In this document: positions 1 to 64,000 of the stretch, in pieces
Layout: the number at the start of each line of letters is the position of its first letter
How positions within the stretch are numbered: the first letter of the stretch is position 1
From: Rhizobiales bacterium GAS188
GTDB lineage: Bacteria > Pseudomonadota > Alphaproteobacteria > Rhizobiales > Beijerinckiaceae
DNA: 64,000 nt
Assembly (NCBI GenBank): GCA_900104855.1
Contig: FNSS01000001.1
Coordinates: 992,001 to 1,056,000 of the forward strand
Direction of reading: 5' to 3'
Program-made: the position numbers and the translations under genes
The notes under the pieces: model-generated
Databases searched by the model: none
The model's input: only the letters and a program-made list of their open reading frames with translations
Told to the model about the DNA's origin: nothing

Positions 1-770
1 GCGCTGCCGAAATGGGCGACGCCGAGCATGCCGGCAATCCCTGAGCAGACCGCCGAGATGACCATCACGGTGCCGAGGATCAGCTTGACGTTGATGCCGG
101 AATATTCGGCTGCCTCGCGGTTGCCGCCCACGATGTAGACGTAGCGGCCGAAGCGCGTATAGGTCAAAACCAGATGGCCGATGAGGAGCAGGATCGCCGC
201 CACGATGACGATCCAGGGAATGCCGCCGATCGCGCCTGATCCCAAGGTCGTGACGAGGGCCGGCACCTTATAGGCGATCTGGCCGCGCACCAGCAGCGCC
301 GAGACGCCGGCCGCGATCTGCATCATGGCGAGCGTCATGATGAAGGAGGGGATGCCGATCACGGTCAGGCCGAACGCATTGACGAGGCCGAGCAGCAGGC
401 AGGCGAAGAGGGCGAGCAGGATCGCCACGGCCCCGGGCAAGGGCAGGTTGGCGATGTTCACATAGGATTCCTGGGCGGTGAAAAAGGCGACGACGATTCC
501 GGTCGCGTTGGCGACGCCGGCGACCGAAAGGTCGATCTCGGCGCACAGGATCACGAAGGTGAGGCCGACCGCGATGATCCCCGTCACCGAGACCTGGGTG
601 AGGATGTTGCCGACATTGTCGAGCGTCGAGAAGGAGGGGCTGGCGAAGCTGAAGAAGGCGATGAGGCAGATCAGGGTCAGGAAGGGCGCGATATTGCGCA
701 TCTGGCCGCGCAGCACCGCTCCGATGCCGGGGCGGCTGCGATGCGGTTCCTCGGTCAGCGACGCGGTCAT
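1..770 (-). CDS. Sugar ABC transporter permease, RbsC/XylH-like (partial at left edge)
   Basis: Inner-membrane permease of a ribose/xylose-type ABC importer. Reading the minus strand from ATG at 770 gives an uninterrupted frame to the window edge (about 256 codons). A polar N-terminus is followed by repeated hydrophobic segments. The block ending in LCAEIDLSVAG is the conserved EIDLSV-type signature of RbsC-family permeases, and GIPSFIMTLAMM is the usual mid-protein segment. The start lies 19 bp downstream of the end of the ATPase gene, so this is the third gene of a binding protein-ATPase-permease operon. The C-terminus is outside the window. The family is clear; the substrate cannot be read from the permease. 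Confidence 0.88.
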   Translation of the reverse strand, partial: MTASLTEEPHRSRPGIGAVLRGQMRNIAPFLTLICLIAFFSFASPSFSTLDNVGNILTQVSVTGIIAVGLTFVILCAEIDLSVAGVANATGIVVAFFTAQESYVNIANLPLPGAVAILLALFACLLLGLVNAFGLTVIGIPSFIMTLAMMQIAAGVSALLVRGQIAYKVPALVTTLGSGAIGGIPWIVIVAAILLLIGHLVLTYTRFGRYVYIVGGNREAAEYSGINVKLILGTVMVISAVCSGIAGMLGVAHFGS

Positions 771-789
771 GCCAATCGTCCCTTGCGGC

Positions 790-2307
790 TCAGGCGGCTT
801 CGAGCAGGCGGTCCTTGCTGATGACTTCATCGGCGAATTCACGCACGATCTCGCCCTTCCTCATGACCATGACGCGGTCGGCGAGCGACAGCACCGTCTC
901 CGGCTCGGTCGAGGCGACGATGACGCCGAGCCCGTCGGCGCGCAAGCCGCGCACGATCCTCACCACGTCTTCCTTGGCGCCGATATCCATGCCGCGCGTC
1001 GGCTCGCTCAGGATCAACACCTTGGGCGGGAAGCTCAGCCATTTGGCGAGCGCCACCTTCTGCTGATTGCCGCCCGACAAGGAGCCGAGCAGCGCATCGA
1101 CACGCGGCGGGCGGATCTGCAGCTTCTCGATCTGGACCTGCGCCATCTCGCGTTCGCGCACCGGCTTGAGGAAGATGCGCGAGATCTTGTCGAGGGCGCT
1201 GATCGAGGTGTTCTTGTAGAGGGGCTCCTCGTGGAACAACATGGAGCGGCGGCTCTCCGGCACAAAGGCGATGCCGGCGCGGCGCGCCGCCGAGGTGCTC
1301 GACAAGCGCACATCGCGGCCTGCGAGCCGCAACCGGCCCCTGTCGGGCGCGAGCTTGCCGAACAGCGTGCGCACCAATTCGATCTGGCCGCAGCCCATGA
1401 AGCCATAGAGGCCGAGCACCTCGCCGGCGCGCAGCCGCAGCGACACGTCCCGATAGGCCCGGCCGAGCGACAGCGCCTCGGTCTCGAGCACGATCGCGGC
1501 ATCGCCGGCGCCCGAGGCTAGCCGGATGTCGCCCTGGTAGCTCTCGCCGATCTCCTCATGGCCGGCCCCGATCATGCGCTCGATGAGCACGCTCTTCGGC
1601 GTCTCGGCGGCCAGGCTGGTGGCGATCTTGCGGCCGTTGCGGAACACCGTGACGGTGTCGGAGACACGCAGGATGTCGTCGAGGAAATGCGAGATGAAGA
1701 CGATGCTGCAGCCGTCGTCGCGCAGGCGCCGCAGCACCGCGAACAGCCGCTCGACCTCGGGCGGCGACAAGGCCGAGGTCGGCTCGTCGAGGATGATGAT
1801 GCGCGCGCCCGAGAACAGCACGCGGGCGATCTCGACCATCTGCTGCAGGCCGATCGGCAGGTCGCCGATGCGGCTGCGCGGGTCGATGTCGAGGCCGAGC
1901 CCCAGGAGCTGACGGCGCGCTTCGCTCGCCATGCGCCGCCATTGCACGAGGCCTGCCCCGTTCACCGGCTCCGTGCCGAGAAAGACATTCTCCGCCACCG
2001 TGAGATCGGGCGCGATGCTCAATTCCTGATGCACCATGCCGATGCCGGCTGCGAGCGCGTCACGCGTCGAGCGAAAGCGCGCCTCGCGGCCGTCGAGACG
2101 GAACTCGCCCGCGTAATCGCCATGCACCCCGGCGATGATCTTCATCAGCGTCGATTTGCCGGCCCCGTTCTCGCCGACGAGACCGTGGATCTCGCCGGCC
2201 CTGAGCACGAAGCCTACCTCGCGCAGAGCCGCGACGCCGCCGAAGGATTTCGAGACGCCCACCAGCTCGATGACCGGCTCGAGCCGTCGGGCGCCCTCAG
2301 CTGCCAT
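790..2307 (-). CDS. Sugar ABC transporter ATP-binding protein, RbsA/MglA-like
   Basis: Energises the sugar importer. It has two tandem ABC domains, as in RbsA/MglA/XylG. Domain 1 has Walker A GENGAGKST and Walker B IIILDEPTSAL. Domain 2 starts near residue 255 with the degenerate P-loop GFMGCGQ typical of this family and ends with signature LSGGNQQKVALAKWL and LILSEPTRGMDIG. The length (505 aa) is normal for the family. ATG at 2307 is chosen; a GTG at 2310 is directly in front. It starts about 8 bp after the binding-protein stop, so the genes are probably co-transcribed. Walker B of domain 2 reads SEPT rather than DEPT, which I treat as a family-type variation of the second domain. Confidence 0.93.
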   Translation of the reverse strand: MAAEGARRLEPVIELVGVSKSFGGVAALREVGFVLRAGEIHGLVGENGAGKSTLMKIIAGVHGDYAGEFRLDGREARFRSTRDALAAGIGMVHQELSIAPDLTVAENVFLGTEPVNGAGLVQWRRMASEARRQLLGLGLDIDPRSRIGDLPIGLQQMVEIARVLFSGARIIILDEPTSALSPPEVERLFAVLRRLRDDGCSIVFISHFLDDILRVSDTVTVFRNGRKIATSLAAETPKSVLIERMIGAGHEEIGESYQGDIRLASGAGDAAIVLETEALSLGRAYRDVSLRLRAGEVLGLYGFMGCGQIELVRTLFGKLAPDRGRLRLAGRDVRLSSTSAARRAGIAFVPESRRSMLFHEEPLYKNTSISALDKISRIFLKPVREREMAQVQIEKLQIRPPRVDALLGSLSGGNQQKVALAKWLSFPPKVLILSEPTRGMDIGAKEDVVRIVRGLRADGLGVIVASTEPETVLSLADRVMVMRKGEIVREFADEVISKDRLLEAA

Positions 2308-2314
2308 CACGGGC

Positions 2315-3340
2315 TTAGATCAGGAAATGGTCCTGCATCCATTGCATGCCCGCGGCATTGGCCTTGGTGACCACCGGACCGTCGGTGACGATGTTCTTGG
2401 GGACGCCCTGATCGGTCTTCTCGCCACCCAAGGCCGCGACGCCCGCGATGATCGCGCCGCCATGGATGCGGCAGGAGGGATTGCGCACCGTCGCGTACAT
2501 GCGCCCTTCGATGACCGCCTGGATGGCGGGCGGCATGGCGTCGACGCCGCCGATCAGGATGTTGGTGCGGTTATGCGCCTTCATGATGTTGTAGGCGGCG
2601 AGCGCCATGTCGTCATTGTGGAAAAAGGCGGCATCGATCTGCGGATATTTGGTGAGATAGGTTTCCCAGAGCCGTGCCGTCTTCGACACGTCCCAATCGC
2701 CTGGCTGCGTGTCGAGCACCTCGACATTCGGGTATTGCTTGACGACAGACTCGAAGCCCTTGGCGCGGCCCTGCGCCCCGGTGTGGCCGAGCGCGCCTTG
2801 CGTCATGATCACCTTGCCCTTGCCGCCGATGGCCGTGAGCAGGGCCTGGGTCACGGAAGCGCCCATGAACTCGTTGTCGGGGGCGAGGAATGAATGCACC
2901 TTGATCTGGTCGAGCGGCGCGATCAGCGTGTCCATGTCGATGACCGGGATGCCGGCGTCGATCATCTTCTGCACCGGGGCCGTCAAGGTGCCGATGCCGA
3001 AGGCCTGGATGGCGACGAAATCCCATTTCTGCGAGGCCATGTTGTCGATCGCGGCGCGCTGCTTCACGGCGTCGAGCTCGCCATCGAACCAGGTCACCTC
3101 GACATTGAACAGCTTGCCCCAATATTCGGCCGCCTGCTTGCCCTGGGCGCACCAGGTCGCCTGCAATCCGGCATTGGAGAAGGCAGCCTTCAGGGGCTTG
3201 TCGGAACGACCGACGCTCGCCGCCAAAACAGGGCTGATCCCCAATCCTCCCATGAGCGCCGTGGCGGCGCCCGCAGATGCGGCGGCGGTGCGAAAGAAGT
3301 CGCGCCGCGAATGCGGCGAAACGGTCTTGTCCTCGGACAT
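2315..3340 (-). CDS. Sugar ABC transporter substrate-binding protein with Tat signal
   Basis: Periplasmic binding protein for the importer, 341 aa, of the periplasmic binding protein type I (ribose-binding-like) fold. The N-terminus carries a twin-arginine motif SRRDFF followed by an alanine-rich hydrophobic stretch ending PVLAAS, so export by Tat of a folded protein is predicted. The body shows fold landmarks such as IDNMASQKWDFVAIQ, GIPVIDMDT and DAAFFHNDDMALAAYNIM. A strong ribosome site (GAGGGAG, 6 nt before ATG) supports the start. It is the first gene of the minus-strand operon. The ligand is probably a sugar or sugar alcohol; I cannot narrow it further. Confidence 0.92.
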   Translation of the reverse strand: MSEDKTVSPHSRRDFFRTAAASAGAATALMGGLGISPVLAASVGRSDKPLKAAFSNAGLQATWCAQGKQAAEYWGKLFNVEVTWFDGELDAVKQRAAIDNMASQKWDFVAIQAFGIGTLTAPVQKMIDAGIPVIDMDTLIAPLDQIKVHSFLAPDNEFMGASVTQALLTAIGGKGKVIMTQGALGHTGAQGRAKGFESVVKQYPNVEVLDTQPGDWDVSKTARLWETYLTKYPQIDAAFFHNDDMALAAYNIMKAHNRTNILIGGVDAMPPAIQAVIEGRMYATVRNPSCRIHGGAIIAGVAALGGEKTDQGVPKNIVTDGPVVTKANAAGMQWMQDHFLI

Positions 3341-3487
3341 GTCACGCTCCCTCTCATTGCTGCCTTGTTACGCCCGGCCCTGCGGACGACGGCACAGGGG
3401 AGGAAGTCTGCCATACTACGCTTTGCCGCACCAGTGCGCGGCCGCAAGGCAGAAGGGGCGAATCAGCTCAGCACCGGGCTCAGTTCC

Positions 3488-3519
3488 CGTCCTGGCTCAG
3501 CTGCGTCCTGGCTCAGCTT
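3488..3519. repeat. Tandem 16-bp direct repeat (x2)
   Basis: Two adjacent copies of CGTCCTGGCTCAGCTK, differing only at the last base. The second copy contains the stop codon of the minus-strand lipoprotein gene, so the duplication sits at the gene's 3' end. It is one of many similar short tandem duplications in this window. Confidence 0.85.
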
Positions 3520-4232
3520 TTGGGCCGGCGCTTGCGGTGCACCGGCGGACGCAGCGCCTGTCCGCCGCTCGGGCTCAGGCCGACATAAAGGTCCGTGTCG
3601 TCGGCTTTGGGGATCGAGAAATCGGCCAGCACGGTGCTGAAGAAGGCGCGCGTCTCATTGGGGGGTATGGTGACCGACAGGTTCTCGCGACGCGTGGTGA
3701 CGACCTTGTCCTTGATGCGTGCTTCGAAGACGAGCGGAACCGTGAAGGTGCCGGGCGCGCCGGCCGGACCGAGCAGCACCGATCCTTCGACCCCGAGCTT
3801 CATGGCGATATTGGCGCCAGCGTCCTTGCATTCGCGGGCGAGGTTGCTGATCGAGATCTGATGACGCAATGCCTGTGCGCCTCCCTCGGAGCTGCCTCCG
3901 TAATCACGCGTGGCCGCTCCGTTCGGCGCCACTTCGAGGACCGGGCAGTCGAAATCGATGACGTCCTGATCCACGGCGGACGGGAATCGCGTCTGCACCG
4001 GAGCAGGCTTGGCCTGCACTGCGGGGACGGGACCGCCCATCGCGATATTCTGCATGATCGACCCGGCCGCTGAAGGCTTGGCGTCAGGATCCGAACCGCC
4101 GCTGCCCCAGCCCAAGCCGAGCGAGCCGCAAGCCGACAGCGACGCCAGCATCGCGGCGCATGCCGCGAGGCGTGCAAGGCTCGCCCGTCCGCCGCTACCG
4201 CCTGAGCGGAATTCCCGCTTGATCGTCTGCAT
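3513..4232 (-). CDS. Putative lipoprotein of unknown function
   Basis: I do not recognise a named family. The 239-aa protein has a basic N-terminus, a hydrophobic stretch and a lipobox-like LSAC (cleavage before Cys), then a Gly/Ser-rich linker, so it is probably a lipidated envelope protein. The mature part is about 190 residues, predicted mixed alpha/beta. It has a conserved-looking block DFDCPVLEVAPNG, a segment around RHQISISNLARECK, and a beta-rich C-terminal half with alternating hydrophobic residues. ATG at 4232 is preferred (AGGA about 9 nt upstream); a TTG at 4241 is in frame. It is transcribed in the same direction as the IalB-like gene upstream. Confidence 0.7.
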   Translation of the reverse strand: MQTIKREFRSGGSGGRASLARLAACAAMLASLSACGSLGLGWGSGGSDPDAKPSAAGSIMQNIAMGGPVPAVQAKPAPVQTRFPSAVDQDVIDFDCPVLEVAPNGAATRDYGGSSEGGAQALRHQISISNLARECKDAGANIAMKLGVEGSVLLGPAGAPGTFTVPLVFEARIKDKVVTTRRENLSVTIPPNETRAFFSTVLADFSIPKADDTDLYVGLSPSGGQALRPPVHRKRRPKS

Positions 4233-4305
4233 CACGCACAATCCTGTTGATATTTGAGGCGTTTCATTCCGGTTTCGCGTCAGCCCTCAGGCAATAGCTG
4301 AACCG

Positions 4306-4839
4306 TCAGGGCAAGGCATCGAACCCTTTGGCGAAGCCGTTGAGCGACACCGGGATGCCCACCCCGTCATCCGGAGATTGGAAGACGATGAAGGTCGCCG
4401 TCGTCCCGGTCTTGAGCTGGTTGATCAGCTTGTCGTCCATCTCGACCTCGCTGAAGCAACCGCTGCCGAAGCAATGCGCGAAGGGCACATGGCCGACATC
4501 CACCTGGTCGATCTTGAGGCCGAGCCCCGTGGGCAGGAAGACGAAGGGCGGCGCCACCACCCGCATCAAGGGCTTCTTCTTGTCGACCGGCTTGAGCACG
4601 ATCACCACGAGAGTGATGTTCGGACGGTCCTCCGCCACCACATTTTGCACCAGCGCGCATTGCTCGCCTTTGGCCCCGGTCGGCGTGTCGCAACGCGTCT
4701 CCCAATCCCCGTTGGTCGCCTTGACCGCGCCTTCGGCATGGGCCGGCACGCCGGAGGCGGCGATGGCGACGGCAAGAGCAAGACTTGCGAAAGCGAGACT
4801 TGCGAAGCATGCGACGACGCGGCTGCGGCGGCGCACCAT
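4306..4839 (-). CDS. Invasion-associated locus B (IalB) family protein
   Basis: Exported protein of the IalB family, named from Bartonella but widespread in Hyphomicrobiales with no settled biochemical role. A signal peptide (n-region MVRRRSR, hydrophobic core, APAHA-like cleavage site) precedes the family hallmarks: NGDWETRCD near the mature N-terminus, a paired-Cys region (CALVQ; CFGSGCF), and a C-terminal domain ending SLNGFAKGFDAL. Alternative in-frame ATGs lie at 4866 (GAGG 5 nt upstream) and 4926; I use 4839 because GAGGAG precedes it and it gives the cleanest signal peptide. It is divergent from coxB, a neighbour arrangement familiar in this order. A 15-bp tandem duplication encodes part of the signal-peptide core. 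Confidence 0.82.
   Translation of the reverse strand: MVRRRSRVVACFASLAFASLALAVAIAASGVPAHAEGAVKATNGDWETRCDTPTGAKGEQCALVQNVVAEDRPNITLVVIVLKPVDKKKPLMRVVAPPFVFLPTGLGLKIDQVDVGHVPFAHCFGSGCFSEVEMDDKLINQLKTGTTATFIVFQSPDDGVGIPVSLNGFAKGFDALP
4778..4807. repeat. Tandem 15-bp direct repeat (x2) in signal-peptide codons
   Basis: Two in-frame copies of GCAAGACTTGCGAAA (13 of 15 identical) encode the repeated ASLAF/ASLAL core of the IalB-like signal peptide, where length changes are tolerated. Confidence 0.7.
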
Positions 4840-5141
4840 CTGCGGCCCACTCCTCGGTCCTGTCATTGCGGCCTCGTCATTGGTGTCGGTCGGCGCGGGT
4901 CCGACCGCGCCCGCCGTTCGGACCATGTGATTTTGTCCCTGTCAAGGAAACCGTGTGGCGGCCAAGACCGTCCCGGCGCCCCGGAAGCCGCGACAGCCTC
5001 CCCGTTTTGGGGCGCGGATGCGGCAATAAGCCAGCGGCGGCGGCGTTGCGCCTGGGGCGCGTTTGTGGTTTGACGCGCAGATAAGAACCGTTCGACCGTA
5101 GCGCCGGCCGCGGGGGGCGCGGTTCCGATCGAGCCATCGTC

Positions 5142-6044
5142 ATGACGAGGACCAGTATGTTGAGGACAGCCAGAGCGGGCCGAATTGCGGCGCTTTCGGG
5201 TCTTTCGAGCGCGCTCGCTTCGGGCACGGCCTTCGCCGAGGCGATCGGACAGCCAAGGCCCTGGCAAACTGGCCTGCAGCCGCAGGTGACCGAAATCGGC
5301 CACATGGTCGACGATCTGCACAATATCTTGCTCGTCATCATCACGGTGATCACGGTCTTCGTGCTCGCTCTCTTGCTCTATGTGCTGATTCGCTTCAGCG
5401 AGAAGCGCAACCCCACGCCCTCGAGAACCACCCATCACACCGTGCTCGAGGTCGCCTGGACCATCCTTCCGGTGATGATCCTGGTCGGCATCGCCGTGCC
5501 CTCCTTCAAGCTCCTGAAGTTCGAGCTCGTGCCGCCGACCGCCGACATCGTCATGAAGGCGACCGGCTCGCAATGGCTGTGGGTCTATGACTACCCGCAG
5601 GACCAGGGCGGCGGCTTCAGCATCACCTCGAAGATGCTGGACGAGAAGCAGCGGGCCGAGCTGCTGGCCAAGGGCACCTCGGCGGAGGATGCGCCGCGCC
5701 TGCTCGCGGTCGACAATGAGGTGGTGCTGCCGGTCGGCAAGATCGTCAAGGTCGAGATCACCTCGACCGACGTAATGCACGGCTTCAACCTGCCGGCCTT
5801 CGGCGTGAAGGTGAACGCCATCCCGGGTCGCAACAACGAAGTCTGGTTCAAGGTCGACAAGGAAGGCCTCTATTACGGCCAGTGCACCGTGGTCTGCGGC
5901 GATCAGCATTCCGAGATGCCGCTCGCCTTTCGCATCGTCTCGCCCGAGCGCTATGCCGATTGGCTGAAGGAGGCGAAGGTCAAATACGCCTCTACCAGCC
6001 CCTCGGCCGCGCGCGTGGCCGATGCCAACCCCGTCCAGCCCTGA
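5142..6044 (+). CDS. coxB: Cytochrome c oxidase subunit II with atypical Mg-site residues
   Basis: CuA-carrying subunit of an aa3-type cytochrome c oxidase. A signal peptide is followed by two transmembrane helices (about residues 55-80 and 100-125) and a periplasmic cupredoxin domain. The CuA ligands are all present: His213, Cys248, Cys252, His256 and Met259 (block GQCTVVCGDQHSEMP). The aromatic electron-entry region reads GSQWLWVYDYP. Oddly, the residue between the cysteines that is normally Glu (bovine Glu198, a Mg/Mn ligand) is Val250, and bovine Asp173 corresponds to Asn225. There is also an insertion of roughly 15-20 residues near residues 160-185 compared with typical rhizobial CoxB. 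It is the first gene of the cox operon. Confidence 0.95.
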   Translation: MTRTSMLRTARAGRIAALSGLSSALASGTAFAEAIGQPRPWQTGLQPQVTEIGHMVDDLHNILLVIITVITVFVLALLLYVLIRFSEKRNPTPSRTTHHTVLEVAWTILPVMILVGIAVPSFKLLKFELVPPTADIVMKATGSQWLWVYDYPQDQGGGFSITSKMLDEKQRAELLAKGTSAEDAPRLLAVDNEVVLPVGKIVKVEITSTDVMHGFNLPAFGVKVNAIPGRNNEVWFKVDKEGLYYGQCTVVCGDQHSEMPLAFRIVSPERYADWLKEAKVKYASTSPSAARVADANPVQP

Positions 6045-6051
6045 ACCCTCG

Positions 6052-6119
6052 AGTCTATCCTAGACCCAAGTCTACCCCAGACCTCAAGTCGACCTGAACT
6101 CTAAGTCTGCGCAGACAAG
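6052..6119 (+). repeat. Degenerate 17-18-bp tandem repeat (x4) in the coxB-coxA spacer
   Basis: Four successive units each begin AGTC; the first two (AGTCTATCCTAGACCCA, AGTCTACCCCAGACCTCA) are closest. Each of these carries a small inverted AGTCT/AGAC pair, so the RNA could form several alternative short hairpins between the first two oxidase genes. No coding function is visible. Confidence 0.65.
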
Positions 6120-6140
6120 ATCAGCTGAAGGAACCCCGCA

Positions 6141-7781
6141 ATGGCTTACGGCGCAGCTCTTGACCCCCATGCCGAGCATCCGATCGCGGACAGCCACGCC
6201 GCGCATCCGACCGGCCTGCGGCGTTGGCTGTTCTCGACGAACCACAAGGATATCGGCACGCTCTATCTCGCCTTGTCGATCGTCGGCATGCTGGTCGGGG
6301 GCACCTTCTCGGTCCTGATGCGGATCAACCTGCAATCGCCGGGGCATCATCTGTTCTCGGACGGGCAGATGTACAATGTGATCGTCACCGGCCATGGCCT
6401 GATCATGGTGTTCTTCGTGATCATGCCGGCCCTCATCGGCGGCCTCGGCAACTGGTTCGTGCCCTTGATGATCGGCGCGCCGGACATGGCCTTCCCGCGC
6501 ATGAACAACATCTCCTTCTGGCTGACGGCCGCCGCCATGTGCCTCCTGCTGCTCTCGACGCAGATGGAGGGCGCGCCCGGCGCCAACGGGGTCGGTGCGG
6601 GCTGGACGCTCTATGCACCCTTCTCGACCCTCGGCCATCCGGGCGCAGCGGTCGATTTCGGCATCCTGGCGCTGCACACCGCAGGCGCGGGCTCGATCCT
6701 CGGCGCCATCAACTTCATCACCACCATCCTCAACATGCGGGCGCCGGGCATGACCTTGCACCGCATGCCGCTATTCGTCTGGTCCGAGCTGGTGACGGCC
6801 TTCCTGCTGCTGTTGTCGCTGCCGGTGCTCGCCGGCGCCGTCACCATGCTGCTCACCGACCGCAATTTCGGCACGACCTTCTATGATCCGGCCGGCGGCG
6901 GCGACCCGATCCTCTACCAGCACCTGTTCTGGTTCTTCGGCCATCCCGAAGTCTACATCATGATCCTGCCGGCCTTCGGCGTCGTCAGCCAGGTGATCTC
7001 GACCTTCTCCAAGAAGCCGATCTTCGGCTATCTCGGCATGGCCTATGCGATGGTGGCGATCGGCGTGATCGGCTTCGTGGTCTGGGCCCATCACATGTTC
7101 ACGGCCGGGCTGTCGCTCGACACGCAGCGCTACTTCACGGCCGCCACCATGGTGATCGCGGTGCCGACCGGGGTGAAGATCTTCTCCTGGATCGCCACGA
7201 TGTGGGGCGGCTCGATCCGCCTCGGCGCGCCGATGCTGTGGGCGATCGGCTTCCTGTTCCTGTTCACGGTCGGCGGCGTGACGGGTGTCGTGCTCGCCAA
7301 TGCCGGCGTCGATCACGAGCTGCACAACACCTATTACGTGGTGGCCCATTTCCACTACGTGCTGTCGCTCGGCGCCGTGTTCGGCATCCTGTGCGGCTGG
7401 TACTACTGGTTCCCAAAGATGACCGGCTATGTGATCCCCGAATGGATCGGCAAGACGCATTTCTGGATCGCCTTCATCGGCTCGAACGTGACCTTCTTCC
7501 CGATGCATTTCCTTGGGCTGGCCGGAATGCCGCGCCATTATTTCGACTATCCGGACGCCTATGCGCCTTGGCACTTCATCGCCTCTTGCGGCTCCTACAT
7601 CTTCGCGGCCGGCATGATCTTCTTCATCTGGGCCAATATCTACTGCTATTTCGTGCGCAAGGAGCCGGCCAGCAACAACCCATGGGGGCCGAGCGCGACC
7701 ACGCTCGAATGGACCTTGTCGTCGCCGCCGCCCTTCCACCAATACGAGGTGCTGCCCCGCATCACGGGCGGCGATCACTAA
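6141..7781 (+). CDS. coxA: Cytochrome c oxidase subunit I (aa3-type), altered Mg/propionate residues
   Basis: Catalytic subunit reducing O2 at the heme a3-CuB centre and pumping protons. It is 546 aa with about 12 helices. Type A1 landmarks are present: [16 protein letters not shown] (D-pathway entry), GHPEVY (CuB His, pumping Glu, cross-linked Tyr), WAHHMF (two CuB His), PTGVKIFSW (K-pathway Lys) and VAHFHYVLS (His403 for heme a3, His405 for heme a). Two positions are unusual. His395-Asn396 replaces the His-Asp pair whose Asp binds Mg in the bovine enzyme, and Arg465-His466 replaces the Arg-Arg pair at the heme propionates. The gene has an AAGGAA-type ribosome site and lies 96 bp after coxB. 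Confidence 0.97.
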
Positions 7782-7830
7782 GACGAGCGGGCGGTGGGCA
7801 AGCTCTGCCGCGCCGGCCGAAGTAAGGACC

Positions 7831-7884
7831 ATGGACGAGACACGACACATCATGCGCGAGCTGCTCGAAGGGGGAGTGCGATGA
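7831..7884 (+). CDS. Candidate 17-aa leader ORF translationally coupled to ctaB
   Basis: Short frame [17 protein letters not shown] with its own ribosome site (AAGGA, 3 nt before the ATG). Its TGA overlaps the ctaB ATG as ATGA. The ctaB ribosome site GGGGGAG lies inside its last codons. It resembles a coupling leader rather than a structural protein: charged, no membrane segment. I know of no named counterpart; it could be chance in GC-rich DNA. Confidence 0.35.
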
Positions 7885-8885
7885 GCCTCGCCAGCGAGCC
7901 TCACCTCACGAGCGCGCGGGCCGGCATCTCGCTGGCCTCGCCGGGCGATTACTTCGCCCTGCTCAAGCCGCGCGTCATGTCGCTCGTCGTCTTCACGGCG
8001 CTGACCGGGTTGATGCTCGCGCCCTCCCATCCACATCCGGTGATCGGCTTCATCTCGATCCTCGCCATCGCGGTCGGAGCGGGCGCGGCCGGCTGTCTCA
8101 ACATGTGGTGGGACGCCGATATCGACATCCTGATGAGCCGCACCCGCAACCGCCCCATCCCGGCCGGCCGCGTCAAGCCCAAGGAGGCGCTGGGCTTCGG
8201 CCTCGTGATGTCGGCAGGCTCGGTGATCGTGCTCGGCCTTGCGGCGAACTGGCTCGCCGCCGCGCTGCTCGCCTTCACCATCTTCTTCTACATCGTGGTC
8301 TATTCGATGTGGCTGAAGCGCTCGACGCCGCAGAACATCGTGATCGGAGGAGCCGCGGGCGCCTTGCCGCCGATGATCGGCTTCGCGGCCGCAACCGGCA
8401 CCGTAACGCTGGAATCGGCCCTGCTCTTCGCCATCATCTTCTTGTGGACGCCCCCGCATAGCTGGGCGCTCGCCTTGTTCCGCTCGGACGATTATGCGCG
8501 CGCCAAGGTGCCGATGCTGCCGGTCGTGGCCGGACGGGACGCCACACGCACCCAGATCCTCGCCTACACGCTGGTGCTGGTGCCGGTCGGGCTGCTCCCG
8601 GCGCTGCTTGGCTTCGCCGGCCCCGCCTATGGGCTCGCTGCCCTGCTCACCGGAGCCGGCATGATCTTCCTCGCCTTCAAGCTCTACCGCCAGCGCGACG
8701 ACCAGGCGGCGGACACGAAGGCGACCGGCAGGAAAGCGACCTGTACGAAAGCGACTTGCACGAAAGCGACAGATTTGGCAGCCAAGAAGCTGTTCGCCTT
8801 CTCGATCCTTTATCTGACCATCTTGTTCGGCGTGCTGCTCGCCGAGCGCGTCGTGGCCCTCATCCTGTCGCAGGTGGCGGCGTGA
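7881..8885 (+). CDS. ctaB: Protoheme IX farnesyltransferase (heme O synthase)
   Basis: Inner-membrane UbiA-family enzyme that farnesylates heme b to heme O, the first step to heme A of the oxidase. Family motifs are present: [19 protein letters not shown] (first Asp-rich motif), the cytoplasmic loop [17 protein letters not shown], and [13 protein letters not shown] at 7881 is chosen because GGGGGAG lies 4 nt upstream and the protein then begins just before the first conserved block; a longer frame from 7794 lacks family similarity. Residues 279-298 are four tandem five-residue repeats ([20 protein letters not shown]) from 15-bp DNA repeats, in a loop before the last helix, which is not usual. 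Its 3' end overlaps the coxF start. Confidence 0.95.
8715..8774 (+). repeat. In-frame 15-bp tandem repeat (x4) inside ctaB
   Basis: Four units around the consensus ACGAAAGCGACNNGN. The third and fourth are closest. They encode a K-A-T-rich, Cys-containing loop that enlarges the last cytoplasmic or periplasmic loop of CtaB without breaking frame. Confidence 0.8.
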
Positions 8886-9046
8886 CGGGCGAGATCAAGG
8901 ACGGTGTGGTCTTGAGCGCCGAGGAGAAGCGCCGTCGCCGTCAGCGCTCGGTGGCCCTGGCGCTCGTGCTCGGTGCGGTCGTGCTGCTGTTCTACGCCAT
9001 CACCATCGTCAAACAGGGCGCGGCGCTGAACGCGCTGCATTCATGA
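8882..9046 (+). CDS. coxF: CoxF-like small membrane protein of the cox operon
   Basis: Protein of 54 aa from GTG at 8882, overlapping the ctaB stop (GTGA) and ending on the ctaG start (ATGA). It has a charged N-terminus ([10 protein letters not shown]) and one transmembrane helix ([20 protein letters not shown]). This size, position and layout match the small CoxF protein found between ctaB and ctaG in rhizobial cox operons, thought to act in oxidase assembly. An upstream in-frame ATG at 8756 would lie inside ctaB and is rejected. Confidence 0.8.
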
Positions 9047-9672
9047 CGATCATGGGCGGCGACACCCCCTCCCCGAATCGGCAAGCGCCGGTCTCGCGCG
9101 GCTCGCGCCGCACCGCCGTGGTGGCGGCGCTGGTTCCGGCCCTCATGCTCGGCGCCTCCTTCGCGGCGGTGCCCGCTTACCGCATCTTCTGCCAGGCGAC
9201 CGGCTTTGCCGGCACCCCGCTCATCGCCACCCAGGCGCCAACCCACAGCCTCGGCCAGATGATGGTGGTGCGCTTCGATGCCAATGTGGCGCCGGGCCTC
9301 GCCTGGAACTTCGCGCCCGAGGCCCCCTTCGTGCATCTGCGTCTCGGCGAGACGAAGACGGTCGAGTTCCGCGTCACCAATGACAGCGACCGGCCGGCCG
9401 CTGCGGTCGCTGCCTTCAACATCCAGCCCGATCTCGCGGCCCAGTATTTCAACAAGCTGAGTTGCTTCTGTTTCGACGAGACCGTGCTGAAGCCGCATGA
9501 GACGCGCGACCTGCCTGTCGTTTTCTTCGTCGATCCGGCGCTTGCCAAGGACAAGGACATCAGGTCATTGACCTCGCTCACCTTGTCCTACACATTTTTT
9601 GCGTCCAAGACCGGCAAGTCGCAAATAACCACACCCCAAGCCGCGACCGCTTCCGAGACGCGCGTCAACTAG
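9043..9672 (+). CDS. ctaG: Cytochrome c oxidase assembly protein CtaG (Cox11 family)
   Basis: Copper chaperone that loads CuB into subunit I. A single N-terminal membrane anchor (about residues 25-47) precedes a periplasmic domain. The Cox11 landmarks are all there: VPAYRIFCQATGF directly after the anchor, FNIQPDLAAQYFNKLSCFCFDE with the copper-binding CFCF pair, and a C-terminal DPALAKD followed by LTLSYTFF. At 209 aa it is full length. It is coupled to coxF by ATGA overlap and lies 20 bp before coxC. Confidence 0.96.
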   Translation: MTIMGGDTPSPNRQAPVSRGSRRTAVVAALVPALMLGASFAAVPAYRIFCQATGFAGTPLIATQAPTHSLGQMMVVRFDANVAPGLAWNFAPEAPFVHLRLGETKTVEFRVTNDSDRPAAAVAAFNIQPDLAAQYFNKLSCFCFDETVLKPHETRDLPVVFFVDPALAKDKDIRSLTSLTLSYTFFASKTGKSQITTPQAATASETRVN

Positions 9673-9692
9673 CCTGCAGACGAGAGAGAGCC

Positions 9693-10556
9693 ATGGCCGA
9701 CGCCCACGCCAAACACCACGACTATCACCTCGTCGATCCGAGCCCCTGGCCGCTGGTCGGCGCGGTCTCGGTCTTCTTCGGCGCCGCGGGCGCCATCATG
9801 TGGATGAAGAGCCTCACCATCGGCGGCCTGCATTGCGGCCCCTATATCGCGGGTGCGGCGCTGATCGGCATCTTCTACACGATGGTCGCCTGGTGGTCGG
9901 ACGTGATCCACGAGGCGCAAGATCTGCATCTGCATACGCGCGTCGTGCAACTGCATCACCGCTACGGCATGATGATGTTCATCGCCTCCGAGGTGATGTT
10001 CTTCGTCGCCTGGTTCTGGGCCTTCTTCGACGCCAGTCTCTATTCGGGCGAGGAGATCAACTATGCGCGCGCGGCCTTCACGGGCGGCGTCTGGCCGCCC
10101 AAGGGCGTCGAGCCTTTCGATCCCTGGCATCTGCCGCTCCTGAACACGCTGATCCTGCTCACCTCCGGCACCACCGTCACCTGGGCGCATCACGCGCTGC
10201 TGCACGGGGACCGCAAGGGCCTGAAGGCCGGGCTGTGGCTGACCATCCTTCTCGGCGCGACCTTCACCTGCGTGCAGGCCTATGAGTACAGCCACGCCGA
10301 ATTCGGCTTCAAGGGCTCGATCTACGGCGCCACCTTCTTCATGGCGACCGGCTTCCACGGTTTCCATGTGCTGATCGGCACCATCTTCCTGATCGTGTGC
10401 CTGTTGCGCGCCTATCGCGGGGATTTCACGCCCAAGCAGCATCTCGGCTTCGAATTTGCCGCCTGGTACTGGCATTTCGTCGACGTCGTGTGGCTGTTCC
10501 TGTTCTCCGCGATCTATGTCTGGGGAACTGGCGGCGGCGCCGTGCATGGCGGATAA
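9693..10556 (+). CDS. coxC: Cytochrome c oxidase subunit III
   Basis: Seven-helix subunit that stabilises subunit I proton uptake. Typical features over 287 aa: HDYHLVDPSPWPL at the start, GMMMFIASEVMFFVAWFWAFF with the conserved helix-III Glu, WPPKG, TSGTTVTWAHHALLHGD and the C-terminal HFVDVVWLFLF. A GAGAGAG ribosome site precedes the ATG. Its last 11 bp overlap the SURF1 gene. Unlike subunits I and II, nothing unusual was noticed here. Confidence 0.97.
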   Translation: MADAHAKHHDYHLVDPSPWPLVGAVSVFFGAAGAIMWMKSLTIGGLHCGPYIAGAALIGIFYTMVAWWSDVIHEAQDLHLHTRVVQLHHRYGMMMFIASEVMFFVAWFWAFFDASLYSGEEINYARAAFTGGVWPPKGVEPFDPWHLPLLNTLILLTSGTTVTWAHHALLHGDRKGLKAGLWLTILLGATFTCVQAYEYSHAEFGFKGSIYGATFFMATGFHGFHVLIGTIFLIVCLLRAYRGDFTPKQHLGFEFAAWYWHFVDVVWLFLFSAIYVWGTGGGAVHGG

Positions 10557-11382
10557 CGCGGCAGCGCGGCAGCCTGCAGCGGCTGATCGCCTAGCCCGGC
10601 CCATCGCGGCCGGGCAGCCGGCGGGGAAGCATCGGAGCCGGCTCGTCTCGGCGATTTTCGTCCCGGCGATCTTGGCCCTTCTCGGCATCGCCATCCTCAG
10701 CGGGCTCGGAATCTGGCAGCTCGAGCGCAAGGCCTGGAAGGAAGGCCTGCTCGCCGCCATTGCCGAGCGGGCAAGTGCGCCTGCCGGCGAATTCCCGCCC
10801 GAATCCGGCTGGGCAGCCCTGTCCCCGGACAAGGACGAATATCGCCATGCGCGGCTCACCGGGCGCTTCCTGAACGACAAGGAGGCCCATCTCCAGGCCA
10901 ATCTCGTCAGCCCCGGCAGGGATGACGGCGCGCTCGGCTACGATATCCTCACCCCGTTGCGGCTGGCGGACGGCGCGCTCGTCATCGTCAATCGCGGCTT
11001 CGTGCCGCTCGCCAAGAAGGAGGCCTCGACCCGTCCGGACGGACAGATCGAGGGCGAGGTCAGTGTCGAGGGCCTGATTCGCTTCCCGCAACCGCATTCC
11101 TGGTTCATCCCCGCCGACGACACTGCCAAGAATGTCTGGTTCTCGCGCGATCCCGCCCCGATCGCTTCGGCCTACGGCCTGCAGCGCGTCGCACCGGTGA
11201 TCGTCGACGCCGATGCCGGCCCCGACAAAGCGGCGCTGCCGCGCGGCGGCCAGACGCGCATCGCGTTCGCCAATGATCATCTGCAATATGCCCTGACCTG
11301 GTTCGGGCTGGCGATCGTGCTCGCCGGCGTCTTCCTCGCCTCTGCGCTCTCGCGCCGCCGCAGCGAAACCCGAACAACGTAG
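10546..11382 (+). CDS. SURF1 family oxidase assembly protein
   Basis: Membrane protein assisting heme A insertion into subunit I. It is 278 aa with two transmembrane helices, one near residues 40-60 (ILALLGIAILSGLGIWQLERK, with the hallmark GxWQLxRKxWK) and one at the C-terminus (LTWFGLAIVLAGVFLAS), flanking a periplasmic domain containing NRGFVP and a NDHLQYALTWF block. ATG at 10546 overlaps coxC by 11 bp; a longer frame from 10456 would run through coxC and is unlikely. It probably closes the cox operon. Confidence 0.93.
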   Translation: MADNAAARQPAAADRLARPIAAGQPAGKHRSRLVSAIFVPAILALLGIAILSGLGIWQLERKAWKEGLLAAIAERASAPAGEFPPESGWAALSPDKDEYRHARLTGRFLNDKEAHLQANLVSPGRDDGALGYDILTPLRLADGALVIVNRGFVPLAKKEASTRPDGQIEGEVSVEGLIRFPQPHSWFIPADDTAKNVWFSRDPAPIASAYGLQRVAPVIVDADAGPDKAALPRGGQTRIAFANDHLQYALTWFGLAIVLAGVFLASALSRRRSETRTT

Positions 11383-11471
11383 CTCTGACCCGCCATCGCG
11401 GCTCTATTTGCGCGAGACCGGCTCCGGTCAGCGGCACCCTCGCCCCTTCCCCCCACCGTATCCTAGGCGCT

Positions 11472-12926
11472 ATGGAGACGGCCCGAACCTGGAATCCCGA
11501 CGTGCTCCATATTTCGACCCGCGGCGAGGCGCCCGCGATCTCCTTCACCGACGCCATGCTGGCCGGCCTGGCGCGGGATGGCGGCCTCTATTTGCCGCAA
11601 GCCTGGCCGAAACTCTCGCATGGCGAGATCGCGGCCTTGGCCGGCCTCTCCTATGCCCAAACGGCCGAATCCGTGGTCGGCGCGCTTGCCGGCGAGAGCC
11701 TGCCGCGCCCGGCGCTGCGCGAGGCGATCACCACCGCCTATGCGGCCTTCCGCCATCCCGCCGTCTGCCCTTTGGTGCAGATCGGCGACAATTTGTTCCT
11801 GCTCGAGCTTTTCCATGGCCCGACGCTCGCCTTCAAGGATGTGGCGATGCGGCTCCTGGCTGGGCTGATGGACGCGGCCCTCGCCCAGCGCGGCCAACGC
11901 GTCACCATCGTCGGCGCCACCTCGGGCGATACGGGCTCGGCCGCCATCGATGCCTTTGCCGGCTCCGAACGCGCCGATGTGTTCATCCTCTACCCGCATG
12001 GCCGGGTCAGCGAGGTGCAGCGCCGCCAGATGACGACGCCCGACGCCCCGAACGTGCACGCCATCGCGATCGAGGGCACTTTCGACGATTGCCAGGCGCT
12101 GGTGAAGGCGATGTTCAACCATCATGCCTTCCGCGACCGGCTGTCCCTGTCGGGGGTGAACTCGATCAATTGGGCCCGCATCGCGGCGCAAACCGTCTAC
12201 TATTTCACCGGCGCCGTCGCGCTCGGCGCCCCGCACCGGCCCGTATCCTTCATGGTACCGACCGGCAATTTCGGCAATGTGCTCGCCGGCTTCGTCGCCA
12301 AGCGCATGGGCCTGCCGATCGAGCGGCTCGCCATCGCGACCAACGACAACGACATCCTGGCGCGCACGCTCGAGGATGGGCACTACGCCGTGAAGGGCGT
12401 CATCCAGACGGCCTCGCCCTCGATGGATATCGAGGTGTCGTCGAATTTCGAGCGGCTGTTGTTCGAGGCTTTTCGACGCGATGCCGCGTCGGTGCGCGCC
12501 GCCATGGCGTCGCTCGGCCAATCGGGCAGTTTCTCCCTCAAGGCCGAGGCATTGGCGCGCATTCGCGAGGAGTTCGACGGCTATCGCACCCGCGCCCCGG
12601 AAGCCGCCGCCGCCATGCGCGAAGTGTGGGGCGAGGCGGGCTATCTTCTCGATCCGCACACCGCCGTCGCCGTGCATGCGGCCAAGCGCGCCCTGGCACG
12701 CGACAAGGCGACGCCGATGATCGCGCTGGCGACCGCCCATCCGGCGAAGTTCCCCGAGGCGGTCGCGGCCGCCACCGGCCAGCGCCCCGGGCTGCCGCCG
12801 CATCTCCAGGAGCTGATGACGCGCAAGGAGCGTGTCACCGTGCTCGCCAATGACCGCAAGGCCGTCGAGAGCTTCGTGGAAAAGCATGCGCGGGCCGCTC
12901 GATCGCCGGCGGACCATCCGGGCTGA
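11472..12926 (+). CDS. thrC: Threonine synthase
   Basis: PLP enzyme converting O-phosphohomoserine to threonine in the cytoplasm. The 484-aa sequence opens with the family block HISTRGEAPAISF and LARDGGLYLP. The PLP lysine is Lys122 in FHGPTLAFKD; GATSGDTGSAAI binds the cofactor phosphate, and PTGNFGNVLAGF is the second glycine loop. The full length corresponds to the long (E. coli/yeast-like) class. It sits between the oxidase operon and the M16 peptidase, an arrangement I recall from related genomes. Confidence 0.96.
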   Translation: METARTWNPDVLHISTRGEAPAISFTDAMLAGLARDGGLYLPQAWPKLSHGEIAALAGLSYAQTAESVVGALAGESLPRPALREAITTAYAAFRHPAVCPLVQIGDNLFLLELFHGPTLAFKDVAMRLLAGLMDAALAQRGQRVTIVGATSGDTGSAAIDAFAGSERADVFILYPHGRVSEVQRRQMTTPDAPNVHAIAIEGTFDDCQALVKAMFNHHAFRDRLSLSGVNSINWARIAAQTVYYFTGAVALGAPHRPVSFMVPTGNFGNVLAGFVAKRMGLPIERLAIATNDNDILARTLEDGHYAVKGVIQTASPSMDIEVSSNFERLLFEAFRRDAASVRAAMASLGQSGSFSLKAEALARIREEFDGYRTRAPEAAAAMREVWGEAGYLLDPHTAVAVHAAKRALARDKATPMIALATAHPAKFPEAVAAATGQRPGLPPHLQELMTRKERVTVLANDRKAVESFVEKHARAARSPADHPG

Positions 12927-13042
12927 CGCCGTTCGCAGACCTGACGCCGATTGGGACGCGCAGCAGCAATGAGGCCCGCGTCTCGCCTCGAAGGCCAATT
13001 CGTGACATGGATATCGCACGCCATGCGTGCAGGAGCCGATGA

Positions 13043-14374
13043 ATGAACGCAAGACGCAATACGGTCGAGGGGCCGGGTGATATCAAGGTGACGACCTTGC
13101 CTTCCGGGCTCAGGGTCGCGACCGATCCCATGCCGCTCGTCGAGACGGTGCGTCTTGGAGTCTGGGTCGATGCGGGGTCGCGCGACGAGCGCCCGCAGGA
13201 GCACGGCATGGCGCATCTCCTCGAGCATATGGCCTTCAAGGGCACGGCACGGCGCTCCGCCAAGCAGATCGCCGAGGAGATCGAGGCCGTGGGCGGTGAT
13301 CTCAACGCCATGACCTCCTCCGAGCAGACAGCCTTCGTCGCCAAGGTGCTCGCGGCCGACACCCCGCTTGCCCTCGACATCCTCTCCGACATTCTCCTGG
13401 AGCCGAGCTTCGACCCCGAGGAGCTCAAGCGCGAGCAGGACGTCATCATCCAGGAGATCGGCGCCTATAAGGATTCGCCCGAGGAGCTGGTGCACGATTA
13501 TTTCACCGAGGCCGCTTATCCGGGCCAGGCGATCGGGCGCACCATCCTCGGCACGCCGGGGAGCGTGACCTCCTTCGACCGGCAGGCGGTGACGGATTTT
13601 CTCGGGCGCAACTACAAGACCTCCCACACCGTCGTGGCGGCGGCCGGCAAGGTCGAGCATGAGCGTTTCACCGACGAGGTCGAGCGCCTGTTCGCCCGCT
13701 TCCCGGATGCGCCGCCACCCGCCATGGTCCCGGCCCGCTACCTCGGCAGCGAGATGCGCGAGGATCGCCGTGCCGAGCAGGCGCATGTGATGCTGGGCTT
13801 CGGGGGCGTGTCCTATCTGGACGATGCCCATGACGCCGTGCAGGTCTTCGCCAGCGCGGTCGGCGGGGGCATGTCGTCGCGGCTCTTCCAGGACATTCGC
13901 GAGACGCGCGGCCTCGCCTATTCGATCTACGCCTTCCATTCGGCCTATCATGATACCGGCGCTTTCGGCGTCTATGCGGGCACCGATCCCAAGAAGACGA
14001 GGGAGCTTGCCCTGGTCACGCTCGATGTCCTGGCGCGCGCCGCGCGCGAGCTGACGGAAGACGAGATCCGCCGCGCCAAGGCCCAGTCGAAGGTCGCCCT
14101 GCTCTCGGCCCAGGAGGCCGCAGCGCCGCGCGCCTCCTTCATGGCCCGCTCGCTTCTCGCCTATGACCGGGTGCTGTCGCGCGAGGAGCTGACCGGGCGC
14201 ATCGACAGGCTGAGCGTCGAGGATATCCGCGCCGTCGGGCGCACGCTCCTCGAGACGCCGATGTCGGTCGCGGCCGTAGGGCCGTTGAAGAAGCTTCCCA
14301 GGATCGCCGAGCTTTCAGGCCATCTGCGCCCGGCGGAGCCGGTGCCGGCGCCCGCCTACGCCGCCGGAGGCTGA
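13043..14374 (+). CDS. M16 family zinc peptidase (processing-peptidase-like)
   Basis: Zinc metallopeptidase of the pitrilysin/MPP-beta clan, 443 aa. The inverted zinc motif is His58-x-x-Glu61-His62 (HLLEHMAFKGT), with the downstream acidic stretch EEIEAVGGDLNAMTSSEQTAF supplying the third ligand. A glycine-rich loop VGGGMSSRLFQDIRE lies in the second half, as in active beta subunits. AGGAG precedes the ATG by 8 nt. The gene is probably co-transcribed with the GNAT gene one base downstream. Related bacterial enzymes degrade peptides; the substrate is unknown here. Confidence 0.93.
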   Translation: MNARRNTVEGPGDIKVTTLPSGLRVATDPMPLVETVRLGVWVDAGSRDERPQEHGMAHLLEHMAFKGTARRSAKQIAEEIEAVGGDLNAMTSSEQTAFVAKVLAADTPLALDILSDILLEPSFDPEELKREQDVIIQEIGAYKDSPEELVHDYFTEAAYPGQAIGRTILGTPGSVTSFDRQAVTDFLGRNYKTSHTVVAAAGKVEHERFTDEVERLFARFPDAPPPAMVPARYLGSEMREDRRAEQAHVMLGFGGVSYLDDAHDAVQVFASAVGGGMSSRLFQDIRETRGLAYSIYAFHSAYHDTGAFGVYAGTDPKKTRELALVTLDVLARAARELTEDEIRRAKAQSKVALLSAQEAAAPRASFMARSLLAYDRVLSREELTGRIDRLSVEDIRAVGRTLLETPMSVAAVGPLKKLPRIAELSGHLRPAEPVPAPAYAAGG

Positions 14375-14375
14375 C

Positions 14376-15008
14376 ATGGCCTTGTTCCGCTTCAGCGATC
14401 CGATGGCCGAGGCGCCGGCTCTTGCGAGCGGCAATCTGCGGCTGCGCGCTCCACGCCTCTCGGACCACGCCGAATGGGCGCAGTTGCGCGACAAGAGCCG
14501 GAATTTCCTCGCCGCCTGGGAACCGATCTGGCCGGCCGACGAGCTGTCGCGCGAGAGCTTCAAACGCCGCATCAGGCGCTATGCCGAGGAGATGCGGCGG
14601 GACGAGGCCTATCCGTTCTTCCTGATCCGCGAGAGCGACCAGGTGCTGATGGGCGGGCTGACGCTCGGCTTCCTGCGGCGCGGCGTCGCCCAGGCGGCGA
14701 CGCTCGGCTACTGGATCGGCGCGCCCTATGCGCAGCAGGGCCATATGGGCGCTGCCGTCAGGCTTGCCTTGTCCTTCGCCTTCGGGCATCTCGGCCTGCA
14801 ACGCGTGGAAGCCGCCTGCCTGCCGCATAACGAGGCCTCGATCCGGCTGCTCGAACATGTCGGCTTCCACAAAGAGGGGCTGGCACGGCGCTATCTGTGC
14901 ATCAACGGCCGCTGGCAGGATCATCTGCTTTATGCCATCCTGTCGACGGATCCGATCCCTCCCCCATTGCCACGATCGAGCCATAGAAACGTCGATAAAC
15001 GTCCGTGA
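14376..15008 (+). CDS. GNAT family N-acetyltransferase, RimJ-like
   Basis: Predicted acetyl-CoA-dependent N-acetyltransferase, 210 aa. Features of the RimJ/RimL group: NLRLRAPRLSD at the N-terminus, a central beta strand region GYWIGAPYAQQGHMGAAV (motif A with the acetyl-CoA pyrophosphate loop) and CLPHNEASIRLLEHVGF near the C-terminus. It starts 1 bp after the peptidase stop, so translation is likely coupled. Ribosomal-protein or small-molecule targets are both possible; none is indicated by context. Confidence 0.88.
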   Translation: MALFRFSDPMAEAPALASGNLRLRAPRLSDHAEWAQLRDKSRNFLAAWEPIWPADELSRESFKRRIRRYAEEMRRDEAYPFFLIRESDQVLMGGLTLGFLRRGVAQAATLGYWIGAPYAQQGHMGAAVRLALSFAFGHLGLQRVEAACLPHNEASIRLLEHVGFHKEGLARRYLCINGRWQDHLLYAILSTDPIPPPLPRSSHRNVDKRP

Positions 15009-15057
15009 CAGTAGGCCTTCTGGCGTTGCCAGGCTGGGCCCACCCGGCGAAAACCCT

Positions 15058-18000
15058 ATGAAAGGCTTGACCGAGTTGACGGATTCGTCCGGCCCGCGCA
15101 TGTCGCCTTCCCAAATGTCGCGGATCCTCGCCATGCTCGTCCTGGCGGTCGGCTGCTTGTGCGCCGCCGTGCCGGCTGGCGCCGTCGACGCCATCCGCGT
15201 CAATCCCGACACTGCCGCCATCGACATGACCAAGGTGGTGCAATATTTCCACTCGCAGGGCGGCCAGCAGGGCGACACCATCCAGATCTCGACGGCGCCG
15301 GGCGCCGACGGCATCGTGCGCCGCATCGCCGTCAAGGCGCGCACCGCCGGCTCCCATCCCGACTGGATCGCCTTCGCGCTCAACAACGATTCGGACCAGC
15401 AGATCGACCGGCTCCTGGTGGCGCCGCATTCACGGCTCACCGGCTCGCAGGTCGTCTGGCCCGATCTCGGCTCGACCCGCATCAGCGCCGTCACCGCGAG
15501 CGAAGGCTCGTCGCCCGAGCGGGAGCCTGCCTCCGACGCCGACATCTTCCTGATCACGCTCGATCCCGGCGCCACCGTCACCTATGTGGCCGAGCTCGCG
15601 ACACCGGACCTGCCGCAGCTCTATCTGTGGGATTCCGACGCCTATAAGGAGAAGGTCAACGGGCTGACCCTCTATCGCGGCATCGTCATCGGCATCATCG
15701 GGCTTCTGGCGCTGTTCCTGACCATCATCGTGGTCGTCAAGGGCGCCGTGATGTTCCCGGCGGCGGCGGCTCTCGCCTGGTCGGTCTTCGTCTACATCGC
15801 CATTGAGTTCGGCTTCGTGCAGAAGCTCACCGGATTGCCGACCGAGGGCTTGCGCGTCTACCAGGCCGGCGCCGAGGCGACGCTCGCGGCGACGACCTTG
15901 GTCTTCCTCTTCGCCTATCTCAATCTCAATCGCTGGCATGTGCGCTACAGCCACATCATGGCGCTGTGGCTGCTGTTCCTGCTGGCGCTGATCGGGCTCG
16001 CGGCCGTGAACGCGCCGGTGGCGGCTGGCGTCGCCCGCATCTCGCTCGCGGCGGTCGCCTCGATCGGCCTGTTGCTGATCATCTTCCTCGCCATCCACCA
16101 GCGCTATGACCGGGCGATCGCGCTCATCCCAACCTGGTTGATGCTGCTCGCCTGGGTGGCGGCGGCCGGCCTCGTGGTCACCGGCCAGATCGACAACGAC
16201 CTCGCGGCGCCGATGCTGCTCGGCGGGCTCGCCCTGATCGTGTTCCTCATCGGGCTGACGGTCATGCAGCACGCCTTCTCGGGCGGCGGCTATCTGCAGG
16301 GCGCTCCCGGCACCGCCGAGCGCAAGGCGCTCGCCCTCACCGGCTCCGGCGATGCCGTCTATGACTGGGACGTGTCGGCTGACAAGGTCCATGTGGGCCA
16401 TGAGGTCGAGACGCAGCTCGGCCTCACGCGCGGCGCGCTGGGCGGGGCCGCGGCCGGCTGGCTCGACGTCATGCACCCCTTCGACCGCGAGAGCTATCGC
16501 GCCACGCTCGACAATGTCCTCGAGCAGCGCCGCGGCCGCATCCAGGTCGATTTCCGGCTGCGCGACGTCGAGGGCCAGTATCACTGGTTCCAGCTGAAGG
16601 CCCGCCCGGTCATCGGCGTCGACAATGAGGTGGTGCGCATCGCCGGCACGCTCGCCGACGTGACGGAGGCGCGCCAGGCCCAGGAACGCATCCTGCACGA
16701 TGCGGTGCACGACAACCTGACCGGCCTGCCGAACCGCGAGCTGTTCCTCGACCGCGTCGCCAATGCCCTGATCTTGTCGCGCACCGACGAGGCGATCAGG
16801 CCGACCCTGATCACCATCGACATCGACCGCTTCAAGCAGGTCAACGAGACGGTGGGCCTGAGCGTCGGCGACAGCGTGCTGCTGACGCTGTCACGTCGGC
16901 TGGAGCGCCTGATGCGCCCCCAGGACACGCTGTCGCGCATCTCGGGCGACGAATTCGCGGTGCTGCTCTTCTCGGAACGCGAGGCGGAAGCGATCACGCT
17001 GTTCGCCGACGGCTTGCGGCGGGCGCTCGCGGCGCCGTTGCCTTACAAGGATCGTGAGATCGCGCTCACGACGTCGCTCGGCCTCGCTCTGGTCGACCGC
17101 GATACCAAGCAGACAGCCGACGAGCTGTTGCGCAATGCCGAGCTCGCCATGCTGCATGCCAAGCGTCTCGGCGGCGACCGCATCGAGGTGTTCAAGCCGT
17201 CGCTGCGCGTCGACCGCTCGGAGAAGCTGCTGCTCGTCTCGGATCTGCGCCAGGCGATCGACCGCAACGAGATCAAGATCGTTTTCCAGCCGATCGTGCG
17301 CCTGGAAGATCGCACCATTGCGGGCTTCGAAGCCTTGATGCGCTGGGACCATCCGCGCCTCGGGCGCCTGCCGCCGAAGGAATTCATCGCGCTCGCCGAG
17401 GAGAACGGGCTGATCTCCGATCTCGGCGTCTTCGCGCTCGAGCGCACGGTGCGCGAACTCGCCGTGTGGCAGCGCGCCCTCGACGTCGACCCGCCGATCT
17501 TCGCCAGCGTCAATATCTCGAGCCGCCAGATCTTCCGCCACGACCTCGTCCAGGACGTCAAGGCGATCATCGGCCGGGTCGCCATCGCGCCGAACTCCCT
17601 CAAGCTCGAGCTGACCGAGAGCCTGATGATGGAGAACCCGGAATATGCGACGCAGATCCTGGGGCGGCTGCGCGATCTTGGAGCCGGCATCTCGCTCGAC
17701 GATTTCGGCACCGGCTATTCGTCGTTGAGCTACCTGCACCGCTTCCCGCTGGACACGGTCAAGATCGACCAATCCTTCGTGCATCAGACGGGGCGCGCTT
17801 CCGACAAGATCCTGCGCGCCATCGTCTCGCTGGCGCGCGATCTCGGCCTCTCGACGGTCGCCGAAGGCGCCGAGACGGAGGCGGAGATCGTGCTGTTGTC
17901 CCAACTCGGCTGCGACTACGCGCAAGGCTTCATCTTCGGTCAGCCGCTCTCGGCGGACGAAGCCCGTAAGCTCGTCGGCGCAACGCAAGAGGCGGCCTAG
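15058..18000 (+). CDS. Membrane GGDEF/EAL (c-di-GMP) signalling protein with 7TM and PAS modules
   Basis: Predicted c-di-GMP enzyme, 980 aa. Order: signal peptide; periplasmic beta-rich domain (about 30-195) resembling 7TMR-DISM sensors; seven or so membrane helices (about 205-410); a PAS-like fold ending YHWFQLKARPVIG; GGDEF domain with SGDEF at 629-633; EAL domain with EALMRW at 758-763. The EAL domain keeps SVNIS, ELTES, DDFGTGYSS, TVKIDQSFV and AEGAETE, so it should be an active phosphodiesterase. SGDEF instead of GGDEF may still be active or act as a GTP sensor. ATG at 15058 is chosen because it gives a signal peptide; an upstream frame overlaps the GNAT gene. Confidence 0.92.
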   Translation: MKGLTELTDSSGPRMSPSQMSRILAMLVLAVGCLCAAVPAGAVDAIRVNPDTAAIDMTKVVQYFHSQGGQQGDTIQISTAPGADGIVRRIAVKARTAGSHPDWIAFALNNDSDQQIDRLLVAPHSRLTGSQVVWPDLGSTRISAVTASEGSSPEREPASDADIFLITLDPGATVTYVAELATPDLPQLYLWDSDAYKEKVNGLTLYRGIVIGIIGLLALFLTIIVVVKGAVMFPAAAALAWSVFVYIAIEFGFVQKLTGLPTEGLRVYQAGAEATLAATTLVFLFAYLNLNRWHVRYSHIMALWLLFLLALIGLAAVNAPVAAGVARISLAAVASIGLLLIIFLAIHQRYDRAIALIPTWLMLLAWVAAAGLVVTGQIDNDLAAPMLLGGLALIVFLIGLTVMQHAFSGGGYLQGAPGTAERKALALTGSGDAVYDWDVSADKVHVGHEVETQLGLTRGALGGAAAGWLDVMHPFDRESYRATLDNVLEQRRGRIQVDFRLRDVEGQYHWFQLKARPVIGVDNEVVRIAGTLADVTEARQAQERILHDAVHDNLTGLPNRELFLDRVANALILSRTDEAIRPTLITIDIDRFKQVNETVGLSVGDSVLLTLSRRLERLMRPQDTLSRISGDEFAVLLFSEREAEAITLFADGLRRALAAPLPYKDREIALTTSLGLALVDRDTKQTADELLRNAELAMLHAKRLGGDRIEVFKPSLRVDRSEKLLLVSDLRQAIDRNEIKIVFQPIVRLEDRTIAGFEALMRWDHPRLGRLPPKEFIALAEENGLISDLGVFALERTVRELAVWQRALDVDPPIFASVNISSRQIFRHDLVQDVKAIIGRVAIAPNSLKLELTESLMMENPEYATQILGRLRDLGAGISLDDFGTGYSSLSYLHRFPLDTVKIDQSFVHQTGRASDKILRAIVSLARDLGLSTVAEGAETEAEIVLLSQLGCDYAQGFIFGQPLSADEARKLVGATQEAA

Positions 18001-18004
18001 GCAG

Positions 18005-18823
18005 ATGACGCACCACTGCGCGCGCCTCGCCGGTCGAACGGCGCTCGTGACCGGAGGCTCACGCGGCATCGGCCGCGCCGTCGCGGAGCGCTTCGCCGCC
18101 GAGGGCGCGACAGTCGCGATCAACCATCCCGGTCACGAGGAGCCGGCGCTGCAGGCGCTCGAAGCCGCAAGGCAAGCGAGCCGCGCGGCGGGACACGATT
18201 CCGGCCGGCATCTGATCATCGGGGCGGATGTCTCCGATGTCCGGGCGGTCGAGGCGATGTTCGAGACCGTGCTCGACACTCTCGGCCGGCTCGATATCCT
18301 GATCAACAATGCCGGCATCCAGAAGGAGCTCCCGAGCGACAAGCTCGACCCGCAGGGGCTCGATCAGGTGCTCGGGGTCAACCTCATGGGCGCCGCTTAT
18401 TGCGCCCAGCTCGCCATCCGCCACTTCCTGTCGCGGGCGGGGGGCGGCGCCATCGTCAACACATCGAGCGTGCACCAGATCATCCCCAAGCCCGGCTATC
18501 TCGGCTATTCGCTGAGCAAGGGCGGGCTCGGCAACCTGACGCGCACCCTCGCCCTCGAATTCGCCGATCGCGGCATCAGGGTGAATGCCGTCGCGCCGGG
18601 CGCCATCCTGACCGAGATGAACGATGCCTGGCGCCATGATGCGAAGGCCAGGGCCGATGTCGAGGCCCATATCCCCATGGGACGAGCCGGCACGGTCGAG
18701 GAGATGGCGGCGGTCTTCGCTTTCCTTGCCTCGGACGACGCCTCCTACATCACCGGCCAGACGATCTTCGCCTGCGGCGGGCTCACCCTCTATGGCGACT
18801 TCATGCGCAATTGGTCATCGTGA
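18005..18823 (+). CDS. Short-chain dehydrogenase/reductase (glucose dehydrogenase-like)
   Basis: NAD(P)-dependent oxidoreductase of the classical SDR fold, 272 aa. Cofactor loop TGGSRGIGRAV near residue 17, NNAG at the fourth strand, catalytic Ser in NTSSVHQ, and YSLSKGG (Tyr-x3-Lys). The tail VEEMAAVFAFLASDDASYITGQTIFACGG is typical of glucose-1-dehydrogenase-type SDRs. It begins 4 bp after the GGDEF/EAL stop, so they may share a transcript. The substrate is not determinable here. Confidence 0.92.
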   Translation: MTHHCARLAGRTALVTGGSRGIGRAVAERFAAEGATVAINHPGHEEPALQALEAARQASRAAGHDSGRHLIIGADVSDVRAVEAMFETVLDTLGRLDILINNAGIQKELPSDKLDPQGLDQVLGVNLMGAAYCAQLAIRHFLSRAGGGAIVNTSSVHQIIPKPGYLGYSLSKGGLGNLTRTLALEFADRGIRVNAVAPGAILTEMNDAWRHDAKARADVEAHIPMGRAGTVEEMAAVFAFLASDDASYITGQTIFACGGLTLYGDFMRNWSS

Positions 18824-18921
18824 AAAGGCGCACCAGGGTGTAAGCAGCCTCGCTGCCATCAGCGCCTGCCCGGAACAACTCTCAACGAATCACCCTCAAG
18901 AATCGCCTCCTGGAGCATCCT

Positions 18922-20724
18922 TTGAAAAGACCTGACAATAAAAGATCTGGAAACGCCAAATCCGCTCGTGCCAAGGCCGTCAGCGCCAAATCCGTGAGCG
19001 CCAAGCCCGCGCCAAGCCGCGATGCCACACGCGCCCGCAACAATGCGCCGATCTCGGGCGGCGAAGCCATCGTGCGCTCGCTGATCGAGAACGGCGTCGA
19101 TACCGTCTTCGGCCTGCCGGGCGCGCAGATGTATTCGCTCTTCGATGCGCTCTATCAGGAGAGCGGACGCATCACGACCTATGGGGCGCGCCACGAGCAG
19201 GGAACGGCCTATATGGCGTTCGGCTATGCGCGCTCGACCGGCCGCCCGGGCGTGTTCTCGGTGGTGCCGGGGCCCGGCATCCTGAACGCCTCGGCCGCCA
19301 TTTCCACCGCCTGGGGCTGCTGCGCGCCGGTGCTGTGCGTCACCGGGCAACTGCCTTCCGAGTTCATCGGGCGCCGGCGCGGACATCTGCATGAAATCCC
19401 CGACCAGCTCGGCACCTTGCGTAGCCTGTGCAAATGGGCGGCGCGCATCGAGCGGCCGGCCGATACGCCGCGCGTGATGAACGAGGCCTTCCGCCAGATG
19501 CTGTCGGGCCGTCCGGGGCCGGTCGCGGTCGAGATGGCCTGGGACGTGATGGGCAAGCGCGAGCAGGTGGTGTTCGACGGTCCGGCCAGCATCGATCAGG
19601 CTCCCGACCCGGATCCCGAGGCGGTGCTGCAGGCCGCCAAGATCCTGGTCTCGGCGAAGCGCCCGATGATCATGCTGGGCAGCGGCGCCCAACATGCGGC
19701 AAAGGAAGTGCGCGCCCTTGCCGAGGCGCTCGACGCGCCGGTCTCGGCGATGCGCGGCGGCCGCGGCATCGTCTCGGAGGCCGATCCGCTCGGCGTATCC
19801 GCCTATGCGGCCTATCTGCTGTGGGAAAAGACCGACGCCCTCATCGCCATCGGCACCCGCGCCGAGATGGCCTATATGCGCTGGACCGGCATGACGACGC
19901 TCATCGATCGGCCGGAAGCCCCGCCCCATCTCATCCGCATCGACATCGACCCCGAGGAGATGCTGCGACTGAAGCCTCATGCCGGCATCGTGGCGGATTC
20001 GGCAGCAGGAGCCCGCGCCCTGCTCGAGGCGGTGCAGGCGCTGAAGCGCCCGCGCCGCGACAACCGCAAGACGATCGCTGCCGCCAAGGTCAAGGCCGCC
20101 AAGGCGGTCAGCAAGGTGCAGCCGCAGGTCGATTATCTCGACACCATCCGCGAGGTGCTGCCGCGCGACGGCTTCTTCGTCACCGAGCTCTGCCAGGCTG
20201 GCTTCACCTCCTATACGAGCTTCCCGGTCTACGAGCCGCGCACCTATGTGTCCGAGGGCTTCCAGGGGACGCTCGGGGCCGGCTTCCAGACGGCGCTCGG
20301 CGTCAAGGTCGCCCATCCCGACAAGGCCGTCGTGTCGATCACCGGCGATGGCGGCTTCATGTTCGGCGTGCAGGAGCTTGCGACCGCGGCCCAGCACGAT
20401 ATCGGCCTCGTCACCGTGCTCTTCAACAATGACAGCTTCGGCAATGTGCGCCGCGACCAGGATACGCGCTTTGGCGGGCGAGTGATCGGGGCGGACCTCG
20501 TCAATCCCGACTTCATGAAGCTCGCCGACAGCTTCGGCGTGGCCGGCTACCGGGTGCATTCGCCCGCCGAGCTGAAGCCCGTCCTGGCGCGCGCCATCGC
20601 GGCCGGCAAGCCCTGCCTGATCGAGGCCGTGGTCAAGAAGGGCAGCGAGGTCTCCCCTTGGGAGTTCCTGATGACTTCCGGCCGCGCCGGCCAAACTGCG
20701 CCCCCGGCACGACGACGCGCCTGA
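18922..20724 (+). CDS. Thiamine-pyrophosphate enzyme, acetolactate synthase-like
   Basis: ThDP-dependent decarboxylase/synthase family, 600 aa. Three domains: N-terminal PYR domain with the catalytic-type Glu in GARHEQGTAYMA, a central domain, and the PP domain with ITGDGGFMFGVQELATA through LFNN (GDG-N cofactor motif). It starts at TTG 18922 (GGAG about 7 nt upstream). The first 45 residues are a Lys/Ala/Ser-rich low-complexity extension made of 15-bp DNA repeats and are not part of the enzyme fold. There is no regulatory (ilvH) subunit next to it, so valine/isoleucine synthesis is unlikely to be its role; oxalyl- or sulfoacetaldehyde-type activities cannot be told apart by eye. Confidence 0.88.
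   Translation: MKRPDNKRSGNAKSARAKAVSAKSVSAKPAPSRDATRARNNAPISGGEAIVRSLIENGVDTVFGLPGAQMYSLFDALYQESGRITTYGARHEQGTAYMAFGYARSTGRPGVFSVVPGPGILNASAAISTAWGCCAPVLCVTGQLPSEFIGRRRGHLHEIPDQLGTLRSLCKWAARIERPADTPRVMNEAFRQMLSGRPGPVAVEMAWDVMGKREQVVFDGPASIDQAPDPDPEAVLQAAKILVSAKRPMIMLGSGAQHAAKEVRALAEALDAPVSAMRGGRGIVSEADPLGVSAYAAYLLWEKTDALIAIGTRAEMAYMRWTGMTTLIDRPEAPPHLIRIDIDPEEMLRLKPHAGIVADSAAGARALLEAVQALKRPRRDNRKTIAAAKVKAAKAVSKVQPQVDYLDTIREVLPRDGFFVTELCQAGFTSYTSFPVYEPRTYVSEGFQGTLGAGFQTALGVKVAHPDKAVVSITGDGGFMFGVQELATAAQHDIGLVTVLFNNDSFGNVRRDQDTRFGGRVIGADLVNPDFMKLADSFGVAGYRVHSPAELKPVLARAIAAGKPCLIEAVVKKGSEVSPWEFLMTSGRAGQTAPPARRRA
18958..19012 (+). repeat. 15-bp tandem repeat (about x3.7) at the 5' end of the TPP-enzyme gene
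   Basis: Units AAATCCGCTCGTGCC, AAGGCCGTCAGCGCC and AAATCCGTGAGCGCC are followed by a partial unit. They encode repeated K-S/A-x-x-A pentapeptides in the disordered N-terminal extension. Confidence 0.75.
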
Positions 20725-20766
20725 GGGGCGTTTCCCGGGGGCGGCCGCCCTTGCTATAGGGGCTGG

Positions 20767-21450
20767 GTGAAGCGCTCCCTGGCCCTCGCCCTCCTCGCCG
20801 CTTTCGGTCTCGTCCTGCTCATGGCGATTCTCGCGGCCCACCCCGATCTCGATCTCGCCATCGCAAGGCGCTTCTACGCGATGGAGGGGGAGAGCTTCGG
20901 GGCGCGTTCCGACGGCTTGCTGATCGTGCTGCGCGATCTCGGTTATTACCTGCCGATCGCCCTGCTCGCTCTCGCTTGCCTCGGCTGGCTGCGCGGCAGA
21001 TGGAGCCCCGCAGCCGCCAAGGTCTTCACCGGCCGGCGCATCCTGTTCCTGGCCCTGAGTTTTGCGATCGGGCCGGGCCTCATCGTCAACGCCGTCCTGA
21101 AGGACGTGTCGCATCGGCCGCGCCCGGCCCAGGTGGAAGAGTTCGGCGGCTCGAGCGCCTTCCGCCCCTGGTATGCTTTCGACGGCGTCTGCGCCAAAAA
21201 CTGCTCCTTCGCCTCGGGCGAAGTCGCCGGCGCGACCTGGCTCTTGGCACCCGCTTCGCTCGCTCCGCCGGCCTGGCGGACCCTGGCGCTTACAGGTGCA
21301 GCTCTCTTTGCGGTCACGGTCGGCGTGTTGCGCATGGCGTTCGGGGGCCATTTCGCCTCCGATGTCGTTGCGGCGGCGCTCGTCACCCTCGCCTGCATCC
21401 TCGCGCTCGGCTGGGGCTTGCGGCGAAGACGTGCTGCGCCACCCCTTTGA
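20767..21450 (+). CDS. PAP2-family membrane phosphatase, LpxE-like
   Basis: Membrane lipid phosphatase, 227 aa with about six helices. The three PAP2 motifs are visible: KDVSHRPRP (K-x6-RP), CSFASGE in the place of PSGH, and RMAFGGHFASD (R-x5-H-x3-D). The NCSFxSGE variant is typical of proteins grouped with lipid A or phosphatidylglycerophosphate phosphatases rather than undecaprenyl pyrophosphatases. The start is GTG at 20767. It probably acts on a lipid phosphate on the periplasmic side; the exact substrate is inference. Confidence 0.85.
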   Translation: MKRSLALALLAAFGLVLLMAILAAHPDLDLAIARRFYAMEGESFGARSDGLLIVLRDLGYYLPIALLALACLGWLRGRWSPAAAKVFTGRRILFLALSFAIGPGLIVNAVLKDVSHRPRPAQVEEFGGSSAFRPWYAFDGVCAKNCSFASGEVAGATWLLAPASLAPPAWRTLALTGAALFAVTVGVLRMAFGGHFASDVVAAALVTLACILALGWGLRRRRAAPPL

Positions 21451-21590
21451 TACGCACCGCTTTGACGTTCTCGGGGCTTGGCCCTTGGTCATTTGGCTCT
21501 TAGCTATGAGTGAAGGCTGTGCAGGCGGTTCCGGCGGGCGTCATCGCCCTCGCTCATGCTGAACCCGATTCGCGCTGGAGGAGAGACGCC

Positions 21591-22163
21591 TTGGCTGCAA
21601 CGACAGGCATAAGGCGCCCTCGCCAGATCGGACGCCCGCTTGCCGATCTCGTGGCGCCGGCGCTCGGCAAGACGCTCGCGGCGCGCGGTTTTGCGGCCGC
21701 CGATGTGGTGATGGCCTGGCCGGATATCGTGGGCGAGCGCCTGGCCGGCATCTGCGAACCGGTATCGCTCGATTGGCCGCGCGCCACGAAGGGGCGTGCC
21801 ATACCTAAGCGGCGCGGCGGCTTCGCGGAGGGCGAAGGCCAGCCGGATCTCGCGCCCGTTGGCGGCGAGGCGCGGGGCGGAGCCACCTTGGTGATGCGCG
21901 TCGAAGGCGCCTTCGGCCTCGAGGTCCAGCATCTCACGCCGCTCATCCTGGAGCGGGTGAACGCCTATTTCGGCTGGCGCTGCGCCGAGAGGCTCGTCAT
22001 CCGCCAAGGCCGCGTCACGCCCAAGGCCAAGACACGGGCGCCCCCTGCCCCGCCGGACCCCCAGGCGCTCGCCAAGGGACGCAAGATCGCCGCCGGCATC
22101 ACCGACGACACGCTGCGCGAGGCGCTGTCGCAGCTCGGCGCGCTGGTGCTGGCAAAGCGTTGA
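21591..22163 (+). CDS. DUF721 (DciA-like) protein
   Basis: Protein of 190 aa with the DUF721 fold. DciA, the founding characterised member, loads the replicative helicase in bacteria lacking DnaC. Visible marks: PRQIGRPLADLVAPALGKTLAARGFA, then AWPDIVGERLAGICEPVSL. The TTG at 21591 is preferred because GGAGGAG ends 7 nt upstream; a GTG at 21510 would add 27 unrelated residues. It sits directly before the DsbA-like gene and smc, a common order in Hyphomicrobiales. I do not see mutY, which often precedes it; a PAP2 gene is there instead. Confidence 0.82.
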   Translation: MAATTGIRRPRQIGRPLADLVAPALGKTLAARGFAAADVVMAWPDIVGERLAGICEPVSLDWPRATKGRAIPKRRGGFAEGEGQPDLAPVGGEARGGATLVMRVEGAFGLEVQHLTPLILERVNAYFGWRCAERLVIRQGRVTPKAKTRAPPAPPDPQALAKGRKIAAGITDDTLREALSQLGALVLAKR

Positions 22164-22343
22164 ACTCTGCCCCACAGGCCGAAATCGCGCAAAATCGCAC
22201 CCGCAATCACACAGGATCGTGACTCCAATTCTGCCTCAAACGCCAATTATGCGGAGATCGCGACGTCTCGTCTCAACGATTCGCCCGTGCTAACGAGATG
22301 GCCGCTCGAAGCGTCGATCCAAGGCCCAAGGAGTGCCCCGCCC

Positions 22344-22991
22344 ATGCTCACCCGCCGCCATGCCACCCGGATTCTCGGCGCGACCGCGCTTGCGGGCGTC
22401 ACCGGTCTCAAAGCCATGATCACACCTGCCCGCGCGGCTGATCCGAGCAGCGCCGATCTCGCCATGGCCGGGCCGCTCGGCGATGTCTGGCTCGGCTCGG
22501 CGGACGCCAAATGCACCATCATCGAATATGCCTCGATGACCTGCACCCATTGCGCAGCCTTCCACCGCCTCACCTGGCCCAAGCTGAAATCGACCTATAT
22601 CGACACCGGCAAGGTGCATTTCACCTTGCGCGAATTCCCGCTCGACCCGCTGGCCAGCGCCGGCTTCATGCTGGCCCGCTGCGCCGGCAATGACAAATAT
22701 TTCGCGATGACCGACCTTCTGTTCGACAAGCAGGACGACTGGGCCTTCGTCAAGAAGCCGCTGGAGTCGTTGGCCTCGCTGACCAAGCAGGCCGGTTTCA
22801 CACAGAAATCCTTCGAGGAATGTTTGAAGAATCAGGAGATTCGTGCTGGCGTCGAAGCTGTTCGTTCGCGTGCCGATACGATTCTCGGCGTCGATGCCAC
22901 GCCGACCTTCTTCATCAACGGGAAGAAGTATGATGGGGAAATGAACTTTGAGGCCATGGACAAGATCATCGCGCCGATCGTCAATGCCTGA
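22344..22991 (+). CDS. DsbA-family thiol:disulfide protein
   Basis: Exported thioredoxin-fold protein, 215 aa. ATG at 22344 has AAGGAG 8 nt upstream and opens a signal peptide (MLTRRHATRILG, alanine-rich core, ARAAD). The active site is CTHC in YASMTCTHCAAFH, the cis-Pro loop is in GVDATPTFFING, and the insertion between them is helical as in DsbA/Com1-type proteins. An upstream ATG at 22287 adds 19 residues and would bury the signal peptide. It probably forms or isomerises disulfides in the periplasm. It lies between DUF721 and smc. Confidence 0.9.
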   Translation: MLTRRHATRILGATALAGVTGLKAMITPARAADPSSADLAMAGPLGDVWLGSADAKCTIIEYASMTCTHCAAFHRLTWPKLKSTYIDTGKVHFTLREFPLDPLASAGFMLARCAGNDKYFAMTDLLFDKQDDWAFVKKPLESLASLTKQAGFTQKSFEECLKNQEIRAGVEAVRSRADTILGVDATPTFFINGKKYDGEMNFEAMDKIIAPIVNA

Positions 22992-23066
22992 CGAAAGCAA
23001 GCTTTCGATGGGCGAGGCCCGGACCCTCCTGCCGCTCGCGCGGGAGGGGGAAGTGGTGCTGCGCTC

Positions 23067-26000
23067 ATGAAGCTCGCTCGCCTGCGGGTTGCAGGCTTCA
23101 AGACCTTCGTCGAACCGACCGAAATCCTGTTCGAGGACGGGCTTTCGGGTGTTGTCGGCCCGAATGGCTGCGGCAAGTCCAATCTCGTCGAGGCCTTGCG
23201 CTGGGTGATGGGCGAGAACGCCCAGAAGAACCTGCGCGCCGCCGCCATGGACGACGTGATCTTCTCCGGCTCGAATATGCGCCCGGCGCGCAGCACGGCC
23301 GAGGTGCTTTTGACCCTCGACAATCAGAGCCGCACGGCACCGGCCGCCTTCAACGAGCATGACACGCTCGAAGTCTCGCGCAAGATCGAGCGCGAGAAGG
23401 GGTCGACCTACCGCATCAATTCCCGCGAGGTGCGGGCCCGCGACGTGCAGATCCTGTTCGCGGACGCAGCGACCGGCGCGCGCTCGCATGCGCTGGTGCG
23501 GCAGGGACAGATCGGCGAGATCATCTCCGCCAAACCGCAAGCGAGGCGGCGCATTCTCGAGGATGCGGCGGGCATTGCCGGCCTGCATACGCGCCGCCAC
23601 GAGGCGGAGCTGCGCCTGAACGCCTCCGAGGCCAATCTGGCGCGCGTCGAGGATGTGCTGAAGCAGCTCGACCAGCAGATCGACAGCCTGAAGCGCCAGG
23701 CGCGCCAGGCGGAGAAATATCGCTCGCTCGCCGCCAGCATCCGCAAGGCGCAGGCCCTGCTGTCGCTGATCTCGATGGCGGATGCCCAGAAGACCGTGCT
23801 GGAGGCCGAGAGCGCCCTGACCATGGCGACCGCCGGCCTCGCCGAAACCGCGCAGATCCAGGCCCAGGCCGCGACCGCGCAGGCGATAGCTGCCGCTGCG
23901 CTGCCGCCCCTGCGCGAGAGCGAGGCGAAGGCCGCCTCCGGCCTGCAGCGCCTCTTGATCGCCCGCGAGGCGCTCGACGGCGAGGAGCGGCGCATGAAGG
24001 AGCGCCGCGCCGAGCTCGAGCGCCGGCTCGCCGAGGCCCGCGCCGATCTCGAGCGCGCCCAGAGCCTGCTCGGCGATGCCGACGCCAATCTGAAGCGCCT
24101 GGCGAGCGAGGCCGAGAGCTTGACCGAGGCCGCTTCCGACAATGATGCGGTCGAAGCCCCGTTGCGCGCCCGCCTTGAGGAGGCGCAAGCCGAGCTCGCG
24201 GCGAGCGATTCCGCCTTGTCCGAGGCGCAGAAGGCTGCAGCCGAGGCGTCGGCCTTGCGCGCTACGGCCGAACGCGCCTCGCGCGAAGAAACCGCACGTG
24301 CGGCGCGGCTCGCGACCGAGCTGCAACGCGTGCTCGGCGAGGTGGAGAGGCTGGCGGGCGAGCAGGCCCGGCTCGCCGATATCGAGGCGGCCCGCGCCGT
24401 GATGGCGGAGGCCGAAGACGTGTTCGCGGCCTCCGAGGCCAAGGCCCGCGCGGCGCGCGAAGCGCATGCGGCGGCGCGCGAGACGGAGCAGCGTGGCCGC
24501 GCCCCGCTGGCCGCGGCCGAGCGTGAAGCCCAGAGGCTCGAAACCGAGGCGCGCACCTTGCGCAAGCTGGTCGAGCCGGCCGTGACCCAATGGCCTCCCG
24601 TGCTCGACCATGTGACCGCCAGGAAGGGCTATGAGGCGGCGCTCGGCGCCGCGATGGGCGAGGATCTCGACGCTTCGACCGACATCTCGGCGCCCGCCCA
24701 CTGGGCCCTCATCGAGGCCGAGGACGATGCCGCCTTGCCCGCAGGCGCCCTGCCCTTGTCAGGGCTCGTCCAGGCGCCACGCGCCTTGCAGCGGCGCCTC
24801 GACCAGATCGGCGTCGTCGACCGGAGCGCCGGCGAAGCTTTGCGCGCGGCGCTGCGCCCGGGGCAGATCCTGGTGTCGCCAGAGGGCGATATCTGGCGCT
24901 GGGACGGCTTCACCTCCGCGGCCGATGCGCCTTCGGCGGCCGCCCGGCGCCTCGCGGAACGCAACCGCCTGGGCGATCTCGAGGCCGCGGGCGCCGCGGC
25001 CCGCGAGAGCCTGGCGCTGCTGCGCACCGAATCGGAGCGCCTGGCAGGCGCTGTGAGGCAGGCGGCCATCGAGGAGACCCGTGCCATCGAGATGATGGCC
25101 GCCTCCCGCCGCGAATTCGACACGGCGCGCGAGAAGCTCAGCCAGGCCGAGCGGCGCTCGGCGGGGCTTTCGGCCACGATCGCCACCGCCAATGAGGCCA
25201 AGCGCCGCCTCGAAGACGATGTGGCGGATGCGCGCCGGCGCGCCGAGGAGGCCGAGGCCGCGTTGCAGGACCTGCCGGAATCGGGTGGGCTCGAGGCGGC
25301 GCTCGCAACCGCGCGTGCCGCGTCGCAAGCGAACCGCGACACGATGGCACAGGCCAAAGCGGCGCTCGAATCTGCGCGTCGCGACAATGCCTTGCGCATG
25401 AGCCGTTTGCAGGCGATCGCGACGGAAAGCGCCGCCTGGGAGGAGCGTCGGACGCGCGCCGGCGCCCAGATCACCGATTTGGCCGAGCGCCGCGAAGAGA
25501 CCGAGGCCGGCATCGCGAGCCTCGACGAGGCGCCGGCGGCCTTCCTGGAGAAGCGGCGAGCCCTGCTCCACGATCTCGAACAGGCCGAGGCGGCGCGCCG
25601 TGCCGCCGCCGATCAGCTGGCGGCCGCCGAGGCGACGCAGAGCGAGGCCGACCGCGCCGCTCGCCAGGCGATCGATTCGCTGGCGAATGCGCGTGAAGCC
25701 AAGGCGCGCTCCGAGGAGAGGCTGTCGGGTGCCACGGAGCGGCGCCAGACCCTGATCGCCGGCGTGCGCGACGAGCTCGAGACCGAGCTTTCCGCCTTGC
25801 CCGGATTGGCCGGCGTATCGCTCGACGAGGCGCTGCCCGAGGCGCGCGGCGTCGAGGAGAGGCTGACGAGCCTGAAACAGGAGCGCGAGCGCCTGGGCGG
25901 CGTCAACCTGCTCGCCGACGAAGAGCTGACCACGATCGAGACCGAACGCAACAAACTCGGCACGGAGCGCGACGACCTCACCGAGGCCATCAAGCGGCTG

Positions 26001-26516
26001 CGCCAGGCCATCGCCAGCCTCAATCGCGAGGGAGCCGAGCGGCTGACTGCGGCCTTCGTCACGGTGAACGCGCATTTCCAAAGCCTTTTCAAGACCTTGT
26101 TCGGCGGCGGCTCGGCCGAGCTGCAGCTCGTCGAATCGGATGATCCGCTCGAGGCCGGGCTCGAGCTCGTCGCCAATCCGCCCGGCAAGAAGCCGCAGAC
26201 GCTGTCGCTGCTTTCGGGCGGCGAGCAGGCGCTGGCCGCCACCGCCCTGATCTTCGCGGTGTTCCTGACCAATCCCTCGCCCATTTGTGTGCTCGACGAG
26301 GTGGATGCGCCGCTCGACGACGCCAATGTCGAGCGCTTCTGCGATCTGGTGCGTGACATCGCCGCCAGGACCAGCACGCGCTTCCTGGTGATCACCCACA
26401 ACCCGATCAGCATGGCGCGCATGGATCGGCTCTACGGCGTCACCATGCCGGAACGAGGCGTATCGCAGATCGTCTCTGTCGATCTCGAAACCGCCGAGCG
26501 CTTCGCGGCCGAGTAA
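23067..26516 (+). CDS. smc: Chromosome segregation protein SMC
   Basis: ATPase of the condensin complex, 1149 aa. The N-terminal head has Walker A GPNGCGKSN (31-39) and QIGEIISAKPQARRRILEDAAGI; two long Ala/Glu/Arg-rich coiled coils flank a hinge near residues 510-650; the C-terminal head carries signature LLSGGEQAL and Walker B ICVLDEVDAPLDD followed by the FLVITHNP D-loop/switch region. The full architecture is intact. The hinge of alphaproteobacterial SMCs is reduced, which fits the short globular part. scpA/scpB are not nearby. Confidence 0.97.
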   Translation: MKLARLRVAGFKTFVEPTEILFEDGLSGVVGPNGCGKSNLVEALRWVMGENAQKNLRAAAMDDVIFSGSNMRPARSTAEVLLTLDNQSRTAPAAFNEHDTLEVSRKIEREKGSTYRINSREVRARDVQILFADAATGARSHALVRQGQIGEIISAKPQARRRILEDAAGIAGLHTRRHEAELRLNASEANLARVEDVLKQLDQQIDSLKRQARQAEKYRSLAASIRKAQALLSLISMADAQKTVLEAESALTMATAGLAETAQIQAQAATAQAIAAAALPPLRESEAKAASGLQRLLIAREALDGEERRMKERRAELERRLAEARADLERAQSLLGDADANLKRLASEAESLTEAASDNDAVEAPLRARLEEAQAELAASDSALSEAQKAAAEASALRATAERASREETARAARLATELQRVLGEVERLAGEQARLADIEAARAVMAEAEDVFAASEAKARAAREAHAAARETEQRGRAPLAAAEREAQRLETEARTLRKLVEPAVTQWPPVLDHVTARKGYEAALGAAMGEDLDASTDISAPAHWALIEAEDDAALPAGALPLSGLVQAPRALQRRLDQIGVVDRSAGEALRAALRPGQILVSPEGDIWRWDGFTSAADAPSAAARRLAERNRLGDLEAAGAAARESLALLRTESERLAGAVRQAAIEETRAIEMMAASRREFDTAREKLSQAERRSAGLSATIATANEAKRRLEDDVADARRRAEEAEAALQDLPESGGLEAALATARAASQANRDTMAQAKAALESARRDNALRMSRLQAIATESAAWEERRTRAGAQITDLAERREETEAGIASLDEAPAAFLEKRRALLHDLEQAEAARRAAADQLAAAEATQSEADRAARQAIDSLANAREAKARSEERLSGATERRQTLIAGVRDELETELSALPGLAGVSLDEALPEARGVEERLTSLKQERERLGGVNLLADEELTTIETERNKLGTERDDLTEAIKRLRQAIASLNREGAERLTAAFVTVNAHFQSLFKTLFGGGSAELQLVESDDPLEAGLELVANPPGKKPQTLSLLSGGEQALAATALIFAVFLTNPSPICVLDEVDAPLDDANVERFCDLVRDIAARTSTRFLVITHNPISMARMDRLYGVTMPERGVSQIVSVDLETAERFAAE

Positions 26517-26572
26517 GCGCAAACCTGACGATTCCCTTGACCGGGGCCGCCTCTTCGCCTTGAACATCGCGC

Positions 26573-26899
26573 ATGAGCGAGCCATCGAAGGACGAACTCG
26601 ACCGTCGGCGCGCCGAACTCGAGGCGAAACTGCGCGCCTTGCGGCCACCAGAGGCTGCTCCCGCCGAGCCGCGGCGCGCCAGCGGTCAAGGCTCGGCTCT
26701 CGGCCAGGCGATGCGGGTATCGACCGAATTCGTCGCGGGGCTTGCGGTCGGGGCCGCTCTTGGATATGGGGCTGACCGACTCCTTGGCACTTCGCCCTGG
26801 TGTTTCATTCTTTTCTTCCTGCTCGGTTTTGTGGCGAGCGTTCTGAACGCTTTCCGCGCGGCCGGGCTCACAAAGCCGCAGGAACGCCGCGACAGCTAG
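26573..26899 (+). CDS. atpI: ATP synthase protein I
   Basis: Small membrane protein (108 aa) that assists c-ring assembly and often Mg uptake. A charged helical N-terminus (DELDRRRAELEAKLRAL) precedes two transmembrane helices: FVAGLAVGAALGYGADRLL and CFILFFLLGFVASVLNAFR. This is the AtpI layout, and it heads the F0 gene cluster, 79 bp before atpB. Confidence 0.9.
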   Translation: MSEPSKDELDRRRAELEAKLRALRPPEAAPAEPRRASGQGSALGQAMRVSTEFVAGLAVGAALGYGADRLLGTSPWCFILFFLLGFVASVLNAFRAAGLTKPQERRDS

Positions 26900-26978
26900 A
26901 CGTGCCTCGACACCTGGTCGACGCGCCAGTTGGCGGGCATCTTGCGGCAGGCCAAGCGTGGAGCGAACGGACAGGTCC

Positions 26979-27722
26979 ATGAATCCGATCGAGCAGTTCG
27001 AGATTTCGACGCTGAAGAGCCTCGGCAATCTGGGCAACTATCATTTCGCCTTCACCAACTCATCCGCCTACATGGTCCTGTGCTTCGCCATCATCGCGGG
27101 CGTGACCTTGTTCGCCATGCGCGGCGACCAGCTGGTGCCGGGACGGCTGCAATCGGCGGTGGAGGCGATCTACGAATTCATCGCCGACACGGTGCGCCAA
27201 TCGGCGGGCGAAGAGGGCATGAAGTTCTTTCCCTTCGTGTTCTCGATCTTCGCCTTCGTGCTGGTCTGCAACCTGATCGGCCTCGTGCCCTACACCTTCA
27301 CGGTCACGAGCCACATCATCGTCACGGCATCCTTGGCGATTTTGGTGTTTGCCATCGTCATCGGCTACGGATTTTGGAAGAACGGGCTCGGTTTCCTGCA
27401 TCTCTTCGCCCCCTCGGGCGTGCCGGGCTGGCTGATGCCGCTCATTGTCGTAATCGAGATCATCTCCTTCCTGTCGCGCCCCTTGAGCCTCTCAGTGCGC
27501 CTGTTCGCCAACATGCTGGCCGGCCATATGGCGCTCAGCATCATCGCGAGCTTCGTGGCCATCCTGCTCGGAGCCGGCCTGTGGGCGATCCTGGCGCCGG
27601 TCCCCCTGGCGATGACGGTCGCGCTCGTCGCCCTCGAAGCACTCGTGGCGTTCCTCCAGGCCTATGTCTTTGCCATTCTGACCTGCATCTATCTCAACGA
27701 CGCGCTGCACCCCCACCATTGA
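26979..27722 (+). CDS. atpB: F0F1 ATP synthase subunit a
   Basis: Proton-channel subunit a, 247 aa. The essential Arg is in [19 protein letters not shown], the conserved helix-4 segment. Six or so hydrophobic helices are visible. ATG at 26979 is used; the frame extends upstream to a GTG at 26958 with no conserved sequence. The F0 cluster lacks F1 genes, as usual in Hyphomicrobiales and Rhodobacterales. Confidence 0.96.
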
Positions 27723-27723
27723 C

Positions 27724-27744
27724 AAAGCCGCGCCTTGCGGCTTT
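27724..27744 (+). promoter_or_regulatory. Intercistronic hairpin between atpB and atpE
   Basis: Perfect 8-bp stem AAAGCCGC/GCGGCTTT with a 5-nt loop, two bases after the atpB stop and about 30 nt before the atpE start. The 3' side is only slightly T-rich (TTTCTC), so it may be a weak terminator, or an RNA-stability element protecting the downstream atpE message, whose product is needed in many copies. Confidence 0.6.
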
Positions 27745-27774
27745 CTCGCTGCCAAATCAATAAAGGAGCAACTC

Positions 27775-28002
27775 ATGGATCCCGTCGCTGCGAAGTATAT
27801 TGCCGCTGGCCTTGCTTGTCTGGGCATGGGCGGCGCCGCCATCGGCGTGGGAAGCGTCTTCGGACAGTTCCTCTCCGGCGCGCTGCGCAATCCCTCGGCC
27901 GCCGATGGCCAGCAGGGCCGCCTCTTCCTCGGCTTCGCGCTCGCGGAAGCTTTCGGCATCTTCTCGCTACTGATCGCGCTGCTTTTGCTGTTCGTGCTCT
28001 GA
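27775..28002 (+). CDS. atpE: F0F1 ATP synthase subunit c
   Basis: Hairpin proteolipid of the rotor ring, 75 aa. Two helices are joined by the polar loop [12 protein letters not shown]. The proton-binding carboxylate is Glu58 in [13 protein letters not shown] strong ribosome site AAAGGAG precedes the ATG by 6 nt, in keeping with the high stoichiometry of subunit c. Confidence 0.97.
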
Positions 28003-28060
28003 GCACGCTTGCGCGCTTGACCCTGCGCTGTCGCTCAGGGGCAATCGCCGCCTTCGAATG

Positions 28061-28099
28061 CTAGCCGCAAACTCTAGCTGCAACCTCTAGCTGGAATTA
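28061..28099 (+). repeat. 13-bp tandem repeat (x3) before the b' subunit gene
   Basis: Units CTAGCCGCAAACT, CTAGCTGCAACCT and CTAGCTGGAATTA run up to 2 bp before the ATG at 28102, in the place where a ribosome site is expected; the gene therefore lacks a good Shine-Dalgarno sequence. Confidence 0.75.
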
Positions 28100-28101
28100 C
28101 C

Positions 28102-28641
28102 ATGGCCGCCGGAACCAAAGCCGCGACCGAGACGCAAACCGAGCATAAGGCGGGTTTCCCGCCATTCGAGCCCGAGTCTTTCCCCTCGCAGCTCCTATGG
28201 CTGGCGATCACCTTCGGCGCGATCTATCTTTTCGTCTCCAAAGTCATCGTCAAGCGGGTCGGCGGCACCATCGCCGGGCGCGCGGCCCGCATCGCGCGCG
28301 ACCTCGACGAGGCGGCCGCCGCCCAGGCTCGCGCCGACGAGGCGACCGCGGCTTACGCGAAATCGCTCGCCGAAGCGCGCGACAAGGCTCAAGGCATAGC
28401 GCGCGAGACGCGCAAAGCCATGAACGCCTCGAGCGAAGCCAAGCGCAAGGCGATCGAGGCCGATCTCTCGACGAAGCTCGCCGGGGCCGACAAGGAGATC
28501 GCGGCGCGCAAGGCGGACGCCATGGCCAATGTCGGCGCCATCGCGCAGGAGACGGCCGCAGCGATCGTGACGCGGCTCACGGGCCAGACGGCCAGCGCCG
28601 CCGAGCTCGCGAAAGCGCTCTCCGCAATGGCGAAGAGCTGA
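28102..28641 (+). CDS. atpG: F0F1 ATP synthase subunit b' (AtpF'/AtpG)
   Basis: Peripheral stalk subunit, 179 aa. A 35-residue N-terminal extension leads to one membrane helix (SQLLWLAITFGAIYLFVSKVIV) and a long charged, Ala-rich coiled coil. Two different b-type subunits side by side are typical of photosynthetic and many other alphaproteobacteria. No clear ribosome site is visible because a tandem repeat fills the position. Confidence 0.92.
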   Translation: MAAGTKAATETQTEHKAGFPPFEPESFPSQLLWLAITFGAIYLFVSKVIVKRVGGTIAGRAARIARDLDEAAAAQARADEATAAYAKSLAEARDKAQGIARETRKAMNASSEAKRKAIEADLSTKLAGADKEIAARKADAMANVGAIAQETAAAIVTRLTGQTASAAELAKALSAMAKS

Positions 28642-28652
28642 AGAGACAGGTC

Positions 28653-29147
28653 ATGGCTCATCTCATTTCCGATCCCGAATTCTGGGTCGCCGTCGCCTCC
28701 CTGATCTTCCTTGGGCTCGCCGCCAAGCTCGGTGCCTTCAAGGCGCTCGGGAGCGGCCTCGACAAGCGTGGTGCGCGCATCGCCGGCGAGCTCGCCGAAG
28801 CCAAGCGCCTGCGCGACGAGGCGGAAACGCTCCTCGCCTCCTATGAGAAGCGTCGCCAGGAAGCCGAGGCCGAAGCCGCCGCCATCATCTCGCAGGCCAA
28901 GGTCGAGGCGGAACGGCTCGCCAAGGAAGCCGAGATCAAGCTCGCCGATTTCGTGACGAGACGTCAGAAGGCCGCCGAGCAGAAGATCGCCCAGGCGGAA
29001 GCCGATGCCACGCGCGAAGTGCGCAGCGCCGCGGCCGAGGCCGCGATCCGCGCCAGCGAGGCCATTTTGCGCGGGCGCTCGACGGGCGAAGCCGGGCGCG
29101 GCCTGCTCGCCAAGAGCCTCGACGAGATCAAGTCGAAGCTGAATTGA
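28653..29147 (+). CDS. atpF: F0F1 ATP synthase subunit b
   Basis: Second peripheral stalk subunit, 164 aa. N-terminal helix FWVAVASLIFLGLAAKLG anchors it; the rest is an Ala/Glu/Lys-rich coiled coil that binds F1 through the delta subunit. ATG at 28653 is chosen (11 bp after the b' stop). The open frame reaches back to 28197, but only because it runs antiphase through the b' gene. Confidence 0.94.
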   Translation: MAHLISDPEFWVAVASLIFLGLAAKLGAFKALGSGLDKRGARIAGELAEAKRLRDEAETLLASYEKRRQEAEAEAAAIISQAKVEAERLAKEAEIKLADFVTRRQKAAEQKIAQAEADATREVRSAAAEAAIRASEAILRGRSTGEAGRGLLAKSLDEIKSKLN

Positions 29148-29178
29148 CCTGCAGGCGCGGCCGGACGATCGGGCGGCC

Positions 29179-29847
29179 ATGCCGCTCCTGATCTTCGATT
29201 GCGACGGCGTCCTGGTCGATTCGGAATATCTGTTCGCGCGCGTCGCTTCGGAATGCCTGGCGGAGATCGGCATCGCCATCGATGCCGGGGAAGCGGCGCG
29301 GCGCTTCGCCGGGGTGAGCCTCAAGGATATCCTGGCAGCTGTCGAGCGCGAGCGCGGCCTCGCCCTACCGGCGGGCTTCGAAGCGTATCTCATCAGCCGC
29401 GAGGATGAGGCCTATGCGCGGCTCCTCGAGCCCATCGCGGGCGTGCGCGACGCCATCCTTTCGATCGGCCTGCCGCGCTGCGTCGCCTCCTCCTCGCTCC
29501 CCGATCGGATCAGCGAATCGCTCGTGGTGACCAAGCTCGATGATCTGTTCGGCGAGGAGGCGCGCTTCTCGACCGCGCTCGTCGCCAATGGCAAGCCCGC
29601 CCCCGATATTTTCCTCTACGCCGCCCAGCATATGCGCAAGGCGCCCGAGGCCTGCATCGTGGTCGAGGACTCGGTGCCGGGCGTGATCGGCGGCGTCGCT
29701 GCCGGAATGCGCGTCGTCGGCTTTGTCGGCGGACGCCATTGCGGGCAAGACCATGGGCAGCGCCTGACGGCAGCCGGAGCCCATATCGTGATCGCCGAGA
29801 TGGCGCAGCTGCAGCCGGCGGTCCGGAGCCTGATCGCCAAATCCTGA
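29179..29847 (+). CDS. HAD-superfamily hydrolase (phosphoglycolate phosphatase/beta-PGM-like)
   Basis: Predicted phosphatase or phosphomutase, 222 aa. Motif I is DCDGVLVDSE (nucleophile Asp), motif II is in CVASSSLPDRI, motif III Lys is in GKPAPDIFLYAA, and motif IV is IVVEDSVPGVIGGVAAGM. The cap is the helical C1 type. It is 31 bp downstream of atpF but unrelated to it. Substrate unknown. Confidence 0.9.
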   Translation: MPLLIFDCDGVLVDSEYLFARVASECLAEIGIAIDAGEAARRFAGVSLKDILAAVERERGLALPAGFEAYLISREDEAYARLLEPIAGVRDAILSIGLPRCVASSSLPDRISESLVVTKLDDLFGEEARFSTALVANGKPAPDIFLYAAQHMRKAPEACIVVEDSVPGVIGGVAAGMRVVGFVGGRHCGQDHGQRLTAAGAHIVIAEMAQLQPAVRSLIAKS

Positions 29848-29876
29848 CGGCGCGGCCAGGATGAGCGGGCGGCGCC

Positions 29877-30641
29877 TTACATCGCCGAGAGCCCGCCATC
29901 AAGCACCAGCTCGGCGCCCGTCATCAGCTTGGATTCGTCGGAGGCCAGGTAGACGATGGCATGGGCCACATCGTCGGGCTCGCCGATCGAGCCGAGCGGG
30001 ATCTGCCGGCCGAGCTTTTCGCGCGCCTCGTCGGGGCCGCCGAGCGAGGCGAACATGCCCTGCACCATCGGCGTGTCGATGAAGGTCGGATGCACCGAGT
30101 TGCAGCGAATGCCGTAGCCCTGGCGGGCGCAATGCAGGGCGATCGATTTCGACAGGTGACGCACCGCGGCCTTGCTGGAATTATAGGCTGCGAGATTGCG
30201 GGCCGCGATGATGCCGGAGATCGAGGACAAAACCACGATCGAGCCAGGCGCATGCCGGCGCATCAACGGCAAGGCAGCCTGGGTGCCGTAGAACACGGCA
30301 TCGAGATTGACGGCGTGGACGCGCCGCCACTCCTCGGGCGTCGTGTCCTCGACGGTACCGAAGCCGCCGACGCCCGCCGAATGCACCAGCACGTTGAGGG
30401 CGCCGAAGCGGCCCTCGACCGCGGCGATGCCGGCTCGCCAGGCCGCAACCTCGGTGACGTCGATCTCGATCGCGAAAGCGGCCTCCCCGATCTCCTGCGC
30501 CGCCCCTATGGCGCCTTCGATATTGCGGTCGGCGATGGCGATGCGCGCGCCCTCGCGGGCCATCATGAGGGCTGCTGCGCGACCGATGCCCGAGGCACCG
30601 CCGGTGACCAGGGCCGTCTTGCCGCTCAGACGTCCCATCAC
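29877..30641 (-). CDS. Short-chain dehydrogenase/reductase
   Basis: NAD(P)-dependent SDR, 254 aa. TGGASGIGRAAA (cofactor loop), HSAGVGG at strand 4 (in place of NNAG), SSISG (catalytic Ser) and YNSSKAA (Tyr-x3-Lys) are in order; the C-terminus ELVLDGGLSAM is typical. Convergent with the HAD gene. The twin-CDGSH gene lies 46 bp upstream in the same direction and may share its transcript. Confidence 0.92.
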   Translation of the reverse strand: MMGRLSGKTALVTGGASGIGRAAALMMAREGARIAIADRNIEGAIGAAQEIGEAAFAIEIDVTEVAAWRAGIAAVEGRFGALNVLVHSAGVGGFGTVEDTTPEEWRRVHAVNLDAVFYGTQAALPLMRRHAPGSIVVLSSISGIIAARNLAAYNSSKAAVRHLSKSIALHCARQGYGIRCNSVHPTFIDTPMVQGMFASLGGPDEAREKLGRQIPLGSIGEPDDVAHAIVYLASDESKLMTGAELVLDGGLSAM

Positions 30642-30687
30642 TTGTCCCTCATCTGATCTCTCGTCTCATCCGCCCTTGCCGCACAGC

Positions 30688-30927
30688 TCACAAGGTCTTG
30701 TGCGTGCCGTCGCAGAGCGGGGCATGCTGGCTGTGCTTGCAGGCACAGAAATACAAGGTGCGGTCGCTCGTCGAGGTGAATTCCTTCGGCGAGAAGGGCG
30801 ATCCTTTATGCGAACCATCGCAGAAGGGCTGCGACTTCGACTGGCCGCAGGCACACCACCAATAGCTCTCGCCGGCCTTCACCTGGACCGCGATTGGCTC
30901 CCTGGCGGCGATGTGAGGTGACGTCAT
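30688..30927 (-). CDS. Twin CDGSH iron-sulfur protein
   Basis: Protein of 79 aa made almost entirely of two CDGSH-type [2Fe-2S] motifs: CACGQSKSQPFCDGSHK (Cys-x-Cys ... Cys-Asp-Gly-Ser-His) and CACKHSQHAPLCDGTHK. Each should bind one cluster through three Cys and one His. The start ATG at 30927 is set by the motif spacing; a much longer frame upstream has no such features. Bacterial members are small soluble redox or cluster-transfer proteins of mostly unknown partner. The neighbouring SDR could be a redox partner, but that is only proximity. Confidence 0.9.
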   Translation of the reverse strand: MTSPHIAAREPIAVQVKAGESYWWCACGQSKSQPFCDGSHKGSPFSPKEFTSTSDRTLYFCACKHSQHAPLCDGTHKTL

Positions 30928-31028
30928 CGAGCAGCTCCCAAATCCGTTCGGCGCACCGGTCGCGGAGTTTGAGCCGAACATGCCCTTTGAAGCAAGCTGC
31001 GGCGGGAGAAGGGAGTGAGGGCGCGGCC

Positions 31029-32009
31029 TCAGCCCGTGAACCCCGCCCCTTCCGTCCTGAGCCAGGCCGCTCCACAGGCTTTGGCTAGCTCGCGCACGCG
31101 CAGGATATAGCTCTGCCGCTCGGTGACCGAGATGACGCCACGCGCATCGAGCAGGTTGAAGGCGTGGCTCGCCTTGATGCATTGATCATAGGCGGGCAGC
31201 GCCATCCTGTGGCGCTTGTCGTTGCTGCCGGCCGGCGCCTCGCCTGCCGCGAGGAGGGCCCGGCACTCGGCTTCCGCATCCTTGAAATGGCGAAACAGCA
31301 GGTCGGTGTTCGCCGCTTCGAAATTGAAGCGCGAATATTCCTCTTCCGCCTGACGGAAGACGTCGCGATAGGTGATTTTCTCGGTCCCCTCACGGCCGTT
31401 GAAATTGAGATCGAAGATGTTGTCGACGCCTTGCACATACATGGCGAGGCGTTCGAGCCCATAGGTGATCTCGCCCGAGACCGGCGCGCATTCGAAGCCC
31501 GCCACCTGCTGGAAATAGGTGAACTGCGACACCTCCATGCCGTCGCACCAGCACTCCCAGCCGAGCCCCCAGGCACCGAGCGTCGGGCTCTCCCAATCAT
31601 CCTCGACGAAGCGGATGTCATGCACGCGACGATCGATGCCGATCGCCTCGAGCGAGGCGAGGTACAGGTCCTGGATGTCGGGCGGGTTCGGCTTCAAGAT
31701 CACCTGGAACTGGTAATAATGCTGCAGCCGGTTGGGGTTCTCTCCATATCGCCCATCCTTCGGGCGGCGCGAGGGCTGCACATAGGCTGCCCGCCAGGGC
31801 TTCGTTCCAAGCGCCCGCAACGTGGTCGCCGGATGAAAGGTCCCGGCACCCACTTCCATGTCGTAGGGCTGCAGGATGACGCAGCCCTCGCCCGCCCAGA
31901 ACTGCTGCAGAGTCAGGAGCAGCCCCTGAAAGCTCTTGGCCGGGCTTGGCAGGCGAGAGGCAGCTTTCACAGGAGTAACTTGCACGGAAGCAACTTGGTT
32001 ATCGGACAT
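31029..32009 (-). CDS. glyQ: Glycyl-tRNA synthetase alpha subunit
   Basis: Class II aminoacyl-tRNA synthetase catalytic chain, 326 aa. Visible family blocks: [81 protein letters not shown] and [24 protein letters not shown]. About 25 extra N-terminal residues precede the usual start. The beta chain (glyS) is about 6 kb away with unrelated genes between, whereas the two are often closer. Confidence 0.97.
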
Positions 32010-32521
32010 ATGGATCGTCTCATCGAAGGCAGCGGCTGCGCGACAGCTCCCCTTAGGGGAAAGACGGGCACCCGATCAAGGAGCGCTGATCCGCAAGGGC
32101 GTTGCGAGCCCGGACACAAGCGCCACGAAGTTGCGAGGCTTGTGGAGAGGGCGCCGCGCCAATATGGCGGATTGGCGGCGACCGACGACGACAAACCTTC
32201 CAAATAACGGCGAGCTGGGGCAAAATCTCAAGTTTTGTTCAGGCGCTTCTTGCTTGCGAACGGTGCAATTTCATATTCGACAAGGCGATTTGCCGGTCAT
32301 GCGGCCATCGTGCAAATCATACTCTTGCCGAGATACCGGAGAAGCTGCCTCAAAACTTTCGGAACCTAGAGATGAACAGCCCAGTTAAGCTTGTGTTCAG
32401 ACTGGGCTTGAAATGATCGGCGCTCCCGCCCCATACTTCCGAGTCGCGGGGCGAGAGAGGGCGCAGCCGCACATCGCGGATCGTCTTTCTAGGACAAGTT
32501 TCTAGGACAAGGGAGAACCTT
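32010..32521. other. 512-bp intergenic region with inverted repeat and 13-bp tandem repeat
   Basis: No convincing gene. GC drops between about 32210 and 32400. AGCCCAG (32378-32384) and CTGGGCT (32402-32408) form a 7-bp inverted repeat with a 17-nt loop. TTTCTAGGACAAG is perfectly duplicated at 32486-32498 and 32499-32511, running into the ribosome site of the next gene. It should hold divergent promoters for glyQ and the glycine-rich gene, but I cannot place them with confidence. Confidence 0.6.
32486..32511 (+). repeat. Perfect 13-bp tandem repeat upstream of a glycine-rich protein gene
   Basis: TTTCTAGGACAAG twice without a gap, ending directly before GGGAG at the start of the 32522 gene; the repeat's own AGGA gives two extra ribosome-site-like elements in the leader. 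Confidence 0.85.
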
Positions 32522-32863
32522 ATGCGAGTGATCAAGGCAGTGCTCTTGGCATCGGCCCTGGCGGCGGTTTCGCTCACCAGCGGCGTCGATGAATCTTTCG
32601 CTGGCGTGCCGACGGCGGCGGCTGTTGCTCCGGCGGTGACGGCAGAAACTCAAGGCAGCGTGACCGAGCATGTCCAATGGCGCCGCGGCTATGGCTGGCG
32701 CGGCGGCTATGGTTGGCGTGGCGGGTATGGCTGGCGCGGCGGCTATGGCTATGGCTGGCGTCGTCCCGGCTATGGCTGGGGCGGCGGCTACTACGGCGGC
32801 GGCGGCGGTTGCTGGCGTTGGCGCCCGAGCCCGTGGGGGCCGCGTCGCGTTTGGGTGTGCTGA
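32522..32863 (+). CDS. Small exported Gly/Tyr/Trp/Arg-repeat protein
   Basis: Protein of 113 aa with a signal peptide (MRVIKAVLLASALAAVSLTSG, then ESFAG) and a mature part built of GYGWRG repeats (about residues 56-90), then a glycine run and CWRWRPSPWGPRRVWVC. The DNA under the repeat is an 18-bp tandem. Proteins like this are often labelled sulfur-globule-like or glycine-rich; there is no evidence here for sulfur storage. Cys at both ends of the last 20 residues could form a disulfide. GGGAG lies 5 nt before the ATG. I infer an envelope or surface structural role. Confidence 0.72.
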   Translation: MRVIKAVLLASALAAVSLTSGVDESFAGVPTAAAVAPAVTAETQGSVTEHVQWRRGYGWRGGYGWRGGYGWRGGYGYGWRRPGYGWGGGYYGGGGGCWRWRPSPWGPRRVWVC

Positions 32864-32903
32864 TCGACTGCTTCGCAGCCACGACCGAACGCATCGACTC
32901 TCG

Positions 32904-32928
32904 TGAACGCGCCCAAGTGGCGCGTTCA
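32904..32928 (+). terminator. Hairpin after the glycine-rich gene (possible terminator)
   Basis: Perfect 10-bp stem TGAACGCGCC/GGCGCGTTCA with a 5-nt loop, 40 bp after the stop, followed by TCGTTT. The T-tract is short, so termination is plausible but not certain. The right arm is repeated once more at 32935. Confidence 0.5.
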
Positions 32929-32950
32929 TCGTTTGGCGCGTTCATCGTCT
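32919..32950 (+). repeat. 16-bp tandem repeat (x2)
   Basis: GGCGCGTTCATCGTTT and GGCGCGTTCATCGTCT in direct succession; the first copy is the right arm of the preceding hairpin, so the duplication offers a second, alternative pairing arm. Confidence 0.75.
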
Positions 32951-33181
32951 CGTGATGCCGCAAAGCCCATTTGGGCCCATTTGGAGCCGACCAACGAGCG
33001 CATGTTCTCGTGATCTAGCCTGAGCAAGCGAGCGGAAGGCCGCCTGCGAGGTGATGCAAGGTCGGCTGGGCCAATACGCCGGGCACGCAAGGTTCTGACT
33101 GCAGCTCCGCTTTGAGCTTCGCCGCGACACGCCGGCGCGGCAAAGGCGCCGACCAGATTCATTAATTTTTGGTGAGCTGCG

Positions 33182-33209
33182 TTGTGAGCAGTTCTCGCCT
33201 TCATATATT
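33182..33209 (+). promoter_or_regulatory. Candidate sigma70-type promoter for the second glycine-rich gene
   Basis: TTGTGA, 16 bp, TATATT, in a locally AT-rich patch. It would give a leader of about 170 nt before the ATG at 33385. Based on sequence resemblance only. Confidence 0.35.
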
Positions 33210-33384
33210 AACTGAACGACGCGCCGCACATGGCGCCCCCGACGGTCGCGGATCGAGCTTCGACGGAGCCGAGGATTTGGCCTCAACCGGGATTTCGGCC
33301 TCGACGAGGCAACACGGATCAATGCCGGTGTGGCGGCGTAGCGACACTCACAGGGCGATTTGGTTGCATCGAAAGGGTCGTGCC

Positions 33385-33828
33385 ATGCTTCGCAAAATGA
33401 TCACTATGGCTGCCTTGGCTGTCGGTCTGTCAGCGGCGGCGCTCCTACCCGCCCAGGCTCGCGGATTTGGGGGATTTCACGGTGGCGGTGGATTCCACGG
33501 TGGTGGTGGATTCCATGGCGGCTTCGGCGGATTCCACCCGGGTTTTGGCGGTTTCCGCCCCGGCTTTGGCGCTTTCCGTCCCGGTTTCGGCGGCTTCAAC
33601 CGTGGTTTCGCTTTCCGTCGCGATTTCGACCGCCGGCGTTTCTTCGGCTTTGGAGCTCTCGGCGCCGGGCTCGCAGTTGCGCCCTTCGCCTATGGGGGCG
33701 CCTATCCGTATGCCGATTACGCCTATGATTACCCCGATTACGGCTATGGCGGATATTGCTACCTGCAGCGCGCATGGGTGTGGAACGGATACCGGCATGT
33801 CCGCGCGCTGGTGCGGGTCTGCCAGTAG
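33385..33828 (+). CDS. Exported Gly/Phe/His-repeat protein
   Basis: Protein of 147 aa. Signal peptide MLRKMITMAALAVGLSAAAL ending AQA; then a glycine-rich region of GGFHGG, GGFHPGF and GGFRPGF repeats (about residues 29-72), a hydrophobic patch AGLAVAPFAYGG, a Tyr/Asp-rich stretch (YPYADYAYDYPDYGYGG), and a Cys-containing tail YCYLQRAWVWNGYRHVRALVRVCQ-like in which the last Cys pairs with the first. The tail resembles that of many small rhizobial secreted proteins. The His-rich part could bind metal; no direct evidence. ATG at 33385 begins a clear signal peptide. Confidence 0.75.
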   Translation: MLRKMITMAALAVGLSAAALLPAQARGFGGFHGGGGFHGGGGFHGGFGGFHPGFGGFRPGFGAFRPGFGGFNRGFAFRRDFDRRRFFGFGALGAGLAVAPFAYGGAYPYADYAYDYPDYGYGGYCYLQRAWVWNGYRHVRALVRVCQ

Positions 33829-33851
33829 GCTTGGTCGCCCATGAGACGAGT

Positions 33852-34637
33852 CTATTTGGCCGCGTCGGGCTCTTGAAAGGCGAGCGCGGCCTCGCCGCGA
33901 TGAATGGCGTCGGCGAGGCTCGTGAACTTGCCGTCCTCTTCATGCAGGATGAGAGGCGGGGCGATGACGAGCGGGGCCCGCCCGCCCTGGCGCGCGAAGA
34001 TGAGGATGCGCGTGGCCACGCGCCGCGAATGCGCGTGGACGGAGCGCAAGGCGATGCCCCCGAAGCGCGGCTGCAATGCCGCCAACACGGCGCCGAGGCC
34101 GTCGGGCCGATGGATCAGCACCAATGAGCCTTTCGGCTTGAGCATCGCGGCGGCGGCTTCGATCCATTGCGCAAGGTCGCTTTCCTCCATCCGATGCGCC
34201 AGTGCCCGTCCCGGATGGGGCGAGCCTCGCGAGCTTCGGGCATCCATGAAGGGAGGGTTCATCACCACAAGATCGTGAGGTGCGTCCTGGAAGTCCCGAG
34301 GCTTGCTCGTCAGCTCGCGCACATCCCGCGTGAGGATATGCAGGCGCTCGCCACAGCCGTTCGCGGCCGCGGTCTCGCCAGCGAGAGCCGCAAGCCCAGG
34401 GTCGATCTCGACGAGCGTCACCTCGAGCGTGGGATCGAGAACGGCGAGCGATATCCCGATCGTGCCGACGCCGGCGCCGAGATCAGCTACGCGTCCCTTT
34501 GCATAGGGGCGTGCCGCCGCCACGACGAGCGCCGCATCGGTCCCGGCCCGGTGCCCACCGCGCGGCTGGCGCAGGATGAGCCGCCCCCCGAGAAAGCCTG
34601 TCGCATCGACCGGCGTCCCGGTCGCGGACCCGTTCAC
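33852..34637 (-). CDS. tRNA1(Val) adenine-N6-methyltransferase-like protein
   Basis: SAM-dependent N6-adenine methyltransferase fold, 261 aa. SAM loop VADLGAGVGTIGISLA (about 50-65), an acidic residue after strand 2 (VEIDPGLA), and the catalytic NPPF in VVMNPPFMDARS. A long loop with SPHPGRALAHRMEES follows, as in TrmN6-type enzymes. The start is GTG at 34637, overlapping the upstream gene's TGA (GTGA), so both are co-translated. Confidence 0.87.
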   Translation of the reverse strand: MNGSATGTPVDATGFLGGRLILRQPRGGHRAGTDAALVVAAARPYAKGRVADLGAGVGTIGISLAVLDPTLEVTLVEIDPGLAALAGETAAANGCGERLHILTRDVRELTSKPRDFQDAPHDLVVMNPPFMDARSSRGSPHPGRALAHRMEESDLAQWIEAAAAMLKPKGSLVLIHRPDGLGAVLAALQPRFGGIALRSVHAHSRRVATRILIFARQGGRAPLVIAPPLILHEEDGKFTSLADAIHRGEAALAFQEPDAAK

Positions 34638-34864
34638 ACTGGACTTTCGCGCAGATAGGGGCCGAGACCACCTTCCGTGAGGGTTCTGCGGGCCTTGATT
34701 TCGACGTCCCGATCCACGAGCAGGCGGCGCTGGAAAGCGCCGATCGAGCCTTCGACCGCGCTCATATGGCGATCGGCGACGAAGCAGTCGATGCCGGCAC
34801 TCTGCAACAGCGCCTCGGCAAGCGACAGCGCGACGGCGTCATTGGTGCGCAAAATCTCGATCAT
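34634..34864 (-). CDS. DUF2007 small protein
   Basis: Protein of 76 aa beginning MIEILRTNDAVALSLAEALL, with GIDCFVADRHMS and LLVDRDVEIKARRTL: the compact DUF2007 fold (a PII-like ferredoxin fold annotated as putative signal transducer). ATG at 34864 matches the family start. Its stop overlaps the GTG of the methyltransferase gene. Function unknown; the pairing with the TrmN6-like gene recurs in related genomes as far as I recall. Confidence 0.8.
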   Translation of the reverse strand: MIEILRTNDAVALSLAEALLQSAGIDCFVADRHMSAVEGSIGAFQRRLLVDRDVEIKARRTLTEGGLGPYLRESPV

Positions 34865-35117
34865 TGCCTTCCGATCGTTGTCTTCTTGGCCTGCATGCCG
34901 TGTCCGCGTTTCGGTGCTTGCGGCAAAGCGCTGCGTTGCGGTGTGGCCAAGACCGTGCAACTTTCATTTCCGTCTCGCAAGCCTCGCATGGTTGAGCTTG
35001 CGGCGCTTGCCGCGCGGCGCGCGAAGCATTACTCGCGATGGGCCCTTCCGTTCCGAAGGGCTGGTCACCGGCAAGGCGAGCGGCGCCGAACCGGCACTCC
35101 CTAGGAGGCTGATCGCC

Positions 35118-36134
35118 TTGAACCTTGCTGTTCCGGTCCAAACAGCCACGCCATCGGCCACGGGCGTCGCGCCGCTCGCCGGGCTGGTGGCGCGCGATCT
35201 CGCCAGGGTCAACGAGCTGATCTTGTCGCGCACCGGCTCCGAGGTGGCGCTGATCCCCGAGGTCGCGAACCACCTGATCAGCTCCGGCGGCAAGCGGCTG
35301 CGCCCGATGCTGACGCTCGCCATGGCCATCCTCAACGGCCATGGCGGCGACGCCCATGTCAAACTCGCCGCGAGCGTCGAGTTCATGCACACGGCCACCC
35401 TCCTCCATGACGATGTGGTGGATGAGAGCGATCTGCGACGCGGGCGCAAGAGCGCCCGCATCGTCTGGGGCAACCAGGCGAGCGTGCTCGTCGGCGATTT
35501 CCTCCTGGGCCAGGCCTTCCGCATGATGGTCGAGGCGGGTTTCATGGATGCGCTCGACATTCTCTCGAGTGCCGCATCCGTGATCGCCGAGGGCGAGGTG
35601 ATGCAGCTCGCCACGGCCAAGAATCTGGCGACCGACGAGAAGGCCTACCTCGCCGTCACCGCGGCCAAGACGGCCGAGCTGTTCGCCGCGGCCTGCGAGG
35701 TCGGACCGACCATTGCCGGGCGCGGCGCCGCCGAGCGGCGCGCCTGCCGCGCCTTCGGCATGGCGCTCGGCCAGGCTTTCCAGCTGATCGACGATGCGCT
35801 CGACTATGGCGGCAAGGCGGACGAGATCGGCAAGAATGTCGGCGACGACTTCCGCGAGGGCAAGATCACGCTGCCGGTCATCATCGCCTTCGCGCGGGCC
35901 GATGCCGAGGAACGCGGCTTCTGGCGCCGCGTCATGGAGGCGGGCGAGCTCCGCGACGGCGATCTCGAATGCGCCATCGCGCATCTACGCCGGCACGGCG
36001 CCATCGAGGCGACGATCGCACGGGCCCGCCGCTTCGCCGAGGAGGCCCATCAGGCCTTGTCGATCTATCCCGACAGCGAAATGCGCCGCGCGCTCGCCGA
36101 AGCCGTCGACTTCGCGGTCGAGCGCAACCGCTAG
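35118..36134 (+). CDS. Long-chain polyprenyl diphosphate synthase (octaprenyl/decaprenyl type)
   Basis: Trans-prenyltransferase making the ubiquinone side chain, 338 aa. First Asp-rich motif LLHDDVVDESDLRRG and second LIDDALDYGG are intact, along with GGKRLRPML. Residues before the first DDxxD are small, fitting long products; exact length cannot be read. TTG at 35118 is chosen, with AGGAGG about 9 nt upstream; the frame upstream of it (to 34677) overlaps DUF2007 and is not conserved. Divergent from DUF2007. Confidence 0.93.
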   Translation: MNLAVPVQTATPSATGVAPLAGLVARDLARVNELILSRTGSEVALIPEVANHLISSGGKRLRPMLTLAMAILNGHGGDAHVKLAASVEFMHTATLLHDDVVDESDLRRGRKSARIVWGNQASVLVGDFLLGQAFRMMVEAGFMDALDILSSAASVIAEGEVMQLATAKNLATDEKAYLAVTAAKTAELFAAACEVGPTIAGRGAAERRACRAFGMALGQAFQLIDDALDYGGKADEIGKNVGDDFREGKITLPVIIAFARADAEERGFWRRVMEAGELRDGDLECAIAHLRRHGAIEATIARARRFAEEAHQALSIYPDSEMRRALAEAVDFAVERNR

Positions 36135-36135
36135 T

Positions 36136-36642
36136 CTAATGCCGGGGCATGAGCGCCGCCGCGAGCTCCTCGACGCGTTGCAGCGAGATGCCGTGGCGCT
36201 GCTCCACGGCGAGCGGATGATCGGTCGGCTCGAGCTCGATCGCCGGACGGATGCCGCCAGCTCGTAGGTAAAGGCTGGTCTTCAGCCCCAAGGTCGGCGG
36301 ATAAATCTTGATGGTGTTGCAGAACCAGCCGAACAATGGCGGCTCGTCGTCGAGCGACGAAGCCTCCCATAGCTCCAGGACGCGCCGGAAGCTGCGCTCG
36401 GACACTGATGCCCAAACACCCCAGACAAATTTCTCTTCGCGACCCAGGATCGGGATTTCGAGGCAGCCGCGCACGAAATGATCTTGTTGGGCGATCACGC
36501 ACAAGTCGGGGTCGAGCTTCGAGTGGCCTTCGGGCTCCGCCTCGGGCCGCCCATACCATTGATCGGGCGCCGTGAAGGCGTGATCGAGCGGCAAGCCGCT
36601 AAATTGTTTGCCGCAGCATCGGCAGGTCCATGTGTGATCCAT
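36136..36642 (-). CDS. DUF2199 protein
   Basis: Protein of 168 aa. N-terminal zinc-ribbon-like CRCCGKQFSGLPLDHAF, then APDQWYG, DLCVIAQQDHFVRGCLEIPI, FVWGVWASVSE and a C-terminal acid/His block: the DUF2199 layout. No enzymatic role is established for the family. ATG at 36642 is selected by the family N-terminus (MDHTWTCRCCG); an upstream extension to 36750 covers a tandem repeat and is unlikely to be translated. Convergent with the prenyl synthase, only 1 bp apart. Confidence 0.8.
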   Translation of the reverse strand: MDHTWTCRCCGKQFSGLPLDHAFTAPDQWYGRPEAEPEGHSKLDPDLCVIAQQDHFVRGCLEIPILGREEKFVWGVWASVSERSFRRVLELWEASSLDDEPPLFGWFCNTIKIYPPTLGLKTSLYLRAGGIRPAIELEPTDHPLAVEQRHGISLQRVEELAAALMPRH

Positions 36643-36700
36643 GAATAAGCCTTGGCGCTTTTCGTCTGCGAAGGCTGCCATCTTCGACAAGATGCCGCAA

Positions 36701-36745
36701 GATCGAGGCTTGGACAGATCGAGGCTTGAACAGATGAGACTTGGC
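36701..36745. repeat. 16-bp tandem repeat (x2, third copy degenerate)
   Basis: GATCGAGGCTTGGACA and GATCGAGGCTTGAACA, then GATGAGACTTGGC. It lies in the spacer between the outer-membrane protein gene and the DUF2199 gene, where the minus-strand promoter for DUF2199 would be expected. Confidence 0.75.
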
Positions 36746-36768
36746 GGCAAATTTGTGCGGAAGGTCTC

Positions 36769-37779
36769 TCAGAACCTGTAGAGGGCCTCGGCCAGCACGC
36801 CGTGGCGCTCGCTGAGATAGGTCGTCAGCGGCAGGCGCTCGCCGAAGAGCCGCGCCATGCGATCGGTCTTGAAGCCGTTCGAGCCGTCGAGATACCAGTA
36901 GCGCCCGCCGACCCCGAGGCTGAAGCTTTCCGTCACGGCGTAGCGCAGCATGGCATCGACCTGCCCGCCCCAGCCATGCCCGCGCAAGAAGACGTTGGGC
37001 CTGGAGCCGAGCTGGTCCTGGCGTAGCAGATGGCTATCATCCCCCTTTCCCTGCGCGTAGGGAACGAGCGCCGCATCGACCGTCAATGTGAGTTGCGGCA
37101 GGATGGTGACGGTGCCTTCGGCGCCAATGCGCACCATGTTCCAGGAGGCCGTGTAATCTCCGACCTTCTGGCCGTTGCCGAACAGCACCGTGCCTGGGGG
37201 AGCTGCCGCAAAGCCCGCGCCGAAATCCTCCGGCAGGAACCGCAAGCCCCAGATTCCGACCCCGTCATGCCAATAGCCGTAGCCGATGAAAGGCAGGACC
37301 TTGAGGCTCCCGTAGGTGAGATATTGCGCACCCCAGCCGATATCGACCGTGCCGTAGCGAAGATTGGTGTTCTTCAAGGATGAACTGGTGTTGGAGACCA
37401 GGTCCTGACCGACGAACCAGTCGCGATCGTTCATCTTGCCGCCGCTCATGAAGCCGCCGCCACCCGCATAGGCTTTGACGACGAGCCCGCTCTCGATGTC
37501 GTCGTAACGCCCATAGAGCTCGAGCGACTGGCCGGGGATGTTCTTGTAGGAGAGTTCCGAGGTCGGATTGCCGAGCGTCGGGTCGACGCCGCTGGCGTCG
37601 AAGGCGTAATCGTGGCGACCGCTGCTGTACCAGTAGCGCGCCCCGAGCGTGTAGGCCGGGAGCGCCGAAGTTTCAGGCGGTGGTTCGCTGATCTCGCCCC
37701 GCAGCGCCGTCATGTCCGCGCCCTGCGCCGCGCCGCCGGCCAAGGCTGCGAGCACGCTTCCGATCAGCCAGCCTCGCAT
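36769..37779 (-). CDS. Predicted outer-membrane beta-barrel protein
   Basis: Protein of 336 aa with a signal peptide (MRGWLIGSVLAALAGGAAQG). The mature chain is full of alternating hydrophobic/polar strands rich in Tyr, Trp and Gly (YTLGARYWYSSG, SLELYGRYDDI, GTVDIGWGAQYL, LKVLPFIGYGYWHDGV, FSLGVGGRYWYLDG) and ends with aromatic Phe (ALYRF), the outer-membrane assembly signal. It resembles omptin-like or related 10-12-strand barrels, but I see no protease residues I can assign. Function unknown. Confidence 0.75.
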   Translation of the reverse strand: MRGWLIGSVLAALAGGAAQGADMTALRGEISEPPPETSALPAYTLGARYWYSSGRHDYAFDASGVDPTLGNPTSELSYKNIPGQSLELYGRYDDIESGLVVKAYAGGGGFMSGGKMNDRDWFVGQDLVSNTSSSLKNTNLRYGTVDIGWGAQYLTYGSLKVLPFIGYGYWHDGVGIWGLRFLPEDFGAGFAAAPPGTVLFGNGQKVGDYTASWNMVRIGAEGTVTILPQLTLTVDAALVPYAQGKGDDSHLLRQDQLGSRPNVFLRGHGWGGQVDAMLRYAVTESFSLGVGGRYWYLDGSNGFKTDRMARLFGERLPLTTYLSERHGVLAEALYRF

Positions 37780-37859
37780 CCCGCCCCACCCCTGCTCCGG
37801 TCAGGTGCGGAGCTTGCGCGAAACATGGTTAACGGGTGGTTGAGAAGCCGACACCTCCT

Positions 37860-37907
37860 CATCTCGACGGCCTCTCGTCTCGACACCTCTCCGTCTCGAC
37901 ACTTGCG
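37860..37907. repeat. 16-bp tandem repeat (x3) upstream of glyS
   Basis: Units CATCTCGACGGCCTCT, CGTCTCGACACCTCTC and CGTCTCGACACTTGCG in a row, 60 bp before the glyS ATG, in the divergent spacer with the barrel-protein gene, where glyS promoter elements would be expected. Confidence 0.75.
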
Positions 37908-37966
37908 CCCATGCGCACTAGGGATGGCGCGGCCGCAACCCGACCGCGACGAGCCCGCCAAACGCC

Positions 37967-40123
37967 ATGCCTGATTTGTTGCTTGAACTCTTCTGCGAGG
38001 AGATCCCGGCCCGCATGCAGCGGCGTGCCGCCGAGGATCTGCAGCGTCTCGTCACCAACGCGCTGGTCGAGCGCGGCCTCCTTTATGAGGGCGCTGTGGC
38101 GTTCGTGACGCCGCGGCGGCTGACGCTGCATGTCGCGGGCCTGCCGATCAAGGGGGCCGACACCGCCGAAGAGCGGCGCGGCCCGCGCGTCGGTGCGCCC
38201 GAGGGCGCCCTGCAAGGCTTCCTCAAGAGCGCCGGCCTCACCGATATCGGGCAGGCCCAGATCGTCAAGGACGCGAAGAAGGGCGAGTTCTACACGGCAC
38301 GTATCGAGAAACCCGGCCAGGCGACCATCGCGGCCATCGCCGAGATCGTGCCGGCCGTGGTGGCCGGCTTTCCCTGGCCGAAATCGATGCGCTTCGGGCC
38401 GCAATCGATCGCGACCGATTCGCTGCGCTGGGTGCGCCCCTTGCGCTCACTGCTGTGCACCTTCGGGCCGGAGACCGAGGATCCGGAAGTGGTGCGCTTC
38501 GAGATCGGCGGCATCGCCTCGGGCGACGTCACTTTCGGCCACCGTGTGATGGGGCCGAACGCTCCGATCAAGGTGCGCCGGCTCGAGGACTACACGGCAA
38601 GCCTCGAGAAGGCGAAGGTCGTGCTCGACGCCGCGAGGCGACGCGACATCATCCTGCACGACGCCAAGGACCTTGCTTTCGCGGCGGGGCTCGAGCTGGT
38701 CGAGGACGAGGCGCTGCTCGACGAGGTCTCGGGCCTCGTCGAATGGCCGGTGGTGCTGACCGGCGCTTTCGAACAGGATTTCCTCGCCATCCCGCCGGAG
38801 GTGATCCGGGCCACCATCCGCGCCAACCAGAAATGCTTCGTGCTGCGCGACGCGCAAGGCAAGCTCGCCAACCGCTTCATCCTCGTCGCCAATCTCGAGG
38901 CGAGCGATGGCGGCGCAGCGATCATCGCCGGCAATCAGCGCGTGGTGCGCGCCAGGCTCTCGGACGCCAAATATTTCTGGGAGACGGATCAGAAGCCGCT
39001 GCCGGATTATGCGGACAAGGCCGCGAAGCCGCTCGACCAGCGCCTGGCGAAGCTCGAGGCCCTCGACATCGTCTTCCACGAGAAGCTCGGCACGCAATAT
39101 CAGCGCATCCTGCGCATCGCCGCGCTGGCCAAGGAGCTTGCCGAGGCCACAGGCGCCGACCCTGCGCTCGCCGAGCGCGCCGCCATGCTGGCCAAGGCCG
39201 ATCTGGTCACCGAGATGGTCGGCGAATTCCCCGAATTGCAGGGGCTGATGGGGCGCTATTACGCCGCGCTGCAGGGCGAGCATCCATCCGTCGCCGCCGC
39301 GGTCGAAGAGCATTACAAGCCGCTCGGCCCCTCCGATCGCGTGCCGAGCGATCCTGTCAGCGTCGCGGTGGCGCTTGCCGACAAGCTCGATACGCTCGCC
39401 GGCTTCTGGGCGATCGACGAGAAGCCGACTGGCTCGAAGGACCCCTACGCCTTGCGCAGGGCGGCGCTGGGGGTGATCCGGCTGCTCACCGAGAATGGCG
39501 TGCGATTGCCGCTCGCCCCCTTGCTGCGGCACCATTTCGCGACGCTCGGCGAAGGCCGCAGCCTAGTGGACACTGCCGGTGCCAAGGTCGCGGACCTCCT
39601 GTCCTTCTTCGCCGATCGTCTGAAGGTGCTGCTGCGCGAGCAGGGGGCAAGGCATGACCTCGTCGATGCGGTCTTCGCCCTACCGGGCCAGGATGACCTG
39701 CTGATGGTCGTCCGGCGGGTCGAGGCCTTGGGACAATTCCTCGACACCGAGAACGGCAAGAACCTGCTCGCCGGCTATCGGCGCGCCGCCAATATCCTGC
39801 GTATCGAGGAGAAGAAGGACGGCGTGTCCTATGATGCGGCGCCCGACCCGCATGTGCTCGAGGCACGCGGCCTGCCCGAGGAGAAGACGCTCGCCCATGT
39901 GCTCGAGGCCGCCGCGAACCATGCCCGCGAGCATGTGCTGAAGGAGGATTTCGTTGCCGCCATGGCGTCCCTCGCCGAGCTGCGGCCGGCGGTCGATGCC
40001 TTCTTCGACAAGGTGACGGTCAACGACCCCGATGCGGCGCTGCGCGTGAACCGTCTCAAGCTGCTCTCCGGCCTGCGCCGCGGCGTGCACGAGGTCGCGG
40101 ATTTCTCCAGGATCGAAGGCTGA
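37967..40123 (+). CDS. glyS: Glycyl-tRNA synthetase beta subunit
   Basis: tRNA-recognition chain of the alpha2beta2 enzyme, 718 aa. Opens with the hallmark [18 protein letters not shown]; contains [45 protein letters not shown]-type block and [11 protein letters not shown], and ends with an anticodon-binding DALR-like region ([15 protein letters not shown]). Length is normal. Works with glyQ at 31029-32009. Confidence 0.97.
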
Positions 40124-40126
40124 GGC

Positions 40127-40660
40127 TCACGCCAGCGGATAGGCGGCCTCGACCACGTAAGGCCCGCCGCCGACCGAGGCTCGCGACGAGAACAGGGCGA
40201 AGCGTGGCACGCTGAAGCGCTGCACCGGGAAGCGTCCCATCGAGGCGATGAAGAAGGCGGCCGCTTCCGCAGGCGTGCCGCGCAGGCGTGCCAGCGTCAC
40301 ATGCGGCGTGAATTTGCGCGTCTCGGGCGGCATGCCGGCACGGCGCGCGATGCTCTCATGCTCGGCCTGCAGCGCCGCGAGCTGCGGCGTCGGGCGCACC
40401 AGCGCCACCAGAGCGCGCGGCTTGGCGCCACCGAAGACGTCGAGGGCATCGAGCGTCAGCTCGATGCTGCGCGGGCGGACCCCGTCGAGGCCGTGTGCGA
40501 AATCATCCGCCGTGCGCCCGTCGATATCGCCCGCGAAACGCAAGGTGACATGGTAATTCGCCGCATCGATCCAGCGGGCTCCGACGAGCCCGCCGCGCAG
40601 CGAGGAGAGCGCCATGGAGACGCCACTGGGAATTTCGAGGCCGGTGAACAGGCGGGGCAT
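40127..40660 (-). CDS. thpR: RNA 2',3'-cyclic phosphodiesterase
   Basis: 2H phosphoesterase of the LigT/ThpR family, 177 aa. Both catalytic motifs are present: HVTL in NYHVTLRFAG and HVTL in TPHVTLARLRG. The start MPRLFTGLEIP is typical of the family; an extension to 40711 overlaps pheA and is rejected. Acts on RNA termini; biological target unclear. Convergent with glyS, 3 bp apart. Confidence 0.92.
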   Translation of the reverse strand: MPRLFTGLEIPSGVSMALSSLRGGLVGARWIDAANYHVTLRFAGDIDGRTADDFAHGLDGVRPRSIELTLDALDVFGGAKPRALVALVRPTPQLAALQAEHESIARRAGMPPETRKFTPHVTLARLRGTPAEAAAFFIASMGRFPVQRFSVPRFALFSSRASVGGGPYVVEAAYPLA

Positions 40661-40707
40661 GGTGTGTTCGGTTGTCTTGTCTAAATCGTCGGGATGAAGT
40701 CGCCGCC

Positions 40708-41589
40708 TCATTTGCCGTTGTCGCGCATCTCCTTGAACGTGTCGCGGAAGGGATGGGCCGGATAGACGCCGAGAATGCGGAACTCGCGCGAGAAGAAATC
40801 CAGCTCCTCGAGGGCGCGCTTCAGGGGCAGGTCATGCGGATGGCCGTCCACCTCGGCATAGAACATGGTGGCGAAGAACTGTCCCTCCACCATGTAGCTC
40901 TCGAGCTTGGTCATGTTGACGCCGTTGGTCGCGAAGCCGCCGAGCGCCTTGTAGAGCGCGGCGGGCAGGTTGCGCACGCGGAAAATGAAACTCGTCACCG
41001 TCTGGCCGTTGCCCGCGGGCGCGCGCTTATCTTCCTTCGACAGGATGATGAAGCGGGTGGTGTTGTGCTTCTCGTCCTCGACATCGTGCATGAGGATGTC
41101 GAGACCATAGATCTCGGCCGCGAGGCTGGTCGCGAGCGAGGCCTTGCCGGCGTCGTTCCACTCGGCGACCTCGCGGGCCGAGCCCGCGGTGTCAGCCGCC
41201 ACATGGGCGCGCAAGCCGAGCTTGCGGATGATCTTGCGGCATTGGCCGAGCGCATGGACATGGCTGTAGACGTCCTTGACGGTCGCGAGGCTGGCCCCCT
41301 TGGGCGCGCAGAGCTGGAAGCGGATCGGCAGGAAATACTCGCCGACGATGTGCAGCCCCGAGCGCGGCAGCAGATGGTGGATGTCGGCGACGCGGCCGGC
41401 GACCGAATTCTCGATCGGGATCATGGCGAGCGAAGCCGGCCCATCGGCGAGCGCCGCGAAGGCGTCCTCGAAGGTCGGGCAGGGCAAGGGCTCCCAATCG
41501 GGGTGGACTTCCTGGCACGCGATATGGGAGTTCGCGCCGCGCTCTCCCTGATATGAGATGATGGTGTTCGAGACGGTCTTCGCGGTCAC
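40708..41589 (-). CDS. pheA: Prephenate dehydratase
   Basis: Converts prephenate to phenylpyruvate in phenylalanine synthesis, 293 aa, monofunctional (no chorismate mutase domain). Catalytic domain: [24 protein letters not shown], and NTTRFIIL with the catalytic Thr-Arg-Phe. The C-terminal ACT domain ([29 protein letters not shown]) is the phenylalanine-sensing part, so feedback control is expected. The ATG overlaps the kdsB stop by 4 bp. Confidence 0.95.
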
Positions 41590-42344
41590 AATCTGTCTCC
41601 GGGGGCCGCAACCGCTCTCTCCAGGATAGAGCGGGCGCGTTCGAGGTCGTGGGCGGTGTCGACACCGAGAGGCACGTCGTCGACCAGCATGATGTCGATG
41701 CGCATGCCGGCCTCGACGGCGCGCAGCTGCTCGAGCCGTTCGCGCATCTCGAGCGGCGAAGGCGGCAGCGCCACATAGCGTTCGAGCGCCGCGCGGCGAT
41801 AGGCGTAAAGGCCGATATGGTGCAGCAGCGGCCCCGGCCCGGTCGGCGCCGTAGCGCGGGTGAAATAGAGCGCCCGGAAGCGGGTCGGCGTCAGTTGCGA
41901 GCCGATCGCCTTGACGACCGAAGGGTCGTTGCGCTCCTCCTCGCGGGTGATGACGCAGGCGAGCGTCGCGATATCGACCGAGGCGTCGGCGAGCGGCTCG
42001 ACCGAGGCCGAGATCACGCGCGGATCGATGGTCGGCAAGTCGCCCTGCACATTGACGATCACGTCATGGCGCCGCTGCGGATCGATCTCGCAGAGCGCCT
42101 CGAAGATGCGCGAGGAGCCGTTGACATGGTCGGCCCGCGTCATCACCGCCCTGCCGCCGGCCGCCCGGGTGGCTGCGGCAATCTCCTCGCTATCAGTCGC
42201 GACCACGACCTCCCCGATCCGAGATTCGCAGGCGCGCCGCCAGACATGCACGATCATCGGCTCGCCCGCGATCAGGGCGAGGGGCTTGTTCGGCAGGCGG
42301 GTGGCCGCGAGCCGTGATGGAATGAGGATGATGGGGTCGGGCAT
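41586..42344 (-). CDS. kdsB: 3-deoxy-manno-octulosonate cytidylyltransferase
   Basis: Activates Kdo as CMP-Kdo for lipopolysaccharide core synthesis; 252 aa. Family blocks: [17 protein letters not shown]-type N-terminus ([18 protein letters not shown]), [35 protein letters not shown] and [19 protein letters not shown] at 42344 fits the family; a frame extension to 42362 adds six residues. Order kdsB-pheA, divergent from a membrane cytochrome c, is a familiar one in the order. Confidence 0.96.
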
Positions 42345-42549
42345 GGGCAATTCCGGTCGCACGGCGCCGAACCGAACCCATGGCCCGGCCGGCAGCCCCT
42401 CGCCGGCGAGCGGCGAAAAGTAGCATCTGGATTGGGCTTATACGAGTTGCGCGGATGGGCGCAATGCGGCTATGGCGTCTCGCAAGGCAAAGACTCTCCC
42501 GCAACGGGAAGAGTCAGGGCGACAGCGAGAGCGCGGAGACGACAGCGCG

Positions 42550-43155
42550 ATGGATTCCTTCGAATTCAACAAGATTGCGGGGGCCGTGCTCGGCACCCTC
42601 CTCTTTGTGATGGCGCTGAGCGTCGTTTCGGGCGGCCTGTTCACTCCCGCGAAGCCCGCCATTCCGGGCTACGACCTGCCGTCGGCGGTGGTCGAGGGGG
42701 CAGGCACTGCGGCCGCCGAACCGGCCGTGCCGCTTCCGGTGCTGCTCGCCAAGGCCGATCCGGCCGCTGGCCAGAGGAGGGCCGCCATCTGCTCGACCTG
42801 CCATTCCTTCGGCAAGGGTGAGGCCTCGAAGCCCACCGGCCCGAATCTGTGGGGTGTGGTCGGGCGCGCGCATGCGGCCGACAAGGATTTCGAATACTCG
42901 ACCGCGAACAAGGAAATGGGCGCCAAGGGCGAGAAATGGACCTATGACGCCATCTTCACCTTCATCAAGAACCCGAAGGCTGATATGCCCGGCACGAAGA
43001 TGACCTTCATCGGCATGCCCAAAGCCGAGGACCGCGCCGCCGTCTTGGCTTATCTGCGCACCCTTTCGGACGATCCCGTGCCGCTGCCCCAGGTGACCGC
43101 CGAGGCGCAGCCCGCAGCCGGCGACGGGAAACCGGCGGAGCCCCCGAAGAAGTGA
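42550..43155 (+). CDS. Membrane-anchored c-type cytochrome (CycM-like)
   Basis: 201 aa: N-terminal uncleaved helix (IAGAVLGTLLFVMALSVVSGG), a Pro/Ala-rich linker, then a class I cytochrome c domain with heme motif CSTCH (ICSTCHSFGKGE), GPNLWGVVGR, FTFIKNPKADMPGTKMTFIGM with the axial Met, and AAVLAYLRTLSD. A Pro/Glu/Ala tail follows. This layout matches CycM of Bradyrhizobium, which passes electrons to the aa3 oxidase, so it is a likely electron donor for the oxidase encoded at 5142-11382. Confidence 0.9.
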   Translation: MDSFEFNKIAGAVLGTLLFVMALSVVSGGLFTPAKPAIPGYDLPSAVVEGAGTAAAEPAVPLPVLLAKADPAAGQRRAAICSTCHSFGKGEASKPTGPNLWGVVGRAHAADKDFEYSTANKEMGAKGEKWTYDAIFTFIKNPKADMPGTKMTFIGMPKAEDRAAVLAYLRTLSDDPVPLPQVTAEAQPAAGDGKPAEPPKK

Positions 43156-43267
43156 AGTCGGCCGGCGCCGCGCGCGCCGCATCGACATCGGCTTGCCTCA
43201 ATCGCGCTGTTGATCGCAGAATGAAGGGCCCCAAGGGCTCGATTCTCGATGAAGAGGCGCTCACGCC

Positions 43268-45151
43268 ATGACATTCGCGCCGAAGCGGCCATTGGTCCTC
43301 ACGAGACGCGGTGTCGGGCGCTTGGCGATGGCATTGGCGGCGGCGCGACTGCCAGGCATGGCCCTGGCGGCGGAAGAGGAAGCCGAGACGCATGGCCTGT
43401 CCGCCTTCGGCGATCTCGCCATGCCGCCCGATTTCAAGCGTTTCAGCTATGTGAACCCCGACGCGCCCAAAGGCGGCACCCTGGTGATCCAGTTGCGCGC
43501 CGCGGGCGGCAACCAGAATTTCGATACCTTCAACACACTGAACGTCCATACCTTCAAGGGCGACGGTGCGGCCGGCATGGATGCGACCTTCGACACCTTG
43601 ATGAGCGGTGGCGGAGATGAGCCCGATTCGCTCTACGGGCTCGTGGCGCGTGCCGTGCGGGTTTCGGCCGACAAGCTCACCTATCGCTTTCTGCTGCGGC
43701 CGGAAGCGCGGTTTTCCGACGGCACGCGCCTGACGGCACGCGATGTCGCCTTCTCGCTGATGATCCTCAAGACCAAGGGCCATCCCTCCGAGCGCGCCGT
43801 CTTGACCCAATTCCTGTCGGCCGAGGCCGAGGGCGACGATGTCGTGGCCGTGCGCCTCTCCGACAAGCGCAGCCGCGACCTGCATCTCGTCGTCGCCTCG
43901 CTGCCGATCTTCTCGGCGACCTATTGGAGCACGCGCGATTACGAAGCCTCGACGCTCGACCCGCCGCTGGGCTCTGGCGCCTACAAGGTGGGGCGCTTCG
44001 AGCAGGGCCGCTTCATCGAATTCGAGCGCGTGCCCGATTATTGGGCCAAGGATTTGCCCGTGAATGTCGGGACCAATAATTTCGATCGCATCCGCTACGA
44101 ATATTATCGCGACCGGCAAGTGGCTTTCGAGGCTTTCAAGGCCGGCAAGATCAATTTCAACGAGGAATACACTTCGCGCATCTGGGCCACGCAATATGAC
44201 TTTCCGGCGGTGCGCGACGGGCGCGTCAAGAAGGAGGAGCTGCCGAGCGGCGCGCCGGTCGGCTCGCAAGGATGGTATTTCAATTTGAGGCGCGCGATGT
44301 TCCGCGATCCGCGCATCCGCGAGGCGATCGGCCTCGTCTTCGACTTCGAGTGGACCAACAAGAATATCATGTATTCCGCCTATAAGCGGACCACTTCCTT
44401 CTTCGAGAACTCCGACATGAAGGCCGTCGGCAAGCCGGGGCCCGAGGAGCTGGCCTTGCTGGAACCCTGGAAGGGCAAGATTCCCGACGAGTGCTTCGGC
44501 GAGCCCTATCTGCCGCCGGTCTCGGACGGCTCGGGCTCGGACCGCAATCTGCTGCGCCAGGCCGACCAATTGCTGCAGCAAGCCGGATGCAAGCGCGACG
44601 GCAGCCTCCTCAAGCTGCCGTCAGGCCAGCCATTCGAGATCGAGTTCCTCGACTTCCAGGCGGCCTTGCAGCCGCATACCGAGCCCTTCCAGGCCAATCT
44701 GAAGCGGCTCGGCATCAGCTGCCGTTCACGCATCGTCGATGCCGCGCAATATCATTCGCGCATGGATCAGTTCGATTTCGACGTCGCCAGCATGGCGCTC
44801 GGCGGCTCGCGCACGCCAGGCGACGTCTTGCGGATCGTCTATGGCTCGGAGGCGGCGACGACACCGGGTTCGCGCAACATCGCCGGAATCGCCGACCCCG
44901 CCATCGATGCTGTGATCGACAAGATCGCCAATGCGAAGACACGCGCGGAGCTCAACATCGCCTGCCGCGTGCTCGACCGCATGTTGCGGGCCGGCCGCTA
45001 CTGGGTGCCCATGTGGTATAAGAACCAGAGCCTGATCGCCTATTGGGACATCTTCGCCCGTCCGCAAACCCAACCGAAATACGGCACGGGCGCGCCTGAC
45101 ACCTGGTGGGTCGATCCGAAGAAGGCAGCCAAGGTCGGCCTCAACCCGTGA
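43268..45151 (+). CDS. Oligopeptide ABC transporter substrate-binding protein, YejA-like
   Basis: Family 5 periplasmic binding protein, 627 aa. N-terminus has a Tat-like TRRGVGRLAMALAAA and a signal-peptide core. Typical YejA text: GLSAFGDLAMPPDFKRFSYVNPDAPKGG, FNTLNVHTFKGD, FDTLMSGGGDEPDSLYGLVA, and RYWVPMWYKNQSLIAYWDIFARP near the C-terminus. It heads the importer operon. Yej systems import peptides including microcin-C-type compounds and help resist host antimicrobial peptides (established in enterobacteria and Brucella). Confidence 0.93.
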   Translation: MTFAPKRPLVLTRRGVGRLAMALAAARLPGMALAAEEEAETHGLSAFGDLAMPPDFKRFSYVNPDAPKGGTLVIQLRAAGGNQNFDTFNTLNVHTFKGDGAAGMDATFDTLMSGGGDEPDSLYGLVARAVRVSADKLTYRFLLRPEARFSDGTRLTARDVAFSLMILKTKGHPSERAVLTQFLSAEAEGDDVVAVRLSDKRSRDLHLVVASLPIFSATYWSTRDYEASTLDPPLGSGAYKVGRFEQGRFIEFERVPDYWAKDLPVNVGTNNFDRIRYEYYRDRQVAFEAFKAGKINFNEEYTSRIWATQYDFPAVRDGRVKKEELPSGAPVGSQGWYFNLRRAMFRDPRIREAIGLVFDFEWTNKNIMYSAYKRTTSFFENSDMKAVGKPGPEELALLEPWKGKIPDECFGEPYLPPVSDGSGSDRNLLRQADQLLQQAGCKRDGSLLKLPSGQPFEIEFLDFQAALQPHTEPFQANLKRLGISCRSRIVDAAQYHSRMDQFDFDVASMALGGSRTPGDVLRIVYGSEAATTPGSRNIAGIADPAIDAVIDKIANAKTRAELNIACRVLDRMLRAGRYWVPMWYKNQSLIAYWDIFARPQTQPKYGTGAPDTWWVDPKKAAKVGLNP

Positions 45152-45191
45152 AGCGCGGAGGTGCCGCAGGCGTGCCGACGACAGGCGGTCA

Positions 45192-46286
45192 ATGTTAGGC
45201 TATATCGCTCGACGCATCCTGTTGATGATCCCAACGCTCTTCGGGATCATGCTGATCGCCTTCACCATCGTGCAATTCGCCCCAGGCGGTCCGGTCGAGC
45301 GCATCCTCGCTCAGCTCCAGGGCAATGATTCTGGCGCTTCGCGTCTTTCGGGTGGCGGCAGCGATTTCGCAGGCGCCGCTCGCGGCCAGGCCACCGGCCC
45401 ATCGAGCTATCGCGGCGCGCAGGGCATCGATCCCGAATTCGTGGCGCAGCTGAACAAGCAATTCGGTTTCGACAAGCCGGCGCACGAGCGCTTCGCGAAG
45501 ATGCTCTACGACTATCTGCGCTTCGATTTCGGCAAGAGCTATTTCCGCGACACGTCGGTGCTGCAGCTGATCAAGGAAAAACTGCCGGTCTCGATGACGC
45601 TGGGATTGTGGATGCTGGTCCTGACCTATGGCATCTCGGTCCCGCTCGGCGTCGCGAAGGCCGTGCGCGACGGTACGCCCTTCGACACCTGGACCTCGGC
45701 CGTGGTCATCATCGGCTATGCGATACCGGGCTTCCTGTTCGCCATCCTCTTGATCGTGCTGCTCGCCGGCGGCTCCTTTTTTCAGATCTTCCCGCTGCGC
45801 GGCCTCACTTCGGAGAATTTCGCCGACCTCTCCTGGCCGCAGAAGGTTCTCGACTATCTGTGGCACATCGTCTTGCCGATCACCTCGATGGCGCTCGGCG
45901 CCTTCGCCACCACGACCTTGCTGGTCAAGAACTCCTTCCTCGACGAGATCCGCAAGCAATATGTGCTCACCGCCCGCATGAAGGGGCTGACACAACGTCG
46001 CGTGCTTTATGGCCATGTGTTCCGCAACGCCATGCTGATCGTCATCGCGGGCTTCCCGGGCGCGGTGGTGCATGCCTTCTTCGCCGGCGCTCTCCTCATC
46101 GAGACCATCTTTTCGCTCGATGGGCTCGGCCTTCTCTCCTATGAATCGGTCGTCAACCGCGACTATCCGGTGGTGTTCGCCAATCTCTTCATCTTCTCGC
46201 TCGTCAGCCTGATCGTCGGCCTGATCTCGGATTTGACCTATACCTGGGTCGATCCGCGCATCGACTTCGAGACGCGGGAGACGTGA
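45192..46286 (+). CDS. Peptide ABC transporter permease, YejB-like
   Basis: Inner-membrane permease 1, 364 aa. N-terminal IARRILLMIPTLFGIMLIAFTIVQFAPGGPVE is the OppB-type start; a soluble insertion of about 60 residues (GASRLSGGGSDFAG, IDPEFVAQLNKQFGFDKP) follows, characteristic of YejB. The EAA-type coupling loop is near YVLTARMKGLTQRRVLYGHVFRNA. It overlaps nothing; 40 bp after the binding-protein gene. Confidence 0.94.
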   Translation: MLGYIARRILLMIPTLFGIMLIAFTIVQFAPGGPVERILAQLQGNDSGASRLSGGGSDFAGAARGQATGPSSYRGAQGIDPEFVAQLNKQFGFDKPAHERFAKMLYDYLRFDFGKSYFRDTSVLQLIKEKLPVSMTLGLWMLVLTYGISVPLGVAKAVRDGTPFDTWTSAVVIIGYAIPGFLFAILLIVLLAGGSFFQIFPLRGLTSENFADLSWPQKVLDYLWHIVLPITSMALGAFATTTLLVKNSFLDEIRKQYVLTARMKGLTQRRVLYGHVFRNAMLIVIAGFPGAVVHAFFAGALLIETIFSLDGLGLLSYESVVNRDYPVVFANLFIFSLVSLIVGLISDLTYTWVDPRIDFETRET

Positions 46287-46290
46287 GGTT

Positions 46291-47514
46291 ATGTCGAGCT
46301 CACCCTCTCACCCGACCACACTTCCTTCGGCCCCCCTTTCTCGTGAAGTCACGGGAGCGGAAACAGCCCCGGTGGCACCGCTCGAGCCGTCGGGCGGCAT
46401 CTTGCGGCTCTCTCCGATCAATACACGCCGCCTCGCCAATTTCCGCGCCAACCGGCGGGGCTACTGGTCGCTCTGGATCTTCCTCGCGATCTTCATCGTC
46501 ACGCTTTTTGCCGAGCTCATCGCCAATGACCGGCCGATCATCGTGAGCTACAAGGGCGAGCTCCTCTATCCGATCGTCGTCGATTATCCCGAAGAGAAGT
46601 TCGGCGGCTTCCTGCCGGTGACCGATTATCGCGACCCGGTGATCATCAAGGAGATCGCGGCGAATGGCCGGGCCCTTTGGCCGCTGATCCGCTTCTCCTA
46701 CGACACCCATAATCTCGACTTGCCGACGCCAGCGCCTGCAGCACCGACCTGGATGCTGGCCGATGCCCAATGCCAGAAGCTCGCGGCCAGAATGGACCGC
46801 AACCAGGGGCGCGACCCGGCGACGCTCGGCTGCCGCGACATCGAATGGAACTGGCTCGGCACCGACGATCAGGGCCGCGACGTGGTGGCGCGCCTGATCT
46901 ACGGCTTTCGCCTCGCGGTGCTGTTCGGCCTGGTGCTCGCCATCGCCTCTTCGGTCATCGGGGTCGCGGCCGGCGCGCTGCAAGGCTATTTCGGCGGCTG
47001 GACGGACCTCTTGTTCCAGCGCTTCATCGATATCTGGACCTCGGTGCCGCAGCTCTATTTGCTGATCATCATCTCGTCCTTCATCGCGCCCAATGTCTTC
47101 GTGCTGCTCGGCATCCTGCTGCTGTTCTCCTGGGTGTCGCTGGTCGGCGTGGTGCGGGCCGAGTTCCTGCGGGCGCGCAACTTCGAATATGTGCGGGCCG
47201 CGCGCGCGCTCGGCCTGAGCAACCTCAAGATCATGTGGAAGCATGTGCTCCCGAACGCCATGGTCGCGACCTTGACCTTCCTGCCCTTCATCCTCAACGG
47301 CTCGATCTCGACCCTGACCTCGCTCGACTTCCTGGGCTTCGGCCTGCCGCCGGGCTCCCCATCGCTCGGCGAGCTCCTGAACCAGGGCAAGTCCAACCTG
47401 CAGGCGCCCTGGCTCGGCCTGTCGGGCTTCATCGTCATCGCGGTGATGCTGTCGCTCCTGATCTTCATCGGCGAGGCGGTGCGCGACGCCTTCGATCCGC
47501 GCAAGGGCGTGTAG
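46291..47514 (+). CDS. Peptide ABC transporter permease, YejE-like
   Basis: Inner-membrane permease 2, 407 aa. LSPINTRRLANFRANRRGYWSLWIF is the usual YejE N-terminus. A periplasmic insertion (GGFLPVTDYRDPVI, FSYDTHNLDLPTPAPAAP) precedes the DppC-type domain with DDQGRDVVARLIYGFR, and the coupling loop is YVRAARALGLSNLKIMWKHVLPNA. It starts 4 bp after yejB and ends 4 bp before the PIN-domain gene. Confidence 0.94.
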   Translation: MSSSPSHPTTLPSAPLSREVTGAETAPVAPLEPSGGILRLSPINTRRLANFRANRRGYWSLWIFLAIFIVTLFAELIANDRPIIVSYKGELLYPIVVDYPEEKFGGFLPVTDYRDPVIIKEIAANGRALWPLIRFSYDTHNLDLPTPAPAAPTWMLADAQCQKLAARMDRNQGRDPATLGCRDIEWNWLGTDDQGRDVVARLIYGFRLAVLFGLVLAIASSVIGVAAGALQGYFGGWTDLLFQRFIDIWTSVPQLYLLIIISSFIAPNVFVLLGILLLFSWVSLVGVVRAEFLRARNFEYVRAARALGLSNLKIMWKHVLPNAMVATLTFLPFILNGSISTLTSLDFLGFGLPPGSPSLGELLNQGKSNLQAPWLGLSGFIVIAVMLSLLIFIGEAVRDAFDPRKGV

Positions 47515-47518
47515 GCGG

Positions 47519-48015
47519 ATGCGCCGTGCGCCATCCCCGATCGCCGGCGGGCCGAGCTCCGTGGCCTTGCGGCCTGCTCTACGCGTCTATGTGGACACCA
47601 ATGTGCTGATCCGCGGAATGGAGCGCACCGATGCCGGCGCCGGCGAAGCTGCACGGCTCACCGGGCTCGCCGAGCTCGGCAAGCTTCGCCTCGTGACCAG
47701 CGAGCTGACCTTGAGCGAGCTCCTGGTCGGCCCGATCGGCCGGCGCGATCACTTGCTCGAGACGGCCTATCTCGACTTGCTGACCTTGGAGCTTCTCATC
47801 GAGCTCGTTCCGGTGAGCCGCGAGGTCCTGATCGAGGCCGCCCATATCCGGGCTCGGTCGGCGGCGCCGCTCGCCGATTGCCTGCATGTGGCGACCGCGC
47901 GGCTTGCCGGCTGCGGCCTGATCGTCTCCTATGACCGGCGCCTGCGCGAGCTCTCCGATCTCGAAGTGACCGAACCTTCGGATGCATTGTTCGCGAGGCT
48001 CGAGGGGGAACCGTC

Positions 48016-48019
<4 letters not shown>
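47519..48019 (+). CDS. PIN-domain protein (VapC-like) inside the peptide importer operon
   Basis: 166 aa. Four acidic positions of the PIN nuclease site are present: Asp26 in VYVDTNVLI, Glu67 in SELTLSELL, Asp120 in PLADCLHVA and Asp139 in SYDRRLREL. An N-terminal extension of about 20 residues (Pro/Ser-rich) is not part of the fold. It starts 4 bp after the yejE stop and its stop overlaps the yejF-like ATG (ATGA), so it is translated with the transporter. No antitoxin-sized gene is next to it, unlike VapBC pairs. It could be an RNase with an unlinked partner, or a domesticated single gene. Confidence 0.85.
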
Positions 48020-49644
<1,625 letters not shown>

Positions 49645-49954
49645 GGCGGAGGCGACCGATCGCGGCGCGCGAGTCGTGGAGAGTCAATACATCGAAGGAT
49701 TTTTACAGTCGATCGCGTTGACAGTTGCTGGAATTTCCGAAAAAATACGTATCCCTTGGATAGAGTCGAGAATTGTGCCTCGCGCGCTCTGAGGCGAGTC
49801 GCGCCGATTTTCCTCGGATCCTTTCCACTTCTTGAGAAACGATCACGTTCCTGATCCCGGGAAGGCATCGATCCTATGCGACGACGGATCGGCGCCTCAC
49901 GATCCACGCCTCGACTTTCCATGAACCCCCCCACCAGCCAAAGGAGCACTGCAC
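49645..49954. other. 310-bp AT-richer spacer at the entry to the island
   Basis: No supported gene. A perfect TTGACA at 49718-49723 is followed 18 bp on by AAAATA, a weak promoter candidate that would drive the terminase-like gene with a leader of about 200 nt. Local GC is clearly below that of the flanking operon. The minus-strand frame through it (49575-49949) shows no conserved features. Confidence 0.45.
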
Positions 49955-50461
49955 ATGCCAGCCCTCAAGAACCACAGATATGAGCGCTTCGCGCAGGAGC
50001 GTGCGCGCGGCAAGACCCTGACGGATGCCTGGGAGCGCGCCGGCGGCACTCGCGGCCACCGCTACGCCTCGAGGCTGAGCCGGCGCCCCGACATCATCCA
50101 GCGCGTCGAGGAGATCAAATCCGGCGCGGTCGAGCGCGCGGCCGGAGCGCTCGCCATCGACAGGCAATGGGTGATCCAGCGCCTGGTCGAGAATGTCGAG
50201 CGCGCCATGCAGCTCGAGCCTGTGATGAGAGGCGGCATTGCGACTGGCGAATACCGCTACCATGCCGGCGCCGCACTGCGCGCGCTCGAGCTTATCGGCA
50301 AGGAGCTCGGCATGTTCGTCGAGCGCAGCGAGACCAGGGCGGTCACGCACGTGATCAGCGACGAGCCGCTCACGCCGGAGGAGTGGAAGAAACGCTATGT
50401 GCGCCCTGACGAGCCGGCGGAGCCTGCTGCGCCGCCATTGCCGGTCAAGAAGGTGCATTGA
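49955..50461 (+). CDS. Phage terminase small subunit-like protein (orphan)
   Basis: 168 aa. The first 60 residues resemble the DNA-binding helix-turn-helix part of terminase small subunits: HRYERFAQERARGKTLTDAWERAGG (KQ-x-F-x-x-E-Y-like, then A-G), a short link, and RLSRRPDIIQRVEEIK where those proteins have R-LLKNPKV-RIEELK. A helical middle and a Pro-rich tail ending PLPVKKVH follow. No large terminase, portal or other phage gene is present. The family assignment is by pattern and moderate. It may be a phage remnant or a co-opted regulator. Confidence 0.6.
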   Translation: MPALKNHRYERFAQERARGKTLTDAWERAGGTRGHRYASRLSRRPDIIQRVEEIKSGAVERAAGALAIDRQWVIQRLVENVERAMQLEPVMRGGIATGEYRYHAGAALRALELIGKELGMFVERSETRAVTHVISDEPLTPEEWKKRYVRPDEPAEPAAPPLPVKKVH

Positions 50462-50480
50462 GGAAGGCGGCATAATGAAG

Positions 50481-50787
50481 GCGTAGCGCTTGTGCGCTTT
50501 CCTTCTCCCGCTCTTGGGCGGGAGAAGGTGCCCGAACGCAGTGAGGGCGGATGAGGGACGCCGGTGAAGCGCTCGACCCCCTCTCCCGCCTCAGCGAAGC
50601 GAAACCGGATGAGGGTGATTTCTACGACAGGAATCACTCATTGAAGCGCCCCAGAGCACATGAGCATTCAATCTCCGAGGTGACCGCCAGCTCACCCTCA
50701 TCCGCCCTCACTACGCAGAGTCTTTCTGTTCAAGATTTGCACCTTCTCCCGCGCGAAGGGCGCGGGAGAAGGAGGCGCGTGCTGCGC
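50481..50787. repeat. Composite palindromic intergenic repeat, copy 1
   Basis: A 300-bp element with a nested inverted structure. Outer arms GTGAGGGCGGATGAGGG (50541-50557) and its exact complement (50695-50711). A hairpin at the left (50501-50528, 11-bp stem CCTTCTCCCGC, 6-nt loop) and at the right (50742-50772, 13-bp stem CCTTCTCCCGCGC, 5-nt loop). It is a REP/BIME-like repeat, recurring at 61806-62093. The truncated hydrolase gene follows directly. Confidence 0.85.
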
Positions 50788-50798
50788 CACCGGACAGC

Positions 50799-51104
50799 TT
50801 ACGCGACGTGAGGCTCAACGGCTGGCGGCGCCAGGAAGAAGCAGGCACGAGGCTTGATCTGGAGATCAGCGGCGACGGCGCGGATCAGCACGCAGCCGAG
50901 CGAATGGCCGATCGCGACGAAATTGCCGTCGCTCAGGCGCATCTCGATGAATCGGCGTAACCGCGTTCGGCACCTCTCCCATCCCTCTAAAGCCGCGCTA
51001 TAGCCGAAGAGAGCAGGCTCGATGCCCTTGGCCCGAAGTCGCCTGGCGAGCAGCAGCATCGACAATGGCGTCCGCCCCATGCCGTGGACGAGGATTGCCT
51101 GCAT
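50799..51104 (-). pseudogene. 5' half of an alpha/beta-hydrolase gene (C-terminus lost)
   Basis: Encodes 101 aa: the oxyanion strand ILVHGMGRTPLSM, then RLRRFIE, nucleophile elbow GHSLG (Ser68) and FFLAPP, after which the frame runs into the neighbouring repeat and ends (AVEPHVA). The acid and His of the triad are missing, so it cannot be active as it stands. The bases 50823-50974 match 62511-62662 at 147 of 152 positions, where the other half of the same gene lies. Confidence 0.8.
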
Positions 51105-51158
51105 GTCGTGTCGTCCTTATCGAGACGCGCCCATGTGCACAGAGCAAAAGAGCCCCCC

Positions 51159-51182
51159 ACCCGTACCCTAACCCGTACCCTC
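51159..51182. repeat. 12-bp tandem repeat (x2)
   Basis: ACCCGTACCCTA and ACCCGTACCCTC back to back in the short spacer between the hydrolase fragment and the FkbM gene. Confidence 0.7.
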
Positions 51183-51244
51183 CCCACCATTACGCGGCTC
51201 TCGCATGTGCCGAATCCACGCCGCTGCAACGGCTGCGCCCACCG

Positions 51245-52099
51245 TCAGGGCTCAGGAAAAAGGGAGAGACTCGTTCTGTTGCGGCTGATTTCCGGCAGTA
51301 CGATCGAACGATCATGGACCGCGAACGATGCGACGATGAGGCCGTCTCCGCTAAACGATTCCTGAACGCTGTGCTCCGCGAGAACGAAGCCGCCGAGCGT
51401 TTCGATCATGGCGATACAGTCCTCATGGGTTGTCGCCGAACCGGAGATCAGCCGATGGTGGCTGGAAACGACGACGAAGCGTGGACGAGCGGAAGTCCCG
51501 CTCATTGAACAAAGAAAAGGCAGCTCTGCGCCTTGGGCGTCGATATGCAGAATCTCGATCGGATGATCAGCCATGAGCCGCGCCGCCCCCGCCATGTTCA
51601 CGGTCGGCAGCTCGCGGTCCAGGCCCGCCGTCTCGCAGCGCATCGTCGTCAGTCCGCCGTCTGCGTCGCCCACCCATGCTTCGACGAAGGTGACGCGATC
51701 CTCCATGCCGTTCAACGCGGCGTTGCGGCGGCCGACGGCCATGTTGGCCGGATCGGGCTCGACGCATAGCGCCCGTGAGCCTGGAATTTCATGCAGGAAC
51801 CAAAGGCTGTAATAAGCCCAGAAGGAGCCAAGTTCGACGAACAGCGAGCCATGCCGAGCGTAGCGCAGCAATTCGGCGAACAGCCTTTCTTCCTGTGGTT
51901 CGTGATGTCCCCGCAACGCGCGGATGATATGGGCCATCCAGTCCCCGTAATAGCCACCAGCAGTCACCCGCAGCCCGTTATGCATGATCTGCGTCGGGCC
52001 GCCCTCGCCGGGAAGGATCCGGCCGGCGTCGGCAACCTTCATGAGCGGGTCGCAATCGCCGCAGCCGATCGTCATCATTACGCGCGCGAGCTCATCCAT
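51245..52099 (-). CDS. FkbM-family SAM-dependent methyltransferase
   Basis: 284 aa. A short N-terminal part leads to the Rossmann SAM loop SLFVELGSFWAYYSLWF (E-x-G in place of D-x-G), then ALCVEPDPANMAVGRRNAALNG (acidic residue after strand 2, typical FkbM EP-P-N) and ILHIDAQGAELPFL (FkbM IDxxGxE). FkbM-type enzymes O-methylate sugars or polyketides, commonly in glycan clusters. It is the last gene of the minus-strand run glycosyltransferase-FkbM-FkbM; 60 bp separate it from the previous gene. Confidence 0.88.
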   Translation of the reverse strand: MDELARVMMTIGCGDCDPLMKVADAGRILPGEGGPTQIMHNGLRVTAGGYYGDWMAHIIRALRGHHEPQEERLFAELLRYARHGSLFVELGSFWAYYSLWFLHEIPGSRALCVEPDPANMAVGRRNAALNGMEDRVTFVEAWVGDADGGLTTMRCETAGLDRELPTVNMAGAARLMADHPIEILHIDAQGAELPFLCSMSGTSARPRFVVVSSHHRLISGSATTHEDCIAMIETLGGFVLAEHSVQESFSGDGLIVASFAVHDRSIVLPEISRNRTSLSLFPEP

Positions 52100-52159
52100 G
52101 TGGTGCCCTCCGGTTGAGTGAGAAACGTCCCCGTCACGCCAAGCTCGGGAGCTTGCCCC

Positions 52160-53500
52160 TCAGCGCCGTCGGAGGATGCGCCCAAGTGCGCGGACAGGCT
52201 CAGACACACGCCATGACGTCGATGTGCGCATCGCATGTAGCTCCACATGCGCAGCGGCAAGCTCTGCAAGCGCGGTGGCAGATTCCGCATGGGCTTGGCT
52301 CAGCAGTTCTCGGAAATGATTGCTCGTCGCCCGAGCTTCGGCGACTTCCTGCCGCGCCGCTATCAAATCGTGCTGCACCTGGGACAAGGCTTTGCCATGC
52401 CTCTTCAGATCAGTGTTTATATCCGCCAAGCTCGCACCTAGGCGCGCATTGTCCGCTTCGAGAAGCCGTATAGCGGCCGTTACACACACCTCATCCCCCA
52501 CAGCTGATTCTCCCATGTTCGCGAGTGATTGACGCAGATGCCCGAGAATTCTCTTCATATCAAAATCAGCGTTTCCGCAACGCACCGATTCCGCGATAAT
52601 GTCCGTAAGCAGGGATAGTCCACGGGCGCGCGCCGCTGCGACTGTCTCCAGCTGGCGAATCCGTCCATCACGCGCTTCGGTCGCCTGCCGCCACTCCGCC
52701 ATTCGGGCTTCCGCGTCGGTCTCCAGCTCGCGAATCCGTCCATCACGCGCTTCGGTCGCCTGCCGCCGCTCCGCCAACTGGGCTTCCGCCTCAATCGTCC
52801 TGCGCGCAACATAGCGGTCAAAGACATTCGGCGGCGCATCGAAAGCCCCGTTCGGGGGCTCGAATTCCGGAGCGAGGTACCAGTCGTTCAGGCCATCGAA
52901 CCAGGCATGGCGCCACCCCACGTCAGTCAGAAGGGCGCGGCAACCATCCTGCCGGCGGATCGGCGTCTCAGGCACGGTCGCCTCGATCATCACGACGTGC
53001 GGCCGGAAGCGCAGCCAATCGTTTCCGGCCAGGACCGCCTGCTCCAGTCCTTCCACGTCAATCTTCAGGAACCCGAAGGTAGGCGGCGCATTGTTCTCGG
53101 CCAACACCTGCGCCAGCGTCAGTACCGACACTGTCCGAGGTTTCACACGATGCCCCGCCGCCTCCGCACGCGCCGCATTGTGTTTGTCAAGCGTACTGAG
53201 ACCGGTGCCCTCAACCTCGAAGAAGGTCAGTTCTCCCGGCGCATCCGATAACGCGACCCCAAGATTGACATCGTCGGGCCGCTCCCGCCGCAGTTCGGCC
53301 AGGAACTCCTCTTGAGGCTCAATATTGATGCCGCGCCAGCCACGGTCCCGCAGCGCCTTGGTGTCGCTTTCCCAGATCGGGTGGGCGGCCCCGACATCCA
53401 CATAAAAGCCCGGCTCCGTCCCCGGAAACAGGCGGCGCAGAAGCACGTCTTCCGCATTGGCGCTGTAGGAGACGAATTCGGAAGCTGTCTCCGTCGTCAT
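52160..53500 (-). CDS. FkbM-family methyltransferase with C-terminal coiled coil
   Basis: 446 aa. Residues about 1-235 are an FkbM methyltransferase: FVSYSANAEDVLL, FYVDVGAAHPIWESDT, GINIEPQEEFLAEL, FLKIDVEGLEQAVLAGNDW. Residues 236-430 are Glu/Arg/Ala-rich coiled coil, ending in the STSWRVSEPVRALGR motif common at the end of glycan-assembly proteins. A 25-residue unit (A-E-x-x-x-A-E-x-RQATEARDGRIR-LET) is duplicated in tandem. The start overlaps the glycosyltransferase stop (ATGA), indicating coupled translation. The coiled coil may dock the enzyme to a partner or set chain length. Confidence 0.87.
   Translation of the reverse strand: MTTETASEFVSYSANAEDVLLRRLFPGTEPGFYVDVGAAHPIWESDTKALRDRGWRGINIEPQEEFLAELRRERPDDVNLGVALSDAPGELTFFEVEGTGLSTLDKHNAARAEAAGHRVKPRTVSVLTLAQVLAENNAPPTFGFLKIDVEGLEQAVLAGNDWLRFRPHVVMIEATVPETPIRRQDGCRALLTDVGWRHAWFDGLNDWYLAPEFEPPNGAFDAPPNVFDRYVARRTIEAEAQLAERRQATEARDGRIRELETDAEARMAEWRQATEARDGRIRQLETVAAARARGLSLLTDIIAESVRCGNADFDMKRILGHLRQSLANMGESAVGDEVCVTAAIRLLEADNARLGASLADINTDLKRHGKALSQVQHDLIAARQEVAEARATSNHFRELLSQAHAESATALAELAAAHVELHAMRTSTSWRVSEPVRALGRILRRR
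52644..52793 (-). repeat. 75-bp in-frame tandem duplication
   Basis: Two adjacent 75-bp units (52644-52718 and 52719-52793) with only a few differences encode the duplicated 25-aa segment of the coiled coil. 75 bp keeps the frame and is close to a multiple of heptads plus stutter, so the coil can be extended without disruption. Confidence 0.85.
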
Positions 53501-55866
53501 ATCAGCCCTATTGCTTCTAGCCGCGCAGCTTGCCTCGCCGCGACGGCTGCTGCGCCGTGGGACGCTTCCAGCCACTGACGTGCGTTGTCTACACGCCGCG
53601 CTGCTTCATCCGGCCGCTCGAATACTTCGTGCAACGACCAGGCGGCATGGTCGACATCGGCATCCGCCCAGACCTGCCCCTCCCAGAAAGGATAGGCATC
53701 CTTGGGTACCGGGATCAGCCGGCAATCGACGGGAAAACCGGTTTCGGGTGTCAGCAGATCGGTCGATCCGCCGTAATCGGTTGCGACGACCGGCACGCCG
53801 TAGGCCATGGCTTCCGCCACCAGCAGTCCCAGCCCTTCCCCGCGATGCAGTGACAGCACGCAAGCCGCGCCAGCGACCAGGGTCAGCGTGTCCAGGCGGT
53901 TTAGGGTGCAATCGAATAGGACGACGTCCTCATCCTCGGCAATCGCGTCGCGCAAGGCCTGGTTGCCGCCCAGATGGGCGGAATTCTGCGACTTGATGAT
54001 CAGCGCCGGCCGGTCGGCAGCGGGCAGATTCCCGAAGGCAGCGCGGAAGGCGCGCACGGCAGCGAGGGGATTCTTGCGTTCGGCGAAGGATAGGAAATCG
54101 AAGGCGAAGAGCACGTAGGGACGGCCGGGCGGTATCGGAGCGATGTGACGGGGCGATGTGAGTGTGGGGAAGGACAGCGCCACGGGAATGTGCACCACGG
54201 GCAGGTTAATCGAAGCCGCCAGTCCGGCCTGGATGAAACGTGTCGGCGCCCAGATCTCGTCCACATGATGGAGGGCCTCAAGATAAGGTGTTGGGAAACG
54301 CGACAATTCCCAGAAGGGAATACAGGCCCGATACGCATGTCGCGGCAGACGCGCTCGTGTGGTTTCGACGACATGTGGAAGCTGATCAGCGTTGATGCTG
54401 AAGACGACCAGCCGCCCAGTTCCTGATTGGTCATCGCGGAGCAGGTTGGCCTCGACACTCCGGTCATCTCGCCGCGACGCGACGCCGAGCTGTACGTCGA
54501 GCCCTTCCGCGCGCCCAACAACGCGCGATAAGCTGGCAAGCTGTAGCCGCCCGACCTCGCCAACTCCACTTTCTGCTCGCAAATATCCAATTACCGTCGC
54601 GTCAGCCCGGCTCGGATCCGGCGCGAGAAAGGTGGCCGTACTGCTGACCGGGCGCAGGCCAGCAGCGACGGCCTGCGGTTCAAGCAGTCGGCGATCCAGC
54701 CCGATGTCCAAACCATGCCGGACCCACCAGCGCGTATAACCTTCCGCCCCCGATGAATCGGCAATGTTAAACGCATGCTGCAGCCATGAGTAATGCGACT
54801 GTACGTAGCGCATTATCATACTGGGCACGGCGCTGCCGAGGCCCGCCACGGCGCCGGGCGCCGGGAGGTGCATCCAGGCCTCGTAGGAATTGAAGGGATC
54901 ACCGGCCCAGGCGGCATGATTTTCGCGGAACATCCGCCGCGCCACCGTCGGGATGGGCACCCCGGAGGCGAAGCGCCCATAGCTGTAAGTACCGGCCGGT
55001 ATCTTGCCATGGCCTGCCGCGATCAGCCGCTCCGCATAGCCCGCCAGAAAGTCCACGAGAGGACCCGGCATGCGGCCGTCCCGAAACAGCTCCGTATGCT
55101 TGCTGATGCGGCCGCTGTCGCGAGGGTCGAAGCCGCTGTAGTGGAAGAACCCCAAAGGCTGGCCATCGACCAACGGACCCTCGGGCGCATTTGGAATGAA
55201 GCGCCGCTGCGCGAGGTTCCAGTACGCGACGTTCAGCCCCGGATCATGCAGGACGCGCGCGCCCGGCGCGAAGCCCGGCACCAGATCCATGAATCTTTGG
55301 TCGACAAAGATTCCGTTTGGCTGATCGTTGACGCATTGCCAACGAAGCCGGCGCGCCCACCAGGCCAAAACCTTCAGGGCTTCCGGCGCCGCGCTGACGC
55401 CGACGAAGCCGAGATTGTAGATGCCCGCTTGCATGATGGTAATGTCGTTAGGCGACTCCTCCTGCTCCGCCGGAGACAGGAGATGCGGGGTCAGGACGAA
55501 AGAAGCGCCGTCCGCCAGGGCGTTGATAACGGTCGGGATGGCGCCGAACAGCTCAATATCCGGGTCGAAATACAGGCAGTGCGTGTAGCCGCAGTCCTGC
55601 AGCAGACGCTGAAAGGCGAAGGGCTTTATTGCCGTGTTGAGTTCCATGACGTCATAGCGGAAAACGAAATTCCGGAAGTCCGGGATGTCCAGCTCGCTGC
55701 CGGAAATGACCTCGCAGCCCTCCGGATAGACGACGAAGTCATGGCGCTCATCGGCAAGAATAAGGAAGCGATCGGCGCCGGGAAGGTGCTGCTGAACGGT
55801 ATCGAGCAGCAGGCGGGCATGAGGCACATAATTATTCGAGCATATCGTGAAAACCGCAAGACGCAT
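53497..55866 (-). CDS. Bipartite glycosyltransferase (GT-A-like N-terminus, GT4-like C-terminus)
   Basis: 789 aa. Residues 1-260 look like a GT-A fold (GT8-like): MRLAVFTICSNNYVPHARLL, FLILADER, and a DPD motif in CLYFDPDIELFG, metal/nucleotide-sugar binding. Residues about 480-780 are GT-B/GT4: EIWAPTRFIQAGL, YVLFAFDFLSFAERKNPLAAVRAF, VLSLHRGEGLGLLVAEAMAYGVPVVATDYGGSTDLL with the GT4 EGLGL-E signature. Two transferases on one chain could add two sugars in succession. ATG at 55866 begins the conserved strand. First gene of the island's minus-strand operon, 41 bp from the inserted IS. Confidence 0.85.
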   Translation of the reverse strand: MRLAVFTICSNNYVPHARLLLDTVQQHLPGADRFLILADERHDFVVYPEGCEVISGSELDIPDFRNFVFRYDVMELNTAIKPFAFQRLLQDCGYTHCLYFDPDIELFGAIPTVINALADGASFVLTPHLLSPAEQEESPNDITIMQAGIYNLGFVGVSAAPEALKVLAWWARRLRWQCVNDQPNGIFVDQRFMDLVPGFAPGARVLHDPGLNVAYWNLAQRRFIPNAPEGPLVDGQPLGFFHYSGFDPRDSGRISKHTELFRDGRMPGPLVDFLAGYAERLIAAGHGKIPAGTYSYGRFASGVPIPTVARRMFRENHAAWAGDPFNSYEAWMHLPAPGAVAGLGSAVPSMIMRYVQSHYSWLQHAFNIADSSGAEGYTRWWVRHGLDIGLDRRLLEPQAVAAGLRPVSSTATFLAPDPSRADATVIGYLRAESGVGEVGRLQLASLSRVVGRAEGLDVQLGVASRRDDRSVEANLLRDDQSGTGRLVVFSINADQLPHVVETTRARLPRHAYRACIPFWELSRFPTPYLEALHHVDEIWAPTRFIQAGLAASINLPVVHIPVALSFPTLTSPRHIAPIPPGRPYVLFAFDFLSFAERKNPLAAVRAFRAAFGNLPAADRPALIIKSQNSAHLGGNQALRDAIAEDEDVVLFDCTLNRLDTLTLVAGAACVLSLHRGEGLGLLVAEAMAYGVPVVATDYGGSTDLLTPETGFPVDCRLIPVPKDAYPFWEGQVWADADVDHAAWSLHEVFERPDEAARRVDNARQWLEASHGAAAVAARQAARLEAIGLI

Positions 55867-55907
55867 GGCGACCTTTCCAATGACAGTCGCAATTACATTA
55901 TCCCTTA

Positions 55908-56841
55908 GAGTCTGACTCATAAAGGCTGGCAGCATTTCACGCTCTCCCCAGCCTTCTTGTAAGGCGGCGGATGTGGGCGATGAGGATCCAAGCGACGGCG
56001 CTCTCGATGCTGGCTTCGAAGTCCTTCGCGAGCCGCCGGCATCGGCCGAGCCAAGCGAAGGTTCGTTCGACTACCCATCGACGCGGCAGGAGTTCGAACC
56101 CCTTGGCGGTGTCGGAGCGTTTGATGATCTCGAAAGTCCATTGGCCGAGCGTGGTCATGGCGTCGCGCAGCTTGTCTCCGGCATAGCCGCCGTCGGCGAA
56201 GACATGGCGCAGCCACGGATAGAGCGAGCGGATCGACGCCAGCAGGTCCGGTGTGCCGTCGCGGTCTTGGATATCGGCGGGGTGAACCTGCACGCCGACC
56301 AGATGGCCCTCGGTGTCGGTGACGATATGGCGTTTGCGGCCTTTGAGCTTCTTGCCCGCATCGAAGCCTCTGGGGCCGCCGCATTCGGCGGTCTTCACCG
56401 ACTGGCTATCGATGACGCCCGCCGTGGGGCTGGCCTCTCGCCCGACCATCTCGCGCAGGGCCATGACCAGCATGTGGTTGATGTGCGCCAACAAACCCTT
56501 GTGCGACCAAGCGTAGAAGTAGCCTTGCACTGTCGAGTAGGGCGGAAAATCCTTGGGGATCGCGCGCCATTGGCAGCCGGTCGACGCCATATAAAGGATC
56601 GCCTCCACCACCGAGCGCAAGTCCGTCTTTCTCGGCCGCCCAACCTTCGAAGCCGTCGGCAGAAACGGCTCGATCAACGTCCATTCCGCGTCGGTAAGAT
56701 CGCTTGCGTAGCGCAACGCATCGCGCCGATAGTGCGCGCGGGTGGTTTCAGTCCAAGCCATCGTGATCTCCTTTGAGCTTCGCAACCCAACGGAATCACA
56801 ACAGATTGAAATCACCCAACTTTCTTTTTTCAGTCAGCCTC
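55908..56841 (-). mobile_element. IS5-family insertion sequence (IS1031-like), complete, 934 bp
   Basis: Imperfect terminal inverted repeats: the left end starts GAGTCTGACTCATAAAGG and the right end, read inward, GAGGCTGACTGAAAAAAG. The flanking target duplication is TTA (55905-55907 and 56842-56844), fitting the TNA rule of this group. It holds a single intact transposase. Intact ends, target duplication and open frame suggest a recent insertion. It lies 41 bp upstream of the glycosyltransferase start and transcribes toward it. Confidence 0.92.
55937..56761 (-). CDS. IS5-family transposase
   Basis: DDE transposase, 274 aa. N-terminal DUF4096-like domain: DLTDAEWTLIEPFLP, RPRKTDLRSVVEAILYMASTGCQWR. 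DDE domain: first Asp in GVIDSQSVK, second in HVFADGGYAGDKL, and Glu in WVVERTFAWLGRCRRLAKDFE (the Y/E-R-TFAWL-x-RRL box). Full length, no frameshift. ATG at 56761 fits the family start MAWTETTRAHY; the frame upstream enters the IS end. Confidence 0.95.
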   Translation of the reverse strand: MAWTETTRAHYRRDALRYASDLTDAEWTLIEPFLPTASKVGRPRKTDLRSVVEAILYMASTGCQWRAIPKDFPPYSTVQGYFYAWSHKGLLAHINHMLVMALREMVGREASPTAGVIDSQSVKTAECGGPRGFDAGKKLKGRKRHIVTDTEGHLVGVQVHPADIQDRDGTPDLLASIRSLYPWLRHVFADGGYAGDKLRDAMTTLGQWTFEIIKRSDTAKGFELLPRRWVVERTFAWLGRCRRLAKDFEASIESAVAWILIAHIRRLTRRLGRA

Positions 56842-56844
56842 TTA

Positions 56845-57137
56845 GCGCGGCGCAATTTGTCGGTCCTTTCGACACCGGCCGCCGACGCATCGACCAGCTT
56901 GGCCCGCAATGTTCTTGGCCCGCAATGCTTCTTGGCTGCGGCTGATCAAGAATTCGACACGGTGGAGTCTCGCCCCTCGCAGAACCGTCAGGGCATGGAC
57001 AAGTCGGAAACGAGTAATGGCTCCGACCTCAGTCGGGATAAGATTCGGCCGAGAGTCCGGCGACTATGCCGGAGCCGGCCGCCGATGGTCCACAGCAGCT
57101 TTTCCGCTGGTGCCCGCGCAGCGGTTGCCGTGCCAAC
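56845..57137. other. 293-bp spacer between the IS and a methyltransferase gene
   Basis: No supported gene. A 16-bp tandem CTTGGCCCGCAATGTT/CTTGGCCCGCAATGCT at 56897-56928 is the only structure seen. Before the IS inserted, this was continuous with the 41 bp in front of the glycosyltransferase, so it probably contained that operon's leader or read-through from the methyltransferase gene upstream. Confidence 0.5.
56897..56928. repeat. 16-bp tandem repeat (x2)
   Basis: Two copies differing at a single base, 56 bp from the right end of the IS. Confidence 0.75.
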
Positions 57138-57875
57138 TCAGCGGCTGCCCACCCAGCCGTAGCCGAGCTGCATCTTCTGGCTGCGCTCGCCCTGGGTCTG
57201 GACCGCTTTCGCCACGGCAAAGAGGCGCAGTCCCCAAGCTTCATCGCGTTCCACGTCGAATCCGGCATCGTGCAGCATATCCAAAACGCAGAGGCGGTTG
57301 GGCGCCCAGAAATTGGTGTGATCATTGGCGAGTGTGGATCCCCGATAGTAGCGGGCCGCCGCGATATCGCGGCAGAAATCGTTCTCCGAGTGGGTCTCGA
57401 CAAAAAGTGTTCCGCGGCAGCATCGCCGGATCAAGTGCAACGCGCGCAACATATCCGGAAGATGATATAGAACACCCATAAACAGCACGATATCAAACTG
57501 ACCAAGGTCCTTATCCGACAGTTCGTACACGTTCATCCGGTGATATTCGATTTGAACCGGATTGAGCCGTTCCATGACGTAATAGCCATGGTCCCGCTTG
57601 CCTCGATAATCGATAGCCACGACATTGGCGCCGCGTCGGGCCAGCTGGAGAGCGAAAAACCCGTCACAAGTGCCAATATCGAGTACCCGCAATCCGCGGA
57701 GGTCGGCCGGCAGCTGCGTCTTATCGAGCAGGAAGGTGGGGTCATAGGTGCCCGGCGTGACCAAGCCGGGATATATCTCGAAGGCGTGGTGCCAATGCGC
57801 GACCTCCGCCACCAATATCTTTGCTTCATCCAATGTCACAGGACCGATCTCCTTCACCATCAGGCTCACAATCAT
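57138..57875 (-). CDS. Class I SAM methyltransferase, CmoB/DUF1698-like
   Basis: 245 aa. EVAHWHHAFEIYPGLVTPGTYDP precedes the SAM loop LRVLDIGTCDGFFALQLARRGANVVAIDY (G-x-C-x-G with acidic residue at the end of strand 2) and VLFMGVLYHLPDMLRALHLI. The GVLYHL and WH...PG...DP features are those of the CmoB-related group, but the protein is shorter than CmoB and sits in a glycan island, so a sugar or lipid substrate is more likely than tRNA. ATG at 57875 or the ATG at 57860 (MVKEIG) could be the start. Confidence 0.82.
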   Translation of the reverse strand: MIVSLMVKEIGPVTLDEAKILVAEVAHWHHAFEIYPGLVTPGTYDPTFLLDKTQLPADLRGLRVLDIGTCDGFFALQLARRGANVVAIDYRGKRDHGYYVMERLNPVQIEYHRMNVYELSDKDLGQFDIVLFMGVLYHLPDMLRALHLIRRCCRGTLFVETHSENDFCRDIAAARYYRGSTLANDHTNFWAPNRLCVLDMLHDAGFDVERDEAWGLRLFAVAKAVQTQGERSQKMQLGYGWVGSR

Positions 57876-58017
57876 GGCCTCGAGTGGTTGGCTGGGCGGA
57901 AAACGAGGCGTTTAAGACATGTTTGCTCGCTCCTCGCAAATCGGGGGGCTGGCCGCACTTCGAGGACGCGATCGCGCTCGGCTGGATGCACCATTGCCTT
58001 CCTCATAAGCCTTTTCT

Positions 58018-58057
58018 GTTGAAACGCAGGAGCGGCAGTTGAAGCGCAGGAGCGGCA
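58018..58057 (+). repeat. 20-bp tandem repeat (x2)
   Basis: GTTGAAACGCAGGAGCGGCA and GTTGAAGCGCAGGAGCGGCA, 41 bp upstream of the start of the large membrane-protein gene; 19 of 20 identical. Confidence 0.85.
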
Positions 58058-58097
58058 TCAGTATAGCTTCGCTCTGAAGTCGCATGGGGTCAGGGCA

Positions 58098-60872
58098 TTG
58101 CCAACCGAAGGACTTTCGGCCCATGCGTCCGGGCGAGAAACATCATCGCGGCATTCCCGGATCGCCTCGCGTCGGGACGTCGCGATTGCCGTATTGCTCG
58201 GGCTTGTTTCCTTCCTGATCTACAACGCAAATATGCGGTCGATCCCCGCAGCCGACACATACGCGGCGCGGTACCTGCCGTTCTCGATTTGGCGCAACCA
58301 CAGCGTGGTACTGGACCCTATCGTGACCAGCGTCGCGCTGGGGCGGAAGACACCAACGTCGCAAGGACAGGGTGAGGCGGCGTTCTGGATTCGGAAGGTG
58401 CGCGGAGATCACTTCATCTCGGCATACCCCATCGTGGTCCCTGTCGTTATCGCGCCACTGTACCTGCCGGCTGTCACCTATCTCGACGCGAAGGGCTGGG
58501 ATCCACTGCTGTTCGACAAAGTCGCCAGGATCATGGAAAAGCTCTGCGCGTCTCTCCTTGCGGCAGCGTCGGTCACGCTCCTCTATCTGCTGCTGCGGCG
58601 GCGAAGCAACGCCGGAACTGCTGCACTGCTCAGCGTCGTTTATGCGTTTGGTACGACGACGTGGGTTATCAGCAGCCAGGCGCTGTGGATGCACGGGCTT
58701 GCCCAGCTTCTCATCGTTGCAACGATGTTACTGCTCACTGGGCCGCGCACCGCAATCCGCGCCGTCGTGGCTGGATTCCTTTGCGCGCTCATCGCGGCTA
58801 ACCGCCAGCCTGATGCTATCCTGGCGGCAGGTCTCGGGCTCTACGGCCTCTGGTGGGCGGGACGCATGATCCCGCTGTTTGTGACGTCAGCCTTGATTCC
58901 GGTGGGCTTGATACTGGCTTACAACTTGCTGCTCGTCGGCCACTTCGCCGGCGCTTATGCGCTGCTCATTCGACCCGACAATTTCAACGACAACGTGCCG
59001 GCCGGCGTCGCCGGTCTATTGTTCAGCCCGACGCGCGGTCTCTTTGTCTTCTCGCCCTTCCTGCTGTTTGTGCCTTGTTTCCTGCTGCTGGTGCTTCGTG
59101 ATCGGAGCACACGGGGCCTCACCACCGCGATCGGCGGCGCCATGGTTCTGCAAGTGATCTTCTATGGGATGGTGGACTGGCGGCAGGGCATATCTTGGGG
59201 ACCCCGATGGCTTACGGATATGCTGCCGATGCTCATGTGGATGCTTCCGCCCGTCCTGGGAGCATTGTCCTTGGTGGGCCGCGTCGTGTTCGGCCTTGCC
59301 TGTGGCTTGGCGATCGCCATCGAGGTGGTGGGCGCCTTCTGGTACACGGGCGTGGCCGACATGGCCGTCATGGCCCTGGAGGGCCCCGACAGGATGCGGC
59401 CCGCATGGGATATCCACAACGCTGCATTTATCGCCGAGTTGAACCACCCGCGCGCGCCTGCGGATCTCTTGGTGGATCTGCGTGGCAACGTAGATGTCAT
59501 TGATGACGTAGATGTCGTAGATGCCGTAGCGCGGCGTGACGCTGGAGCCGACAGGAGAGCGCGTCAAGTCGAGATCCTCGGATGGGCGCTTACGAACAGG
59601 CGCTCTCCGGCGGACGTCGTTGCGATGATCGATGGCCGTCCGATGGCCGGAACAGATGACTTCTTCACCCGACCCGATGTTGTGCGCACACTCGGTGAAG
59701 CGAGGCCAGCCGGGTGGCGGATCACGTTTCCGGCCGATCAACTCGCTTCCGGCGAGCACGCGGTGACGATACTTGTGCGTGCGCATAAAGGTGGCGAGCA
59801 GCGCTTCTTGCTGGAACGCAAATTCACTTTGGCTCCGGATGACGAAGCCCATCGCCGTGATCGGGAGCTGACAAATGCCGCGCGTCGCGCAGTCGAGATC
59901 CTCGCCGAGCGTCAACAAGGCCCCGGCTACTGGCTCACCTCATATACCGGCGGGACTCAGTTTGAGCAGCCGCAACAGGAAATGAACACCTATCTCAATG
60001 CGGTCATGCTCGACGTCGCCGCCCCCGTGGGGAAGGCGGCCGGCATGGCCGACATGCTGGCGCGGGCGCGCCAGTTCCTGACGAATCAGATCGAGGCGGG
60101 AGGCCTTGTTCGATACCACGGTCGGCCTGACGCGCCGACAATTGGCACACTTGGTTGCGCCATCACGCCGGACTCGGATGACACCGCCCTCGTCTGGAGA
60201 GCAGCCCCCAGCGAACGCCGGGAACTCCTGCCGACAGCGCTTGCCACCCTCAACCAATTCCGCAGGCCGGATGGCCTCTACCGGACCTGGCTCGCGCCGC
60301 AAGAGCGCACCGAGTGCCTTGACCCCGGCAGAGATCCGAACCCTGCCGATATCGGCATCCAGATGCATGTGTTCATGCTGCTGGCGCAAGAGGACCCACC
60401 GGCCGCGCATGCGCTGTGCGAGGCGCTTACCCGAAAGTCGGCCGATGACGACATCTGGGTCTATTACGCGGGCGCGCCGCCCATGCTCATTCTACGGCTC
60501 ACAGACTTGCGTAGGGCCGGCTGCCCGCTGCAACTGCCGCTGTCGCGGCTGCAGACCACGGTACCCGGCCAAGAGATCTGGATCCGGGCAACCCAACTGC
60601 TGCAGCAGATGGAAAGCACCGCGAGCACGTATGCAGCCTATTCGGAAACGGCCGAGCTGCTACGCAAGATCGCCGCTAACAATTTTTCTTTGCTGACCCG
60701 CGCTCCGCCTCTTCTCTATCACAACGATCTCACCGCTACTGTGCGGCGGTACTTTTGGTCGGAAGAACTCGGTTATGCCCTTTGGCTAAGGCTCTATTTT
60801 GAGAACGAGCTAATGCGGTCAAAACTCCTCTGTGGCTCAGACGACGCAGAACAGAAATGCGGTGACAAGTGA
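58098..60872 (+). CDS. Large membrane protein: GT-C-like domain fused to beta domain and DSDDTA alpha/alpha barrel
   Basis: 924 aa, three parts. Residues about 30-435: ten or so helices with a large first periplasmic loop (AADTYAARYLPFSIWRNHS) and NRQPDAILAAGLGLYGL, resembling lipid-linked-sugar GT-C transferases. Residues about 470-590: beta-rich domain (VEILGWALTNR, GWRITFPADQL, HAVTILVRAH). Residues about 600-910: helical alpha/alpha barrel with DSDDTA at 692-697, the catalytic-acid motif DxDDTA of class II terpene cyclases; the barrel has a C-terminal region IWIRATQLLQQM. Such domains also occur without cyclase activity. Its stop overlaps the UbiA GTG (GTGA). GTDFF-like and D-V-rich linker near 460-480 come from a 9-bp repeat. 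Confidence 0.78.
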   Translation: MPTEGLSAHASGRETSSRHSRIASRRDVAIAVLLGLVSFLIYNANMRSIPAADTYAARYLPFSIWRNHSVVLDPIVTSVALGRKTPTSQGQGEAAFWIRKVRGDHFISAYPIVVPVVIAPLYLPAVTYLDAKGWDPLLFDKVARIMEKLCASLLAAASVTLLYLLLRRRSNAGTAALLSVVYAFGTTTWVISSQALWMHGLAQLLIVATMLLLTGPRTAIRAVVAGFLCALIAANRQPDAILAAGLGLYGLWWAGRMIPLFVTSALIPVGLILAYNLLLVGHFAGAYALLIRPDNFNDNVPAGVAGLLFSPTRGLFVFSPFLLFVPCFLLLVLRDRSTRGLTTAIGGAMVLQVIFYGMVDWRQGISWGPRWLTDMLPMLMWMLPPVLGALSLVGRVVFGLACGLAIAIEVVGAFWYTGVADMAVMALEGPDRMRPAWDIHNAAFIAELNHPRAPADLLVDLRGNVDVIDDVDVVDAVARRDAGADRRARQVEILGWALTNRRSPADVVAMIDGRPMAGTDDFFTRPDVVRTLGEARPAGWRITFPADQLASGEHAVTILVRAHKGGEQRFLLERKFTLAPDDEAHRRDRELTNAARRAVEILAERQQGPGYWLTSYTGGTQFEQPQQEMNTYLNAVMLDVAAPVGKAAGMADMLARARQFLTNQIEAGGLVRYHGRPDAPTIGTLGCAITPDSDDTALVWRAAPSERRELLPTALATLNQFRRPDGLYRTWLAPQERTECLDPGRDPNPADIGIQMHVFMLLAQEDPPAAHALCEALTRKSADDDIWVYYAGAPPMLILRLTDLRRAGCPLQLPLSRLQTTVPGQEIWIRATQLLQQMESTASTYAAYSETAELLRKIAANNFSLLTRAPPLLYHNDLTATVRRYFWSEELGYALWLRLYFENELMRSKLLCGSDDAEQKCGDK
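59490..59525 (+). repeat. 9-bp in-frame tandem repeat (x4)
   Basis: GTAGATGTC, ATTGATGAC, GTAGATGTC, GTAGATGCC encode VDVIDDVDVVDA in the acidic linker between the membrane domain and the beta domain of the large membrane protein. Confidence 0.75.
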
Positions 60873-61783
60873 CGCAAACCACAACTGAGACAGCGATTGC
60901 GAGCCGTACTCGCCCCCCACGGTTGCTATCTCGACTATTATCCAGCATCCGCTTCGATGAAGTATGCGTGCTTCAGGGCGCTCCGCTGATCGGTGCAAGC
61001 TTTTCGATCGGCGCCCTGACGACGAGCAACATCTTCGCGATCGCTGCTGTTTTGGCTGGCAACCTCTGCTTGGTGGCGCATGTCTTCGTGCTCAACGACT
61101 GGTCAGGAATCCACGGAGATCTCAAGGATCCAAACCGGGCAAGACGAACATTTGTGGCAAAAGGTGTGAGCCGCACCGAAGTTGGTTACCTCGCGATATC
61201 GCTATTGGCCTTGGGTCTCCTCATATTTGGGCTGGTTGGCGCGACGACACTTGTTCTCGCATTGGCAATCGCAAGCTTGAGCGCACTCTACTCGGCTCCC
61301 GCCTTTCACATGAAGGGAGCCCCTCTTTTCAGCTCGGCCCTTCATTTTGTGGGCGGCGCTCTGCACTTTCTGCTCGGCTACACGACCTTCGCGGCGATCG
61401 ATGCGCGTGGTCTTGCCGTCAGCTGCTTCTTCGCGCTTGTGTTCACCGCTGGCCATTTCATGCATGAGGTGCGCGATCGCGAGGGCGACATGCTCAACGG
61501 GATCCGGACGAACGCAGTGGCCTTCGGCAAGACGCAGAGCTTTGTCGCAGGCCTCGCCCTCTTCACCGCGGCTTATGCGCTATTGGTCGCGCTCGCGGCA
61601 TTCGGCTTTGTACCATTCGTGCTCGTTCTTGCCGCAGCGCTCTACCCGTTGCATCTTTTTGCATCGTTGCGGGCCCTGCGTGCCGGTCTCACCTTCGAAA
61701 GCCTGGGTCAGCTTCGAAGATGCTATCGAGTGCTTTACGCGATCATTGGCATCGTGATGATCGTGACGTTGCGGCTACCCTAG
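60869..61783 (+). CDS. UbiA-family prenyltransferase
   Basis: 304 aa, about nine membrane helices. The second Asp-rich motif is canonical: D203-R-E-G-D207 followed by NGIRTNAVAFG. The first motif is atypical: N76-D77-W-S-G80-I-H-G-D84, where the middle Asp of NDxxDxxxD is Gly. The substrate could be an aromatic ring, a glycerol phosphate, or phosphoribose (as in decaprenyl-phosphate ribosyl synthases that feed GT-C arabinosyltransferases). The GTG start at 60869 overlaps the stop of the large membrane protein gene, so the two are probably one functional unit. Confidence 0.85.
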   Translation: MTQTTTETAIASRTRPPRLLSRLLSSIRFDEVCVLQGAPLIGASFSIGALTTSNIFAIAAVLAGNLCLVAHVFVLNDWSGIHGDLKDPNRARRTFVAKGVSRTEVGYLAISLLALGLLIFGLVGATTLVLALAIASLSALYSAPAFHMKGAPLFSSALHFVGGALHFLLGYTTFAAIDARGLAVSCFFALVFTAGHFMHEVRDREGDMLNGIRTNAVAFGKTQSFVAGLALFTAAYALLVALAAFGFVPFVLVLAAALYPLHLFASLRALRAGLTFESLGQLRRCYRVLYAIIGIVMIVTLRLP

Positions 61784-61805
61784 TGTGGCGAATTCGAAGA
61801 TGAGG

Positions 61806-62093
61806 GCGCAGCGCTCGTGCGCTTTCCTTCTCCCGCTCTTGGGCGCAAGTCTTGATCAAAGAAGACCCTGCGAAGTGAGGGCGGATGAGGGACGCCAGTG
61901 AAGTGCTCGATCCCCTTCACCCGCCTCAGCGAAGCCGGACTGGATGAGGGCGATGTCAAGACGCCAATCGCTCTCGAGCACATGACCATTCAATCTCCAA
62001 CGCGACCGCAAGCTCACCCTCATCCGCCCTCACTAGGTTCGGGCACGTTCTCCCGCGCGAAGGGCGCGGGAGAAGGAGGCGCGTGCTGCGCCG
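61806..62093. repeat. Composite palindromic intergenic repeat, copy 2
   Basis: Same element as at 50481-50787, in the same orientation and again just before a hydrolase fragment. The outer arms (61875-61891 and 62017-62033) are perfectly conserved, as is the right hairpin (62048-62074, 11-bp stem). The left hairpin has lost its right arm (GGGCGCAAGTCTTGATC). Overall identity to copy 1 is moderate, much lower than that of the hydrolase core. Confidence 0.85.
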
Positions 62094-62186
62094 CGTCCGG
62101 GATGACCGAGCGTTGAAGCCAATCACCCGGCCCCTCACCTCGCCTCTCTTCCGGCGCCTGCCGGGATCGTCAAGCATAGCGAAAGC

Positions 62187-62662
62187 TCAACGGCTTGCGA
62201 TTGTCTCGGCAATGTCCTGCGCGACGATGGTCGAGTTCATGATGAAGGTATGAACTGATGGCACGAGCTGCACAGGGACTGATTGCAGGCGTGTTTCCGA
62301 GACGGCGAGTATCCCATCATTGGGCTCCTCGCCGAAAGGAGACCAGCGCCCCCTCGGGCCCGCATTGCCGGCGTAGATCTTGGTCGGAACCTCCGATTGC
62401 GGCAAAGATCGCATGAAATCCTCTTCGGCAAGCAGCTGGCCCATCTCGCCGGTGAGAAGCTTGTAAAGCCGACGGCGCGACAGCGTTCGTGCGGCGTTGC
62501 AGGCGCAGCTTGGCGGCGCCAGGAAGAAGCAGGCACGAGGCTTGATCTGGAGATCAGCGGCGACGGCGCGGATCAGCACGCAGCCGAGCGAATGGCCGAT
62601 CGCGACGAAATTGCCGTCGCTCCGGCGCGCCTCGATGAATCGGCGCAACCACGTTCGGCACC
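62187..62662 (-). pseudogene. 3' half of an alpha/beta-hydrolase gene (N-terminus lost)
   Basis: Reads RRFIEARRSDGNFVAIGHSLG and FFLAPP as in the 50799 fragment, then the missing C-terminal 107 residues, including an Asp in EPNDGILAVSETRL and His in VPSVHTFIMN that would complete the Ser-Asp-His triad. The N-terminal strand with HGMGRTP is absent; upstream codons (to 62744) are unrelated. Joined at the core to the 50799 fragment, it would give a complete protein of about 201 aa. Confidence 0.8.
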
Positions 62663-62738
62663 GCCGTCGACACGGGATTACGGGCACCATTGACCAGATG
62701 CAGTGATCGTGGATCGGCGGGAGATGGCCGTGGTCCCG

Positions 62739-62838
62739 TTGCAAATAGTGTTCAGGGAGCGGTAAATATCATCCGGATTTATATATCTTGTTTACGCGTT
62801 CATGGGTCACGCCATATTGCTTCTTTACGTGTTCAGGG
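62739..62838 (+). promoter_or_regulatory. AT-rich promoter region with direct repeats before an exported-protein gene
   Basis: A possible promoter TTGCAA (62739), 18 bp, TAAATA. Two direct repeats TTTACGCGTTCATGG (62791-62805) and TTTACGTGTTCAGGG (62824-62838), start to start 33 bp apart (about three helical turns), and a third partial GTGTTCAGGG at 62748. They look like regulator sites, but no regulator is identified; the LysR-type gene at the right edge is a candidate only by distance. Confidence 0.4.
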
Positions 62839-62879
62839 CGCTTTCATTCTCTGTACCGTTGCACGTTTGGAGAGATCAT

Positions 62880-63452
62880 ATGCTGAATATTTTTGGAGCC
62901 GCGCTGTTACTGGTCTTCGGGTTGGCGTTCACTGCCGTCCCTGCGCGCGCGCTGCAGATCGTTGTTACCCAAGTGGACAAGAACACCGACGGGTCCATGA
63001 CCTACCACTTCGCCGTCAAGACGGATCCGGGTGAGACCTTGACGCCAGGCGAGTCGAAAACGACTGGCGATTTCGTGACCGTCTACAATTTCTACGGCAT
63101 GGTTGACGGGTCGGCGAAATCACCGGCGGGTTGGGAGTTCTCGTCAGAGGAGTTCGGCCGAACCCCGACATTGAATGGATACCCGACGGTATGGCCGTTG
63201 GATGTCCCGAATACGCCCAACCTGACCTGGACGGTGACGAAACCAGTCGCTGCAGGGGCGCAGATCGACGGTTTCACCGCGACCACCCGCGTAAGTGCGA
63301 TGGTCGAGGGTCAATACGCCGCGCAGGTCACGCGCCAATTGCCTGCTGTGCAAGGCGCCGCCGGCCGAACGCCAAGTGTCGCGGCAAAGGCCTCCAAACA
63401 GGCGCTCATCGGCGCACTCCCGACGCCGAGCTTCCTCGCCGACGTGAAGTAA
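62880..63452 (+). CDS. Exported protein of unknown function
   Basis: 190 aa. Signal peptide MLNIFGAALLLVFGLAFTAVPARA, cleaved before LQIVV. The mature part is beta-rich: VTQVDKNTDGSMTYHFAVKTDPGE, FVTVYNFYGMVDGSAKSP, VPNTPNLTWTVTKPVAAGAQI and FTATTRVSAMVEGQYAAQV. This resembles small anchored immunoglobulin-like surface proteins (sometimes with a PEP-CTERM tail), but there is no C-terminal anchor. GGAGAG precedes the ATG at 62880; an upstream ATG at 62802 would spoil the signal peptide. Function unknown. Confidence 0.7.
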   Translation: MLNIFGAALLLVFGLAFTAVPARALQIVVTQVDKNTDGSMTYHFAVKTDPGETLTPGESKTTGDFVTVYNFYGMVDGSAKSPAGWEFSSEEFGRTPTLNGYPTVWPLDVPNTPNLTWTVTKPVAAGAQIDGFTATTRVSAMVEGQYAAQVTRQLPAVQGAAGRTPSVAAKASKQALIGALPTPSFLADVK

Positions 63453-63649
63453 CACGTCCCTCGCTGACGCCGGACTTTGCCTCGAAGGCGCCTGGCGCCT
63501 CCGGTAGCCGACGAGTCGTTGCAATGCAGCGACGCGACGCGGAAGTGCTCGGGGCTGATGCACAGCCCCGGGCGAGCATACACATCATAGTGTAGGCCGG
63601 TCCGTTGCCCCGGCAGCAGGGAACCCGGCGATGTTGAGGCTCGACGCGT

Positions 63650-64000
63650 TTAGTATTCGGCGAAAGGATTCTGGAGAGAACTCTTGGCTGGTGTCGGGCC
63701 ACAGCCGGCGCGGATCATGTCGATGAGGGCGCGCAGCGCGGCCGGCACCTGGCGGTGGCCCGGATAATAAAGGAAGAGTCCCTCCAAGGAGGGCGACCAG
63801 TTCTCCAGCACGCGCACGAGCTGCCCCGAGCGCAGGAAAGGCTCCGCCGAAGCTTCGATCGTGTAGGCAATCGCCAGCCCGTCGACCGCCGCGCGAACGG
63901 CCAAATGGGGATTGTTGACGGTCACGCGGCCATCCACCGAAATCCGCCGCAACTTGCCGTTTCGTTCGAAAAGCCAGTCGAACACGGGCCCATCAGCAAC
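63650..64000 (-). CDS. LysR-type transcriptional regulator, C-terminal end (partial at right edge)
   Basis: The frame is open to the window edge (117 codons seen). The visible part is the end of the LysR effector-binding domain: DWLFERNGKLRRISVDGRVTVNN, AVRAAVDGLAIAYT, LVRVLENWSPSLEGLFLYYPGHRQVPAALRALIDMIR. This text is typical of the aromatic-degradation-type LTTRs. The DNA-binding part lies beyond the window. The apparent start at 63985 (GTG) is not real because the frame continues. Confidence 0.88.
   Translation of the reverse strand, partial: VADGPVFDWLFERNGKLRRISVDGRVTVNNPHLAVRAAVDGLAIAYTIEASAEPFLRSGQLVRVLENWSPSLEGLFLYYPGHRQVPAALRALIDMIRAGCGPTPAKSSLQNPFAEY

Follow-up and report, generated by a model that had tools for sequence, protein, structure and literature searches.

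Joint substitution of Mg/Mn-site residues in subunits I and II of an alphaproteobacterial A1-type aa3 cytochrome oxidase

Does an aa3-type cytochrome c oxidase need the Mg/Mn ion at the interface of its subunits I and II? This question is raised by the cox gene cluster of Rhizobiales bacterium GAS188, located in a 64,000-nucleotide stretch of its genome (the window), for which an initial annotation had reported that four residues around the non-redox metal site of the bovine and Rhodobacter enzymes are replaced together in CoxI and CoxII. A passage of PMC5495810 states that the Mg ion is present in all aa3-type oxidases, and among the open-licence papers that were searched we found no report of natural aa3 oxidases that are without the Mg ligands. 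In addition, the words magnesium, Mg2+, E254 and Glu198 do not appear in a survey of alphaproteobacterial oxygen reductases (PMC6431628). In our assessment, the window probably encodes a working A1-type aa3 oxidase that has given up the Mg/Mn site between CoxI and CoxII, with a rebuilt, metal-free contact between the two subunits.

The cox cluster and its four substitutions

The cluster in the window comprises coxB, coxA, ctaB, a cox11-type gene and coxC, and the position of assembly genes next to coxB and coxA was counted in favor of a working enzyme. Its genes are as follows.

5142..6044, + strand: coxB, cytochrome c oxidase subunit II with CuA motif (NCBIfam TIGR02866, 178.1 bits, cut-off 147.7; CuA ligands kept)
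6141..7781, + strand: coxA, cytochrome c oxidase subunit I, A1 type (NCBIfam TIGR02891, 696.4 bits, cut-off 670.75; D- and K-path residues present)
7794..8885, + strand: ctaB, heme o synthase (NCBIfam TIGR01473, 322.2 bits, cut-off 210.3; open reading frame as listed; a start further inside the frame is possible)
9043..9672, + strand: cox11-type cytochrome c oxidase assembly protein (NCBIfam NF003465, 192.4 bits, cut-off 162)
9693..10556, + strand: coxC, subunit III (four NCBIfam matches, all to subunit III models and each under its cut-off)

Two COX1 and two COX2 matches are present in the source genome (9.09 Mb, 3 contigs). The second oxidase gene pair, near 5.065 Mb (G000:C1 5064823-5067514; L002 468-3159), is of a different kind, so that no A1-type CuA oxidase other than that of coxB and coxA of the window was found in the genome. 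The subunit I of that second oxidase has Ser-Ala at the positions of the Mg-site His-Asp.

The translated CoxA and CoxB were aligned to the solved Paracoccus and Rhodobacter PDB chains and were also placed in a multiple alignment with the Rhodobacter chains, in which the reference has D/R/D/E where the window has N/H/N/V. States are written hereafter in the order CoxI 369, CoxI 439, CoxII 173 and CoxII 198 (bovine numbering), the canonical state being DRDE and that of the window NHNV. The four substitutions and the retained His beside them are located as follows.

5814..5816, + strand: CoxII N225 (bovine D173), codon AAC, from the alignments
5889..5891, + strand: CoxII V250 (bovine E198, an Mg ligand), codon GTG; the other three genomes of the genus have Gln
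7323..7325, + strand: CoxI H395 (bovine H368), the one protein Mg ligand retained
7326..7328, + strand: CoxI N396 (bovine D369), codon AAC, from the alignments
7536..7538, + strand: CoxI H466 (bovine R439), codon CAT, from the alignments

As had been claimed at the outset, there is no indel between the landmarks, the alignments to the Paracoccus and Rhodobacter chains being ungapped from CoxII H213 to M259 and from CoxI 369 to 439. Sequencing error is unlikely because N/H/N recurs in the three other genomes of the genus, where 198 is Gln. Misalignment or sequencing error as the source of the four differences was rejected on the basis of these congeners and of the ungapped alignment around the sites to solved chains; no point in its support was found, and we give it a negligible probability.

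The initial annotation had also held that the CuA, heme and CuB ligands, the D- and K-path residues and the cross-linked Tyr are all kept, and the alignments bear this out. CoxII retains the CuA ligands H213, C248, C252, H256 and M259, and in an 11-row CoxI alignment H85, H268, Y272, H317, H318, H403 and H405 are invariant, as are the D-path Asp D115, the helix-VI Glu E270 and the K-path Lys K346. Compared to the A1-type aa3 oxidases of Paracoccus, Rhodobacter and bovine heart, the window enzyme has the same CuA, heme and CuB ligands, D and K paths and Tyr, all features of an A1-type aa3, as well as the equivalents of H368, D364 and R438 in CoxI, but it is without D369, E198, D173 and R439. 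It is not a B-family enzyme, since the A-family D-path Glu that is missing from B-family ba3 is kept as E270 in the motif HPEVY.

The protein ligands of the bovine Mg site, which we take to be H368, D369 and E198, are a usual feature of A1-type aa3 oxidases that, to our knowledge, is not used in defining the family. In the window this set is broken, with the His kept, D369 replaced by Asn and E198 by Val, and because two of the three protein ligands are gone, loss of the Mg2+/Mn2+ site is predicted to be the likeliest consequence of the substitutions. Point mutants of the Mg/Mn site of Rhodobacter are laboratory changes of single residues at these positions; the window has changes at the same residues, but there the four have been replaced together by evolution.

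The four positions are listed in one exit-side water cluster in a table of PMC12901375, and sections of PMC12901375 and PMC10598403 describe R438 as the arginine that is salt-bridged to the heme a3 propionate. The propionate-arginine cluster that had been reported as lost is therefore changed by half: R439 has become His, but R438 is kept, and it shows zero changes on our 231-row tree. A section of PMC10598403 places the main chain of bovine R438 on the path from CuA to heme a. Since R438 and the CuA ligands are kept, the earlier suggestion of a rebuilt electron-transfer route from CuA to heme a is not supported, whereas the rebuilt exit-side network of water and protons that it had offered as the alternative is a plausible candidate. 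The same section assigns Mg binding to the carboxylate of bovine Glu198 and CuA binding to its backbone carbonyl. Such a backbone contact would need no particular side chain, so that CuA could survive the change of E198.

Distribution of the four-residue states

A sample of 100 near genomes, among them that of the window, yielded 96 loci in which the four positions were read. Non-canonical states were found in 42 of the 53 readable main-copy loci of the window's family (20 ERDK, 8 NHDR, 5 NHDL, 3 NHNQ, 1 NHNV, 2 AHDF, 2 DRDN and 1 GRDE, next to 11 DRDE), a count that leaves out L128 (NRYQ; G024 has it as a second copy) and L129 (RRDS, of a distant type) and that becomes 44 of 55 with both. Four more loci of the family are without residues at one or more of the positions. 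In GTDB terms the family is probably Beijerinckiaceae: on the tree it encloses a Methylocystis locus and one with Beijerinckiaceae in its title, and Rhizobiales bacterium TNE-4 (identical locus, state NHDR) is a member. Methylocystis sp. H62 has the state ERDF.

Whether the pattern might be common to the whole order had been raised in the initial annotation as a point against its reading. The near genomes gave 36 readable loci from families of the order other than the window's, of which 35 have DRDE and one has ERDE, and this rules out an order-wide pattern for this sample. Further samples of the order outside the window's family contained changed loci, mostly at one residue: DRDQ in Pseudolabrys and Mesorhizobium, ERDE in Nitrobacter, and DRDQ, ERDE and DHDQ in an additional set of 36 loci (several from genomes already read) that was kept off the tree.

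Several of the sampled loci have features of their own. Gln368 and Glu369 occur together with a retained E198 in L083 (the same gene as L306), L161, L231 and L304, Nitrobacter winogradskyi being among them. The DHDQ locus, L312, has one in-frame TAA in its coxA frame according to the match table. For three coxA genes on Microvirga and Bradyrhizobium plasmids (L332, L333 and L337), coxB was neither annotated nor found within 2 kb on either side, and such an orphan subunit I would have to borrow a subunit II.

A larger set was assembled by adding 80 named loci and 81 loci from the class, the latter drawn from 93 genomes with a match after the weakest matches and two genomes already read were left out. 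The resulting 257 loci included 2 duplicates, and 24 of the other 255 are without one or more of the four residues, leaving 231 that are readable; for the tree, L047 (gap at 439) was kept in and L252 (readable, short) was left out. The readable rows comprise 160 with DRDE and 71 with other states. Changed rows outside the window's family are NRYQ (11; Acetobacteraceae, SAR116 and others), DRDQ (4), ERDE (3), NHTQ (2, one of which is Reyranella), GRDE (1), and ARTE, DRLK, DRNK and NRHQ (once each). ERDK is present in 16 of the 41 sampled genera, and the full replacement, NHN(Q/V), was found only in the window's genus, in 4 of the 4 genomes examined.

Co-change across the subunits

Using a tree of CoxI plus CoxII minus the four columns, we counted for each CoxI-CoxII pair the branches on which both columns change. 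Positions 369 and 198 shared 10 branches compared to 1.07 expected, which ranked third of 81,543 pairs (and second of 82,128 on a FastTree tree). The best CoxI partner of CoxII 198 is 369 and the second is 439, and for CoxI 369 the best CoxII partner is 198 and the best partner inside CoxI is 439. The scans thus uphold the proposal that the change is coordinated across the two subunits, and they make independent drift of the sites unlikely. After removal of the family-labelled rows (by group labels, so that L131 and L158, named rows inside the family on the tree, remained), 369 and 198 still shared 3 branches compared to 0.44 expected (rank 143 of 77,520), and therefore their link is not private to the window's family. 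In the same reduced set 439 changes once and shares no branch with 198 (rank 42,232), and so the link to 439 rests on the window's family.

Tests on independent pairs agree in direction, although with few pairs they are weak evidence. For 369 (acid lost) versus 198, 5.4 pairs were the same, 0.1 opposite and 3.5 without difference (n = 9, median p 0.0625); for 173 versus 198 the values were 6.2, 0 and 1.8 (n = 8, median p 0.031), and 439 versus 198 gave only 3 pairs. All 21 rows with His439 in the 255-locus set are without an acid at both 369 and 198, and the one exception seen, L312 of the 36-locus sample, combines His439 and Gln198 with a kept Asp369. Strict charge neutrality was considered as a rule and rejected, as only 35 of the 71 non-canonical rows have no net charge over the four residues; charge balance across them is only a tendency.

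The co-change is explained equally well by functional adaptation and by neutral epistatic drift, in which the residues must match physically while the metal site and its replacements are functionally equivalent and pumping is unchanged. Drift of this kind, which agrees with our preferred explanation on the loss of the metal and differs from it on function, is a real if minority possibility. It is favored by the several end states that are tolerated within the window's family, and by the His439 state of that family requiring three changes on the best tree, though a single clade was not rejected (p-AU 0.096) and consequently we do not claim independent origins within the family. The stability of states such as ERDK across many genera argues for maintained function, yet this is not an argument against neutrality.

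Other positions move with the site. In a scan of columns that are at least 93% conserved in canonical rows, few differed by state. In all 20 ERDK rows CoxII 171 is Arg instead of Lys and CoxI T156 is replaced by Val; all 12 NRYQ rows have Gln at CoxII 171. T156 corresponds to bovine T127 by motif (two before a conserved Tyr) and not by a fixed offset; T127 belongs to the water cluster, and Rhodobacter and Paracoccus already have Val there. Two further positions were located in the window.

7572..7574, + strand: CoxI H478 (bovine position 451); all 11 family rows that combine His439 with a neutral residue at 198 have His here
5913..5915, + strand: CoxII E258 (bovine position 206), between the CuA ligands H256 and M259, from column comparison

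CoxI 451 is Asn in 8 of 8 rows with Arg198 and in both NHTQ rows outside the window's family. Glu at the CoxII 206 equivalent was found in 4 of 4 rows of the genus, in 0 of 160 canonical rows and in 1 of 26 minor-state rows.

Fate of the metal and function of the enzyme

The genus has gained D254 and E258 beside CuA, and acids are present at the CoxII 202 and 206 equivalents in 4 of its 4 genomes. With the H368 equivalent kept, a weak or water-rich metal site is possible, and with the acids gained beside CuA, a shifted one. Potentially, Mg or Mn is still bound by H395 together with waters, backbone atoms and the new carboxylates (E258 and D254). We regard this as unlikely, since both other protein ligands are gone, the Lys or Arg at the E198 position of ERDK and NHDR enzymes should repel a cation, and E258 is absent from the sister states, in which an acid at 202 is rare (1 of 20 ERDK).

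We also sought, and rejected, the gain of a CoxI carboxylate beside the old site: the scan, for which an acid had to be present in at least three of the four genus rows and in under 25% of canonical rows, found only E216, which lies in a membrane helix, and the C-terminal D545. E216 (window 6786-6788, bovine position 189) is present in all 4 genomes of the genus and in 2 of the 159 canonical rows.

If protein has taken the place of the metal, as we favor, the replacement would differ between states. In ERDK enzymes, Lys198 facing Glu369 would supply a positive charge in place of the metal, and in NHDR enzymes CoxII Arg198 may do so with Asn369 and His439, Arg439 being lost. For the window's genus, the stand-in would be a neutral network, Asn/His/Asn/(Gln or Val). 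D364, H368, R438 and the propionates would be expected to keep the exit-side water cluster in place, in which case the enzyme should go on reducing oxygen and pumping protons. Pumping thus plausibly continues in the window enzyme, perhaps with an altered proton affinity at the loading site, for which His403 of Paracoccus (bovine 368) is named as one candidate in a part of PMC7435947.

A precedent for the absence of Mg exists in ba3 oxidases, as a portion of PMC12901375 describes the Mg-containing water cluster as a store of pumped protons and ba3 as forming its cluster without Mg, while a portion of PMC5495810 suggests that the absence of Mg from ba3 may bear on pumping efficiency. At the 369 and 198 positions ba3 has N377 and Q151 (table of PMC12901375) and it has no Mg (excerpt of PMC5495810); the window likewise has non-acidic residues at both, and its three congeners resemble the B-family ba3 of Thermus thermophilus in having Asn and Gln there. 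The Thermus enzyme differs in keeping R450 and in putting Glu126 of subunit II in the position of the metal (same excerpt), where the window has His and Asn, respectively.

In comparisons of the window with its three congeners, dN/dS was 0.07-0.09 for coxA and 0.22-0.25 for coxB, showing that both genes are under purifying selection. Between the congeners coxB dN/dS was 0.08-0.10, below that of the window lineage, and so some relaxation is possible. In addition, the branch to the genus is long (0.73 and 0.88 changes per column). The coxB ratio and the long branch are what would be expected of a degenerate or poorly coupled enzyme in a genus that is losing constraint, a possibility that we consider very unlikely as the redox ligands and the D- and K-path residues are retained, dN/dS is well below 1, and the genome has just one COX1 match besides the window coxA, and that one is of a different kind.

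Our results raise the tentative possibility, to which we give not quite an even chance, that one alphaproteobacterial family has exchanged the structural Mg2+ of aa3 for protein (an ammonium or guanidinium group at CoxII 198 in many of its genera, and a network of neutral His and Asn side chains in the genus of the window) while still pumping one proton per electron. If true, an ion that is described as present in all aa3 oxidases and has been proposed to tune the proton-loading site would be dispensable, and the role of Mg would be readable from natural swaps. A1 enzymes that have D and K paths yet are apparently without the metal would separate these two variables, and the graded states of a single family (Glu/Lys, Asn/His/Arg and neutral) would provide a test of the role of the ion beyond that offered by laboratory mutants.
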